In this document: piece by piece, positions 1 through 50,375 of the stretch
Layout: each line of letters opens with the position of its first letter
How positions within the stretch are numbered: the first letter of the stretch is position 1
Source: Candidatus Polarisedimenticolia bacterium
Lineage (GTDB): Bacteria > Acidobacteriota > Polarisedimenticolia > Gp22-AA2
DNA: 50,375 bases
Direction of reading: 5' to 3'
Assembly: GCA_036001465.1 (NCBI GenBank)
Contig: DASYUH010000068.1
Span: 1-50,375 of the forward strand
The notes under the pieces: model-generated
Databases searched by the model: none
Told to the model about the DNA's origin: nothing
What the model saw: only the letters and a program-made list of their open reading frames with translations
Position numbers and translations under genes: made by a program

Positions 1-795
1 GAGACGGCCGTGGTGGCCGCCCGGTCTGGAGTCGGCCCGCCGGACGGTAACTGGAGTCATCCGGCCTGGCAGCCGGGCCGGTTCACACAACCGGACGGCG
101 TTTCCGCTTCGGGTCAGGTGCAGGTCGATTCCCCCTGGAGAGTCGGGAGGACGACGTGGTCGGCGGTAGGCGGCGGAGTGCAAATGTGTGCGCCCGCAAC
201 GGCCGTGGACAGGGTGCCAATGTGTGCGTCCTCCCGGTCGCGCGTCCGCTTCTGGGCCCCCAATGACGTCGCCGACCTCTGGCAGCATGCCCTGAACGTC
301 TGCCGCCTGGTTCCGGGGGGGCCCGTCGACGCGTCCCCTCTCGAGGACTGGGAGTGCGTCGCCCGGATGATCGCCTCGTTCCTGCACACCTGGGACGTCA
401 GCGGCGACCCCAAGTGGCGACGCGATCACCGGATCTTCGAGAGGGACGGCTGGCGCTGCCGGGTCCCTGGCTGCTCGTCGCGCCAGAGCCTGCAGGTCCA
501 CCATGTGATCTACCGGTCCCACGGTGGCGGCAACGAAGACGACAACCTGGCGGTGCTCTGCGCCACGCACCACCTGCAGGGGATTCACGCCGGGCGCCTG
601 CGCTGCCGCGGATCGTGCGAGGGGCACCTGCGCTGGGAGTTCGGCGTCGGCCACGGCGGCGCGCCGATCATGACCACCGTCGAGGAGGTCATCTTGAAAC
701 CCGACGAGGTCAAGGCGAGCGACGCCGACCGTCACGGCGCTCAAATAGAAGCCGCCAACGCCGACCGCTGCCGCTCCCGGCAGGCCGCCTGCTAG
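1..795 (+). CDS. HNH endonuclease domain protein, 5' truncated
   Basis: The frame is open from the first base of the window, so the start lies upstream and only the C-terminal part is seen. The visible protein ends in an HNH nuclease domain: a segment reading RIFERDGWRCRVPGC, then LQVHHVIYRSHGGG, then a Cys-Ala-Thr-His-His segment. It therefore has the paired Cys, the central His-His and the distal His-His expected of a beta-beta-alpha metal nuclease. The segment before it (RFWAPNDVADLW) is shared by HNH proteins of the DUF222/13E12 repeat type, which are common as multicopy genes in actinobacterial and acidobacterial genomes. The role is probably DNA cleavage in a mobile or repeat context, but nothing in the window shows a target. 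A 3' extension of about 60 residues after the HNH core is unremarkable. Confidence 0.75.
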   Translation, partial: ETAVVAARSGVGPPDGNWSHPAWQPGRFTQPDGVSASGQVQVDSPWRVGRTTWSAVGGGVQMCAPATAVDRVPMCASSRSRVRFWAPNDVADLWQHALNVCRLVPGGPVDASPLEDWECVARMIASFLHTWDVSGDPKWRRDHRIFERDGWRCRVPGCSSRQSLQVHHVIYRSHGGGNEDDNLAVLCATHHLQGIHAGRLRCRGSCEGHLRWEFGVGHGGAPIMTTVEEVILKPDEVKASDADRHGAQIEAANADRCRSRQAAC

Positions 796-844
796 CCCGA
801 GCAGGCGCGACAGCCGCCGGGACTGCGCCGGAAGTGCCTCAAGG

Positions 845-875
845 TTGACGGATTCGACATGACCCGGCGTAACAT
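845..875 (+). promoter_or_regulatory. Possible sigma-70 promoter for the GT-C/TPR gene
   Basis: TTGACG at 845-850 and TAACAT at 870-875 with a 19-bp spacer, longer than the 17 bp seen at other promoters here. It lies between the HNH gene and the gene starting near 962, about 85 nt before it. Confidence 0.35.
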
Positions 876-961
876 GCAGCCTGATTCGCCGGGCGCAGCA
901 CGGGACGCAGGTGACCCTGGTGGCGGGCGCAGGGTCGGCGCCATGAACCGGGGATAGCCCG

Positions 962-2905
962 GTGCTCCTGGGGGGACGGGTGAAGGACCTCCGGCCGGCG
1001 GCGGTGTTCGTGCTGGCGTACGCGCTGAGACTCCTCTACGTCCTGCAGATCCGGGACGCCCCGTACTTCGACGTCCCCCTGATCGACGGCCCGAACTACT
1101 TTCGCATGGCCGCCGCGATCGCCTCCGGCTCCCTGACCGGCGGGCATCAGGTGTTCTGGCAGCCGCCGCTGTACTCCTACTTCCTGGCCCTCCTGTTCGT
1201 GACGGTCGGCAACGGCATGCTGGCGATCTACGCCGTCCAGGCGGCCGTCGGGGCGCTCTCCTGCGTGCTGATCTACTGGATCGGGAAGCGACTGTTCGAC
1301 GCGCGGGCGGCCACGGCGGCCGGAGTCATCGGCGCCCTGTACGGCCCTTTGATCCACTTCGACGCGCAGCCGCTCGTCCCGGTCGTGCACATCGTCCTCG
1401 TCCTGGGCGGGCTCCTGATGCTCCTTCGTGCGGCGGGGATCGGCGAGCCGGCCGACCCGCGCCCCGGAGGATTCTTTTCGGCCGGGCTCCTCTGGGGGCT
1501 GGCCGCCACGGCGACCCCGAACATTCTCCTGGCGGTCCCCCCGGCCGCCGCCTGGGCCTGGCGGCGGATGCGCGCGGCGGGCGTCGCGGGACTTCTGGTC
1601 GCGGGCGTGGGGCTTCCGGTTCTGGTCGTCACGGCGCGCAACGTTCTCGTGGCGCGCGATGCGGTGCTGATCTCCTCGAACGGCGGCATCAATTTTTTCG
1701 TGGGCAACAACCCGGACTACGAGCGGACGATCCGCCTGCGCCCCGGGGGGGAGTTCGAGCGCCTCGCCCAGGAGCCGGAGAACCTCGGCATCGTGAAGGC
1801 CTCCGCCCGGTCGCGCTATTTCGCCGCGCGCGCCGGTCGGTACCTGCGCGAGCACCCCGGGGAGGCGTTGCGTCTCTATGCGCGCAAGACAGGCGAATTG
1901 ATCGCCGGACGGGAGATCCCGCGCAACCAGGACGCTTACGTCTACCGCCGCGAGTCGTGGCTTCTGGCGCTCCTCCTCTGGCGCTTCGGCATTTCGTTTC
2001 CGTTCGGCCTCGTCGCCCCGCTCGCCCTGGCCGGCCTGTTCGTCGGCGGACAGGCCTCCGAAGCGCAGGGTTCCGGCCGCCGACTCCTCCTGCTCTACAC
2101 GGCGGCGTACGCGGTCTCCATCCTTCTGTTTTTTCCAACCGATCGCTACCGGCTCCCTCTGGTTCCGGTCGCCGCGCTGCTCGCGGGTCGGATGCTGGCC
2201 GCGCTGCCGGGGTGCCTGAAGAGACCGATCGTCCCGGCCGCTTTCCTGTGCGGGCTTGTCCTGTTCAATCTGGACGCCCGGGCCCCCCGAGAGGTCTACC
2301 CGGAAGAGGAGGCGCTGAACGCCGCCTACGCCCTCAGAATGAAAGGGCGGCCGCAGGAGGCGCGCGACGCGTACCTGCAGGCGATGGCGCTGAACCCGCG
2401 GAGGATCGATCCGTACAACGCCCTGGCCGTCATGGCGGCGGAGGAAGGACGCTGGGACGAGGCGGCGGCCCGCTACGAAGCGCTTCTGGAGATTGCCCCC
2501 GACTTCGCCGAAGTGCGGCGCAGCCTCGGGGAGGCGTACAGAGCGCTCGGGCGCAAGGAGGATGCCTGGCGCGAATGGCGGGCCGCCGTCGACCTCGCCC
2601 CCGGCGAAGGGCTTGCTCTCGCCGACATGTGCATGTCGGCTTACGAGGACGGGGCGATCGCCGACGCCGAGGCGCACTGCGAGCGGGCCGTGCGGGCACG
2701 GCCCGACCTGCCCGAAACCCACCTGTCCATGGGCCTGGTCGCCCGCGCTCTGCAGCGACGCGACCGGGCGCGGGCGGAATTGACCGAGGCGGCCCGTCTC
2801 TTTCCGCGCGGGAGCGCCGGCGGCCGGCGCGCGATCGAGATCCTGGAGAAGATGCGGCGTCGGGATGCGCGTCTCAAAGGAGAGCCGTCCCCCACCCCGC
2901 CCTGA
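962..2905 (+). CDS. GT-C family (PMT/GT39-like) membrane glycosyltransferase with C-terminal TPR repeats
   Basis: A 647-residue polytopic membrane protein. The N-terminal part has the GT-C arrangement: a first membrane helix followed by a periplasmic loop with an acidic residue (IDGPNYFRMA, near residue 43), then Trp-Gln-Pro-Pro-Leu-Tyr, and about ten hydrophobic segments up to residue 430. Such enzymes transfer sugars from polyprenyl-phosphate donors on the periplasmic face. From about residue 446 to 625 there are four or five TPR units (for example PYNALAVMAAEEGRWDEAAARYEALLEIAP), probably a periplasmic interaction surface. The start is GTG at 962; an in-frame GTG at 980 preceded by GGGGGGA is an alternative. 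The gene stands alone. The substrate cannot be told from sequence. Confidence 0.8.
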   Translation: MLLGGRVKDLRPAAVFVLAYALRLLYVLQIRDAPYFDVPLIDGPNYFRMAAAIASGSLTGGHQVFWQPPLYSYFLALLFVTVGNGMLAIYAVQAAVGALSCVLIYWIGKRLFDARAATAAGVIGALYGPLIHFDAQPLVPVVHIVLVLGGLLMLLRAAGIGEPADPRPGGFFSAGLLWGLAATATPNILLAVPPAAAWAWRRMRAAGVAGLLVAGVGLPVLVVTARNVLVARDAVLISSNGGINFFVGNNPDYERTIRLRPGGEFERLAQEPENLGIVKASARSRYFAARAGRYLREHPGEALRLYARKTGELIAGREIPRNQDAYVYRRESWLLALLLWRFGISFPFGLVAPLALAGLFVGGQASEAQGSGRRLLLLYTAAYAVSILLFFPTDRYRLPLVPVAALLAGRMLAALPGCLKRPIVPAAFLCGLVLFNLDARAPREVYPEEEALNAAYALRMKGRPQEARDAYLQAMALNPRRIDPYNALAVMAAEEGRWDEAAARYEALLEIAPDFAEVRRSLGEAYRALGRKEDAWREWRAAVDLAPGEGLALADMCMSAYEDGAIADAEAHCERAVRARPDLPETHLSMGLVARALQRRDRARAELTEAARLFPRGSAGGRRAIEILEKMRRRDARLKGEPSPTPP

Positions 2906-2973
2906 GGGTGCCCACGCTTCCGGTCGGGCCGCCGGGGCGCACGAGCCGCCGAGCCCTGCGCCGAGCCCTCCGC

Positions 2974-3003
2974 TTGCGGCGCGGCGCCGGGGGATGGTAA
3001 CCT
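2974..3003 (+). promoter_or_regulatory. Possible promoter of the peroxiredoxin operon
   Basis: TTGCGG at 2974-2979 and TAACCT at 2998-3003, 18-bp spacer. A purine-rich GGGGAGG at 3022-3028 precedes the ATG at 3040 by 11 nt and is a likely ribosome binding site. Confidence 0.4.
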
Positions 3004-3039
3004 CATGACTCTGCCCAACTTGGGGAGGTGACAACCGCC

Positions 3040-3480
3040 ATGCTTTCAATAGGTTCCATTGCGCCTGCGTTCACGGTGAAGGACGACCGGGGGCGGGACG
3101 TCTCCCTGGCCGATTTCAAGGGGAAGACCGTCGTCCTCTGGTTCTATCCGAAGGCCGACACGCCGGGCTGAACCATCGAGGGTTGCGGGTACCGCGACCT
3201 GGCGACCGAATTCGACAAGAGAAACGCCGTGATCCTGGGAGCGTCGTTCGACACCGTGGAAGAGAACCGGGCCTTCGCCGAGAAGTTCGGCTACCCGTTC
3301 CGCCTGCTCTGCGACACGAAGCGGGAGATCGGGATGGCCTACGGCGCCTGCGACACGCCGCAGGACGAATGCGCCCGGCGGATCTCCTACGTGATCGACC
3401 CGCAGGGCACCATTGCGCATGCCTTTCCGAAGGTCGACACGAAGAGTCATCCGCGCGCGGTGCTCGCCCTTCTCGCATGA
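3040..3480 (+). CDS. Peroxiredoxin (BCP/PrxQ-type) with in-frame UGA at the peroxidatic position; probable selenoprotein
   Basis: Reading from ATG 3040 gives a complete thioredoxin-fold peroxiredoxin of 146 residues if the TGA at 3169-3171 is decoded. The order is [11 protein letters not shown], then [24 protein letters not shown], then [23 protein letters not shown] and a C-terminal [15 protein letters not shown] codon 44 sits exactly where the peroxidatic Cys of the BCP motif TPGCT belongs. Cys49, five residues later, matches the resolving Cys of atypical 2-Cys BCP proteins. Conservation continues without frameshift for 102 codons to the TGA at 3478-3480, which overlaps the next gene's ATG (ATGA). 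Selenocysteine peroxiredoxins are known in bacteria. The enzyme would reduce H2O2 and organic hydroperoxides using a thioredoxin-like donor. A conventional caller would split or lose this gene. The alternative is a nonsense pseudogene, which the exact position and the hairpin make unlikely. Confidence 0.88.
3169..3199 (+). promoter_or_regulatory. Candidate bacterial SECIS element (UGA codon plus downstream hairpin)
   Basis: After the TGA at 3169-3171, bases 3181-3188 (GGTTGCGG) pair with 3192-3199 (CCGCGACC) through eight pairs including one U-G wobble, extendable by a G-U. The loop is GUA at 3189-3191, with G first. The loop starts 18 nt after the last base of the UGA, inside the 16-37 nt window I recall for bacterial SECIS loops, which usually carry a G among the first loop bases. 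It lies within the coding sequence, as bacterial SECIS elements do. Confidence 0.75.
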
Positions 3481-4643
3481 GCATGCCGATGCCGGTCGAC
3501 AATCCGCGCGCCGCACCGGACCTGGCGGGCCTCAGGATCCGCCGCGAGCCCGACCGCCCGAAGCGCCCCATCGGGATCCTGCTTCTCGGGGCGGTCCTGG
3601 CGTTCGCCGTCGCCGCCGGCGCATACGTCCTCATGTCCCCTGTCCTGCGGGCCGTGCCGGTGGAGTCCACGAAGGCGGCTCTGGTCACGGAAGGCCAGGC
3701 GCTGACGGTCCTGTCGGCTTCGGGGTACGTCGAGGCCGAGACCCGGGCGGACCTCTCCCCCAAGATCACCTCGCGCATCACCGACTTGCGGGTGACGGAG
3801 GGATCGCGCGTCAAGAAAGGGGAGATCATCGCCCGCCTGGACCACCAGGACCTCGACGCGCAGCTCGCCGAGGCCCAGGCGGCCTGGGCCCAGGCCGCGG
3901 CGGATCTCGCGAGACAGCAGACGCTCTTCCAGCAGGGGCTGGCGACGAAATCGGCCCTCGACGCCGCGGTGTCCGGAGAGGCCGCGACGCGCGCCCGGGC
4001 CGACTACATCCGGGCCCTCCTCGACTACACGGTCCTGCGGGCGCCGTTCGACGGGGTCGTGGTCGCCAAGCGGGCGCACGTCGGCGAGGCGGTCTCTCCG
4101 TTCGGGTCGCCCGGCCAGGGCTCCTCGAACGGCGGCGCCATCGTGACGCTGGTCGACTTCTCGACTCTCTACGTCGGCGTGGACGTCAACGAGTCGAACC
4201 TGGCGCGCCTTGCCTCGAAGCAGCCGGCCGAGATCACGCTCGAGGCGTATCCCGAGCGCGTCTACAAGGGCTACCTGAAGCAGGTGATCCCGTCCGCCGA
4301 CCGCCAGAAGGGGACGGTGAAGGTCAAGGTGGCCATCCTCGATCCCGACGAGAACATCCTTCCCGACCTCTCGGCGCGCGTGAGCTTCACCAGCGAGGCG
4401 ACCCGGGGGGCGTCGGCGCGGACGCAGATCGAGATCCCGAAGAGCGCCCTGGCTGTGCGCGACGGGAAGACCGGTGTCTTTCTCATCCAGGACGACAGGG
4501 CCGTCTTCCGGCCGGTCGTCCTCGGGCGCGAGAAGGATTCGACCGCCGAGATCAAGGAAGGGCTGCGCGGGGGCGAGGCGCTGGTCGCCGACGCGTCGAA
4601 GGACGGCCTCGAGGACGGCGCCCGCATCCGGATCAGCAAGTAG
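3477..4643 (+). CDS. Periplasmic adaptor (HlyD/MacA-type membrane fusion protein)
   Basis: A 388-residue membrane fusion protein. A short cytoplasmic N-terminus is followed by one membrane anchor (about residues 33-55, IGILLLGAVLAFAVAAGAYVL). Then come the first half of the lipoyl/barrel-sandwich domain (GYVEAETRADLSPKITSRI), an alpha-hairpin with ARQQTLFQQGLATKSALD, the second lipoyl half (VLRAPFDGVVVAKRAHVGE), a beta-barrel domain and a membrane-proximal domain. It would link the downstream ABC transporter to an outer membrane channel or act as a stator. The ATG at 3477 overlaps the peroxiredoxin stop as ATGA, so translation is probably coupled; the frame is open further upstream inside the peroxiredoxin gene but that stretch is not used. 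No TolC-like gene is in the window. Confidence 0.88.
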   Translation: MSMPMPVDNPRAAPDLAGLRIRREPDRPKRPIGILLLGAVLAFAVAAGAYVLMSPVLRAVPVESTKAALVTEGQALTVLSASGYVEAETRADLSPKITSRITDLRVTEGSRVKKGEIIARLDHQDLDAQLAEAQAAWAQAAADLARQQTLFQQGLATKSALDAAVSGEAATRARADYIRALLDYTVLRAPFDGVVVAKRAHVGEAVSPFGSPGQGSSNGGAIVTLVDFSTLYVGVDVNESNLARLASKQPAEITLEAYPERVYKGYLKQVIPSADRQKGTVKVKVAILDPDENILPDLSARVSFTSEATRGASARTQIEIPKSALAVRDGKTGVFLIQDDRAVFRPVVLGREKDSTAEIKEGLRGGEALVADASKDGLEDGARIRISK

Positions 4644-4704
4644 GCAGGGGCCGCCCGCCCGGCTGCGGCCGACGCGCCTGCGGGAGCGGCACACAGGAGG
4701 AACC

Positions 4705-5427
4705 GTGGCAGAGCCGCTCATCACCATCGAGCACGTTTCGAAAGTCTATCGCCGGGATTCCCTCCAGATCCCGGTCCTCGAGGACATCAACCTGGACATC
4801 GGCAAGGGGGAGTTCGTCGCCCTGATGGGGCCCTCCGGCTCGGGCAAGACGACGCTCCTGAACCTCATCGCTGGGATCGACACCACGACCCGGGGCCGCA
4901 TCACCGTCGAGGGGAAGGACATTTCGCAGATGGGCGAGAGCGCGCTGGCCCGGTGGCGGGCCCGCCACATCGGCTTCATCTTCCAGCTCTACAACCTGAT
5001 CCCGGTCCTCACCGCGTTCGAGAACGTCGAGCTGCCGCTCCTCCTGACGCCCCTGTCGCGCCGTGAGCGCCACGAGCACGTGAAGACGGCCCTGTCGATC
5101 GTCGGCCTGGCCGACCGCATCGATCACTATCCCCGGCAGCTCTCCGGCGGCCAGGAGCAGCGCGTCGCCATCGCCCGGGCCATCGTCGCGGATCCGTTGA
5201 TCCTGGTGGCCGACGAGCCGACGGGGGATCTGGACGCGAAGAGCGCCGAGGAGATCCTCGCCCTGCTCGACCGGCTGAACGCCGAGTTCTCCAAGACGAT
5301 CGTCATGGTCACGCACGACCCGCGCGCGGCGGCGCGCGCCCACCGGATGCTGCACCTCGACAAGGGCGTGCTCTCGGCCGAGACCGCCGCCTCCGCCCTG
5401 GAACGATCCCGGGAAGGCCGGTCATGA
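4705..5427 (+). CDS. ABC transporter ATP-binding protein (MacB/LolD type)
   Basis: A 240-residue cytoplasmic ATPase with Walker A GPSGSGKT at residues 42-49, Q-loop FIFQLYNLIP, signature LSGGQEQRVAIARA, Walker B LILVADEPTGDLD and H-loop VTHD. The length and the ADEPTGDLDAKS segment fit the MacB/LolD/FtsE subfamily, which drives mechanotransmission by FtsX-type permeases. The GTG start at 4705 is chosen because AGGAGG (4695-4700) precedes it at good spacing and the protein begins at the usual point (PLITIEHVSKVY). The stop overlaps the next permease's ATG. It acts with the two permeases and the adaptor. Confidence 0.93.
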   Translation: MAEPLITIEHVSKVYRRDSLQIPVLEDINLDIGKGEFVALMGPSGSGKTTLLNLIAGIDTTTRGRITVEGKDISQMGESALARWRARHIGFIFQLYNLIPVLTAFENVELPLLLTPLSRRERHEHVKTALSIVGLADRIDHYPRQLSGGQEQRVAIARAIVADPLILVADEPTGDLDAKSAEEILALLDRLNAEFSKTIVMVTHDPRAAARAHRMLHLDKGVLSAETAASALERSREGRS

Positions 5428-6581
5428 AGTATTTCCGCTACGTCTGGAAGAACGTCTTTCGGAAGAAGAGCCGGGCGTTTCTCACCATGGCATCGATCGT
5501 CCTGGTCCTGGTGCTCATCGTCGTCCTCTCGTCGCTGCTCGAGGCGATGGAGTACGACCCCAGCGGCGGCCGGGGATCGACGCACATCGTCGTGCAGCAC
5601 GCCACCGGGCTCGCCAATTTCATGCCCCTCGCCTACCGCCAGAAGATCGAGCAGGTCCCGGACGTCGTCGCGGTGGCGCCGCAGATCTGGTTCGGTGGCA
5701 CCTACATCGACGATCGCCCGGAGAACTTCTTCGGCCAGCTCTCGACCGACCCGGAGGTCTGGGCGGTCATCCACGACGACTACACGATCCCGGCGGACCA
5801 GCTCGCGACCTGGCAGGGTGAGCGCGATTCGTTCATCGCCGGCCGGCAGCTCATCGACAAGTACCACTGGAAGATCGGCGACCGGATCCAGCTGAAGGGG
5901 ACCTATATCTCGATGACCCTCGACCTGGTCCTGCGCGGCGTGTACCGCGGCCCCGACGAGTCGAACATCTTCTTCCACAACAAGTACCTGGAGAACTCGT
6001 TCGTGGGGCGCCTGAACCAGACCGGCATCTTCTTTCTGCGCACGAATCTGGCGGGGCAGGTGCCGGGGACCTGCGACGCGATCAACCGCATGTTCGAGAA
6101 CAGCGAGGCCCCGGTCAAGGCCATGCCCGAGCAGCAGTTCATGCTGCAGTTCGCCGAGATGATGGGAAACATCAAGCTCCTGGTTCGATCCATCGCGCTC
6201 ACCGTGCTGCTCACGGTGGTCCTCATCGTGGCGAATTCGGTCGCCATGAGCGCGCGCGAGCGTGTGACGCAGATCGCGGTCATCCGCGCCCTCGGGTTCC
6301 GGCGCGGCCAGGTCCTGGCGCTCGTCCTCTCCGAGGCCGTCGTCCTGGCCCTTCTGGGCGGCGTCGCGGGGGTCCTGCTTTCGATTCCGTTCACCCACAT
6401 CCTGGTCGAGGGGATGAAGCACTCTCCCGTGGCGCCCTTCGCCTTCAACGTCCGGATCTCCGCCACCACGCTCCTCACCTCCTTCGCCGCCTCCGTGGCG
6501 ATCGGGATCCTGGCCGGCTTCGTGCCGGCGATCCGCTCGGCGCGGGTGCGGATCGTCGACGGTCTCAGGCAGGTGGCCTGA
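5424..6581 (+). CDS. ABC transporter permease, FtsX/MacB family (first)
   Basis: A 385-residue permease with one N-terminal membrane helix (about residues 17-40, AFLTMASIVLVLVLIVVLSSLL), a large periplasmic domain (residues about 45-245), then three C-terminal helices with the FtsX signature ARERVTQIAVIRALGFRRGQVLALVL. This is the four-helix MacB/LolC topology. ATGA overlap with the ATPase gene indicates coupling. It would form a heterodimer with the next permease. Substrate unknown; such systems export or extract lipids, lipoproteins, peptides or toxins. Confidence 0.9.
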   Translation: MKYFRYVWKNVFRKKSRAFLTMASIVLVLVLIVVLSSLLEAMEYDPSGGRGSTHIVVQHATGLANFMPLAYRQKIEQVPDVVAVAPQIWFGGTYIDDRPENFFGQLSTDPEVWAVIHDDYTIPADQLATWQGERDSFIAGRQLIDKYHWKIGDRIQLKGTYISMTLDLVLRGVYRGPDESNIFFHNKYLENSFVGRLNQTGIFFLRTNLAGQVPGTCDAINRMFENSEAPVKAMPEQQFMLQFAEMMGNIKLLVRSIALTVLLTVVLIVANSVAMSARERVTQIAVIRALGFRRGQVLALVLSEAVVLALLGGVAGVLLSIPFTHILVEGMKHSPVAPFAFNVRISATTLLTSFAASVAIGILAGFVPAIRSARVRIVDGLRQVA

Positions 6582-6613
6582 TGGGCATCCCGGACGGCTC
6601 GGAGGTCGTCTGA
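6581..6613 (+). other. Ten-codon relay ORF with a duplicated start context between two permease genes
   Basis: The 14-mer TGATGGGCATCCCG occurs twice, at 6579-6592 and 6611-6624. The first copy makes the permease stop overlap an ATG (6581) that opens a 10-codon frame (MGIPDGSEVV). That frame stops with TGA at 6611-6613, which again overlaps the ATG (6613) of the next permease. It looks like a local duplication of the start region that leaves a stop-start relay. It may be translated in passing and is unlikely to be a functional peptide. Confidence 0.5.
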
Positions 6614-7791
6614 TGGGCATCCCGCTCAAGTACAACCTGCGCAACCTGGTCGTCCGCAAAGTCTCGACCGGCATGACCGTTCTCGGCATCGCCCTCGTCG
6701 TGACGGTCTTTCTCCTGGTGATGTCGCTCGCGGAAGGGGTCCGCAAGACCCTCTCGACCAGCGTGTCTCCCCTCAACGTCGTCGTCCTGCGGGTCGGGGC
6801 GCAGTCCGACGTCCAGAGCTACGTCAGCCGCGACCAGTACGAGGCGATCCGCACGCTCGACGGCATCGCCAAGGGGGAGGACGGCCAGCCGATCGTCTCC
6901 TCCGAGATGGTGGTCCTGATCAACATCCCGCGCCGGGACGGCAAGCGGACCAACGTGATCGTGCGCGGCGTCGAGCCGGTCGCCATAGGGATCCGCGACG
7001 ACAAGGTCAAGGTCGTCGAGGGCCGGATGTTCCGGTCCGGCACCAGCGAGGCGATCGTCTCGACCCGGCTGCGGCAGCGTTTCGCCGACATGCAGATCGG
7101 CCGCACGATCCAGTCCGGATCGGAGCGCTACACGGTCGTCGGGTTCTTCGACGCCTCCGGGTCGCCCTACGACTCGGAGATCTGGGCCGATCTGCACAAC
7201 GTGCAGGAGCAGGCCCACCGGGGGACCGGGTTCAGCAGCGTGGTGGCCCGCGCCACCGACTCGGGGGCGCGCGACCGGGTGGTCGCGGGGATCAAGGGCG
7301 ACCAGCGGATCAAGCTCGAGGCGACGCCCGAGACCGAGTATTTCGCGAAACAGATGGGGACCGCCAAGCCGATCCAGTTCCTGGCCTACCTGGTGGCGGT
7401 CATCATGGCGATCGGCGCCTCGTTCGGCGCCATGAACACGATGTACGCGCAGGTGTCGGCCCGCACGCGCGAGATCGCCACCCTGCGCGCCCTCGGTTTC
7501 TCCCGGACCGTCATCCTGGCCTCGTTCGTGTTCGAGTCGATGAGCCTCGGGCTCCTGGGCGGTGTCCTGGGCGGCGCCATGGCCGCCCTCATCGTCAACC
7601 TGTTCCTCACCGCCCCGACCGGCACGAACAACTTCCAGACCTTCGCCGAGATCATGTTCAACTTCGAGCTGACCGCTCCGCTGATCGTCGCGGGTGTGAT
7701 CTTCTCCCTGGCGATGGGGCTGTTCGGCGGCCTGTTCCCCGCCTCGCGCGCCGCGCGGCTGAAGATCACCAACGCCCTGCGCGAGGCCTAG
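6613..7791 (+). CDS. ABC transporter permease, FtsX/MacB family (second)
   Basis: A 392-residue permease with the same topology as the one before it: an N-terminal helix (MTVLGIALVVTVFLLVMSLAEG), a periplasmic domain, and three C-terminal helices carrying SARTREIATLRALGFSRTVI. It is a diverged paralogue, so the transporter is probably a heterodimer. The ATG at 6613 is fixed by the TGATG overlap with the short relay frame. The downstream glycosyltransferase begins 5 nt after its stop, so the operon continues. Confidence 0.9.
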   Translation: MGIPLKYNLRNLVVRKVSTGMTVLGIALVVTVFLLVMSLAEGVRKTLSTSVSPLNVVVLRVGAQSDVQSYVSRDQYEAIRTLDGIAKGEDGQPIVSSEMVVLINIPRRDGKRTNVIVRGVEPVAIGIRDDKVKVVEGRMFRSGTSEAIVSTRLRQRFADMQIGRTIQSGSERYTVVGFFDASGSPYDSEIWADLHNVQEQAHRGTGFSSVVARATDSGARDRVVAGIKGDQRIKLEATPETEYFAKQMGTAKPIQFLAYLVAVIMAIGASFGAMNTMYAQVSARTREIATLRALGFSRTVILASFVFESMSLGLLGGVLGGAMAALIVNLFLTAPTGTNNFQTFAEIMFNFELTAPLIVAGVIFSLAMGLFGGLFPASRAARLKITNALREA

Positions 7792-7796
7792 AGGAC

Positions 7797-9425
7797 GTGG
7801 AGAAGCGCGCCGCGGCGCTCCCGCGGGCCGAGGTCCCGGGCCTTGTGGCGCTCGCCGGCGCGATGCTCCTGCTGCGCGCCGCCTACTGCTTCAGCTACCC
7901 CTTCGACTCCGACGAGCCGCAGCACCTGCACGTCGCCTGGGCCTGGACCCAGGGCCTGCTTCCGTACAGGGATGTCTTCGACAACCACGCGCCGCTGTTT
8001 CATGTCCTGAGCGCCCCCCTGGTCGCCCTGATCGGCGAGAGCCCTCGCATCCTCGTGTTCATGCGTCTGGCGTTGATCCCGCTCTCCGCGGCGACGCTCT
8101 GGGGAACGTACCTCCTGGGCCGCCGGCTCTTCGGAGCGCGCGCCGGATGGTGGGCGGCGATCCTCTGCGGGCTGAGCCCGACCTTCTTCTTCAAATCGGT
8201 CGAATACCGGACGGATGTCCTGTGGGCCGCGCTCTGGGTCCTGGCCATCGCCGTCTTTCTCTCGGGTCCTGCCGGACCCAGGCGCTGGCTCTTCGGCGGG
8301 CTGCTCCTTGGGGCCTGCCTGGCCGTCTCGCTCAAGACGGTGATGCTCCTCGCGGCCCTGGGGATCGCGGCCGCGGGCGTCCTGCTCCTGGGGGCCCGTC
8401 CGGCCCGGATGGTCCGCTCGGCGCTCGCCGCCGCGGGCGGCATGGTCGTCGTGCCGGCCGCGATCGTGGCCTGGTTCGGGGCGCGCGGCGCCCTGACGGA
8501 CCTTTATTACTGCGTCATCGGGCACAATCTCCTGCCGGGAGTCGGCCGCTGGGGGTACTCGAAGCGACTGTACCTGCTGCTGCCGATCCTCGCCCTCCTC
8601 CTCGGAATGGCGCGCCTCCTCGTCCGCCGCGTTCCCGGACCCGGCGTCGTGCTCGCCTTCCTGCTGCTGCTCTCCGGGTCGCAGTACCTCCTGCTCTCCA
8701 CGGTCTGGCCCGTTCACACACGCCAGGATCTGCTGCCGTTCTACCCGCTCTTCACCGTCCTTCTGGCGGGAGGGATGCTTGCCTGGCGGGGCGGGGGCGT
8801 CCGGCTGGCGGCGGGCCTCGCCTGCCTGCAGCTCCTGGTCCTCCCCGCCCTGTCGCCGCTGCGCGGCCAGGGCACGCGCGTCCAGGAGCGGCTCCTCGCC
8901 GAGGTCCTGCGCCTCACGGATCCCTCGGATCCCGTGCTCGACCTCAAGGGGCAGAGCGTGTTCCGCAACCGCCCCTTTTACTTCGCCCTCGAGACCATGA
9001 CCCTGGAGCGGATGGCGCGCGGTCTCATCGCCGATCGCATTCCCGAGCGCTGCGTCGAGACCAGGACCTGCGTCGCCCCGGCCGACATCAAGGGCTTTCC
9101 GCCGCGCGCGCGGCGCTTCCTGGAGGAGCACTTCGTCGTGGTCGGCTCGTGGCGCGTGGCGGGGGTCGTCCTGGAGCCGGCCGCGGGGGACGCGGACCGG
9201 GCGCTCTCCTTCGAGATCGCCATCCCCGCGCGGTACGCCGTGGCGGGCAGAGAGGGGCCTCCACGGGGTATGCTGGACGGCGCGCCGTGCGACGGTCCGC
9301 GCGATCTCGCGCCCGGCCGGCACGAGTACCGCCCGGCGCCTGCCGACGGACCGATCGCGATCATCTGGGCGCAGGCGGTGGAACGGGGGTTCACCCCGTT
9401 CGCGAAGCGCGGAGACTCGCTGTGA
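7797..9425 (+). CDS. GT-C family (GT39/DPM-dependent type) glycosyltransferase
   Basis: A 542-residue polytopic membrane protein. After the first helix comes a loop with Asp-Ser-Asp-Glu-Pro-Gln-His (near residues 38-44), the acidic catalytic loop of GT-C enzymes, and then a RDVFDNHAPLFHVL segment. About ten hydrophobic helices extend to residue 370, followed by a soluble C-terminal domain of roughly 170 residues. It would transfer a sugar from a polyprenyl-phosphate carrier on the periplasmic side. GTG at 7797 lies 5 nt after the permease stop. The stop TGA overlaps the next gene's GTG (GTGA), so glycosyltransferase and deacetylase are translationally coupled. Acceptor unknown. Confidence 0.8.
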   Translation: MEKRAAALPRAEVPGLVALAGAMLLLRAAYCFSYPFDSDEPQHLHVAWAWTQGLLPYRDVFDNHAPLFHVLSAPLVALIGESPRILVFMRLALIPLSAATLWGTYLLGRRLFGARAGWWAAILCGLSPTFFFKSVEYRTDVLWAALWVLAIAVFLSGPAGPRRWLFGGLLLGACLAVSLKTVMLLAALGIAAAGVLLLGARPARMVRSALAAAGGMVVVPAAIVAWFGARGALTDLYYCVIGHNLLPGVGRWGYSKRLYLLLPILALLLGMARLLVRRVPGPGVVLAFLLLLSGSQYLLLSTVWPVHTRQDLLPFYPLFTVLLAGGMLAWRGGGVRLAAGLACLQLLVLPALSPLRGQGTRVQERLLAEVLRLTDPSDPVLDLKGQSVFRNRPFYFALETMTLERMARGLIADRIPERCVETRTCVAPADIKGFPPRARRFLEEHFVVVGSWRVAGVVLEPAAGDADRALSFEIAIPARYAVAGREGPPRGMLDGAPCDGPRDLAPGRHEYRPAPADGPIAIIWAQAVERGFTPFAKRGDSL

Positions 9426-10522
9426 GATGGGATGGGCCGGGGCCCGGGGAGCGCCTTCTCGTCCTGGCGCCCCATCCGGACGACGAGACGCTCGCCGCCG
9501 GCGGCCTGCTGCAGCGCGCCCTGGCGCGCGGCGGGGCCGCCCGCGTGCTGTTCGCCACCGACGGGGAGAACAACCCGTGGACGCAGCGCCTGGTCGAGCG
9601 GCGCGTGCGTATCGGCCCGGAGGATTCCGCCCGGTTCGGCCGGCGCCGCCGCGGAGAAGCGCTCGCCGCCCTCGTGGAGCTGGGGCTCCGGGCCGAGGAC
9701 GCCGTCTTCCTCGGCCTGCCGGATCAGGCCATCACCGACCTGCTGCTCTTCGGCGACCAGATCGGAGTGAATCGCCTCGCCTCCCTGCTGGCCGACTGGA
9801 GGCCGACCCTGGTGATTCTCCCCTCCCCCTTCGATCTGCACCCGGACCACAGCGCCCTGGCCGTCCTGGCCCGCCTCGCGCTGTCCCGGGTCTCCCCGGG
9901 CCGATCCGCCGGGGAGGAAGGGGCGCGCATCCTGACCTACATCGTCCACCGCACCGCGGCCATGCGACCCGATGAAGGGGCCGAGGAGGGGCCCGATGTG
10001 GCACGCTTCGAGCTGTCGCCTGCGGAGAAGGCCCGGAAGCGTCGCGCGATCCTCTGTCATGCCACCCAGCTGACGGTCCACCGGCGCAAGTTCCTGGCGT
10101 ATGCCCAGCGCCCCGAGGTGTTTCTCGTCGACGCCGCCCGCGGCGTGCCGGGCAACGGCCTCCACCCGGTGCGGCGGGCGATCCGGGACGGCTCCGCGCT
10201 CCGGCTCGACCTGAAGCTGCGTCCGCGCCCGGGGGCATTCGGCCGCCCGACCCTGCACGTGGCGGCGGGGGCCGAGGGGGCGCGGCAGAGCCTGTCGCTC
10301 GACCTGCGCTGGAGGCGCGGGCGCTCGGACATCACCGATGCGCTCACCATGGAATCCAGGGGACTGGCCTCCCTGCGGGGCGGCCGGCGCGGCGGGATCG
10401 TCGAGGTGCCTCTGGCGTCGCTGCCGCGATCCGGCCGGCTGTTCGTGAAGCTGAAGCGTCGCTTCGGGTTTTTCGACGAAGGGGGCTGGCTGGAGGTGGA
10501 CGGCCTTCCGGACGAAGACTAG
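9422..10522 (+). CDS. PIG-L/LmbE-family deacetylase
   Basis: A 366-residue protein whose first 220 residues are a PIG-L type zinc N-deacetylase. It has LLVLAPHPDDETLAAGG (the His-Pro-Asp-Asp metal and catalytic motif near residue 15) and DLHPDHSALAVL, the second His motif. Family members remove acetyl groups from GlcNAc-containing lipids, bacillithiol or mycothiol precursors, or antibiotics. The C-terminal 120 residues (from about 245) are beta-rich and not recognised. The GTG start at 9422 overlaps the previous stop and matches the family start, since the deacetylase motif begins about ten residues in. Together with the glycosyltransferase it suggests processing of an N-acetylated sugar. Confidence 0.85.
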   Translation: MRWDGPGPGERLLVLAPHPDDETLAAGGLLQRALARGGAARVLFATDGENNPWTQRLVERRVRIGPEDSARFGRRRRGEALAALVELGLRAEDAVFLGLPDQAITDLLLFGDQIGVNRLASLLADWRPTLVILPSPFDLHPDHSALAVLARLALSRVSPGRSAGEEGARILTYIVHRTAAMRPDEGAEEGPDVARFELSPAEKARKRRAILCHATQLTVHRRKFLAYAQRPEVFLVDAARGVPGNGLHPVRRAIRDGSALRLDLKLRPRPGAFGRPTLHVAAGAEGARQSLSLDLRWRRGRSDITDALTMESRGLASLRGGRRGGIVEVPLASLPRSGRLFVKLKRRFGFFDEGGWLEVDGLPDED

Positions 10523-10551
10523 CACGACCGGGCACCCGGCCGGGCCGCGCT

Positions 10552-11307
10552 TCAGCGGGAGCGGGCCGGGGGCCGATCGATCCGGCAGGCGCGCGCCACG
10601 CCGTCCCTGTACAGGAGCCACAGGTCGAGGCTGCGGGCCATGACGCGCCGGATGCGGTCGGCGGTCACCGGCGATCGGGCGTGATCGAGGACCATCTTCC
10701 AGGCCATCTTGCGGTGCCCCGTTTCGACCATGTGGTGCGCCCGCTTCAGGTCCAGGAAGCGGGGATCGACGCCATAGTGCGAGACCAGTGCGTTCCGGCG
10801 CAGCTCGGCCTCGAGATCGACCGGATCCTCCGGCTCGGGCGTCGTGACCCGGCGGCGATCCTCGACGCTCCCCTCGATGAAGATCGTCACCAGGGCGGCC
10901 CCCTCGATCCACGGGCGGCGCGTGGTGACCTGATCGATGAAGGCGCGGTAGGCGGCCGCCTCGGGAATCAGTTCGATCCCGGTGAAGCGCGCCCGAGGGA
11001 ACCCGAGCCCTTCCATCATGATCAGGAACAGCTCGGGATGGGGCACCCCCTTGCTCAGCTTCCCGGTCTCTTCCTCGTAGAGGTTCTCGGCGAGGTCCTG
11101 CCGCACTTCGGGGTGCGGGCAGCGGGCGTGCACCCGGCTCAGGAGCACGGGGAAGTCGCGCACATACACGTCGAATTCCTGCGCGAAGTGCAAGAGAAGC
11201 TGGGCCCGCGTGGCGTGCCCTTCGTTGATGTGGGGCCAGGCCCAGTGGTTCTTGCGGTCCATGATGGCCAGGAGGTCTTCCTGGAGCTCGGCAACGGCCA
11301 GCGGCAT
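10552..11307 (-). CDS. Haem-oxygenase-fold (PqqC/TenA-like) iron-containing redox enzyme family protein
   Basis: A 251-residue, mostly helical cytoplasmic protein. Segments such as LLLHFAQEFDVYVRDFPVLLSRV, RQDLAENLYEEETG and LVTIFIEGSVEDRR resemble the PqqC/TenA and haem-oxygenase-like diiron oxidase superfamily. In these, a Glu in the NLYEEE helix and nearby His/Glu residues bind iron. The ATG at 11307 is preceded by a purine-rich GGAAGGGGAT and agrees with the family start; upstream codons in the same frame are Pro/Arg-rich antisense of the neighbour and were rejected. It follows the three transpeptidase-type genes by 52 nt in the same direction. Substrate unknown; pqq or thiamine genes are not adjacent. 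Confidence 0.7.
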   Translation of the reverse strand: MPLAVAELQEDLLAIMDRKNHWAWPHINEGHATRAQLLLHFAQEFDVYVRDFPVLLSRVHARCPHPEVRQDLAENLYEEETGKLSKGVPHPELFLIMMEGLGFPRARFTGIELIPEAAAYRAFIDQVTTRRPWIEGAALVTIFIEGSVEDRRRVTTPEPEDPVDLEAELRRNALVSHYGVDPRFLDLKRAHHMVETGHRKMAWKMVLDHARSPVTADRIRRVMARSLDLWLLYRDGVARACRIDRPPARSR

Positions 11308-11359
11308 CGAGATCCCCTTCCAGCGACGGTCCTGATGATTGTGCCCGAGGGGCGTGAAA

Positions 11360-12346
11360 TCAAGCCCCGCCGGAGGGCGGGGCATCCTGCGGCGGGCCCG
11401 CTTCCGCGTCGCCCGGCCCGGGGGAAGGCGTCGGCCGGGCTTCGGCGGGTGGAACCTCCTCCCAATCGGGATCCGGCTCGGCCTCGACGGCAGGGGCATT
11501 CTCGTCGCCGGGCTCGCCGCCGTTCGCCGGACGGGATTCCTCCTCGGGCGGGGCCTCGATCGGCGGCGGAATCTGGAAGGGGACCCCTTCCGCCGGCGGA
11601 CCGGGCTTCTCGGCCGGCACCTTGACCGCCTTGCCCGGTTTGATCTTGCCCGGAGCTTCCTGGCCGACGTCCGGCAGCAGGTAACCACGTGGCGGAACGA
11701 GGACGATGGGCTCCCCCGGAACGAGGGATCGGTAGACTTCGCGCGCCGTCCCCTCCTCGAGGCGCAGGGCGACGCGCAGGTCGATCCGATCGGCGCCGTG
11801 GCGCGCGCCCGGCCAGAGGCGCCGCCACCATCCGGCGGCCCGCGAGAACGCACCGCGGCTCTCCGGCAGTCCCTCGACCCGGATGGCCACGCGCTGCCGG
11901 AAATGCAGCGTGTAGCCGGCCGGCGCCTCGGGAGGCAGGGCATCCGCCACGTTTTCGTCCGCCGCGCCCGCCTCGATCTCGGCGGGCGTCAGCGGCGAGA
12001 GGCGCGGATCTCCATCTTTTTCCTTCAGGAACACCGTCCCGGCGTGCGCCAGGAGACCGGGAGCTCCCCCCTCACCCGCGCGCGCGAGTCCGCCGATTTC
12101 GATCGCCTGCAGCGGGAGCTCACGCATCGTCATCCCGAGCAGCCGGTAGCGGAGGAGCTTCGCCTCCGCGTCGACGATCACGTACGGCTTGCGGGTCTTG
12201 GAGAGCGCCAGTTCGGATTCGAGCAGGGCGACCCGGCGACGGAGCGCATGGAGGTCTCCCCGGGTCGGCGCCTTCGCGCTCCCTGCCCCCAGGGCGGCCA
12301 GGAGAAGCGCCGCAGTCCATCCGGCCCGCATCCGTGCGCCGCTCAT
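11360..12346 (-). CDS. Secreted protein related to L,D-transpeptidases but lacking the catalytic motif
   Basis: A 328-residue protein with a signal peptide (RAGWTAALLLAALGAGSAKA), a short coiled coil (DLHALRRRVALLESELALSK) and then KPYVIVDAEAKLLRYRLLGM. That last segment aligns with YVIIDTGRNLLTLVKNDRP in the transpeptidase encoded just upstream. No HG...THGCVR catalytic motif follows, and the remainder ends in an acidic, Pro-rich tail of about 100 residues. I read it as a paralogue that kept the coiled coil and first strands of the YkuD fold but lost the active site. The ATG at 12346 overlaps the preceding stop by one base (TGATG). It may be a regulator or scaffold of its active neighbours. 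Confidence 0.65.
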   Translation of the reverse strand: MSGARMRAGWTAALLLAALGAGSAKAPTRGDLHALRRRVALLESELALSKTRKPYVIVDAEAKLLRYRLLGMTMRELPLQAIEIGGLARAGEGGAPGLLAHAGTVFLKEKDGDPRLSPLTPAEIEAGAADENVADALPPEAPAGYTLHFRQRVAIRVEGLPESRGAFSRAAGWWRRLWPGARHGADRIDLRVALRLEEGTAREVYRSLVPGEPIVLVPPRGYLLPDVGQEAPGKIKPGKAVKVPAEKPGPPAEGVPFQIPPPIEAPPEEESRPANGGEPGDENAPAVEAEPDPDWEEVPPAEARPTPSPGPGDAEAGPPQDAPPSGGA

Positions 12347-13029
12347 CAGAAGATGTAGACCGGCGTGCCGATGCGGATGCTGTGGTAGACCATGTCGAGG
12401 TCGCGCGCTCCGAGACGCACGCAGCCATGGGTGATGCTCAGCCCCAGGGCGCGCTCGTAGAGCGTGCCGTGAATCAGGTACCCGTCGCCCAGATCCATGG
12501 CGTAGTCGCCCAGCTCGGTCGGCGCGAGGCGCGCCGCCAGGTCGCGCGGGATCGGCTCCCCGATCTCGAGGAACGCCCAGTCGGGCTTGATCCAGACCGG
12601 GTTGGGGTGCTTGGCGCGAATGTCGAACTCGCCCCGCGGCGTGTCGAACACCCACAACCGCTTCTTGACCGGGTCCGACAGGGCGCGCCCGCTTCCGGTC
12701 GAGCAGACCGCCTCGAGCGCCGGCCGGTCGTTCTTGACCAGAGTCAGGAGATTCCGCCCGGTGTCGATGATCACGTAGGTCCCCTTCGGACGGAGGGCGG
12801 CGATCTGGCTCTCCAGGGCCGCCGCGCGTTTCTCGAGAGCGCGGAACTCCTTCTGATCGGCGGCGTCGAGCGGGGTCGGGTCGGCCGCACCGGGATGCAG
12901 CCGTTCCTGTCGCAGGCGCAGGATCAGGCCCCCGGCGAGCAGCACGAAGCCGGCGAGAACGAGCAGGGGCATCGCACGCCGCCAGGCCGATCGCGCCACG
13001 TTAGTCGGGTTCGGCGGGGTTCCGTTCAC
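12346..13029 (-). CDS. L,D-transpeptidase (YkuD domain), membrane anchored
   Basis: A 227-residue protein with one N-terminal membrane segment (AMPLLVLAGFVLLAGGLILRL), a coiled-coil stretch (KEFRALEKRAAALESQIAAL) and a YkuD domain from about residue 70. The active site is complete: His187-Gly and THGC with Cys203 followed by VRLG. L,D-transpeptidases make 3-3 peptidoglycan cross-links or attach lipoproteins to peptidoglycan in the periplasm. The GTG start at 13029 overlaps the preceding stop (GTGA), and the inactive relative follows with TGATG, so the three genes are read as a coupled set. Confidence 0.87.
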   Translation of the reverse strand: MNGTPPNPTNVARSAWRRAMPLLVLAGFVLLAGGLILRLRQERLHPGAADPTPLDAADQKEFRALEKRAAALESQIAALRPKGTYVIIDTGRNLLTLVKNDRPALEAVCSTGSGRALSDPVKKRLWVFDTPRGEFDIRAKHPNPVWIKPDWAFLEIGEPIPRDLAARLAPTELGDYAMDLGDGYLIHGTLYERALGLSITHGCVRLGARDLDMVYHSIRIGTPVYIF

Positions 13030-14096
13030 GGCACCACCTCTTCCGGAATCGTCCCGACGATCGTCACCGCCGTCCCGACCTTCACTCTCGGGACGAGATC
13101 GTCCATCTCGTCGTTTTCGAGGGCCACGCACCCCTGGGTCCAGTCCTGGCTCCGTCCCCCGTTGCCGTGGATCTCGATCAGGCTGCCGATCCCCTTCCCC
13201 TTCGGGACCTGGCCGCTGCGCTGCAGCCTGCGGAACCGCTCACGGTCCTCGGCGTTCGGATAATCGAGCATGAGAGCGCGATAGTACCTGGTCTGACCCG
13301 GACCGCGGACCTCGGTCACGCGGTAGCGTCCTTCCGGTGTCGCGTCGTCCCCCGCCTGCGTCTTGGTGGCCACGCCGGCCAGCCCCAGATCGGCACGATA
13401 CGAGGCCACCTCGTCCTTCCCCTTGAACAGCCGGAGCTGCCGCCGCAGCTTGTCGACGATGATGACCGGCTTGCCGGTCGCCGTGCTCTCTTTGAGCGTC
13501 TCCTTCACCCACCGTCTCCACACGGCGCGCCGCGGGCTGCTGTGCAGCGCATCGAAGGCGCGGTTGAGCTCGCCGACCGCTCCGGCGAGGCGGGAGCGCC
13601 CGCGCTCCGCCGCCTCCAGCGCCCGTTCATACTCCCCCTTCTCGAACGCCCGCTTCGCCTCCCCCAGGGCCACGTCGGCCTGCAGGATGGCCTGGGCGCT
13701 GTCCGCGTCCCAGGCATGGCGTGCCAGCGCGTGCACCCGCGGCAACACGGCGGTCAGCTCCTTGATCGCCGCGCCCGCGCGTGTCCTGATGCGGGCCCGC
13801 GCCACGGTCGCCTGGTAGGCGCAGATCTCCGCCGCGATCCGGGCCTCGGACATGAGGCGCGCGGCCTCTTCGAAGTCCCGGGACAGCGCCCGGCGACGGG
13901 ACTCCAGCCGAACCTCGGCCTCGGCCAGCACCAGCGCCTCCCGGGCCGCGGCGCACGGGGCCGAGGCGCGCGAGACCCCCTCGGCGGCCTCCGCCCGCTC
14001 CATCGCCGAGCGGGCCGCATCCATGTCGTCGAGAGGAGGACGCCCGCACGCGGAGATGATGCACAGGACCGCGAGGAGGAGTGCAGCGCGCCTCAA
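13026..14096 (-). CDS. Lipoprotein with helical domain and C-terminal L,D-transpeptidase (YkuD) domain
   Basis: From TTG 14096 the 356-residue protein begins with a lipoprotein signal (ALLLAVLCIISAC, lipidated Cys17). A helical, Ala/Glu-rich segment (about residues 20-215) resembles the DUF4398-like helical bundle of the upstream gene. A YkuD domain ends in IHGNGG (His310) and TQGC (Cys323). It is probably an outer-membrane-anchored transpeptidase acting on peptidoglycan. The frame is open to an ATG at 14249, but that would overlap the upstream gene and bury the signal peptide. TTG 14096 lacks a clear ribosome binding site, so the start is uncertain. Confidence 0.82.
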   Translation of the reverse strand: MRRAALLLAVLCIISACGRPPLDDMDAARSAMERAEAAEGVSRASAPCAAAREALVLAEAEVRLESRRRALSRDFEEAARLMSEARIAAEICAYQATVARARIRTRAGAAIKELTAVLPRVHALARHAWDADSAQAILQADVALGEAKRAFEKGEYERALEAAERGRSRLAGAVGELNRAFDALHSSPRRAVWRRWVKETLKESTATGKPVIIVDKLRRQLRLFKGKDEVASYRADLGLAGVATKTQAGDDATPEGRYRVTEVRGPGQTRYYRALMLDYPNAEDRERFRRLQRSGQVPKGKGIGSLIEIHGNGGRSQDWTQGCVALENDEMDDLVPRVKVGTAVTIVGTIPEEVVP

Positions 14097-14145
14097 GACA
14101 TCGAATGCGGGACGACCGATCGAAGGGACGGATCCGGGATGCAGG

Positions 14146-14174
14146 ACCCCGGCCCGCGCCGGGCGGGCCGGGGT
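14146..14174 (-). terminator. Strong hairpin between the DUF4398-type and transpeptidase genes
   Basis: An 11-bp perfect stem, ACCCCGGCCCG (14146-14156) against CGGGCCGGGGT (14164-14174), with a 7-nt loop. It lies 17 nt after the stop of the lipoprotein gene on the minus strand. There is no following T-run, so it may be a weak or factor-dependent terminator or an mRNA-stabilising hairpin that sets different levels for the two products. Confidence 0.5.
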
Positions 14175-14190
14175 GCCGTGGAGCGCCAGG

Positions 14191-14796
14191 CTATCGGGCC
14201 CTGGCCTGGCCAGCCCTCTTCTGCTTGGCCTGCTCCAGCTGGTCAGCAATGGAGGTGGCCTTGTCCTTCACGGAGTTGGCGCTCTCGAGCGCCTTCTTGT
14301 AGTCGCCTGCACCGAAGGCCTGGCGCGCCTGCTCGAGCGTCCCGCGCAGGTTTTCCAGGTCGGTCTTGAACAGGGCGAGGTCGGCCCTGGAGTCCTTCGT
14401 GACCGGGGCGACCTTGAGACCGGCCTCGGCGGCCGCGACCGCCGTGTCGGCGGCGGCAATCGACGCCTCGGAATCGGTCTTGGCCTGCTCCTTGTTCGCG
14501 GCGGCGGCCTGGGCTGCCTTGGAGGCCTCTTCCTTCGACTTCGTCAGAAGCTCCTTGGCCTTGTCGTAGTTCTTGATCCACTTGGCGTTCTGCGCCTGGA
14601 TCTCGTCATTCGCTGCCTTGAAGGTGGAGTCGGCGGCCTGGTACTCGTTCGGGGCCCAGGTCTCCGCCTGCGCCTCGCGTGCCTTGTCCATATCGGCCTG
14701 GGCCGCGTCAATGTCCTCCTGGGGGGCCTTGGCGCAGCCGACCGCCGCGACGCATGCCAGAACCGCAATGGCGACGATGCTGTTCCGTCTGCTCAT
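14191..14796 (-). CDS. DUF4398-like helical lipoprotein
   Basis: A 201-residue lipoprotein with signal SIVAIAVLACVAAVGC (Cys21 lipidated). The rest is a continuous Ala/Lys/Glu-rich helical or coiled-coil region starting APQEDIDAAQADMDKA, typical of DUF4398-type envelope proteins, some of which bind peptidoglycan or stabilise envelope complexes. ATG 14796 is preceded by GGAGGGA at about 10 nt. It shares its helical architecture and the opening motif (C-x-x-x-P-x-x-D/E-x-x-x-A) with the next gene's N-terminal domain, suggesting duplication and fusion to YkuD. Confidence 0.72.
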   Translation of the reverse strand: MSRRNSIVAIAVLACVAAVGCAKAPQEDIDAAQADMDKAREAQAETWAPNEYQAADSTFKAANDEIQAQNAKWIKNYDKAKELLTKSKEEASKAAQAAAANKEQAKTDSEASIAAADTAVAAAEAGLKVAPVTKDSRADLALFKTDLENLRGTLEQARQAFGAGDYKKALESANSVKDKATSIADQLEQAKQKRAGQARAR

Positions 14797-14941
14797 GGAT
14801 GAAATGTCCCTCCTCTCTCTCGCTGGGTTTGGACACCGTGTCAACTCGTTCACGCCTCGTCTCGAACTCTTCCGTCGGCCTCCTTTCCTCAAGAGGGGCA
14901 AGAGGATACCAGAAACCGGCGACCTCGGTATCCGGATCCGC

Positions 14942-15766
14942 TCATCCGTGGATGAGCTCCGCGGCCCGCCGGGTGGCGCGGACGACCGCCTTGATCAGCG
15001 TCACCCGCAGCCCCCCCTCCTCCAGCTCGAGGAGCCCGTCGATCGTACACCCAGCCGGCGTGGTCACCCCATCCTTGAGCTTGGCGGGATGCTCCCCCGT
15101 CTGCAGGACCATGGTGGCCGATCCGAGCACCATCTGCGCCGCCAGGGTGGTGGCCACGTCGCGCGGCAGGCCGACCTTCACCCCCCCCTCCGCAAGCGAC
15201 TCGATGACGACGTAGATGTAGGCGGGCCCCGAAGCCGACAGGCCGGTCACCGCGTCCATGTGCCGCTCTTCCAGGATCAGGCAGCGCCCGAGCGGCTCGA
15301 AGATCCGGCGCGCGACTTCCAGGTGCTGGGCGTCGGCGAAGCGACCCCGCGCCAGGACCGTCATCCCCTGCCGCGCCAGGCAGGGGGTGTTCGGCATGGC
15401 GCGCACGATCGGAACGCGCGGACCGAGCCGCTTCTCGATGAACGCCGTGTCCACGGAGGCGGCCACCGACAGGACCAGCTGCTGGCGCGTCACCCGTCCC
15501 CGGATGCCGGCGAGGACCTCGCCCATGGCCTGCGGCTTGACGGCGAGGATGACGACCGATGCGCCGCGCACCGCCTGGGCGTTGTCGAGGGTCGTGGCGA
15601 CGCGGAAGCGGGCGGACAGCGAGTCCAGGCGCTCCTGATGCCTCGCGGTCGCCACGACCTGATCGCGCGCCACGAGCCCGGCGTCGATCAGGCCGCCGAT
15701 CAGGCTCTCGCCGATCTTCCCGGCCCCCAGGACGGCGATCTTCCGTATCCCCTTCTGCGGCTTCAT
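14942..15766 (-). CDS. proC: Pyrroline-5-carboxylate reductase
   Basis: A 274-residue cytoplasmic enzyme of proline biosynthesis, reducing 1-pyrroline-5-carboxylate to proline with NAD(P)H. It has the N-terminal Rossmann motif IAVLGAGKIGESLIGGL, VILAVKPQ, the central VRAMPNTPC and the C-terminal dimer signature DAVTGLSASGPAYIYVVIESLAEGG, followed by TTPAGCTIDGL. All are conserved at normal spacing and length. The ATG at 15766 begins about six residues before the Rossmann strand. It is transcribed divergently from the small Cys-rich gene; an extended -10 lies at 15792-15800. Confidence 0.95.
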   Translation of the reverse strand: MKPQKGIRKIAVLGAGKIGESLIGGLIDAGLVARDQVVATARHQERLDSLSARFRVATTLDNAQAVRGASVVILAVKPQAMGEVLAGIRGRVTRQQLVLSVAASVDTAFIEKRLGPRVPIVRAMPNTPCLARQGMTVLARGRFADAQHLEVARRIFEPLGRCLILEERHMDAVTGLSASGPAYIYVVIESLAEGGVKVGLPRDVATTLAAQMVLGSATMVLQTGEHPAKLKDGVTTPAGCTIDGLLELEEGGLRVTLIKAVVRATRRAAELIHG

Positions 15767-15791
15767 GTCACGACCCCGAAAAAGACCGCCT

Positions 15792-15800
15792 AGTCTAGCA
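15792..15800 (-). promoter_or_regulatory. Extended -10 promoter of proC
   Basis: Read on the minus strand, TGC-TAGACT (15800 down to 15792) is an extended -10 element. The start codon at 15766 is 25 nt downstream. No convincing -35 box is seen. Confidence 0.45.
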
Positions 15801-15821
15801 TCATCCTCCGCGCTTTCCCGA

Positions 15822-15850
15822 TTGCCGGGCCGGGCTGTGCCGTGTATATT
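15822..15850 (+). promoter_or_regulatory. Sigma-70 promoter of the Cys-rich gene, leaderless arrangement
   Basis: TTGCCG at 15822-15827, 17-bp spacer, TATATT at 15845-15850. The ATG at 15857 lies 6 nt after the -10 box, so the transcript would start at or next to the initiation codon. Confidence 0.6.
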
Positions 15851-15856
15851 GACGGC

Positions 15857-16234
15857 ATGCGGACACGGAGTCGTATCCTGTCGCTGGTGACGGCCGTGGC
15901 CCTGCTCGTCGCCGGCGGACCGGCCCTCTACTGCGCGCAGGCCTCGATGCACTCGATGCCCTGCTGCAAGACCTCCGCGCGCTGCGATCTCGGCATGAAG
16001 GCCGCCGCCTGCTGCACCGTCGAGCCGTCATCCGGCTTTCCCGAGAGAACGGCGGGGCTTGGAACCGGTTTCGCGGCACCGGGTCAGGAGAAGCGTCCGC
16101 ACGCCGCTCGTTCCCTTGCGGAAGCCCCCGCGGTCGATCCGGTCGCCGCGAAGGGTCCTGCCCGTCTCTGGTACCCTCCGGCGCACGTCGAGACCGTCCC
16201 CGCATACCTTCGCCACGCCTCGATCCTCTGCTGA
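15857..16234 (+). CDS. Small secreted Cys/Met/His-rich protein, possibly metal-binding
   Basis: A 125-residue protein with a signal peptide (ILSLVTAVALLVAGGPALYCAQA). The segment that follows is dense in soft-metal ligands: MHSMPCCKTSARCDLGMKAAACC has five Cys and three Met within about 23 residues, in CC pairs. The C-terminal half is low in ligands. Similar small CC-motif secreted proteins occur near copper or other metal handling genes, but I do not recognise a named family. ATG 15857 is chosen over GTG 15842 because the latter lies inside the promoter. The next gene in the same direction encodes an outer-membrane-type protein with a His run. Confidence 0.6.
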   Translation: MRTRSRILSLVTAVALLVAGGPALYCAQASMHSMPCCKTSARCDLGMKAAACCTVEPSSGFPERTAGLGTGFAAPGQEKRPHAARSLAEAPAVDPVAAKGPARLWYPPAHVETVPAYLRHASILC

Positions 16235-16342
16235 TCGGCCCGCCTCCGCGTCCCTGATCCTCCGCCTTGCACGGCTCTGAGTTTCTGACGCGCGCGTCGT
16301 GCCGTCCTGCAGCATGCGGCCGCGTGTCGATCGAGGTAGCGC

Positions 16343-17596
16343 ATGCGAACACGTGTTTACGCATTGTGGGTGCTCGTCCCGGTTCTGGCCTTCGGTTCCG
16401 AGGATCCGTCTCCTCCACGTGAGCGGACGGAAACCAGGGCGCCAGGGGCGACGTGGAGCACCGTCTATCACGGATACGCCTTCCTGACGTCGAACCGCCA
16501 GGGCGGTCCCTCGGGCGAGCAGGATTTCGACTCGGTCAACCATCTGATGATCGTCACGTCGAGACGGTGGGGTCCTGGAACCTTCGATCTTCTCGGCACC
16601 TTCAGTGCCGAGCCGATGACCATCGCCCCCGCCGGCGCTCCGCTGCTCTTCCAGAGAGGCGAAACGTACCGGGACGTCCTCCTGGTGGACCGCCAGCACG
16701 CTCATGACCTGTTCGTGCAGCTGGGGGCCCGCCTGACCGTCGAGCTCGTGCCGGCGCGGAGCGTCCGGATCGGCGTGGCGCCGGTCGGGGAGCCGACCGT
16801 GGGCCCCACCCCGTTCGTCCACAGGCTCTCGGCCTCCGAGAACCCGCTGGCCCCCCTGGCGCATCACAACCAGGATTCGACCCACATCTCCGCCGACGTC
16901 CTCACCGCCGGAGTCCAGCTCGGGCGCCTGGGCCTCGAGGCCTCGGCGTTCCATGGACGGGAGCCGGATGAAAACCGCTGGGACGTGGACCAGGGCGGCC
17001 TCGATTCGTACGCGGCCCGCCTGTCCTGGCGCCCGGCCCCCGGGCTCTACCTTCAGGTGTCGGCGGCCCGCCGGGAGCGCCCCGAGGCGGTCGAGGACGG
17101 GGACCAGACGCGCCAGACCGCCTCGGTCGAATTCGAGCGGAGCCACGAAGGCGGGTTCGCCGCGGCGACGCTCGTGGCCGGCAGAAACCTCCTCGAGGAT
17201 GGCGCCCAGGAGTGGGGCAGCCTGCTCGAAGGGATCTGGAAGCTGGGGGGGAAGCATTTCATCTACGGTCGCGCCGAGCGGGTCGACCGCGATCTGTTCG
17301 AGCTGCAGAACAAGGCCCAGAGGCCCTCGACCGTTCCGGCGCGGCGCGTGGCGGTGGAGGCCCTGACGGTCGGATACACGCGCGAGCTGCCGTCCTTTCC
17401 GGCCGCAGACGCCGGTCTGGGGGCGGCCCTGACCGTCTATCGCTTCGAGGACCGCCTCGAGCCGGTCTACGGGGAGCGACCGGTTTCCGCCCAGATCTTC
17501 CTGAGGCTGAGATTTGGATCGAAGCAGGCCGGGGCGCACCACCATCACGGTGCGCTCGCGCGGCCTCTCGATCAGGGGGCGGATGGGACGTCGTAG
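16343..17596 (+). CDS. Predicted outer membrane beta-barrel protein, His-rich C-terminus
   Basis: A 417-residue protein with a short signal peptide (RVYALWVLVPVLAFGS) and a body of alternating strands rich in aromatic and Gly residues (for example WSTVYHGYAFLTSNRQ, YAARLSWRPAPGLYLQVSAA). This is the pattern of an outer membrane barrel. The segment DRQHAHDLFVQLGARL resembles a signature (DRQHPHDL) seen in an uncharacterised outer membrane family often located near copper or other metal genes. A four-His run sits close to the C-terminus (residues about 400-403). Its 3' end overlaps the convergent glycosyltransferase gene by 25 nt. It pairs with the Cys-rich secreted protein upstream. Confidence 0.65.
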   Translation: MRTRVYALWVLVPVLAFGSEDPSPPRERTETRAPGATWSTVYHGYAFLTSNRQGGPSGEQDFDSVNHLMIVTSRRWGPGTFDLLGTFSAEPMTIAPAGAPLLFQRGETYRDVLLVDRQHAHDLFVQLGARLTVELVPARSVRIGVAPVGEPTVGPTPFVHRLSASENPLAPLAHHNQDSTHISADVLTAGVQLGRLGLEASAFHGREPDENRWDVDQGGLDSYAARLSWRPAPGLYLQVSAARRERPEAVEDGDQTRQTASVEFERSHEGGFAAATLVAGRNLLEDGAQEWGSLLEGIWKLGGKHFIYGRAERVDRDLFELQNKAQRPSTVPARRVAVEALTVGYTRELPSFPAADAGLGAALTVYRFEDRLEPVYGERPVSAQIFLRLRFGSKQAGAHHHHGALARPLDQGADGTS

Positions 17597-19263
17597 ATGT
17601 AATAGGCGTGGCCGACGATTGCGGTCGGACGGAGATGCAGGAGCCAGTTGTCCGGCCCGTCACCGTGCCGGGCGCGCAGCCGGCCGATCGCGCGGGCCAG
17701 GATGTGGGCGCTCAATGCGTAGGTGCCCGGACTCGGTCCTCGCTGCAGGTCCTCGACGGTGACACGGACCGCCTCGATCCCCAGGTGCTCGGGGCGGACG
17801 CTGCCGAAATAAGCGAACCTGAGAACCCCGCTGGGGGGGTGGCGGGCCAGCCAGTCTTTCAGCTGGTTCAGGCTCTGCCCCCAGTCGACGTTGCTGTCGT
17901 CGAGCCAGAGGTACCCGCAGCGAGCGCCTCCGTCCAGGCCCGTCTTCCCGGGGTCCGAGAGCAGGCAGGCCATCTCGTTGAAGTACGAGAGATGGTCAGG
18001 ATAGATGCCGGTCCCGGCGACGACCATCCACGCGATGAGAACGCAGGCGGACGCCTTCCGCCAGGCCCCTCCGTCCTTGAGGAGAGACGCCAGGCCGGCC
18101 CCGCCGACCAGGTGCAGGAACGGCAGCGCGGGAATCATGTAGCGGAAGCCGAGGTTGTCCGAAAAGAGCGTGTAGACCGCGAAGAAGAAGATCGGCGGCA
18201 GGAGGAGGAAGGCCCGGTCCATGGCCGGCGCGGCCCCTCGCCGCACGAGCGCCCACGCTCCGATCGCGGCCAGGATGATCGCCGGGAGCGGCTCCTTGAG
18301 CAGGTACGAGACCAGGTAATAGGTCAGGAAACGCGGCTTGAACTGCCCGGCCATGAAGGCCCAGTACCCCGGATCGTGATCGGCGTTGATGATCTTGATC
18401 CCCTCGATGTACAGGAACGGGTTGCGCGGAAACAGGTACAAGGCGTGCAGCACGAGGGCCGCGACGGCGCACATGGCGAGAAAGGCGTACAGGCACCAGG
18501 CGAGTCTCTGCCCGCCCTCCTCCGAGGCGTAGGGGTCGACCAGCGTCGACTGGCGCATCGGCACCGCCGCGGGGATCCAGCGCGTCGCCCAGACCAGGAG
18601 AGCGAAGCCGGCCATCATCAGGAAGACGCCGGAAAATTTCGCGCCCAGGAGCAGTCCGAGAGCGAGACCGCACCAGACGAGCCGCTTCAGGCTCCGGTGA
18701 TTGAGGTAGTGCCAGAGGGCGAAGAAGAACAGCACGGCGAAGAGCGCGAGACCCGAGTCGGTGGCGACCAGGGGGGCGTGGGCCACGATGGTCGGATCGA
18801 AGACATGGAGCAGGAGGGCGCATGCCGCCGCGGTCGCCCCCAGGAGCTTCCGGCCCCAGGCGACGATCAGGCCCGCCAGGGCGATCGACAGCAGGACGAA
18901 CGGAAAGCGCGACCACGACACGACGCGCCCCTCCCCGTTTTCGAAGAGCACCTCGTTGCCGAGCTGCCACTGGAAGAACGGATCGGGCGTGTCGTCGATC
19001 GCCGCCCAGTCCTCCGGCGAGATCGGAAGCCGGGCGCCGATCAGGAGCAGGGGGAGCGCCGCGATCTCCTTGAGGAGAGGCGGGTGCTGCAGGTTGACCT
19101 TGAATTCCCCCGTCTTCAGGTACGAGAGCCCGGCGCCGATGTGCGCCGTCTCGTCGAACGTGGTCGACTTGGACCGGCTCTCGCTGAACACTTGAAGAAA
19201 GAAGACCAGGACGAGTCCGCCCAGAACGAGCGGGTGCGATGACCATTCACGAGGCCGGCCCAT
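17572..19263 (-). CDS. GT-C family (PMT/GT39-like) glycosyltransferase
   Basis: A 563-residue polytopic membrane protein. The first periplasmic loop carries TFDETAHIGAGLSYL with the catalytic acidic pair, followed by NLQHPPLLKE, as in phospholipid-carrier-dependent GT39 enzymes. About ten further helices follow. A late conserved segment, WLDDSNVDWGQSLNQLKDWL, is shared with the divergently transcribed paralogue, where it reads LLDSNLDWGQSAKALRRYA. ATG 19263 is preferred over 19272 because an extended -10 (TGC-TAGGAT, minus strand, 19279-19271) would place transcription start beside it. The start sites of the two paralogues are 108 bp apart. Confidence 0.85.
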   Translation of the reverse strand: MGRPREWSSHPLVLGGLVLVFFLQVFSESRSKSTTFDETAHIGAGLSYLKTGEFKVNLQHPPLLKEIAALPLLLIGARLPISPEDWAAIDDTPDPFFQWQLGNEVLFENGEGRVVSWSRFPFVLLSIALAGLIVAWGRKLLGATAAACALLLHVFDPTIVAHAPLVATDSGLALFAVLFFFALWHYLNHRSLKRLVWCGLALGLLLGAKFSGVFLMMAGFALLVWATRWIPAAVPMRQSTLVDPYASEEGGQRLAWCLYAFLAMCAVAALVLHALYLFPRNPFLYIEGIKIINADHDPGYWAFMAGQFKPRFLTYYLVSYLLKEPLPAIILAAIGAWALVRRGAAPAMDRAFLLLPPIFFFAVYTLFSDNLGFRYMIPALPFLHLVGGAGLASLLKDGGAWRKASACVLIAWMVVAGTGIYPDHLSYFNEMACLLSDPGKTGLDGGARCGYLWLDDSNVDWGQSLNQLKDWLARHPPSGVLRFAYFGSVRPEHLGIEAVRVTVEDLQRGPSPGTYALSAHILARAIGRLRARHGDGPDNWLLHLRPTAIVGHAYYIYDVPSAP

Positions 19264-19270
19264 GGCGCGC

Positions 19271-19279
19271 ATCCTAGCA
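19271..19279 (-). promoter_or_regulatory. Extended -10 promoter of the minus-strand GT-C gene
   Basis: On the minus strand TGC-TAGGAT occupies 19279 down to 19271. The chosen ATG (19263) is 7 nt after it, which implies a leaderless mRNA. Confidence 0.5.
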
Positions 19280-19298
19280 TGGAGGCTCCCGGCCGCGG

Positions 19299-19327
19299 TT
19301 GACCCCGCACCGGGCGTGCAGTAGCAT
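19299..19327 (+). promoter_or_regulatory. Sigma-70 promoter of the plus-strand GT-C gene
   Basis: TTGACC at 19299-19304, 17-bp spacer, TAGCAT at 19322-19327. The TTG of the -35 box is in frame with the gene and can be mistaken for its start codon. Confidence 0.65.
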
Positions 19328-19370
19328 CCCCCGCTCCCGTGCCCGCCACGCGGCGGGCCCGCGCGCACCC

Positions 19371-21299
19371 ATGGCCAGAGCGGAATCCAGCCGATCTTCA
19401 ACAGGAAACGGACCGCCGGGGAAGGACCCCTGGGAGGCGCGCGCCGTTCCGCTCGCTCTCGTCCTGCTCGCCGTCCTTCTCCTCCAGGGGCTGATCTTCA
19501 TCGGCGAGTCCTCCCAGACGAGCGACGAGGCGGCGCACCTTGCCGCCGGTTACTCGTACCTGACGAAGGGCGATTTTCGCCTGAACCCCGAGCATCCCCC
19601 CCTGATCAAGGAATGGGCGGCCCTGCCGCTTCTCCCGCTCGACCTGGCGTTCCCCTCGGGGGCCCTGTGGGAGCAGTCCGAGGAGTGGAACATAGGCCGC
19701 CTGTTCGTGCATGAGAACCGGCTCCCGAACGACACGCTGCTCCTGCTCGGCCGGCTGCCGGTCCTGCTCCTGTCACTCCTGCTCGGCTGGTTCCTCTTCC
19801 GCTGGGGGCGGACGCTGTTCGGGGCGCGCGGCGCGCTTCTGGGCCTGGCGCTGTACGTGCTCGATCCGAACGTCGTCGCGCATTCGTCCCTGGTGACCAC
19901 CGACCTCGGCGAGACGCTGTTCATCTACCTCGCCGTCTACGCCCTGTGGACCTGGACGGAGCGTCCGTCCCCCGCGAGGCTCGCCGTGTGCGGCGCCATG
20001 GTCGGGGGGGCCTTCGCCTCCAAATACACCTCGATCTGGCTGGTGCCGATCTTCGGGGCTCTGCTTTGCGGCTTGCTCCTGCTGCGCTTCCCGGTGGCGG
20101 CGATCCCCTGGAGGAGGGGCCCGGGCGATCCGCGCGCGCCGCTGTCGCGGCGGCTGGCCGGCCTCGTCCTGGCCGCGCTCTGCGTGGCGGCGGTTTCCTT
20201 CTTGGTCCTGGCGGCCTGCTACGGCTTCACCGGCCTGCCGGCGTACGTCGTCGGCCTGCAGCGCGGCCTTTACCACTCCGGCACCGGACACATGGCCTAC
20301 CTGAACGGCGCGTACTCGGAGGACGGCTGGTGGTACTACTTTCTGTATGCCTACCTGGTCAAGACGCCGATTGGCACGCTCCTGCTCGTCGCCTGGACGC
20401 TGGCCGCCCTGCTGCGCGGGCGCCGGCTCCGCATGAAGGAGGAGATGTTCCTCTGGATCCCGATCGCGGGGGTCGTCGCGATCACCTCCCTGTGGAAGGT
20501 CAATATCGGCCTGCGGCACATCCTGCCCATCTATCCGTTCCTGTACGTCGCGGCCGGGCGGATTCTCATGCCGCGCGCCGAAGCCGATCCCGGCCGGGCA
20601 GGCCGCCCGGCGGCCGTCCTGACGGCGGCGTGCCTCGCCTGGAACGTGGTCGCGGCCGCGGGCATCGCGCCGCACCACCTGGCCTATTTCAACGAGATCG
20701 TCGGCGGGCCGCGCAACGGCCACCTCCACCTGCTCGATTCCAACCTGGACTGGGGGCAGTCGGCCAAGGCCCTGCGCCGCTATGCCGAGCAGGAGAACCT
20801 GCCGGTGATCTACTGCGCCTTCTCGGGGAACTCCGATCCCTGGTATTACGGGCTGCGGTACCAGTACACCCCCGGCTCGGGAAACCTGGACAATGCCAAG
20901 ACGCGCCCGGTGCGCGTCCCCGCGGATGCGCCCCGGGAGGTCGTGGCGATCAGCGCCATGGTCCTGCATTCGGTCCATTTCCTCGACGAGACCGACAAGG
21001 GGTCGGTGGCCTCGCACGATCTGTACGAGCCGTTTCGCAGCCAGACCCCCGTGGCCACGCCCGGATACTCCTTCCTGGTGTACGACATCACGCGGAGCGC
21101 CGGCGCGCACTCCTATTTCGCCGCCCTGCATCTGAGCTTCCGGCAGCTCGAGCTGGCCGGCTACGAAGCCGGCAAGGCGCTCGCGATCGACCCGCGCAAT
21201 GCGGTCGCCCTGGCGGTCCTCGAGAAGCTCAGGGAGAGCGTTTCCCCCCCGACGACCGGCGGAGACCCTTCAAAAGCGCCCGCGCCTTGGCGTCCATGA
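19371..21299 (+). CDS. GT-C family (PMT/GT39-like) glycosyltransferase
   Basis: A 642-residue polytopic membrane enzyme, paralogous to its divergent neighbour. It has TSDEAAHLAAGYSYL with the catalytic acidic residues, NPEHPPLIKEWAALPLLPL, about eleven hydrophobic segments and, near the C-terminus, HHLAYFNEIVGGPRNG then LDSNLDWGQSAKAL. A short TPR-like tail (ALHLSFRQLELAGYEAGKALAIDPRNAVAL) ends the protein. The ATG at 19371 lies downstream of a clear promoter. The 3' end overlaps the convergent TMTC-like gene by 71 nt. It probably glycosylates periplasmic protein or lipid acceptors. Confidence 0.85.
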   Translation: MARAESSRSSTGNGPPGKDPWEARAVPLALVLLAVLLLQGLIFIGESSQTSDEAAHLAAGYSYLTKGDFRLNPEHPPLIKEWAALPLLPLDLAFPSGALWEQSEEWNIGRLFVHENRLPNDTLLLLGRLPVLLLSLLLGWFLFRWGRTLFGARGALLGLALYVLDPNVVAHSSLVTTDLGETLFIYLAVYALWTWTERPSPARLAVCGAMVGGAFASKYTSIWLVPIFGALLCGLLLLRFPVAAIPWRRGPGDPRAPLSRRLAGLVLAALCVAAVSFLVLAACYGFTGLPAYVVGLQRGLYHSGTGHMAYLNGAYSEDGWWYYFLYAYLVKTPIGTLLLVAWTLAALLRGRRLRMKEEMFLWIPIAGVVAITSLWKVNIGLRHILPIYPFLYVAAGRILMPRAEADPGRAGRPAAVLTAACLAWNVVAAAGIAPHHLAYFNEIVGGPRNGHLHLLDSNLDWGQSAKALRRYAEQENLPVIYCAFSGNSDPWYYGLRYQYTPGSGNLDNAKTRPVRVPADAPREVVAISAMVLHSVHFLDETDKGSVASHDLYEPFRSQTPVATPGYSFLVYDITRSAGAHSYFAALHLSFRQLELAGYEAGKALAIDPRNAVALAVLEKLRESVSPPTTGGDPSKAPAPWRP

Positions 21300-23487
21300 C
21301 GGTGCCGCCGGGATCGAGCGCGGCGGCGCGCTCGAGCGCCGCGAGCGCCCCGTCACGGTCTCCCATGCGTTCGAGGAGCAGACCGAGCGCCCGGTAGGGA
21401 ACGGGGACGGACGGCGCCAGACGGATCGCCTCGCGGTGTTCCGTGGCGGCGGCCGCCAGATCCCCCGCCTGCTCCAACGCCCGGGCCAGATGGTAGTGGT
21501 AGACCGGATGGTCGGGCCGCGCGGACACCGCCTGCCGCAGCGCCTGCCGGGCCGCCTCGGTCTGCTGCGCGTCCAGAAGGGCCAGCCCCAGGCCGTCGAG
21601 CAGGTCGGGGTCCCCCGGCCGGAGGGCCAGCGCTCTCTGGAAGCTCGCCGCCGCCCGCCGGTCCCCCGCCTGGTGCTGCGCCACACCGAGGTTCCGGACG
21701 TAATCGGCGTTGTCCGGCTCGAGGCGCACGGCCTCCTCGTAGGCCGCGATCGCCGCCTGCGGGTTCCGCAGCGAGAGCTCGGCGGCCCCCATGTTGGTGA
21801 AGGCCAGGGCGCTCCCCGGATCGACGACGATCGCGCGGCGCAGGTAGTCCCGCGCCTCCGCCCCCCGTCCGAGGGCCGTGAGGCTCCTCGCCAGGTTCAC
21901 CAGGTACTGCACGTTCCCCGGCTGCAGGCGGAGGGCGGAAAGGTAGTGCTCGACCGCGTCCTCCCATCGCTTCCGGCGCGCCTCGATCCCCGCCAGGTTG
22001 TAGTGGGCGTCGCCGAAGTCGGGCCACAGGCCGATGGCCTTCCGGTAGGCCGCGACCGCTTCATCGTCGTGGCCCCGCGCCTCGCAGGCCGCGCCATAAT
22101 TGAACAGCGCTCGAACGCTGTCCGGCGCGACGCGCACCGCGGCGCGGAAGATCGTGTAGTCGTCGCGCCATTCCCGGAGCCGCACGATGGTCCGTGCCGA
22201 GAGCGCCGCCAGAAGGACTCCCGCCGCCATGAGCGCCGGGCTGATGCGACGCGGCACCGGGCCGGTCGGCCGGAGGCGCGCCGCCGTCTGGGCGAGGATC
22301 GCCGCCGCCGTCAGGCAGAATCCGGCGGAGGGCAGGTACATCAGGCGCTCCGCCATGATCGTCCCGATCGGGAACAGGAGGTTGGCGACCGGCACGAAGG
22401 GGAGGCCGAGAAGCGTCAGCGCGAAGGCCAGCCCGGGGGCCTTCCTCCACGACACCACCACGCCCGTGATCCACGCGAGCAGGATCAGGAGCCCCGCGAG
22501 CGATCCGGCATCCGCAATCCCGGCGGCCGGAAGGATCGCCCGATACGAGTAGTCGATCGACATCCGGCCCGGCCAGACGAAGAGGCCGGCGTACCGGGCC
22601 AGGACCTTGAGAGCCGTCAGCCGGGCCTCCAGAAACGGCGCGTGGCCAATCGGATTGTCGATGAACGGGATCGCTCCCATGGGATTGAGGCCCCCGAGCG
22701 CGGCGGACCGGAGCCCGAGCGCAGACAGCAGGGCCATGACCGACGTCAGGTGAAAGGCCCAGGCGGGCCGGCGGCGCACGATGAGGAGGTCGGCGGCCAC
22801 GATGAGCGCCGGGGCCACCACGGCGTTCTCCTTGGAGAGGAAGCCGAGCACCACCAGCGCGATCGACAGGGCGTAGTCACGCCACGGCCGAACGCCTCGC
22901 CGCTCCGTCCGGCCGGCGCCCGGCGCGTCGGCCTCCGCGTCCCTGCCGCGCAGGAAGGCGAGAACGGAGCCGAGGACACCCGCCCCGGCCAGGAGCTCGG
23001 CTCGCCCCACCACCTCCCCGAGCGCCTCGGTATGCGCCGGATGGACGGCGAACAGAAGGGCCGCGAAGAGGGGCACGGGCAGGGCGCGCTCCCCGGGCCC
23101 CGACACCAGCTCCGGGGCCGTACGGAACGCGCGCTCCGCGATCCGGAAGACGAGCCAGGTGTTCAGGAGATGCGCCAACAGGTTGAACAGACGGAACGGG
23201 AAGGGGCGCAGGCCGGAGACGGCGTGGTTCAGGGCGAACGACAGAATGGTGACCGGGCGGTAGAGGCTCGGCACCTCGACGTCGCCGGTGGTCCAATAGC
23301 CGCTCCCGAACAGGCGCGGCGCCCGCGACAGGTCGCGGATCCGTTCGTTCTGCTCGATGATCTTGTGGTCGTCGTGAATGAACCCCGGACGCAGGGCCGG
23401 GAGGTTCACCAGGAGACAGACCGCCGCCAGGGCGAGCAGCGAGCGCCGGACCCCATCCGCCGCGGCCGTGTCCGGCCCGACGGTCAC
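21229..23487 (-). CDS. TMTC-like membrane protein: GT-C-type N-terminal half with C-terminal TPR repeats
   Basis: A 752-residue protein. The N-terminal 420 residues are polytopic with a first-loop FIHDDHKIIEQNERI motif (acidic Asp-Asp), then SLYRPVTILSFALNH and a YAGLFVWPGRMSIDYSY segment. These are the hallmarks of TMTC/DUF1736-type O-mannosyltransferase relatives. From about residue 450 to 740 there are about eight TPR units, such as ALFNYGAACEARGHDDEAVAAYRKAIGLWP. It is the last gene of a four-gene minus-strand operon; its GTG at 23487 overlaps the sulfatase stop (GTGA). Its end overlaps the convergent GT-C gene by 71 nt. Confidence 0.82.
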   Translation of the reverse strand: MTVGPDTAAADGVRRSLLALAAVCLLVNLPALRPGFIHDDHKIIEQNERIRDLSRAPRLFGSGYWTTGDVEVPSLYRPVTILSFALNHAVSGLRPFPFRLFNLLAHLLNTWLVFRIAERAFRTAPELVSGPGERALPVPLFAALLFAVHPAHTEALGEVVGRAELLAGAGVLGSVLAFLRGRDAEADAPGAGRTERRGVRPWRDYALSIALVVLGFLSKENAVVAPALIVAADLLIVRRRPAWAFHLTSVMALLSALGLRSAALGGLNPMGAIPFIDNPIGHAPFLEARLTALKVLARYAGLFVWPGRMSIDYSYRAILPAAGIADAGSLAGLLILLAWITGVVVSWRKAPGLAFALTLLGLPFVPVANLLFPIGTIMAERLMYLPSAGFCLTAAAILAQTAARLRPTGPVPRRISPALMAAGVLLAALSARTIVRLREWRDDYTIFRAAVRVAPDSVRALFNYGAACEARGHDDEAVAAYRKAIGLWPDFGDAHYNLAGIEARRKRWEDAVEHYLSALRLQPGNVQYLVNLARSLTALGRGAEARDYLRRAIVVDPGSALAFTNMGAAELSLRNPQAAIAAYEEAVRLEPDNADYVRNLGVAQHQAGDRRAAASFQRALALRPGDPDLLDGLGLALLDAQQTEAARQALRQAVSARPDHPVYHYHLARALEQAGDLAAAATEHREAIRLAPSVPVPYRALGLLLERMGDRDGALAALERAAALDPGGTVMDAKARALLKGLRRSSGGKRSP

Positions 23488-24965
23488 GGCTTCTTGCCCC
23501 CGACGTAGCCGAGCGAGCGGAGGTCGTCCTCCAGTCCGGGTGGCAGCACCGGCTCGGCGCGGTCGTCCCGTCCCGGGTCGGCGGCCAGGAGATCGAGGAG
23601 CGCCCGGCGCAGGACGGCCTCGTCCGCCGGAAAGCGGCCGGCGGCGCCCGCCGTCTCACCCGGATCCGACTCGAGATCGTAGAACTCCCAGTCCGGTTCT
23701 CCCGATGCCCTGGGGATCATGATCAGCTTGAAGCGGTCGCTGCGCAGCATGCGCCACTTTCCCGCCACGCCCTCGACATACTGCCTGGGGTTCTCCTTGT
23801 AGAAGTTCCTCCCCGACTCGGAATAGGCCAGCGGCCCGGGCTCCTTCCCGCCACGCATCCAGGGGACCAGGCTCACCCCCTGGAGCCCGGATGGAATCGG
23901 CAGGCCCGCGAGCTGCAGGACGGTCGGCACGATGTCGATGGTGCGCGCCACGGTCGGGACGACGATGCCGGCCGGCAGCGAGGGCGGGTAGCTGATGATG
24001 AGCGGCACCCGCACCGTGGGCTCGTACAGGTACGCGCCGTGCTCGAAGAAGTAATCGTGCTCCCCGAGGCTCTCGCCGTGATCGGCGGTCAGGACGACGA
24101 GGGTGGCTTTCAAGAGATCCATTCCCTGAAGCACGCCCAGGAGCTCCCCCACCGCGTGATCGGCGCACGCCACCTCCCCGTCGTAGTGCGCCACCGCGTG
24201 CTCGATCTGGCGCGCCGGGAGACGGGTCTTGCCGAAGATGATGTCGCCCCGCTCGACGCCCGGCCCCGCCTCGTCGTTGAAATCGTGCGGCCCCTTGTAG
24301 TCCGGATCGAACATCTCGGTATACGGCGCCGGGGCCTCGTAGGGCCAGTGGGGCGCGTTGTAACGCATCCACAGGAAGAACGGCGCCTCCTTCCGCTTGC
24401 GGTTCCTGAGCCACTGCACGGCCTTGCGCGTCGCGTCGCTGTCGCTTCGCGACGGCACGTAGACCCGCTTCCCTTCCGGATCGAGGTAGATGTCGGGATC
24501 GTAGAGATCGAAATCGTAGTGCAGCCCTACGTTGAGCCCCTGGGTCACGGCGAACGACTCGTAACCCCTCTTCTTGAGGGCCCCGGTCAGGGTCAGCCGT
24601 CCCTTCATCGCTTCGAAGCTCTGCCCCTCATACCGGAGGCCGTGCACCATGGGATAGACGCCGGTCAGGATCGAGGGGAACGACTGCACCGTCCGGCCGG
24701 CCGCGGTGATCGCCTGCTTGAACACGACGCCGCGCCGCGCGAGGGTGTCGATGGAGCGGCTCGTGGGCCGGCGGTAGCCGTAGCAGCCGAGGTGATCGGG
24801 CCGCAGCGTGTCCACGGTGATGAGCAGGACGTTGGGCCCATTCCGCGCCGGGCCCGGCGGGGCGCCGGCTCCGGAGCAGGCTCCGAGGGCGAGCAGGAGA
24901 AGCGCCGGCCCCAGGGAGCGGCAGATGTCCCGGGAAGGGATCCCGGGCGCGCGCCCGTCACCCAT
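23484..24965 (-). CDS. Sulfatase / alkaline-phosphatase-superfamily lipoprotein
   Basis: A 493-residue protein with a lipoprotein signal (LGPALLLLALGAC, Cys30). The N-terminal metal motif NVLLITVDTLRPDHLGCYGY is typical of the sulfatase branch. The catalytic region reads QSFPSILTG instead of C/S-x-P-x-R, so the formylglycine Cys is replaced by Ser or Thr and the Arg by Ile. This suggests a phosphotransferase or phosphodiesterase-type member, or a divergent sulfatase. Further metal motifs are VVLTADHGESLGEH and the C-terminal WEFYDLESDPGET. It would act on envelope glycans or lipids in the periplasm. The ATG at 24965 overlaps the end of the DUF362 gene by 8 nt. Confidence 0.85.
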   Translation of the reverse strand: MGDGRAPGIPSRDICRSLGPALLLLALGACSGAGAPPGPARNGPNVLLITVDTLRPDHLGCYGYRRPTSRSIDTLARRGVVFKQAITAAGRTVQSFPSILTGVYPMVHGLRYEGQSFEAMKGRLTLTGALKKRGYESFAVTQGLNVGLHYDFDLYDPDIYLDPEGKRVYVPSRSDSDATRKAVQWLRNRKRKEAPFFLWMRYNAPHWPYEAPAPYTEMFDPDYKGPHDFNDEAGPGVERGDIIFGKTRLPARQIEHAVAHYDGEVACADHAVGELLGVLQGMDLLKATLVVLTADHGESLGEHDYFFEHGAYLYEPTVRVPLIISYPPSLPAGIVVPTVARTIDIVPTVLQLAGLPIPSGLQGVSLVPWMRGGKEPGPLAYSESGRNFYKENPRQYVEGVAGKWRMLRSDRFKLIMIPRASGEPDWEFYDLESDPGETAGAAGRFPADEAVLRRALLDLLAADPGRDDRAEPVLPPGLEDDLRSLGYVGGKKP

Positions 24966-26133
24966 TCCGTGCGGGGGTTCCGGCCACTCCGGAGACCGCC
25001 CCCGCCGGGCCGCGCGGCCGGCCATAGCGGTCGTCGAACAGCCGGCCCCATTCCGTGCGGCGGAACCGGGCGATCCGGGCCTGGCCGATGATCGGGTACC
25101 AGAGGAAGTCGTGGTAGAGGTTCGATGCCGCCGGGGCCCAGACCACGAGCGGCGAGTGCAGCGCGATCTTCTCGAGGAAACGCAGCGGCCCCCGTCGCAG
25201 CATCTGGTCTCCCCAGATGACCAGGGAACGCGTCGTCCTGAATCCCAGGTTGAGCGACGTGATGTCGTCCCCCACCAGATGGATGTCACGCGGATCCGCG
25301 ATCCCCAGGCCGCGATCGTGGCACATCCTGAGGTACGGGATGGCGAGCGGATCGAATCCCATGAGGCGCGCCGCCACCGCGTCGATCGCCACCGAATCGG
25401 CCCCGGCCAGGATCACGTTGGCCACCACGGGCTGCATCGTCCGCGGACCCGCCCCGTCGCCGCACACCGTGCCGTCCATGACGGTGAACACGCCCGGGTG
25501 GAGCTCCTTCTGCATGTACACCAGATCGACCAGCACCTCGTGCATGTACTTGTGGGCGTAGTGGCGCACCTCCTTCAGTAGGCCGCCGAAGGAATTCTTG
25601 ATCGATCCCGTGGTCACCGCGTGCCCGTGCGTCTTGACCGTGGGAAGATGGACGATGTTCTTGCCGGGGTAGATCGCCGGGATCTCGATCCCCTCCGGGA
25701 AGATCTCGTTCAGCCTGAGGAGGGGGGATCGGAACCGGAACACCTGCCATGGCACCTCCGGCAGGGCCGTGAACTTGAGACCGTACCGCTCGAGGACCGG
25801 CAGCCAGCGGTTGTTGGCCGCCCCTTTCCAGGGGTCGGTCACCACCGTCTTGTTCTCCGCCGGCACGAGGTGGTCGTATCCGTCCTCCCGCATCGCCTTG
25901 ACCACACCCTCCACCTGCCACGGCTGGCTGGAGCAGGCCGGAAAGTACTTCGTCCACGACAGGTTCAGCTTGAGGATCGTGGGGATGGAAGGGTCGATGA
26001 CCGATCGGTAGGAGGCCAGCCGCATGAGGCGGCCGTAGTCGTCGAGCACGGCCCCGGGGGTGGTGCGGAGAGCGGCAATCAGCGGTTTCGGCAACAGGGA
26101 CCTCCCCGGGCGGCGCGCGCCCGACCGGTCCAT
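24958..26133 (-). CDS. DUF362 domain protein
   Basis: A 391-residue protein with the DUF362 core: KLNLSWTKYFPACSSQPWQVEGVV near the N-terminus, a central NIVHLPTVKTHGHAVTTGSIKNSFGG, and VILAGADSVAIDAVAARLMGFDP with IPYLRMCHDRGLG. No ferredoxin-type 4Fe-4S Cys clusters are visible, unlike many members. The biochemical role of the family is not established. ATG 26133 overlaps the preceding UbiA stop by one base (TAATG), and the gene overlaps the sulfatase gene, so it is embedded in an envelope-glycan operon. Confidence 0.8.
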   Translation of the reverse strand: MDRSGARRPGRSLLPKPLIAALRTTPGAVLDDYGRLMRLASYRSVIDPSIPTILKLNLSWTKYFPACSSQPWQVEGVVKAMREDGYDHLVPAENKTVVTDPWKGAANNRWLPVLERYGLKFTALPEVPWQVFRFRSPLLRLNEIFPEGIEIPAIYPGKNIVHLPTVKTHGHAVTTGSIKNSFGGLLKEVRHYAHKYMHEVLVDLVYMQKELHPGVFTVMDGTVCGDGAGPRTMQPVVANVILAGADSVAIDAVAARLMGFDPLAIPYLRMCHDRGLGIADPRDIHLVGDDITSLNLGFRTTRSLVIWGDQMLRRGPLRFLEKIALHSPLVVWAPAASNLYHDFLWYPIIGQARIARFRRTEWGRLFDDRYGRPRGPAGAVSGVAGTPARNG

Positions 26134-27059
26134 TATGACCCAGACCGGCCCGCCTGGGACAGGAGGAGGACCACCGTCAAGGCCCACAGCCCGACGCACA
26201 CGAGCAGCGGCCGATCGGTCAGGAGCGCGTGGGTCGGACTGCCCCCGCCCCCTTTCCGGTGCACGAGGTACAGATACCTGAACAGGCCGTACAGGACGAA
26301 GGGCACCGTCAGGTACAGGTGCCTGGTCCCGAGGTTCATCTCGACATCGGGGGACACGGAATAGAGGATGTAGACCACCAGCGTGGAGGGAGTCACCACG
26401 TTGATCATCTGGTCGATGAAGTCGAGCGAGTACTCGCGCAGGATGGTGCGGTGGCCGTGCGGGTCCTCGAGATTCTCGAGCTCCTGGCGCCTTTTGCAGA
26501 GGGCCAGGAACAGCGACAGGAGAATCGTGCACATCACCAGCCAGTGGGAGATCGACACGTCGATGACGAGTCCGCCCCCGACGGCGCGCAGCACGAAACC
26601 GGAGGCGATCAGCATGACGTCGACGATCACCACCTCCTTCAGCCAGAACGAGTAGACGAGGTTGATCGCCACGTAGGTCAGGAGGACCGCGCCGAACGGG
26701 GGGAACAGGGCGAACCCCGCCATGATCGCGCCGGTGAGCAGGAGAATGGCTGCGGTCAGGGCGGGCACGGTCCCGACCGACCGCGAGGCGATCGGCCGCC
26801 GCGCCTTGGCCGGATGCTTCCGATCGCGGTCGGCGTCGAACAGGTCGTTGAAGATGTACACCGCACCGCTGGTGGCGCAGAAGAGACCGAACGCGGCCGC
26901 GGCGCGCAGGACGAGCGCCGGCTCCCCCAGCTTCTTGGCGAAGATCAGCGCCGCGAACACCACCAGGTTCTTGATCCACTGGCTCGGGCGCATGGAGACG
27001 ACGAGGCCGACCAGAACGGACGCGCGCGCGGTCCATGCCTGTCTGGCGGTCTTCGGCAC
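26133..27059 (-). CDS. UbiA-family prenyltransferase, decaprenyl-phosphate phosphoribosyltransferase-like
   Basis: A 308-residue polytopic enzyme. The first aspartate-rich motif, NDLFDADRDRKHPAKARRPIAS, and the second region, YSFWLKEVVIVDVMLIASGFVLRAVGGG, fit the DPPR synthase (Rv3806c/UbiA) subgroup. That subgroup transfers 5-phosphoribose to polyprenyl phosphate. The KRRQELENLEDPHGHRTILREYS segment also fits. The product could be a ribosyl or arabinosyl lipid donor for the GT-C enzymes encoded nearby. The GTG at 27059 has GGAGGAACG upstream; an ATG at 27122 lies inside the promoter and was rejected. It is the first gene of the four-gene operon. Confidence 0.85.
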   Translation of the reverse strand: MPKTARQAWTARASVLVGLVVSMRPSQWIKNLVVFAALIFAKKLGEPALVLRAAAAFGLFCATSGAVYIFNDLFDADRDRKHPAKARRPIASRSVGTVPALTAAILLLTGAIMAGFALFPPFGAVLLTYVAINLVYSFWLKEVVIVDVMLIASGFVLRAVGGGLVIDVSISHWLVMCTILLSLFLALCKRRQELENLEDPHGHRTILREYSLDFIDQMINVVTPSTLVVYILYSVSPDVEMNLGTRHLYLTVPFVLYGLFRYLYLVHRKGGGGSPTHALLTDRPLLVCVGLWALTVVLLLSQAGRSGS

Positions 27060-27112
27060 GACTCGTTCCTCCCTGGAGCACGGACGGCCGGGCGACGGCG
27101 TGAGGGGTGCGG

Positions 27113-27141
27113 ATGTTAGCATCCGCCCGCGGCCGCGTCAA
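27113..27141 (-). promoter_or_regulatory. Sigma-70 promoter of the UbiA-DUF362-sulfatase-TMTC operon
   Basis: On the minus strand, TTGACG (27141-27136), 17-bp spacer, TAACAT (27118-27113), with TGC directly before the -10 (extended -10). Confidence 0.7.
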
Positions 27142-27172
27142 AGCCCGGGCGGGCGCGCGGGGCCGGGACCTG

Positions 27173-27178
27173 TATAAT
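27173..27178 (+). promoter_or_regulatory. Consensus -10 box of the GT2 gene
   Basis: A perfect TATAAT with no recognisable -35 at 17 bp. The GTG at 27186 is 7 nt after it (leaderless). An ATG at 27177 overlaps the box itself. Confidence 0.55.
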
Positions 27179-27185
27179 GCCGGAA

Positions 27186-27965
27186 GTGCGCACCGCCGTG
27201 GTCATCCCCGCCCGCGACGAGGAAGCCTCCCTGCCTTTGGTCCTCGAGGCCATCCCGGCCCATCTCGTCGACGAGATCGTGGTCGTCGACAACGCCAGCA
27301 CCGACCGGACCGCGGCGGTCGCGCGGTCGAGAGGGGCCTCGATCCTGTTCGAGCCCCGGCCGGGGTACGGGGCCGCCTGCCTGCGCGGCATCGAGTATTT
27401 GAAGCTCAAGAGGCCGGACGTCGTGGTGTTCCTGGACGCCGACTTCAGCGACCACCCGGAGGAGCTGCCCTTCCTGCTCGAGCCGATCGCCCGGGACGCC
27501 GCCGACCTCGTGATCGGTTCGCGCATGCGGGGCACCAGGGAGAAAGGCGCCCTGCTGCCGCAGGCCCGAGCCGGGAACTGGCTCGCCACGCGACTCATGC
27601 GGCTTCTCTACGGAGGGCGATTCACCGACCTCGGGCCCTTCCGGGCGATCCGCTTCGGCGCCCTGGTCGATCTGGGGATGGCCGACCGCAGCTTCGGCTG
27701 GACGGCCGAGATGCAGGTGAAGGCCCTTCGGGCGGGCCTGCGCACCGCGGAGGTGCCGGTCTCCTACCGGCGCCGCGTGGGAGTCTCGAAGATTACGGGG
27801 ACGTTCTCGGGGACGATCCGGGCCGGCGCCCGGATCCTCTGGACGCTGGCGCGGCATGCCGGAACGTCCGCCCGGACGCCCCCGGCCGGGCCGGGACAGG
27901 CGTGCAACCGGGGGATCAGGAAGCCGGACGGGCCCGCGCCGGACGCCCTCGATGGATCGGAGTGA
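27186..27965 (+). CDS. Family 2 glycosyltransferase (DPM1/UppS-type, GT-A fold)
   Basis: A 259-residue cytoplasmic enzyme: AVVIPARDEEASLPLVLEAI at the N-terminus, VDNASTDRT, the DxD motif VVFLDADFSDHPEEL, GSRMRG, and SFGWTAEMQVKALRAG near the active-site lid. This matches polyprenyl-phosphate mannosyl/glucosyltransferase-like GT2 proteins, which build the lipid-linked sugar donors used by GT-C enzymes. No C-terminal membrane helix is obvious. It is divergent from the UbiA operon, which fits a joint role in making lipid-linked sugars. Its end overlaps the convergent XdhC gene by 50 nt. ATG 27177 is the alternative start. Confidence 0.85.
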   Translation: MRTAVVIPARDEEASLPLVLEAIPAHLVDEIVVVDNASTDRTAAVARSRGASILFEPRPGYGAACLRGIEYLKLKRPDVVVFLDADFSDHPEELPFLLEPIARDAADLVIGSRMRGTREKGALLPQARAGNWLATRLMRLLYGGRFTDLGPFRAIRFGALVDLGMADRSFGWTAEMQVKALRAGLRTAEVPVSYRRRVGVSKITGTFSGTIRAGARILWTLARHAGTSARTPPAGPGQACNRGIRKPDGPAPDALDGSE

Positions 27966-28812
27966 TGCTCGCCGTGCCGCCGGACGTGACGGCGTCCCGG
28001 TCGCGCCGCCGCGGGGCCCGCTCCGCCCGGGCGATCGCCGCGTGGTGACGAACGGCGATCATTTCGGCCGCGATGCTGACCGCGATCTCCTCGGGGGTCT
28101 CGGCGCCGATGGCGAGACCGATCGGCCCCCGCACCTCCCGCAGGGCCTCCTTCGGCGATCCCAGTTCCTCGGCCCGGGTCAGCACCGTGACGATCTTGCG
28201 GCGGCTCCCGATGAGTCCGACGTAGGCGGCGCCGCGGCCTACGGCGTGGCGCACCGCGGCGAGGTCGGTCTTGTGGCAGCGGGTGACGACCGTGACGAAC
28301 GCCCCCGCGGGGATCACGGGCAGGCCGGAGGAGAAATCGCGCTCCACGCGCACCCGCCGCACACCGGCAGGGTACCGCGAGGCCGCGAGATACTCCGGCC
28401 GGTCGTCGACGACGGTCACGGCGAAACCGAGGCGCGCGCCCTGACGGACGATTTCGCGGCCGACGTGCCCGCCCCCGAACACGAACAGGCAGGCGGGGGG
28501 CCGCACGACCTCGATCAGGACGCGCACGCGGCCGCCGCACACCATGCCCGTGGCGCCGTCCCCTTGTTCCGTGAAGCGGTACTCCTTTTCGACGCCGCGG
28601 CCTTCACGGATCGCATCCCGGGCGTCCGCGATCACCAGCGCCTCGAACGCCCCCCCGCCGACGCTGAACTCGGTCTCGCCGATCTCCGTGACGATCATCC
28701 GGGCCCCCGCCGGGCGGGGTGCCGATCCCTGATGGGCGACGACTGTCGCCACCGCGAGGACTCGACCGGCGCGCAGGAGCCGGGCCACCTCTTCGTAGAA
28801 CTCCAGGCTCAT
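27916..28812 (-). CDS. XdhC/CoxI family protein
   Basis: A 298-residue protein with the XdhC_CoxI N-terminal region (LAVATVVAHQGSAPRPAGARM, where family members usually have SSP or SAPR), an MVCGGRVRVLIEV segment, and a C-terminal Rossmann domain (CLFVFGGGHVGREIV, VTVVDDRPEYL, AYVGLIGSRRK). XdhC proteins bind the molybdenum cofactor and promote its sulfuration and insertion into xanthine-dehydrogenase-type enzymes. No molybdenum hydroxylase gene is in the window. It follows the HEAT lipoprotein by one base (TGAcATG). Its last 30 residues are basic and run antisense to the GT2 gene. Confidence 0.85.
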   Translation of the reverse strand: MSLEFYEEVARLLRAGRVLAVATVVAHQGSAPRPAGARMIVTEIGETEFSVGGGAFEALVIADARDAIREGRGVEKEYRFTEQGDGATGMVCGGRVRVLIEVVRPPACLFVFGGGHVGREIVRQGARLGFAVTVVDDRPEYLAASRYPAGVRRVRVERDFSSGLPVIPAGAFVTVVTRCHKTDLAAVRHAVGRGAAYVGLIGSRRKIVTVLTRAEELGSPKEALREVRGPIGLAIGAETPEEIAVSIAAEMIAVRHHAAIARAERAPRRRDRDAVTSGGTASITPIHRGRPARARPAS

Positions 28813-28813
28813 G

Positions 28814-29773
28814 TCACGACCCCGAGGCGATCGTCTTCCCGTTCGCCTCCCACCAGCGGGTCCAGGCCTGCGGATTGAGCCCGATCCTCTGGCCGCTCAG
28901 CTGGCGCAGGGCGCCGAGGGCGTTCAGCCGTGACGTCTCATCGCCCCCCTTCAACCGCTCGATGAGAAACGAGACGACCGAGGCGTCCTTGAAGCGGCCG
29001 AGCTGGCTCATCGCCGAGGACCGGATTTCGGGCGAAGGATCGGAGGCGGCCACCGACTTCAGCATCTCGGCGACTTCCGGACCGTCGTGGAGCTGCAGGC
29101 CTGACACGACCTCGCTCCGGACCTCCTCCGCCGGGTGGTTGAGCAGCGCCTTGAGCGCCGCGAGCGCCTCGGGGGTGCTGAACACGCTCAGGGCCTGGGC
29201 CGCGGCGCGCGCCACCTCCAGCTCCGGGTGCCGGGATGCGATGGACAGGAACGGGATTCCCGCAGGATCGCGCAGCGCCCCCAGCGCATAGCAGGTGCCG
29301 ATGAGAACGTCGGGAGCCTCGGCCTCCGCACCGTCGAGGAGCTGCTTCACCGCCTCGGGGTCCCCGCCGTTCCCATGGATCAGGTGGGCGACCAGGATGC
29401 GGCTGTCGGTCTCCTCCGAGCTCGGCTTCATGCGGATCGGGTTGTACGGAATCATGACGCGCTTGTCCTGGCGCAGGAGCTCGCGGAGCGCGGCGCGGGC
29501 GGCCGGCTGCTCCATGCGCGCCAGGTCGATGATCGCCGGAGCGCGGTACGTCTTGACCGCACCCTGGGCGCCCTTCACGAACACCTCGAATTTCCCTTCC
29601 TGGATGATCGCCTCGAGCTTCTCCCGGGCGTCCTGGCGCACCTCGATATCATTGTTCTGCAGCTGGTTGTAAAGCGTCTGGACGTCGTAGGCCGGGGCGC
29701 AGCCGAGCGCCGCCGCGGCGGTGAAGCCGAGGGAGGTCACGAGCAGGCGCGAGGCGCGGCTCGTGAGGCTCAC
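28814..29773 (-). CDS. HEAT-repeat lipoprotein
   Basis: A 319-residue protein with a lipoprotein signal (LLVTSLGFTAAAALGC, Cys25) followed by HEAT/PBS-type helical repeats over the whole length, for example RAAAQALSVFSTPEALAALKALLNHPAEEVRSEVV. Probably a periplasmic scaffold on the outer membrane; no enzymatic motif is visible. The GTG start at 29773 overlaps the GreA stop (GTGA), so the two are translationally coupled. Confidence 0.72.
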   Translation of the reverse strand: MSLTSRASRLLVTSLGFTAAAALGCAPAYDVQTLYNQLQNNDIEVRQDAREKLEAIIQEGKFEVFVKGAQGAVKTYRAPAIIDLARMEQPAARAALRELLRQDKRVMIPYNPIRMKPSSEETDSRILVAHLIHGNGGDPEAVKQLLDGAEAEAPDVLIGTCYALGALRDPAGIPFLSIASRHPELEVARAAAQALSVFSTPEALAALKALLNHPAEEVRSEVVSGLQLHDGPEVAEMLKSVAASDPSPEIRSSAMSQLGRFKDASVVSFLIERLKGGDETSRLNALGALRQLSGQRIGLNPQAWTRWWEANGKTIASGS

Positions 29774-30246
29774 TTGTTTCCCTTGTCGTGCAGCGTCACG
29801 AGAGTCTCGATCTCGTACACGTGGGTTCCCGCAGGGGTCTTGATCGTCACCTCGTCCCCCGCCCGGTGTCCGACCAGCGCCTTGCCGATGGGGGACGTGA
29901 CCGAGACGAGTCCCTTGGAAAAATCGGCCATGTCGGGGATCACCAGCTCATACGTGAGGGCCTTCCCCGTCCCCCCTTCGACCAGGGAGACGACGGAGCC
30001 GAGGGCCACCCGGTCCTTCGGCAGCGAGCTCAGGCTGACCATCGACAGTTCCTTGAGCTGCTTCTGGACCTGGCCGATGCGCGCCTTGACGAACTGCTGC
30101 CGATCGAGCGCGGAGTGATACTCGGAATTTTCGCGCAGATCCCCCATCTGCAGGGCACGCTGGATTTCCTTCGGCAGATCGACCCGGTACTCCTTCTCCA
30201 GGCCTTTCAGCTCTTTCTCCAGCCTGCTGATCGCTTCATCGAGCAA
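29770..30246 (-). CDS. greA: Transcription elongation factor GreA/GreB family
   Basis: From TTG 30246 the protein has 158 residues, the usual GreA length. The N-terminal coiled coil (ISRLEKELKGLEKEYRV, MGDLRENSEYHSALDRQQFV) carries the acidic tip residues used to stimulate transcript cleavage by backtracked RNA polymerase. The C-terminal FKBP-like domain has VSLVEGGTGKALTYELV and SPIGKALVGHRAGDEVTI. The TTG has AGAGGTGAG upstream. The GTG at 30297 would lie in the promoter and was rejected. Confidence 0.9.
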   Translation of the reverse strand: MLDEAISRLEKELKGLEKEYRVDLPKEIQRALQMGDLRENSEYHSALDRQQFVKARIGQVQKQLKELSMVSLSSLPKDRVALGSVVSLVEGGTGKALTYELVIPDMADFSKGLVSVTSPIGKALVGHRAGDEVTIKTPAGTHVYEIETLVTLHDKGNK

Positions 30247-30287
30247 CGGCTCACCTCTGCACGTGGTTTTCGGTGATTTGACCGGAA

Positions 30288-30316
30288 ACTCTAGCACCCG
30301 AATTCGCGAGTTGCAA
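30288..30316 (-). promoter_or_regulatory. Sigma-70 promoter of greA
   Basis: On the minus strand: TTGCAA (30316-30311), 17-bp spacer, TAGAGT (30293-30288), preceded by TGC (extended -10). Confidence 0.65.
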
Positions 30317-30551
30317 GGCGGGTGGGGGGCCTTTCGGCCCCCGCGTCTCGGGTTGGGTTTTAGGGGAGGATTCGGGATTCGCTCAAAATTCGTATATGTG
30401 CAGCCTAAATTTTGTCATCTATATCTATAGAAAAGCACATATACAAACTCTCTGAAAGAGAATTTAGTCCCGGATTTGGAACTGTCAAGTCAGGCACCCA
30501 CTTTTTCACTCGGACCTTCAGCTCACATCCGAGGAGGCCGCCGCCGGCCGG
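30317..30551. other. Intergenic region between greA and ccmE with hairpins and an AT-rich island
   Basis: This divergent intergenic gap holds no credible ORF. It contains a GC hairpin GGGGGCC-TTTC-GGCCCCC near 30325-30343. An AT-rich stretch (about 30380-30475) includes a perfect 10-bp inverted repeat, GTATATGTGC at 30392-30401 and GCACATATAC at 30435-30444, plus a shorter TCTCT-GAA-AGAGA dyad near 30449-30462. A segment GTCAGGCACCCAC (about 30488-30500) looks like a repeat-element end. The base composition is unlike the rest of the window. A small RNA, a regulator binding region or a decayed mobile element are all possible. Confidence 0.45.
30392..30444. repeat. Perfect 10-bp inverted repeat in the AT-rich island
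   Basis: Arms GTATATGTGC (30392-30401) and GCACATATAC (30435-30444), 33 bp apart, within the AT-rich island upstream of the ccm operon. Confidence 0.7.
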
Positions 30552-30580
30552 TTGACATGCCGATCCCCCTCCGATATCAT
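30552..30580 (+). promoter_or_regulatory. Sigma-70 promoter of the ccm operon
   Basis: TTGACA (30552-30557), 17-bp spacer, TATCAT (30575-30580). Near-consensus, with the start codon of ccmE 50 nt downstream. Confidence 0.75.
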
Positions 30581-30630
30581 CGGGTGCCATACCTGAGCCT
30601 GATTCAACTCATTGGGAGCAGCCCCTCTCC

Positions 30631-31107
30631 GTGGCGCAGCGAGTCTCCCGGAAAATCGTCATCACAGTCGCCCTCCTTGTGACGGGCTTTGCCATCCTGT
30701 TCAGCGTCGGCCTGAGAGGGTCTCTGGTCTATTACCTGACGGTGTCCGAGTTCCTGGATCCGGCCCGCCAGACCGACCTCGGCGACAACTTCCGCGTGAA
30801 CGGCACCGTCGAGCCGGGCTCCATCAGGAGACTCGAGGGGACTCCGGGTGCCCGCTTCGTCATGACGGACGGTGTCAAGACGCTTCCCGTCGTCTACCGG
30901 AAGGAAGTCCCGGACACCTTCGTGGACGGGGCGGAGACCGTCGTCGAGGGCTCGATCGGTCCGGATGGGACCTTCGCCGCGTCCACACTTCTGGCCAAGT
31001 GCCCCTCCAAGTACGAAGCGCAGAACCGGGCGACGAACAACTACAGAAAACCGGCGGGAGAGGACTCCCCATCCGGCGCCCGGGATACCGGGGTTCTGCC
31101 GCGATGA
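30631..31107 (+). CDS. ccmE: Cytochrome c maturation haem chaperone CcmE, CxxxY type
   Basis: A 158-residue membrane-anchored periplasmic chaperone that receives haem from CcmC and passes it to CcmF. It has an N-terminal helix (IVITVALLVTGFAILFSVGL), then an OB-fold domain (NFRVNGTVEPGSI, ARFVMTDGVKTLPVVYRKEVPDTF, VVEGSIGPDGTFAASTLLAKC). Where classical CcmE has HxxxY after LAK, this protein has Cys124-Pro-Ser-Lys-Tyr128, the CxxxY variant described for archaea and some bacteria. The GTG start has a GGGAG 14 nt upstream. It is the first gene of the ccm operon. Confidence 0.9.
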   Translation: MAQRVSRKIVITVALLVTGFAILFSVGLRGSLVYYLTVSEFLDPARQTDLGDNFRVNGTVEPGSIRRLEGTPGARFVMTDGVKTLPVVYRKEVPDTFVDGAETVVEGSIGPDGTFAASTLLAKCPSKYEAQNRATNNYRKPAGEDSPSGARDTGVLPR

Positions 31108-33099
<1,992 letters not shown>

Positions 33100-33582
33100 G
33101 GCCGCCCGCGGGATGGTCATGGTGCTCCTCCTCGTCGCCACACCCGCGGTCGCCCTGGCGGGTGCGGCGCCGACGGCCCTGCAGGAGGTGGAAGGGCGTC
33201 TCATGTGCTACTGCGGCTGCTCCGATCTGACGGTGCGCGTCTGCACCTGTGGAACGGCCGACGCCATCCGGCAGGAGATCGCGGAGCGCCTAGGGAATGG
33301 CGAGACGCCGGATCAGGTCGTGGCGGCCTATGTCGCCCGCCACGGGGCGCAGATCCGCTCGGCCCCCTCCAAGTCGGGTTTCGAGCTCCTCGCCTGGGTC
33401 ACGCCCTTCGCCGCGATTCTCCTGGCCGGCTCGGCGCTGATCGTCATCGTGCGGCGGTGGGGCGCCCGGGCCGTGGCGGGGGGGACCGGGAGCGCTGCCG
33501 GCGGGGCGGCCGACCGTCCCTTCCTGCCCGAGGAGCAGAAGGCCCTGGAGCGGGTGCGCCGCGAAATGCGGGAGGAGCGCTG

Positions 33583-33903
33583 ATGCTTCTCCTGGCGGGC
33601 ATCCTGATGACACTCGCCGCGTGCGCCTTCGTGCTGTCGCCGCTCGTGCGGCACGTCGCCGCGCCCCTGACCGACGGGCCGGACCTGGAAGCGGAGATGC
33701 GCGAGCTCATGGCCCTGAAGGCCGTCGCCTACGAGACGCTCCAGGACGTCGAGTTCGACTACCACGCCGGCAAGATTGCCGAGAAGGACTACCGGGAGAT
33801 GACCGATCGTTATACCCGGGAAGCGGTCGACGTGATGCGGCGCATCGAGGCGATCGAGAGCAGGCTCACCGGCCTTCGGGGCGGATCTCCCGGGCGCTCG
33901 TGA
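33583..33903 (+). CDS. Short membrane-anchored CcmI-like protein
   Basis: A 106-residue protein: one N-terminal helix (LLLAGILMTLAACAFVLSPLV), then a charged coiled coil (EAEMRELMALKAVAYETLQDVEFDYHAGKIAEKDYREM). This resembles the N-terminal membrane part of CcmI, without its TPR domain. TGATG overlap with ccmH and GTGA overlap with ccmA place it firmly in the operon. It may hold CcmF and CcmH together; the name is inferred from context. Confidence 0.6.
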   Translation: MLLLAGILMTLAACAFVLSPLVRHVAAPLTDGPDLEAEMRELMALKAVAYETLQDVEFDYHAGKIAEKDYREMTDRYTREAVDVMRRIEAIESRLTGLRGGSPGRS

Positions 33904-34670
33904 GCCCGGACCTCCGGAGAGACTCATCCACGAGCGGCGCCACGCCGGCGATCGAAGCACGCAGGCTCGCCAGGCGCTATGGTCACGTGGGCGCGCTCGA
34001 ACCCCTCGATCTCACCGTTCCCGCCGGAGAGTCGGTGCTCCTGCTCGGACCCAACGGCGCCGGCAAATCGACCCTGCTCCGCCTCCTGGCCACGCTCCTT
34101 CGCCCCACGTCCGGGACCCTGCGCCTGTTTGGCGATTCGTGCGGGTCCGACGATGCCGCCGCGCTTCGCCGCCGGATCGGGTTCCTGTCGCACCAGACCT
34201 TTCTGTACGACCACCTGACCGCCCGGGAGAACCTCCTCTTCTACGGGAGGCTGTACGGTCTGCCCGATCCCGGGCGGGCGGCCGAGGAGGCGATCCGGGC
34301 CGTCCGCCTCGATCACCGCGGCGAGGATTGCGTGGGGACCTACTCGCGGGGCATGCAGCAGCGCCTGGCGATCGCCCGCGCTCTCCTGCACCGGCCTGAC
34401 ATCATCCTGCTGGACGAGCCCTTCACCGGCCTGGACCGGGAATCCTCGCGCCGCCTGGAGGAGCGTCTGCATGACGAGCGGCTGGCGGGCCGCACCTCGG
34501 TGATCGCCACGCACGACTACGGCAGGAGTCTCGGCGCCTCCGATCGGGTCCTTGTGCTCCGGAACGGCCTCCTGGCGCTCGATCGGCCCGCCCGCGCGGT
34601 CGACCCGAAGGAGATCGAGGCGCTCCTCGACGGCGCGTCTCCCGCAGGCGGGGTGCGGAACCGATCGTGA
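33900..34670 (+). CDS. ccmA: Haem/cytochrome c maturation ABC ATPase CcmA
   Basis: A 256-residue ATPase: Walker A LLGPNGAGKSTLLRLLATLLRP, signature YSRGMQQRLAIARALLHRP, Walker B IILLDEPFTGLD, and H-loop VIATHD. With CcmB and CcmC it powers release of haem-loaded CcmE. GTG 33900 overlaps the preceding stop (GTGA). Gene order (A-B-C) supports the name over other ABC ATPases. Confidence 0.93.
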   Translation: MSPDLRRDSSTSGATPAIEARRLARRYGHVGALEPLDLTVPAGESVLLLGPNGAGKSTLLRLLATLLRPTSGTLRLFGDSCGSDDAAALRRRIGFLSHQTFLYDHLTARENLLFYGRLYGLPDPGRAAEEAIRAVRLDHRGEDCVGTYSRGMQQRLAIARALLHRPDIILLDEPFTGLDRESSRRLEERLHDERLAGRTSVIATHDYGRSLGASDRVLVLRNGLLALDRPARAVDPKEIEALLDGASPAGGVRNRS

Positions 34671-35344
34671 GCTACTGGCGGGCGGTCCTCCTCGTGGCGG
34701 GCAAGGACTTGAGAATCGAGCTGCGCAGCCGCGAGCAGGTCGTGAGCCTCCTGTTCTTCGCGCTGCTGGTTCTGGTGGTATTCAACTTCGCGTTCGATTT
34801 CACCGTCATCGATTTCGTGACCCTGGGCCCAGGCGTCCTGTGGGTGGCTTTCATCTTCTCGGGCGTCCTGGCGATCAACCGCTCGTTCCAGAACGAACGG
34901 GAGCAGGAGCGGATCCAGGGAATCCTTCTGGCGCCGATCGACCGCAGCGCCTTTTACCTCGGCAAGGTTGCGGCGACCGTCCTGTTCATGACGGCCATCG
35001 AGGCGATCCTGGTTCCGATCGCGGTCGTCATGTTCAACTTCAGGTTCAGCGGCCGGATCGCCCTGACGATCCTGGCGCTCGCCTTGAACACGGTCGGGTT
35101 CGCGGCGGTCGGCACCCTGTTTTCCGCCATGACCACCCGCACCCGGCGTGGCGATCTGCTCCTGCCGCTCCTGCTCTTCCCTGCCGCGGTCCCGGTCGCG
35201 CTGGCGGCGGTCAAGACGACGACCCACCTGCTCGCCGGGCGCCCCTTCGAGAGGTACGCATCCTGGATCGCCCTGTCCGCGGCCTACGACCTGATCTTTC
35301 TGGCCGCGGCGGTCCTGCTGTTCGACTATGTGCTGGAGGAATGA
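34667..35344 (+). CDS. ccmB: Haem exporter membrane subunit CcmB
   Basis: A 225-residue protein with six predicted helices, the CcmB start (VLLVAGKDLRIELRSREQVVSLLFFALLVLVVFNF) and conserved WVAFIFSGVLAINRSFQNEREQERIQGILLAPIDR. It forms the membrane part of the CcmAB complex. GTG 34667 overlaps the ccmA stop (GTGA). Confidence 0.92.
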   Translation: MSYWRAVLLVAGKDLRIELRSREQVVSLLFFALLVLVVFNFAFDFTVIDFVTLGPGVLWVAFIFSGVLAINRSFQNEREQERIQGILLAPIDRSAFYLGKVAATVLFMTAIEAILVPIAVVMFNFRFSGRIALTILALALNTVGFAAVGTLFSAMTTRTRRGDLLLPLLLFPAAVPVALAAVKTTTHLLAGRPFERYASWIALSAAYDLIFLAAAVLLFDYVLEE

Positions 35345-35444
35345 CGGGCCCTGCAGTGTGTCCGCGTGTTCGGGCCGGGTCTTTAGGTGATAGGATCCCG
35401 CCCCGCCGTAGGCACGGTGCCCCCGATCGGAACACGGAGCCGCG

Positions 35445-36182
35445 ATGACAGGACCCCAGACCCGTCGCACGGACACACACCTTCTCGGCTGGATCGAGCC
35501 GGCGCTCTGGGTGGCGGTCGCGCTCCTCGTCCCCTTCTGCCTGCACGTGATCTTCCGGGTCGTTCCCACCGAGGGAAAGATGGGCGTGGTCCAGCGCATC
35601 TTTTACTTCCACGTTCCATCGGCCTTCGCGGGGTTTCTGGGGGTCGGGTTGTGCGCCCTGTGCAGCGCGCTGTACCTTTGGAAACGACAGCGCCGCTACG
35701 ACCTGGTGGCGCATGCCTCCGCCGAGATCGCCGTCGTCTTCTTCACCATCGTCCTGCTCACCGGACCGATCTGGGCCAGGCCGGTTTGGGGTGTGTGGTG
35801 GACGGGTGAGGTCCGCCTGACCTCGACCCTGGTCCTGTGGCTGATGTATGCCGGCTACCTCATCCTTCGACGCAGCGCCGAGAACCCCGAGCAGGAGGCG
35901 CGCTGGGGCGCGGTCCTGGGCATCGTGGGGGCCCTGGACCTGCCGATCATCTACAAGTCGGTGGAATGGTGGCGGGGCCTGCATCCCAAGGTGCTGAAGG
36001 TGTCGGGCGGCCAGGGCCTCGATCCGATCATGGAGCGCGGCCTGCTGCTGTGCTCGGTCACGTTCATCGTCCTGTTCGCTCTCCTGCTCCTCCTGCGCTG
36101 CCGCGCGGGGGTCCTGGAAGACGAGCTGGACGCTCTCACCCGGCACCTGGCGCGACGCGGGGCCGGCGCGGAGCCGGCATGA
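35445..36182 (+). CDS. ccmC: Haem-handling protein CcmC
   Basis: A 245-residue protein with six helices that loads haem onto CcmE. Conserved parts include MGVVQRIFYFHVPSAFAGF (first axial His), the haem-handling loop ARPVWGVWWTGEVRLTSTLVLWLMYAGY, and SVEWWRGLHP (second His). The loop reads WGVWWTGE (residues 115-122) where most CcmC have WGxWWxWD; Trp121 is Gly and the Asp is Glu. The 100-nt gap after ccmB holds a TAGGAT sequence (about 35391) and could contain a weak internal promoter. Confidence 0.92.
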   Translation: MTGPQTRRTDTHLLGWIEPALWVAVALLVPFCLHVIFRVVPTEGKMGVVQRIFYFHVPSAFAGFLGVGLCALCSALYLWKRQRRYDLVAHASAEIAVVFFTIVLLTGPIWARPVWGVWWTGEVRLTSTLVLWLMYAGYLILRRSAENPEQEARWGAVLGIVGALDLPIIYKSVEWWRGLHPKVLKVSGGQGLDPIMERGLLLCSVTFIVLFALLLLLRCRAGVLEDELDALTRHLARRGAGAEPA

Positions 36183-36424
36183 TGCTCTCGAGTCTCGCGC
36201 CGATCGCCCCTCTCCTGGCGCTGGTGGCGCAGGATCCCGCGACCGGTTTTGTCGCCGAAAACGTCGCCGCCCGCCCCGAGGTCGTGGAGCGGGGGCTGCG
36301 CTTCCTCAATCTCGCCTACACGGCCGTCTGGGTGGTCCTGGCGGTCTACCTGCTCAGCCTGTCCCTCCGCCTCCGCCGTCTCTCATCCCAGTTGCGACGG
36401 CTGAAGGAGCGCGCCGGGCTCTGA
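36179..36424 (+). CDS. Small CcmD-like membrane protein
   Basis: An 81-residue protein with one central membrane helix (FLNLAYTAVWVVLAVYLLSLSL) followed by a basic tail (RLRRLSSQLRRLKERAG). Size, topology and position after ccmC (ATGA overlap) match CcmD, which helps release holo-CcmE. Sequence identity in this family is low, so the call rests on context. Confidence 0.7.
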   Translation: MMLSSLAPIAPLLALVAQDPATGFVAENVAARPEVVERGLRFLNLAYTAVWVVLAVYLLSLSLRLRRLSSQLRRLKERAGL

Positions 36425-36434
36425 GAGCGGCCTG

Positions 36435-36464
36435 GGAGCCTGTCCGAATATTCGGACGGGCTCC
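36435..36464. repeat. 30-bp palindrome: terminator of the ccm operon or REP-like element
   Basis: Two 15-nt arms, GGAGCCTGTCCGAAT and ATTCGGACGGGCTCC, meet without a spacer (one T-G wobble) and can extend by three more pairs (G-U, U-G, C-G). It begins 10 nt after the CcmD-like stop. A TTTT comes only about 15 nt later, so it is a weak intrinsic terminator at best. The 12-mer GGAGCCCGTCCG of its minus-strand arm recurs exactly at 38390-38401, beyond the RAYT-like gene. Confidence 0.65.
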
Positions 36465-36552
36465 TGGTCCGTCGGAACTTTTCCGGCGCGCCCTCCGTTG
36501 GATCTCTCGGAGTCGGCCGGGGACGGGTTCCCCGCCGCCCGGAGGAGCACCC

Positions 36553-36930
36553 ATGACGCGATCGTTCAAAGGCGTGGCCCCGGCCGCGCTGGCCGGAATC
36601 CTCGCGCTGTCCCTGACCGCCGATCCCGCCGTCGCGAGGGACACGGGGAAGGGCCGCTGGCTCAAGATCCGTGTCTATGAGCACGGCGCGACGACCCCGA
36701 CGGTCCTCGTCAACCTGCCGATGGGCCTGGTCACGGCGGCGCTGAAGATCGCCGCCAGGACGGACGCGAGCGTCAACCTGGACTCCCCGGCGGAAGGGGG
36801 CGAGAAGACCCGCCTGCGCATCAAGGACTTCGATTTCGAGGCCCTGGTCAAGGAGATCGACGCGATGGAGCCCGGCCAGATCATCGAGGTCCAGGACGGA
36901 GACGACAAGGTCTCGATCTGGATCGAGTAA
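36553..36930 (+). CDS. Small secreted protein of unknown function
   Basis: A 125-residue protein with a signal peptide (GVAPAALAGILALSLTADPAVA). The mature part reads RWLKIRVYEHGATTPTVLVNLPMGLVTAALKIAA, then LRIKDFDFEALVKEIDAMEPGQIIEVQDGDDKVSIWIE. This strand-helix-strand pattern (charged strand, amphipathic helix, LPxGLV, GxIIxVxD) recurs in small bacterial proteins related to SHOCT-like/YvlB-type domains, with no established function. It stands between the ccm operon and lepB. Confidence 0.55.
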   Translation: MTRSFKGVAPAALAGILALSLTADPAVARDTGKGRWLKIRVYEHGATTPTVLVNLPMGLVTAALKIAARTDASVNLDSPAEGGEKTRLRIKDFDFEALVKEIDAMEPGQIIEVQDGDDKVSIWIE

Positions 36931-36973
36931 CGGCCCGGCGGCGGCCTCCCCGACGGGCGCGGGCGACGCCGGG

Positions 36974-37002
36974 TTGATTGCCCCCCACCCGCCCTCTATA
37001 AT
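36974..37002 (+). promoter_or_regulatory. Sigma-70 promoter of lepB
   Basis: TTGATT (36974-36979), 17-bp spacer, TATAAT (36997-37002). GGGGAGG at 37014-37020 is the ribosome binding site for ATG 37025. Confidence 0.75.
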
Positions 37003-37024
37003 CCCTGCGCCACGGGGAGGTCTG

Positions 37025-37720
37025 ATGCTGCCTGACGACGCGCCCAAGGGGATCCTGCGGGACTATTTCGAGACGATCGTCACCTGCGTCATTTTCGTGA
37101 TGTTCGCCCGCACGTTCGTGTTCCAGCAGTCGAAGATCCCGACCGGCTCGATGATCCCCACGCTTCTCGTGGGCGACTACATCATGGTCAACAAGTTCGC
37201 GTACGCTCCCGCGTCCTCGTGGCCCCTCCTGGCGCGCGCCGAGAAGGCGATCCTGCCGATCCGCCAGATGCATCGCGGCGACATCGTCGTCTTCAAGTTC
37301 CCCGAGGAGCCGGAGAAGGACTACATCAAGCGCGTCATCGGCCTCCCGGGAGAGGAGATTGAAATCCGCTCCCGGCAGGTGTACATCGACGGCAATCCCC
37401 TCGAGGAGAGCTACAAGGTTCACCGGAATCCCCGGGGGCTCAACTTCGAGCAGGACGACTATCCCAAGACGCGCATCCCGGAGAACTCCCTGTTCTGCAT
37501 GGGAGACAACCGCGACAACAGCAAGGACAGCCGATCGTGGGGCTTCGTGCCTCGCGACTTCGTCAAGGGGCGGGCCTTCATGATCTGGTGGTCCTACGAC
37601 GAGGACCGGGACGCCTGGCAGAGAACCGGCGTCGCCGACAAGATCGGGGGGATCTGGGACAAGATCTCCCACCTGTTCACCAAATCACGCTGGGAGCGGA
37701 GCTTCCGCATCATCAAGTGA
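37025..37720 (+). CDS. lepB: Signal peptidase I
   Basis: A 231-residue membrane protease. It has one N-terminal helix (IVTCVIFVMFARTFVFQ), the catalytic Ser in IPTGSMIPTLLVGDYI (Ser42), the Lys in DYIKRVIGLPGE (Lys102), and FCMGDNRDNSKDSRSWGFV (box E). It cleaves signal peptides on the periplasmic face. The Ser/Lys dyad is complete and the length is typical. The 3' end overlaps the convergent RAYT-like gene by 8 nt. Confidence 0.95.
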   Translation: MLPDDAPKGILRDYFETIVTCVIFVMFARTFVFQQSKIPTGSMIPTLLVGDYIMVNKFAYAPASSWPLLARAEKAILPIRQMHRGDIVVFKFPEEPEKDYIKRVIGLPGEEIEIRSRQVYIDGNPLEESYKVHRNPRGLNFEQDDYPKTRIPENSLFCMGDNRDNSKDSRSWGFVPRDFVKGRAFMIWWSYDEDRDAWQRTGVADKIGGIWDKISHLFTKSRWERSFRIIK

Positions 37721-38231
37721 GGCCTGCCGGCGGGGCGGTCCGGCCGGCGGCGGCGGTCGTGACCGGATCGATTGAAAGCGGAGTCCGCCCCTCTCCCGTG
37801 AAGGCCCTGTAGCTCGACCACCTCCAGTCCCCCGGATCGCGCACCAGCCCCGCCAGCACCGGGTTGTGGTGCAGGAAATCGGCCTTCCGCCTGACGTCCT
37901 CCTCGCCCCGCAGTGGCAGGGTCTGATCGGCGTCCTGCCAGACCAGCCCCAGGCGCCCCAGCCGGTGATTGACTTCCCTGGCATAGCGCGACTTGAGGCG
38001 CTGCACGGTGATGCGCGCCCAGCGCGGATCGGCCCCCCGGCTTGCGACGATCAGACGTACGCGGTCGGGAAGGACGACGTAGGCATGCAGAAGGAAGCCA
38101 AGCCTCAGGCGCAACCCGGCCAGAATGCGGCAGAAGAGCGCCGCCCGGGCGGGGTCCGAGAAGGTCGGCTCGACGCCGAAGGTCCACAAGGTGACGAGGT
38201 AAGCCTGCGACTGCTGCGCCTCTCTGGTCAT
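37713..38231 (-). CDS. RAYT-like (Y1_Tnp) protein lacking HUH and catalytic Tyr residues
   Basis: A 172-residue protein with the REP-associated tyrosine transposase layout: YLVTLWTFGVEP, then FLLHAYVVLPDRVRLIV, then VWQDADQTLPLRGEEDVRRKADFLHHNPVLAGLV and DWRWSSYRAF. Where active RAYTs have PNHVHLL, this one has PDRVRLI (Arg57 and Arg59 replace both HUH His), and the YIxxNPVRAGLV Tyr is Phe119. The catalytic set is therefore gone while the frame and flanking motifs are intact, which suggests a retained DNA-binding role rather than decay. Confidence 0.8.
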   Translation of the reverse strand: MTREAQQSQAYLVTLWTFGVEPTFSDPARAALFCRILAGLRLRLGFLLHAYVVLPDRVRLIVASRGADPRWARITVQRLKSRYAREVNHRLGRLGLVWQDADQTLPLRGEEDVRRKADFLHHNPVLAGLVRDPGDWRWSSYRAFTGEGRTPLSIDPVTTAAAGRTAPPAGLT

Positions 38232-38345
38232 CGCGCTCCCGCTCCGGCTCTCCCGTGCGGTCTCTCTAGCAAGCCGGATGCTGGACCGGCGATCCAGGCG
38301 GGACGCGGCTTCCGGAGGAGCGCCCGGCGTCGCGATGTCCTCCCG

Positions 38346-38372
38346 CGGACGCCGCGCCTCGGGCGGCGTCCG
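38346..38372 (-). terminator. Hairpin downstream of nadB
   Basis: A 10-bp perfect stem, CGGACGCCGC (38346-38355) with GCGGCGTCCG (38363-38372), 7-nt loop, 44 nt after the nadB stop on the minus strand. There is no T-run. Possible terminator or mRNA stabiliser. Confidence 0.4.
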
Positions 38373-38388
38373 GCCGGGGACACGGGCC

Positions 38389-38401
38389 GGGAGCCCGTCC
38401 G
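38389..38401 (+). repeat. REP-like half-site near the RAYT-like gene
   Basis: GGGAGCCCGTCCG; bases 38390-38401 are identical to the minus-strand arm of the 36435-36464 palindrome. The two copies flank the RAYT-like gene on either side. Confidence 0.4.
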
Positions 38402-38416
38402 GGTATGGGGCCGCCC

Positions 38417-40009
38417 TTAGTCGCCGACGGGCACGGCGAGACGCGGCAGGTCCGGGGCGGGCGCCCCGGGGGCGATGATCGCGTGCCGGCCGCGGCCCGG
38501 CTCCCGCTCGGGGAAGTCCTCGCGAAAGTGGGCTCCCCGGCTCTCGCGCCGGCGCAGGGCCGATTCGGCGATGAGACGTCCCACGAAGAGGAGGTTCCTG
38601 GCTTCGACGCCGGCGCGCGTGGCGCGGCGCGGCGCGAGCCCGCGCTCTAGGTCGAGCGTTGTGGCGATCGACCGCTCGAGCCCCGTGGCGTCCCTGAGAA
38701 TCCCCGCCCCTTCCCACAGGACGCGCCGGAGCGCGCCCAGGACCTCGAGGGCGCGCGCCGGATCGATCGACCGCGCCACGTCCGGATCCCCGGCGATCGG
38801 CCCTTCCGGCGGGGGCGCCGGCGCGTCGCCGAGGATGGCCCGGCCGGCCCGGGCTCCGAAGACCAGGCCCTCGAGCAGGGAGTTGCTGGCCAGCCGGTTG
38901 GCGCCGTGCACTCCCGTGCAGGCCGCCTCCCCCGCCGCATACAGGCCCGGAATCGACGTGCGCCCCCACAGGTCGGTCTTGACGCCGCCCATCATGTAGT
39001 GCGCCGCCGGAGTCACCGGAATACGGTCCCGTCCGATGTCGAGACCGTGGCGGGCGCAGGTCGCGGCGATGGTGGGAAATCGCCGGCGCACGAAGTCCGG
39101 GTCCAGATGGCGCATGCTGAGATAGACGGAGGGATGACGCGTGCGGCGCATCTCGGCGACGATGCCGCGCGCCACGATGTCACGCGGCGCCAGGTCGCCG
39201 CGCGCGTCGACGCGGGTCATGAACGGCTCCCCCGCCGCGTTCTCGAGGCGGCCCCCCTCCCCGCGCATCGCTTCCGACAGGAGAAACCGCGGCACGCCCG
39301 GGAGCTGAAGCGCCGTGGGATGGAACTGCACGAACTCCATGTCCATCATCTCGGCGCCGGCGCGGTAGGCCATCGCCATGCCGTCGCCCGTGGCCTGCGG
39401 CGGATTGGTGGTCTCGAGATAGGCCTGCCCGGCCCCGCCGGTCGCCAGGACCACCGCCCGGGCGCGCAGCAGGATGGAGCGGCCCTCGGTCTCGTCGAGA
39501 GCCAGGACCCCGACGCAGCGCCCGCCCGCCAGGACCAGATCGATGGAGAAGGTGCGCTCGACCAGGGTGATGCCGTGCTCTCCGGAGGCCCTGGCGACCA
39601 GGGCGCGCGCGATCTCGCGCCCGGTCGAATCACCCTGGGCGCGCAGGATGCGCCTCTTGCTGTGCGCCGCCTCCCGCGCCAGGGCGATGCGGGTCCCCTC
39701 CCGGTCGAAGCGCGCCCCCCAGTCGATCAGCTCGAGCGCGAGCGCCGGCCCTTCCTCGACCAGCACCCGCACCGCCCCCTCGTGGCACAGGCCGTCTCCC
39801 GCCTCGATCGTGTCCTGGAAGTGGAGGGAGACCTCGTCGTCGTCCGACAGGACCGCCGCCAGGCCGCCCTGGGCCTTGTCGGTCGCCGAGTCGGTGGGAG
39901 AGTCCTTGGTGAGAACGGCGATCCGCCCGCCCCCGCCGGCGATCTCGATGGCGGCGCGCAGGCCGGCGATGCCGCTGCCGGCCACCACGGTATCGAAAAT
40001 CGGATCCAC
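38417..40009 (-). CDS. nadB: L-aspartate oxidase
   Basis: A 530-residue flavoenzyme that oxidises L-aspartate to iminoaspartate in NAD synthesis. It has the FAD dinucleotide motif VVAGSGIAGLRAAIE (GxGxxG at residues 11-16), TDSATDKAQGGLAAVL, the succinate-dehydrogenase-like DMEFVQFHPTAL and FLLSEAMRGEGGRL, TPAAHYMMGGVKTD and GLYAAGEAACTGVHGANRLASNSLLEGLVFG. All are at usual positions. GTG 40009 is chosen because it lies 4-5 nt after the expected transcription start of a weak divergent promoter (TACACT, 40025-40020). nadA and nadC are not in the window. Confidence 0.94.
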   Translation of the reverse strand: MDPIFDTVVAGSGIAGLRAAIEIAGGGGRIAVLTKDSPTDSATDKAQGGLAAVLSDDDEVSLHFQDTIEAGDGLCHEGAVRVLVEEGPALALELIDWGARFDREGTRIALAREAAHSKRRILRAQGDSTGREIARALVARASGEHGITLVERTFSIDLVLAGGRCVGVLALDETEGRSILLRARAVVLATGGAGQAYLETTNPPQATGDGMAMAYRAGAEMMDMEFVQFHPTALQLPGVPRFLLSEAMRGEGGRLENAAGEPFMTRVDARGDLAPRDIVARGIVAEMRRTRHPSVYLSMRHLDPDFVRRRFPTIAATCARHGLDIGRDRIPVTPAAHYMMGGVKTDLWGRTSIPGLYAAGEAACTGVHGANRLASNSLLEGLVFGARAGRAILGDAPAPPPEGPIAGDPDVARSIDPARALEVLGALRRVLWEGAGILRDATGLERSIATTLDLERGLAPRRATRAGVEARNLLFVGRLIAESALRRRESRGAHFREDFPEREPGRGRHAIIAPGAPAPDLPRLAVPVGD

Positions 40010-40041
40010 GGTGGCGCCGAGTGTAATCGAATTCCGTTTCC

Positions 40042-40070
40042 TTGACAGGCCCCGGGGGCGAACTGATAAT
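40042..40070 (+). promoter_or_regulatory. Sigma-70 promoter of the DUF4388 operon
   Basis: TTGACA (40042-40047), 17-bp spacer, GATAAT (40065-40070). It overlaps the weak nadB promoter on the other strand (-35 CTGTCA 40048-40043, -10 TACACT 40025-40020), so the two may interfere. Confidence 0.75.
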
Positions 40071-40104
40071 GACCCTTCAGGCGCGGAGACCCGGCGGATC
40101 CGAC

Positions 40105-41946
40105 ATGCAGGACTTCCCATCCCAGGGACCGATCGACGGCCTCTTCCTGCCGCGGCTCGTCGCCTCGCTTCACCTCGATGAGTTCGAGGGAGCGCTGCGT
40201 CTCACCTTTCCGGACGCCACGAAGATCCTCTATTTCAAGCGGGGCGAGATCGCCTCGGCGGCCAGCAATGCCGAGCCGGATCGGCTGGCCAACATCCTGA
40301 TCCAGGAAGGCCGGCTGGGCGCCGAGCAGCTCGACCTGGCGCGCAACAGCATCCCGCCGGGAGCGTCCCTGGGAAAGACCCTCATCGACATGGGGTTCCT
40401 GAGCCCCTCCGAGCTGCTTCAGGGGGCGCGTCGGCAGGTGCGCCTGATCGTCGTCTCCTGCTTCCGGTCCACCTCCGGAGGGTACGAAATGGTGCCGGGA
40501 CCTCTGCCCCCTGAGGTGACCTCTCTCGGCCTCAACACGCGGCGCCTCGTCTTCGATTGCCTGCAGGAGGCGGGCGACCGGGCCGCCGTGATTCGCGAGA
40601 TCGGCTCGATGGAATCGGTCTATCGGCCGACCGATCGCCTCGCCCTGGCCCTGTCGGGGCTGAAGCTCGATGCGGAGACCGACCGCGTCGCGCGCCTGCT
40701 GGACGGCACCTCCACGCTGCGCGACCTCAGCAGCCGGACGGCGCTCGATGACTTCACCGTGGGCAAGATCGTCCTGGCCCTCGACCTCCTAAGGGCCGCC
40801 GAGCGAGTCGCCCCCGCGGCCGGCGAGGTGGCGGCACGTCCCGCCCCGGCCATCGCGGTCGCCGCGGCGGAGCCGGCGACGCGAGCCGGCGGGCGCGGGC
40901 GCACGATCCCGGTCGAGACCGACCCGGAGGAGGAGCCGCCGGAGCCGGCGCCGGTGGAGTCGGCCGATGCGACGGACGACGGTGAAGTCGTGATCATCGA
41001 GGAGGACGCGGGAGGTGACGCGGCGCCCCCCGGTCTCGAGCCCGCGCCGGCTCCGCCCCGGCCCTCCGAGCCGCCTCGGGCTGCCGCGGCAACCCCGGCG
41101 GAGCCCACCCCGTTTCCCGCGGAGGAGCTCCCCGCCTTTGCCAGTCCGCTTCCCGGTGAGTCGGCGACCGTCGAGCCGCAGTGGCAGGTCGACCCGGAGA
41201 CCGGCGAGCGGGTCCATGTAGGGCCGATCGAGATGACCTTCGACGGGAAGGTCGGCGGGCGTCACGGCGAAACTCGTGGGCTGTCGCGTTTCATGACGGC
41301 GGCCGTGGGCGTGGCCGTGGTGGCGGCCGCCACCATCGCGTTCCTGATCCTGCGCCGCGGGACGTCCGCTCCGGAACCCCCCGGGGAGGCGGCTGAGGCC
41401 GGCACAATCGCCTCGGCGCCACCCCCGGCGGCCCCTCCCGACGCGCAGCCGCCCGCGACGCCTCCGGCTGAACCCGAGCGGCCGGCCCGGGATGACTCCG
41501 CGACCGCGCCGGTTCCGGAGACCGTGGCAGCCGCTCCGTCCGCACCTCCGACCCCGAGGCCCCGCCCCGCGCGTGCCGGGGCCGCCGTGGCGGACGATCC
41601 CGGCTACGCCCGGGCGCGCCAGCGCCTGGACCAGGACGACGCCGCCGGGGCGGCCGGCCTGTTCAGGGAGGTGCTGTCCGCCCGGCGGCCGGGCGCCGTG
41701 AGCCTGCAGCTGATGATCGCCTGCCAGGAGGACACGGTGAAGGGGGCGCGCCGGCGTGCCGGTGAGGGGAGCGAGTTGTACATCCTTCCCTACACGCTCA
41801 AGGGTCGTTCGTGCTACCGCGTTCTCTGGGGTCTGTACGAGAGCGCCGAGGACGCCCGGGCGGCGGTTCCCACACTTCCGGCCGGATTGAGCGAGGGAAC
41901 CCATCCGATCACCGTGTCCGTGGCGCGCCTCCTCCCTGCGGAATAA
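40105..41946 (+). CDS. DUF4388 (PATAN) domain membrane protein with C-terminal SPOR-like domain
   Basis: A 613-residue protein. The N-terminal DUF4388 domain (GLFLPRLVASLHLDEFEGALRLTFPDATKILYFKRGEIASAAS) is of the kind linked to two-component and gliding regulators in Myxococcota. Next come helical DUF4388-associated segments (LGKTLIDMGFLSPSELLQ, LDGTSTLRDLSSRTALDDF), a long Pro/Ala/Glu-rich linker (residues about 255-390), a membrane helix near 396-415, and a C-terminal SPOR-like domain (YILPYTLKGRSCYRVLWGLYESAEDARAAVPTLP). It may connect a cytoplasmic signalling domain to the peptidoglycan. ATG 40105 is chosen because the promoter lies over the earlier ATG at 40069. Confidence 0.72.
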   Translation: MQDFPSQGPIDGLFLPRLVASLHLDEFEGALRLTFPDATKILYFKRGEIASAASNAEPDRLANILIQEGRLGAEQLDLARNSIPPGASLGKTLIDMGFLSPSELLQGARRQVRLIVVSCFRSTSGGYEMVPGPLPPEVTSLGLNTRRLVFDCLQEAGDRAAVIREIGSMESVYRPTDRLALALSGLKLDAETDRVARLLDGTSTLRDLSSRTALDDFTVGKIVLALDLLRAAERVAPAAGEVAARPAPAIAVAAAEPATRAGGRGRTIPVETDPEEEPPEPAPVESADATDDGEVVIIEEDAGGDAAPPGLEPAPAPPRPSEPPRAAAATPAEPTPFPAEELPAFASPLPGESATVEPQWQVDPETGERVHVGPIEMTFDGKVGGRHGETRGLSRFMTAAVGVAVVAAATIAFLILRRGTSAPEPPGEAAEAGTIASAPPPAAPPDAQPPATPPAEPERPARDDSATAPVPETVAAAPSAPPTPRPRPARAGAAVADDPGYARARQRLDQDDAAGAAGLFREVLSARRPGAVSLQLMIACQEDTVKGARRRAGEGSELYILPYTLKGRSCYRVLWGLYESAEDARAAVPTLPAGLSEGTHPITVSVARLLPAE

Positions 41947-41948
41947 GG

Positions 41949-43370
41949 ATGCCCCCGCGTCTCGTCGGTCCCGCGCTCCTCGTGCTGCTCGTCCTGCCGT
42001 GGCCTTGCGGCTCGGCGCGTGCCGACATCATCCATCTGAAAAACGGCGGGAAGATCGTCGCCGACTCCTGGGAGGAGCGGGGCGACGTCCTGATCGTCGT
42101 CCAGGGGAGCGGTCGAATCACGGTCCCGCGGGCGGACATCCTGCGCGTCGAGACCACCCCTCCCGGACCTCCCGCGTCGGACCCGGCCCCCCGGCCCGGA
42201 CCCGCAGGTCCGCCGGGATCTCCGGCCCCGCCGGCGACCGCCGCGAAGAGCGGCATCGACCAGATGAGCGACGACGAGATCGCCGAAGCCATCACCGCGC
42301 TGAAGCGGCGCATCGACGACTATCCCCTGGCGCGCGAGGAGAACACGCGCCGTCTCGTGGCGCTCCTCGATCATCTCGGCGGGCGGGCGTACAAGGCGCG
42401 GCAGTTCGACACCGCGGTCAGCCGATTTCGCGAGGCGCTCGGCTACGACCCGAAGGACGCCGGCGCGCAGCTCGGCCTGGCCGCGGCCTATTTCCGGCAG
42501 GACCAGGACATCTTCGCGCGCTCGACGCTGGAGCGGGCGCTCCTGGATCATCCGGACCATCCCGCGCTGCACGCCCTGCTCGGCGACGTGTACAACAGCC
42601 AGGAGCGCACCGAGGAAGCGCTTCTGGAATGGCGAAAGGCCTATGCGCTCAAGCCCGATCCCTCCCTGAAGGAGAAGATCGACAAACTGGCTCGGGAGCG
42701 CTCCATCGACGGGGACTACCGGCAGTCGGAGGCGGCGCACTTCACCCTGAGGTACGACGGACAGCGGGCCGGGCCCGACCTGGGCAGCCAGATCCTGGAC
42801 TATCTGGAAAGCCAGTTTCGCCCGCTCGAGTCGCGCTTCGATCACTATCCGCTGCAGCCGATCGTGGTCATCCTCTATCCGCAGAAGCAGTTCTACGAGG
42901 CGACGCAGGCGGGGGCCGACGTCGGCGGGCTCTATGACGGCAAGATCCGGGTGCCGAGCGGCGGGTTGAAGCAGATCGACGCCGAGGCCCGTCGCGTGCT
43001 CCTGCACGAGCTCGCGCACGCCTTCATCGCCGGCAAGAGCCGGGGCACGGCGCCCCGGTGGCTGCACGAGGGGCTGGCGCAGTCGATCGAAGGCCGGACG
43101 ACGCCGACCGCCACGGGGGCCGCCCTGGCCCGTGAGTACCAGAATCCGGGCGGCCGGGAATCCTGGGGCCAGGCGTTTTCCTATCCCTCCGCCCTGTGCT
43201 TCGTCGAGTGGCTGGATGGGCGCATCGGCTTCCCTGCGCTGGTCGACGTCCTCGAACAGATGGGCCGAGGAGTGACTCCCGAGGCCGCCTTCGAGCAGGT
43301 CACCCGCTATTCGCTCAAGGAGTTGCGCCAGGCCTGGGGAGAGGCCCTGGTCCGGAAATACTTGCAATAA
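41949..43370 (+). CDS. Secreted TPR protein with gluzincin-type (peptidase MA-like) metalloprotease domain
   Basis: A 473-residue protein with a signal peptide (LLVLLVLPWPCGSARA), a short N-terminal beta domain (DIIHLKNGGKIVADSWEERGDVLIV), a Pro-rich linker, TPR repeats (AYKARQFDTAVSRFREALGYDP onward) and a C-terminal metallopeptidase domain. The zinc motif is HELAH at residues 353-357, and WLHEGLAQ supplies the third ligand, as in peptidase_MA family proteins. The gene begins 2 nt after the preceding stop, so it is in the same operon. Substrate unknown. Confidence 0.8.
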   Translation: MPPRLVGPALLVLLVLPWPCGSARADIIHLKNGGKIVADSWEERGDVLIVVQGSGRITVPRADILRVETTPPGPPASDPAPRPGPAGPPGSPAPPATAAKSGIDQMSDDEIAEAITALKRRIDDYPLAREENTRRLVALLDHLGGRAYKARQFDTAVSRFREALGYDPKDAGAQLGLAAAYFRQDQDIFARSTLERALLDHPDHPALHALLGDVYNSQERTEEALLEWRKAYALKPDPSLKEKIDKLARERSIDGDYRQSEAAHFTLRYDGQRAGPDLGSQILDYLESQFRPLESRFDHYPLQPIVVILYPQKQFYEATQAGADVGGLYDGKIRVPSGGLKQIDAEARRVLLHELAHAFIAGKSRGTAPRWLHEGLAQSIEGRTTPTATGAALAREYQNPGGRESWGQAFSYPSALCFVEWLDGRIGFPALVDVLEQMGRGVTPEAAFEQVTRYSLKELRQAWGEALVRKYLQ

Positions 43371-43453
43371 TCCCGTCCACGCCTCAAGTTATTCCCGGAC
43401 TATCAGATGCCGGGCCCGGGTGTGTCGGCCCAGGCGGGAGGGATGTTGGACCG

Positions 43454-45214
43454 ATGAACGGGAGCCTGGCGCGGCGTTCGCCGAGCGATGTCCTGGCCGA
43501 GGTGCTGCGCCGGCAGGCGTCCGGCATCATGCGGCTCAAAAACGCCGCCACGACCCGGCAGCTGTTCATCGACGCCGGCGTGATGATCCGCTTCGCCGTC
43601 AGCACCCTCCCCAGCGAGAGCATCACCGGCCTGTTCCGCGACAAGGGGGGCGTCACCGAGGCCCAGGTGAAGCATGCCACGGCCGTCAAGACGGCCGACG
43701 AGCTTCTCGGCACGGCCCTCGTCCGGACCGGCGCTCTGACGAAGGAGGCGCTGGCGGGACTGACCCGGGAACACATCCACCGCGTGACCCTGGGCGCCCT
43801 GGCGACGCGCGATGGAGAGTTCGAGTTCCAGGCCGGCGCCCTGCCCTTCCGCGAGCAGCTCGACGGCGGTCTCGGCAGCCCCGAGATTCTTCTGGAGTGG
43901 GCGCGGGCCTTCCCCGAAATCGACTGGATTCGCAGGCGGCTCGGGCAGAGCGAGGCGCGCGTGCAGCTCTCGAGGCGCCCGCCGGAAGGCTATCAGAAGG
44001 TGCCGCTCAACCCCGCCGAGGGGTTCATCATGTCCCGCGTCGACGGCAGCTCGAGCGTCGGCGACATCATCTCTCTCAGCCCCATGGGGGAGGAGAACAC
44101 CCTGCGCGCCCTGTTCGGCCTGGCCCTCGCCGGCATCCTGGAGATGCCCGACGGCGCGGCCGAGATCCCGCTGCCGCCCGCCACGTCGACGTCCCCTGGG
44201 CCGGTTCCAAGGACCGCTCCCGCGGTGCCGCATGCGCCCGCGGCGCGCCCCGCCACCGTTCCTGCCGCGGCCGCGGGAGCCGCCCCCGCGCCCGTCATGG
44301 CGGCGCGACCGCCGGCCGTCGCGGCCGTGCGGACTCCGACGAACGGCGGCGCGACCGCGCCCCCCGCCCAGGCAGCCGCTCCCGCGGCTCCGCGCTCCCC
44401 GGCCAAGGGACCGGCTCCGGCGGCCGCACCCAGGCCCGCATCCCGCCCGCCGGCGTCCCGGCCGGCCATGGCACCGCGGCGAGTCACCTCGGTCACCGAG
44501 CGCGTGCGCCCCACAGCCAGCCCGGACCTCGAGGCCGAGATGCTGCAGCGCTTCGATCAGCTGCGCGAGCAGGACCTCTACCAGGTGCTCGGGGTGATCG
44601 CGACCGCCAACGCCGACGAAGTCCGCCGCGCGTACTATGCGCTCGCCAAGAAGTTCCATCCCGACAAGTTCATGCGCGAGGATGCGAAGACGAAGGCGGA
44701 GAAGGTGTTCGCCCACATCACCGAGGCCTATTCGACCCTCACGAACCCCGAGACCCGCACGAGGTACGACGAGGACCAGGCCCTGCGCAAATCGTCGCGG
44801 GAGCCGGAGAAGAAGGTCGACCCGGGGGCCGTGGCGCACATCAATTTCAGGCACGGCAAGGACATGTTCGACAAGGGGAAGCTCGGGGAAGCCATCACCT
44901 TCCTGCAGAACGCCTGCGACCAGGACCCGTCGAAGGCGGAGCATTTCCATTACCTGGCGATCGCCCAGAGCAAGAATCCCCGCTGGAAAAAGGACGCCGA
45001 GGAGAACTTCCTGAAGGCGATCGAGAAGGACCCGATGAACGCCGAGATCTACGCCCATCTCGGCTCGCTCTACGCCCGCGGCGGCATGCACAGCAAGGCG
45101 CGCGACATGTTCAAGAAGGCCCTGCAATGGGACCCCGCCCAGCAGGAGGCCTCCGAAGGGCTGGCGCAGCTCGAAGAAGGCAAGAAGGGCCTCCTCGGGA
45201 TGTTCAAGAAGTAA
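43454..45214 (+). CDS. DUF4388-DnaJ-TPR fusion protein
   Basis: A 586-residue cytoplasmic protein. It has an N-terminal DUF4388-like domain (residues about 1-240, including SGIMRLKNAATTRQLFIDAGVMI) and a Pro/Ala-rich linker (about 240-360). A J-domain follows (residues about 370-440) with the catalytic HPD at 402-404 in KKFHPDKFM and NPETRTRYD. TPR repeats (about 460-580, AHINFRHGKDMFDKGKLGEAITFLQNACDQDP) close the protein. The J-domain implies recruitment of a DnaK-type chaperone. No DnaK gene is in the window. The ATG at 43454 has GGGAGGG about 10 nt upstream. Confidence 0.85.
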   Translation: MNGSLARRSPSDVLAEVLRRQASGIMRLKNAATTRQLFIDAGVMIRFAVSTLPSESITGLFRDKGGVTEAQVKHATAVKTADELLGTALVRTGALTKEALAGLTREHIHRVTLGALATRDGEFEFQAGALPFREQLDGGLGSPEILLEWARAFPEIDWIRRRLGQSEARVQLSRRPPEGYQKVPLNPAEGFIMSRVDGSSSVGDIISLSPMGEENTLRALFGLALAGILEMPDGAAEIPLPPATSTSPGPVPRTAPAVPHAPAARPATVPAAAAGAAPAPVMAARPPAVAAVRTPTNGGATAPPAQAAAPAAPRSPAKGPAPAAAPRPASRPPASRPAMAPRRVTSVTERVRPTASPDLEAEMLQRFDQLREQDLYQVLGVIATANADEVRRAYYALAKKFHPDKFMREDAKTKAEKVFAHITEAYSTLTNPETRTRYDEDQALRKSSREPEKKVDPGAVAHINFRHGKDMFDKGKLGEAITFLQNACDQDPSKAEHFHYLAIAQSKNPRWKKDAEENFLKAIEKDPMNAEIYAHLGSLYARGGMHSKARDMFKKALQWDPAQQEASEGLAQLEEGKKGLLGMFKK

Positions 45215-45228
45215 CCCTTTCCCGCGCG

Positions 45229-45256
45229 TTGACTTCCGGTTCGCCGTCCCTAGATT
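45229..45256 (+). promoter_or_regulatory. Sigma-70 promoter of the Ser/Thr kinase gene
   Basis: TTGACT (45229-45234), 16-bp spacer, TAGATT (45251-45256). GTG 45263 is 6 nt after the -10 box. Confidence 0.5.
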
Positions 45257-45262
45257 TGCAGG

Positions 45263-46876
45263 GTGGGACCGCCGGTCCCGATGACAATTCTGTCATCCGT
45301 CCGGGGCCCTGGCGCGGGGGTCGCCGCCAGCCAGATGGATCCAGGTGTGAAGGACGGAGCCGCGGCCCCGGAGACACCGGAGCGTTTCGGCCCGTACAAG
45401 GTCGAAGATCGAATCGGCGCCGGCGGAATGGGGATCGTCTACCGGGCGCTCGACGAGGCGCTGCAGCGTCACGTGGCCCTCAAGACCCTCCTCCCCGCTC
45501 TCGCCGCCGATCCCGAGTTCGTCGCCCGCTTCAAGCGCGAGGCGCAATCGGCCGCGGCGCTCAACCACCCGAACATCACGCAGATCTACACCATCGGCCA
45601 GGAGGGGACCGTTCCCTACTTCGCCATGGAGCTGATCCACGGCCGGTCACTCGAGGCGATCATCAAGGAGAAGGGGGCCGTCGGGCCGGCGGAGGCGACC
45701 GGCCACGTCCTCCAGGCCGCCAGGGGACTCCGGCACGCGGCCCAGAAAAAGCTGATCCACCGCGACATCAAGCCAAGTAACCTCATGCTCACCGAAGACG
45801 GCGTCGTCAAGATCACCGATTTCGGCCTGGCCAAGGCAGCGCGGTGCGAAACCCAGCTCACCGCCACCGGCGAGGTGCTCGGATCTCCCGGATACATCTC
45901 GCCGGAGCAGGCGCAGGGGGCGACGCTCGACGTCCGTTCGGACATCTACTCGCTCGGCGCGGCCTTCTATCACCTGGTCACCGGCCGGCTGCCGTTCGAG
46001 GCGCCGACGCCGGTGGCTATGATCGTCAAGCACATGAGCGAACCGCTGCGCTCGCCGCGTGCCCTGAACCCGGCGGTCCCGTACCCGGTCGCATCCGCCA
46101 TTCAGAAGATGATGGCCAAGCGCCCCGGCGAGCGCTTCCAGGACTACGACGCCCTGATCCGCGAGCTGGAGCGGGCGCTCGCGACGATCGGCCCGGAAGC
46201 CTCGGCCCAGGCCCCCGGGGTCGTCCAGGCCGGGAGACACCCCTGGTCCGGCATGACGGGAGCCGAAATGCGCGGACGCGCCGGCCGCCTGCCCGCGTCG
46301 GGGACGGAGAGCCCGCCTCGCACGCGTGGAGTGTCCTGGATTCCGGCGATTCTCGCCATCCTCCTCGGCGGCCTCGTGGTCGCCGGGGTGGTGAAGAACC
46401 GCCGGGACGCGGCCCGGGAAGCGGGACAGCCGGAGCCCATCCGGGTGGCGGCCAGCCTTCCCGACGCGTCCTCGGGGGCCGGCGCGGGATCCCGGGCCCC
46501 CGTGACCTTCAGCAATCGTGCCGGCGACGCCCGGATCGGAGCCGTGTCCCGCGAGGGCGGCCTCGAGGATCGCCTGCGCGAGCGCTTCCAAAGGCGCAAT
46601 CGCGCCAACCTCTCCTTCATCGCCAACGATCACTCGGTCCTCCCGGACGGTCGCCTCAAGGTGTTCGGGCGGATCCAGAACAACGGCGGCAACACCGCCT
46701 CGCAGGCGCGCGTGCGGGTGCGGATTCTCCTGGACGACGGCAGCGTGGCGGTGGAGGGTGAAACGCCGCTCGACCCGCCGATCGTCCCGCCCCAGGGGAC
46801 CGCCACCTTCGAGCTGCCCCTCGATTACACGGGTCCCGTGGGCACGATCAAGGCCGAGATCGTCTGGGTCGAATAG
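45263..46876 (+). CDS. Membrane Ser/Thr protein kinase with C-terminal FxLYD-like domain
   Basis: A 537-residue PknB-type kinase. It has the glycine loop IGAGGMGIVYRA, VALKTL, the catalytic HRDIKPSNLML (HRD at 166-168), DFG (Asp186), and the activation segment GSPGYISPEQAQG. A membrane helix (ILAILLGGLVVAGVV, near 359-378) precedes a periplasmic beta domain (FIANDHSVLPDGRLKVFGRIQNNGGNTASQARVRVRILLDDGS) of FxLYD type. All catalytic residues are conserved, so it should be active. GTG 45263 would be leaderless; ATG 45281 or ATG 45335 are alternatives. It follows the DUF4388-DnaJ gene by 48 nt. Confidence 0.9.
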   Translation: MGPPVPMTILSSVRGPGAGVAASQMDPGVKDGAAAPETPERFGPYKVEDRIGAGGMGIVYRALDEALQRHVALKTLLPALAADPEFVARFKREAQSAAALNHPNITQIYTIGQEGTVPYFAMELIHGRSLEAIIKEKGAVGPAEATGHVLQAARGLRHAAQKKLIHRDIKPSNLMLTEDGVVKITDFGLAKAARCETQLTATGEVLGSPGYISPEQAQGATLDVRSDIYSLGAAFYHLVTGRLPFEAPTPVAMIVKHMSEPLRSPRALNPAVPYPVASAIQKMMAKRPGERFQDYDALIRELERALATIGPEASAQAPGVVQAGRHPWSGMTGAEMRGRAGRLPASGTESPPRTRGVSWIPAILAILLGGLVVAGVVKNRRDAAREAGQPEPIRVAASLPDASSGAGAGSRAPVTFSNRAGDARIGAVSREGGLEDRLRERFQRRNRANLSFIANDHSVLPDGRLKVFGRIQNNGGNTASQARVRVRILLDDGSVAVEGETPLDPPIVPPQGTATFELPLDYTGPVGTIKAEIVWVE

Positions 46877-46899
46877 CGTCCCACCGCCGCGGGCTGGGA

Positions 46900-46905
46900 T
46901 ATGAT
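46900..46905 (+). promoter_or_regulatory. Possible -10 box of the CRTAC1-type gene
   Basis: TATGAT, 9 nt before the ATG at 46915; no clear -35 box. Confidence 0.35.
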
Positions 46906-46914
46906 CCTTCCTCC

Positions 46915-49284
46915 ATGCGCAGATCCGGGAGCCCCTCCGAGCATCCGCTGTTATCCGTGTCCGTGGCGATCGTCCTGGTCGCGTCGGCGCTGACCGGGTA
47001 CGTGACGCGGGGAGCGCCCCCCGAGGGGGGCCCCGCCGCGGGGAAAGCAACCGGAACGGCCGCCGCGTCCCCCGCCGCCGGCCAGCCGTCCGCCGGCACG
47101 CGCAAAATGGCGGAACGCCTCCAGCGCATCGTGGCCGAGACGGATCCCGGCCGCAATCCATTCATGAACGCGGCGCGCGTCAAGCTCCTCGAGCAGATGA
47201 TCCAGAACCGGGGCGGCGACGCGCCCCCCCAGATGAAGATGGAGCTGGCGACCCAGCTCCTGAACTCGGGCCGCAACGACGACGCCATCGCGATGCTGGA
47301 TCGCCTGGAGGAGATGCTGCGGCCGTCCGCGGGCGCCCCCCCGTCGCGACTGTGGTTCGAGCTGCGCATCCGCCAGGCGGTGGCCCAGCTGCGGCGCGCC
47401 GAGACCGACAACTGCATCGAGCGCCACAACCCCCGCTCCTGCCTGTTCCCGGTCCACGGCTCGGGAATCCACGCGGAGAAGCGCGGGTCCCGGGCGGCCG
47501 TGACCATCCTCGAGTCGGTCTTGGCGGTGAATCCCGATCACCGGCAGGCCCGCTGGCTCCTGAACATCGCCTACATGATCCTGGGGGAGTACCCGCAGGG
47601 CGTGCCGGCGCGCTGGCTGCTGCCGCCGAAGCTGTTCGAATCGGACTACGACATCGGGCGCTTTCCCGACATCGCCGCGAGGCCGGGCCTGGACGTGGAC
47701 GACCTGGCCGGTGGAACGATCGCCGACGATTTCGACGGGGACGGATACCTGGATCTGTTCGTCTCGTCCGCCGGGTTGCAGACCCAGATCCGCTACTTCC
47801 GGAGCAACGCCGACGGGACGTTCACCGATAAGACGGCCGACGCCGGGCTCACCGGGCTGGTCGGCGGGCTGAACATCATGCAGACCGACTACGACAATGA
47901 CGGCCGCCTCGACGTCCTGGTCCTGCGAGGCGGCTGGATGGGAGCGGCGGGGCGCTACCCGAAGTCCCTGCTGCACAACGACGGCGGCGGCAGGTTCTCG
48001 GATGTCACGGAGGAGGCGGGCCTGCTCAGCTATCATCCGTCACAGACCGCCGTCTGGCGCGATTTCGACGGGGACGGCTGGCTCGACCTGTTCGTCGGCA
48101 ACGAGACCTCCGAGGGCTCCCAGAACCCGTGCGAGCTGTTCCGCAACAACGGCGACGGCACGTTCACCGAATGCGCCGCGGAGGCGGGCGTGACGGTCAA
48201 CGAGTACGTGAAGGGGGTCGCCGGCGGCGATTTCGACAACGACGGGCGGCCCGATCTCTACGTCTCGGTGCGCGGCCGTCCGAATCACCTGTTCCGCAAC
48301 GTCGGGGCCTACGCCGAGCCGCCCGCGGCCGGCGCCCTGCGCCGGTCCCCGGCCGCCCGCGGCTCCTGGGCCGGGCGCTTCACCGACGTGGCGGTGAAGG
48401 CCGGCGTGACCGAGCCGTCCGTCAGCTTCCCCACCTGGTTCTTCGACTACGACAACGACGGCTGGGAGGACATCATGGTCACCGGCTACGGCATGCAGGA
48501 TGTCGGCGACATCGCCGCGGACTACATGGGCCGCGCGACGACGGCACAGAAAGCCCGGCTCTACCACAACAACGGCGACGGCACCTTCACCAACGTCAGC
48601 CGCGCCCTGGGCGTGAGCCGGGTGATGCATGCCATGGGCGCCAACTTCGGCGACCTCGACAACGACGGCTGGCTCGACTTCTACGTCGGCACGGGCGACC
48701 CGGATTTTGCCACCCTCATTCCCAGCCGCATGTTCCGCAACGACGGCGGCAAGCGCTTCCAGGAAGTCACCACCTCCGGCGGCTTCGGCATGCTGCAGAA
48801 GGGCCACGGCATCGCCTTCGGCGACCTCGACAACGACGGCGACCAGGATGTTTTCTCCAAGGTCGGCGGGGCGGTCGAGACCGACAATTTCACCAGCCAG
48901 CTCTTCCTCAATCCCGGCCATGGCAATCACTGGCTGAAGGTGCAGCTCGAAGGCGTGAAGACCAACCGCCTGGCGATCGGCGCGCGCGTGCGCGTGGTCG
49001 TGCGCGAGGGCGGGACGGAGCGGTCGATCTACCGCACGGTCAATTCCGGCGCGAGCTTCGGCGCCAGCCCGCTGCGCGCGGAGGTGGGGCTCGGCCAGGC
49101 GACCGAGGTGCTGCGCGTCGAGGTGTTCTGGCCCGTCACCGGTGTCACGCAGGTCGTGACCGGCCTGGAGCCGGACCACGCCTACTTCCTCCGCGAGGGC
49201 CAGGCGGCCGCGGTTCCCGTGAGGTTGAAGACCTTCACCATCCCGACCGAGCCGGTGGCCGGCCATCATCATCACCACCCCTAA
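46915..49284 (+). CDS. CRTAC1-type FG-GAP/VCBS repeat protein with ASPIC/UnbV domain
   Basis: A 789-residue secreted protein. An N-terminal anchor (LLSVSVAIVLVASALTGYVTRG) is followed by a helical TPR-like part, then seven calcium-binding FG-GAP loops of the DxDxDG type (DFDGDGYLDLF near residue 273, DYDNDGRLDVL, DFDGDGWLDLF, DFDNDGRPDLY, DYDNDGWEDIM, DLDNDGWLDFY, DLDNDGDQDVF). The C-terminal ASPIC/UnbV domain has HWLKVQLEGVKTNRLAIGARVRV. The protein ends with a natural five-His run. Extracellular adhesion or recognition role inferred. In its last third, glycine codons change sharply to GGC. Confidence 0.87.
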   Translation: MRRSGSPSEHPLLSVSVAIVLVASALTGYVTRGAPPEGGPAAGKATGTAAASPAAGQPSAGTRKMAERLQRIVAETDPGRNPFMNAARVKLLEQMIQNRGGDAPPQMKMELATQLLNSGRNDDAIAMLDRLEEMLRPSAGAPPSRLWFELRIRQAVAQLRRAETDNCIERHNPRSCLFPVHGSGIHAEKRGSRAAVTILESVLAVNPDHRQARWLLNIAYMILGEYPQGVPARWLLPPKLFESDYDIGRFPDIAARPGLDVDDLAGGTIADDFDGDGYLDLFVSSAGLQTQIRYFRSNADGTFTDKTADAGLTGLVGGLNIMQTDYDNDGRLDVLVLRGGWMGAAGRYPKSLLHNDGGGRFSDVTEEAGLLSYHPSQTAVWRDFDGDGWLDLFVGNETSEGSQNPCELFRNNGDGTFTECAAEAGVTVNEYVKGVAGGDFDNDGRPDLYVSVRGRPNHLFRNVGAYAEPPAAGALRRSPAARGSWAGRFTDVAVKAGVTEPSVSFPTWFFDYDNDGWEDIMVTGYGMQDVGDIAADYMGRATTAQKARLYHNNGDGTFTNVSRALGVSRVMHAMGANFGDLDNDGWLDFYVGTGDPDFATLIPSRMFRNDGGKRFQEVTTSGGFGMLQKGHGIAFGDLDNDGDQDVFSKVGGAVETDNFTSQLFLNPGHGNHWLKVQLEGVKTNRLAIGARVRVVVREGGTERSIYRTVNSGASFGASPLRAEVGLGQATEVLRVEVFWPVTGVTQVVTGLEPDHAYFLREGQAAAVPVRLKTFTIPTEPVAGHHHHHP

Positions 49285-49297
49285 TCCCTGTTCCGCC

Positions 49298-50002
49298 ATG
49301 AAGACCTGGCTGCTCCCGGTCCTGTTGCTTGCGACCGTCGCGGCCCGCGCCGCCGAACCGGCCGTCCCCGCGCCCGCGACGGCCACGGCCCCGCGGGAAG
49401 CCTATCTTTCGCTCGGCTCGTCCTTCGCCCGCGACTCCCGTCTCGCCGAACTCGGCTGGAACGACGCGCAGTTCGAGGCCTTCATCGAGGGCTTGCGCGC
49501 GGCCTTCCGGGGCCGGCCTTATGCGAGCAGCAATGCGACGGAGCAGTTGCAGGCGGCGATCGGCCAGCGGGTGCAGGAGCTGGCCCAGCGGGAGATGCGC
49601 AACTATTTCGCCCACCCCAAACGGTTGCAGGAATATATGAAGTCGCGGGCCAAGGAGCTGCAGCTCGAAATGGCCGACAGCGGCATGGCCTACGGCCTCA
49701 TGCCGGGGCGGGGAACCACGCGGCCCGCACCGGAGGACACGGTGGTGCTTTCATTCCAGGCGGTCGCCGCCGACGGGCAGACGGAACTGCCGGCGCTGGC
49801 CGTCAATCGCAAGCGGGTTCGCGTGAGCGAGCTGATCCCCGGCCTGGCCGAGGGCGTCCAGTTGATGACCGCGGGAGGAACCGGGCTTTTCATCCTGCCT
49901 CCCGAACTTTCCTTCAACGACGGCACCTGGCCCCAGGGGGTCGAAGCGGGCACGCCGATCATCTTCACGGTCGCCTTGCACGAGGTGATCGTCGCGCAGT
50001 GA
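49298..50002 (+). CDS. FKBP-type peptidyl-prolyl isomerase-like secreted protein
   Basis: A 234-residue protein with a signal peptide (MKTWLLPVLLLATVAARAA), an N-terminal helical dimerisation part (FARDSRLAELGWNDAQFEAFIEGLRAAFRG), then an FKBP domain (EDTVVLSFQAVAADGQTELPAL, VSELIPGLAEGVQLMTAGGTGLFILPPELSFNDGTW, GTPIIFTVALHEV). The usual IPGWxEG and LAYG positions are partly altered, so isomerase activity is uncertain. It begins 13 nt after the CRTAC1-type gene and leads directly into a response regulator gene. The overall sequence style reminds me of Verrucomicrobiota (Opitutaceae) FkpA-type proteins. Confidence 0.75.
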   Translation: MKTWLLPVLLLATVAARAAEPAVPAPATATAPREAYLSLGSSFARDSRLAELGWNDAQFEAFIEGLRAAFRGRPYASSNATEQLQAAIGQRVQELAQREMRNYFAHPKRLQEYMKSRAKELQLEMADSGMAYGLMPGRGTTRPAPEDTVVLSFQAVAADGQTELPALAVNRKRVRVSELIPGLAEGVQLMTAGGTGLFILPPELSFNDGTWPQGVEAGTPIIFTVALHEVIVAQ

Positions 50003-50003
50003 C

Positions 50004-50375
50004 ATGAACCTGATGCGCATTTTAATCGTCGATGACGAGACCCTGGCGCGCGACCGCCTCCGGGCCCTGCTCCGGCAGGAACCGGACCTGGAGATCATCG
50101 GCGAATGTGCCAATGGCGAGGAGGCCCTTGTGGCCATCCGCGTCGGGGCGCCGGACCTCGTTTTTCTGGACATGCAGATGCCGGGTGGCGACGGCCTGCA
50201 GGTCGTGGCGCGGCTCCCGGAGGATCGGCGCCCGGCCATCGTCTTCGCCACCGCGCATGAGCAGTACGCGGTCGACGCTTTCGACGTCGCAGCCGTGGAC
50301 TATCTGCTGAAACCCTTCGATCTCGACCGGCTGCGGCTCGCGCTGCAGCGCGCCCGCGATCACCTCCAGGCCCGG
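50004..50375 (+). CDS. Response regulator (LytTR/AlgR type), 3' truncated by the window
   Basis: The first 124 residues form a receiver domain: ILIVDDETLARDRLRALL, phosphoacceptor Asp in LVFLDMQMPGGDG, the conserved Thr in IVFATAHEQYAVDAFD, and Lys in AAVDYLLKPFD. The wording DYLLKPFDLDRL and HEQYAVDAF is typical of LytTR-family regulators, but the output domain lies beyond the window. ATG 50004 overlaps the region of the preceding stop (TGAcATG). Confidence 0.85.
   Translation, partial: MNLMRILIVDDETLARDRLRALLRQEPDLEIIGECANGEEALVAIRVGAPDLVFLDMQMPGGDGLQVVARLPEDRRPAIVFATAHEQYAVDAFDVAAVDYLLKPFDLDRLRLALQRARDHLQAR

Follow-up and report, generated by a model that had tools for sequence, protein, structure and literature searches.

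Within one acidobacterial class, 20 genomes belonging to nine families keep three neighbouring genes in the same order beside lepB. They code for a DUF4388/PATAN protein with an SPOR-like domain (g1), an exported TPR metallopeptidase (g2) and a DUF4388/PATAN protein with a J-domain and TPRs (g3), and are followed by the gene of a membrane Ser/Thr kinase (g4) solely in the order that includes the genome studied here. We infer, with a probability of roughly 0.38, that g1–g3, together with g4 in this one order, may form an envelope-spanning module acting on the type IV pilus motor or its polar partner. All parts belong to known families, and the conserved combination is undescribed as far as our literature search reached.

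Gene block and conserved neighbourhood

The window (the whole stretch of 50,375 nt that was analysed) is contig C68 of the source genome, which measures 4.58 Mb, and contains the block. All five domain architectures named in the original prediction (g1–g5) are present at the following coordinates, given with the flanking features.

36974–37720, + strand: lepB (signal peptidase I), conserved flank outside the module (orthologue neighbourhoods)
38417–40120, − strand: nadB, divergent conserved flank outside the module (orthologue neighbourhoods)
40042–40070, + strand: sigma-70-like promoter TTGACA-N17-GATAAT in the divergent nadB/g1 region, ending 35 bp before g1
40105–41946, + strand: g1, DUF4388/PATAN–TM–SPOR-like protein (Pfam and predicted structure)
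40282–40425, + strand: MshEN-like tandem helical motif inserted in DUF4388 of g1, with degenerate c-di-GMP residues (profile and structure overlay)
41949–43370, + strand: g2, exported TPR–Peptidase MA-type metallopeptidase with HExxH...WLHEGLAQ (profiles and orthologue alignment)
43454–45214, + strand: g3, DUF4388/PATAN–J-domain–TPR protein (Pfam and orthologues)
45281–46876, + strand: g4, membrane Hanks-type Ser/Thr kinase (Pfam and orthologues)
46915–49284, + strand: g5, FG-GAP/UnbV_ASPIC (CRTAC1-like) protein, outside the conserved unit
49298–50002, + strand: g6, FKBP-type peptidyl-prolyl isomerase, outside the conserved unit and in the same insertion as g5

The genes g1–g4 share one strand and are separated by 2 bp (g1/g2), 83 bp (g2/g3) and 66 bp (g3/g4). 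The promoter before g1 is near-consensus, matching 11 of 12 consensus positions, and two promoter-like sites were found in the nadB/g1 region against 0.5 expected. Judged from its orthologues, nadB probably starts near 40000. A RAYT/IS200-type (REP-associated) transposase-like gene was recognised by eye in the lepB/nadB gap (window 37713–38230, − strand; YLVTLWTFGVEP...LHAYVVLPDRVRLIV), and a gene of the same type lies at the same place in a genome of the same genus (G001, L036:3477-4013).

A tblastn comparison of the window proteins with fetched regions showed the arrangement lepB–nadB (divergent)–g1–g2–g3–g4 throughout the genus and family of the window and also in the order's second family, with ~31–91% identity and with the loci of four genomes (G002, G004, G005, and G006) interrupted by contig ends. 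HMMs built from the orthologues also identified g1–g2–g3 in G013, G014, G015, G016, G017, G018, G063, G123, and G148, and the g4 kinase was not found with the trio in any of these nine. Across the class, lepB is usually upstream of the trio and pgsA/miaA/SpoIID usually downstream. Acidobacteria group 22 and groundwater MAGs are the closest named relatives in which the locus occurs, and a g1–g2 pair with a convergent g3 is also present in G044, outside the class. The order of the block is kept down to 30–40% protein identity across families, which is more than chance. Neighbourhood in related genomes had been expected of all five genes; it holds for g1–g4 (class-wide for the trio, in the window's order for g4) but not for g5, which is never adjacent elsewhere. 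The conserved unit is g1–g4, not g1–g5.

Of 149 genomes sampled from the phylum, 69 match the g3 profile at E ≤ 1e-30, and the full g3-like proteins are mostly without g1/g2 in the fetched regions. This wide occurrence of DUF4388-J-TPR proteins without g1/g2 counts against the module proposed below.

Domain architecture of the four proteins

The DUF4388 domain of g1 (40123–40572), predicted to lie on the cytoplasmic side, matches Pfam PF14332 with 51.8 bits against a cut-off of 25. One TM helix (~41287–41355) and an SPOR-like domain with two invariant cysteines (~41695–41931) complete the protein. The SPOR model PF05036 scores 19.6 bits, under the gathering cut-off of 21, and the predicted model shows a β-α-β-β-α-β order for the C-terminal region. 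The top PDB match for this low-confidence g1 model in Foldseek was the SPOR domain of DamX (2lfv, E 2.6e-3, probability 1.00); the SPOR domain of RlpA was also matched (probability 0.98), and the VIA-align rows for the C-terminal part are other ferredoxin-like folds. The pLDDT values of the g1 and g3 models are 47 and 56, respectively, both low. Short forms of g1, consisting of the TM helix and the SPOR-like domain only, are found in G013, G015, G016, G063, G123, and G148. Since these six sister genomes are without the PATAN half, the module can do without a PATAN domain in g1. All nine orthologues compared have the cysteine pair, and the short forms retain it, which is consistent with a periplasmic disulphide. 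Like the SPOR proteins of the DamX/FtsN type, g1 is a bitopic membrane protein with a C-terminal SPOR fold, as far as prediction goes, but it differs from them in its PATAN N-terminus, the conserved cysteine pair and the Pfam SPOR score just below the cut-off.

A signal peptide recognised by eye, TPRs and a Peptidase_MA_2 match of 20.7 bits (cut-off 32.4) characterise g2. Its HExxH motif and the downstream Glu (HExxH…WLxEG) are kept in all orthologues read.

The DUF4388 domain of g3 (43460–43909) scores 41.5 bits against the cut-off of 25, and this part of the predicted model has mostly low pLDDT. It is followed by a J domain (44573–44770; DnaJ PF00226, 66.4 bits) with the HPD motif, which is intact in every trio member read, and by TPRs (~44822–45172; TPR_11, 47.5 bits). 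No DnaJ zinc-finger or C-terminal domain was found in g3 by the Pfam search, and g3 is accordingly a class III J-protein, probably a soluble one. At their C-termini, g3 and its orthologues carry a few basic and hydrophobic residues (KGLLGMFKK in the window, KGILKGIFGG and GGRFRRLFRK in others), perhaps a site of membrane or partner contact. A second DUF4388-J-like-TPR protein of the source genome (contig C7, L063:7851-9527) has HPS in place of HPD and is therefore probably unable to stimulate Hsp70. We found no literature joining the PATAN domain with DnaJ, and PATAN-DnaJ fusions may already be listed in the original PATAN work or by Han et al. (2022).

For g4, the kinase domain (45395–46138) scores 157.5 bits with Pkinase, and its signatures K68, HRDIKPSN and DFG are invariant in eight orthologues. 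One TM helix (~46337–46396, by eye) leads to a C-terminal extracytoplasmic domain of beta type. The protein had been called an FxLYD-type kinase; a kinase with an extracytoplasmic domain it is, but the FxLYD assignment was made by eye and no Pfam or NCBIfam model matched. Like the PASTA/Stk1 (PknB) kinases, g4 joins a Hanks kinase through a TM segment to an extracytoplasmic domain, and it reaches 338 bits with the PASTA kinase model NF033483 (cut-off 450), but it has a single FxLYD-like domain, as seen by eye, instead of PASTA repeats. The g4 orthologues of the second family begin with a CxxC zinc-ribbon-like stretch (L046:10986-12671 and L044:2570-4201) that is absent from the window's kinase.

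The DUF4388 insertion and the MshEN module

DUF4388, with its helical insertion, is what we take to be the PATAN domain of Makarova's 2006 paper, the title of which reportedly describes an alpha-helical insertion in PATAN. Under the name DUF4388 itself, the literature search found a single paper, which deals with nitrite reductase. The insertion of DUF4388 comprises 53 residues and is homologous to MshEN, the c-di-GMP receptor of pilus motors. In all ten DUF4388 domains tested, the MshEN model NF053729 matches one common stretch of some 50 residues, with three of the domains above the cut-off of 38 bits (49–61 bits); g1 and g3 score 25.1 and 18.0 bits, below it. A profile built from 22 DUF4388 members hits PilF (7.2e-24), MshE (4.7e-12) and PilB chains through exactly the MshEN stretch, and gave no significant match beyond pilus-motor/MshE chains. 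Among the 13 places matched by NF053729 in the source genome, eight are DUF4388 loci and most of the remaining ones lie inside frames of T2SSE-family ATPases; C4:80745 was assigned to neither group. Residues 56–114 of g1, taken from the low-confidence model, overlay on MshE (5htl) with Z 5.5 and rmsd 2.3 Å over 58 residues at 40% identity. The relaxed tandem regex of Wang gave one full tandem match in 93 DUF4388 domains, as the linker is frequently a residue shorter, and profile tests were used instead.

The same tandem 24-residue helical motif thus makes up the DUF4388 insertion and the MshEN of MshE, PilB, and PilF. In DUF4388, however, it is inserted in another domain rather than placed N-terminal to an ATPase, and in g1 and g3 the arginines and glutamines that hold c-di-GMP are largely lost. 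Wang et al. (2016) list many MshEN proteins, 22 of them from M. xanthus, and do not use the word PATAN (PMC5013675). Three papers in our literature search use both terms, PATAN and MshEN, and do not connect them; the link may therefore be implicit in earlier tables. A cyanobacterial PATAN was sought in the plasmid collection and not found.

The ligand site was scored at the R9, Q32, R38 and Q61-type positions of MshEN. All 11 g1 orthologues have Ser in place of the second-motif Arg (R38), and those of the second family have His in place of the first-motif Arg. Of 13 g3 orthologues, 12 have lost R9, all 13 R38, and 12 the final Gln (Q61). Other DUF4388 domains have kept the Arg at the first and second places in 34/67 and 41/67, respectively. 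The lost ligand residues disfavour c-di-GMP binding by g1 and g3, which probably do not bind it, and we therefore read these as protein-docking versions of PATAN. PATAN domains with an intact motif are present in the source genome, e.g., on contigs C7, C13, and C40, and the paralogues on C7 and C13 (62 and 57 bits with NF053729) may bind c-di-GMP. With the insertion identified as MshEN, c-di-GMP binding by intact PATAN and its pairing with the PilB N-domain become directly testable.

Possible function of the module

PATAN response regulators of Synechocystis contact the pilus motor PilB (PMC10519157, PMC9090330; see also PMC7690835). PATAN genes also occur near mglA/mglB, and PATAN has been linked to MglA/MglB polarity (PMC4316618). 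The M. xanthus PATAN proteins MXAN_3211 and MXAN_4965 are among candidates linked to type IV pilus regulators (PMC11580455). The Synechocystis PATAN-CheY regulators PixG, PixE, and LsiR share PATAN with g1 and g3 and are tied to type IV pili, but they have a receiver domain and a role in phototaxis, whereas the PATAN of g1 and g3 is fused to TM-SPOR or J-TPR parts and comes with no receiver. MXAN_3211 and MXAN_4965 are PATAN proteins like g1 and g3, but they are uncharacterised and have not been reported with such a gene set.

Five genomes from four families have a gene for a PilT/PilU-family ATPase near the trio, among pgsA and miaA (L047, L080, L096, L097, and L098). Those of G016 and G013 score 412–413 bits with TIGR01420 (cut-off 319), and relatives of the protein were found with phmmer in G063, G123, and G148. 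No pilus gene is adjacent to the block in the window's genome or elsewhere in its order. The source genome carries PilB-like and PilT-like genes side by side on C86 and ~18 GGDEF proteins; its only MglA candidate is a weak Arf-family match. As PATAN elsewhere binds PilB and a PilT/PilU-family gene is found in the neighbourhood in sister families, the pilus motor or its partner suggests itself as the client. The other flanks are housekeeping genes, so the neighbourhood alone says little about the process.

In the module that we propose, g1 would sit in the inner membrane with its SPOR-like head bound to peptidoglycan and thereby place the module at division sites or poles. The exported g2 might cut or scaffold periplasmic partners. 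On the cytoplasmic side, g3 would dock through PATAN and TPRs, recruit DnaK (Hsp70) and remodel a client, most likely the type IV pilus motor or its polar partner. The PATAN domains of g1 and g3 would offer docking surfaces, which may pair with intact PATAN or with the MshEN modules of the motor, and g4 could add phospho-control where it is present. The layout, as read from the predicted domains, fits the earlier suggestion of envelope state as input and chaperone recruitment as output. The PATAN identity of DUF4388, the MshEN nature of its insertion and the PilT/PilU neighbourhood were no part of that suggestion. A more specific mechanism, which we think unlikely, is that PATAN, with its inserted copy of the motor's c-di-GMP module, controls the motor by hetero-pairing with MshEN; g1–g4 would then be a peptidoglycan-anchored scaffold, with ligand-blind PATANs and a J-protein that places, loads or disassembles the motor.

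Three other explanations were considered. DamX and other SPOR proteins work at the septum, and the SPOR fold predicted for g1 could also point to a module for cell wall and division that has nothing to do with type IV pili. The SPOR domain of g1 would follow the denuded septal glycan made by the SpoIID-SPOR protein, g2 and g4 would regulate peptidoglycan remodelling, and g3 would assemble or disassemble a divisome-linked complex. A SPOR-SpoIID protein is indeed encoded in the same conserved neighbourhood, and the kinase domain of g4 scores best against the PknB/PASTA family. However, fts, mur and penicillin-binding genes were all missing from the neighbourhood as seen here, the PilT/PilU-family gene is there in five genomes, and PATAN is elsewhere tied to pili and to MglA/MglB polarity (PMC4316618); we consider a division role somewhat doubtful. 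The combination of a J-domain with invariant HPD, a protease, a kinase and the signal peptidase LepB in one neighbourhood would also suit envelope proteostasis, with the outer domain of g4 and the TPR-peptidase of g2 detecting damaged periplasmic proteins and phosphorylated g3/g1 recruiting DnaK to cytoplasmic precursors. This is improbable given that the block holds no sigma factor, DegP, Skp or SurA, that most families of the class have the trio without the kinase, and that the FKBP (g6) belongs to the insertion and not to the block.

The genes might, finally, be co-transcribed and functionally unlinked members of a stable housekeeping neighbourhood (lepB, nadB, pgsA, hfq, and miaA). The flanks are core genes that keep their own order too, and neither the kinase nor the PATAN half of g1 is present throughout. 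Yet g1-g2-g3 remain contiguous while the genes around them change (PilT, MutS2-like, NYN, kinase), and a genome from outside the class (L102) again has the g1-g2 pair with an adjoining g3, which makes this explanation the least likely of those considered. The conserved trio offers a concrete candidate module in a poorly studied class, with residues that can be mutated: HPD, HExxH, the SPOR surface and the kinase Asp.

Probable insertion downstream of the kinase gene

The genes g5 (CRTAC1), g6 (FKBP), and g7 (response regulator) were ruled out as members of the unit, none of them being next to the block in any relative. Neither g5 nor g6 is beside the block in any other fetched locus, and the insertion carrying them was seen only in the source genome. 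pgsA comes after g4 in G001 and G003, ~30–50 bp away and on the opposite strand. The pgsA–miaA–DUF4388–SpoIID genes of the source genome are found on contig C108, and at the end of this contig pgsA adjoins another CRTAC1/FG-GAP gene, with 60% identity to g5 (L060:11337-12662), which probably marks the far edge of the insertion. As this second g5-like gene abuts pgsA, the g5–g7 segment looks inserted between g4 and pgsA. In the simplest reading, the space from g4 to pgsA would hold g5–g7 as well as the second copy, and the assembly would have broken at this repeat.

Another DUF4388 protein, with a C-terminal region of its own, is encoded beside miaA/SpoIID (L036:14899-16008 and L060:8255-9424), so that up to three DUF4388 genes belong to the ancestral neighbourhood.
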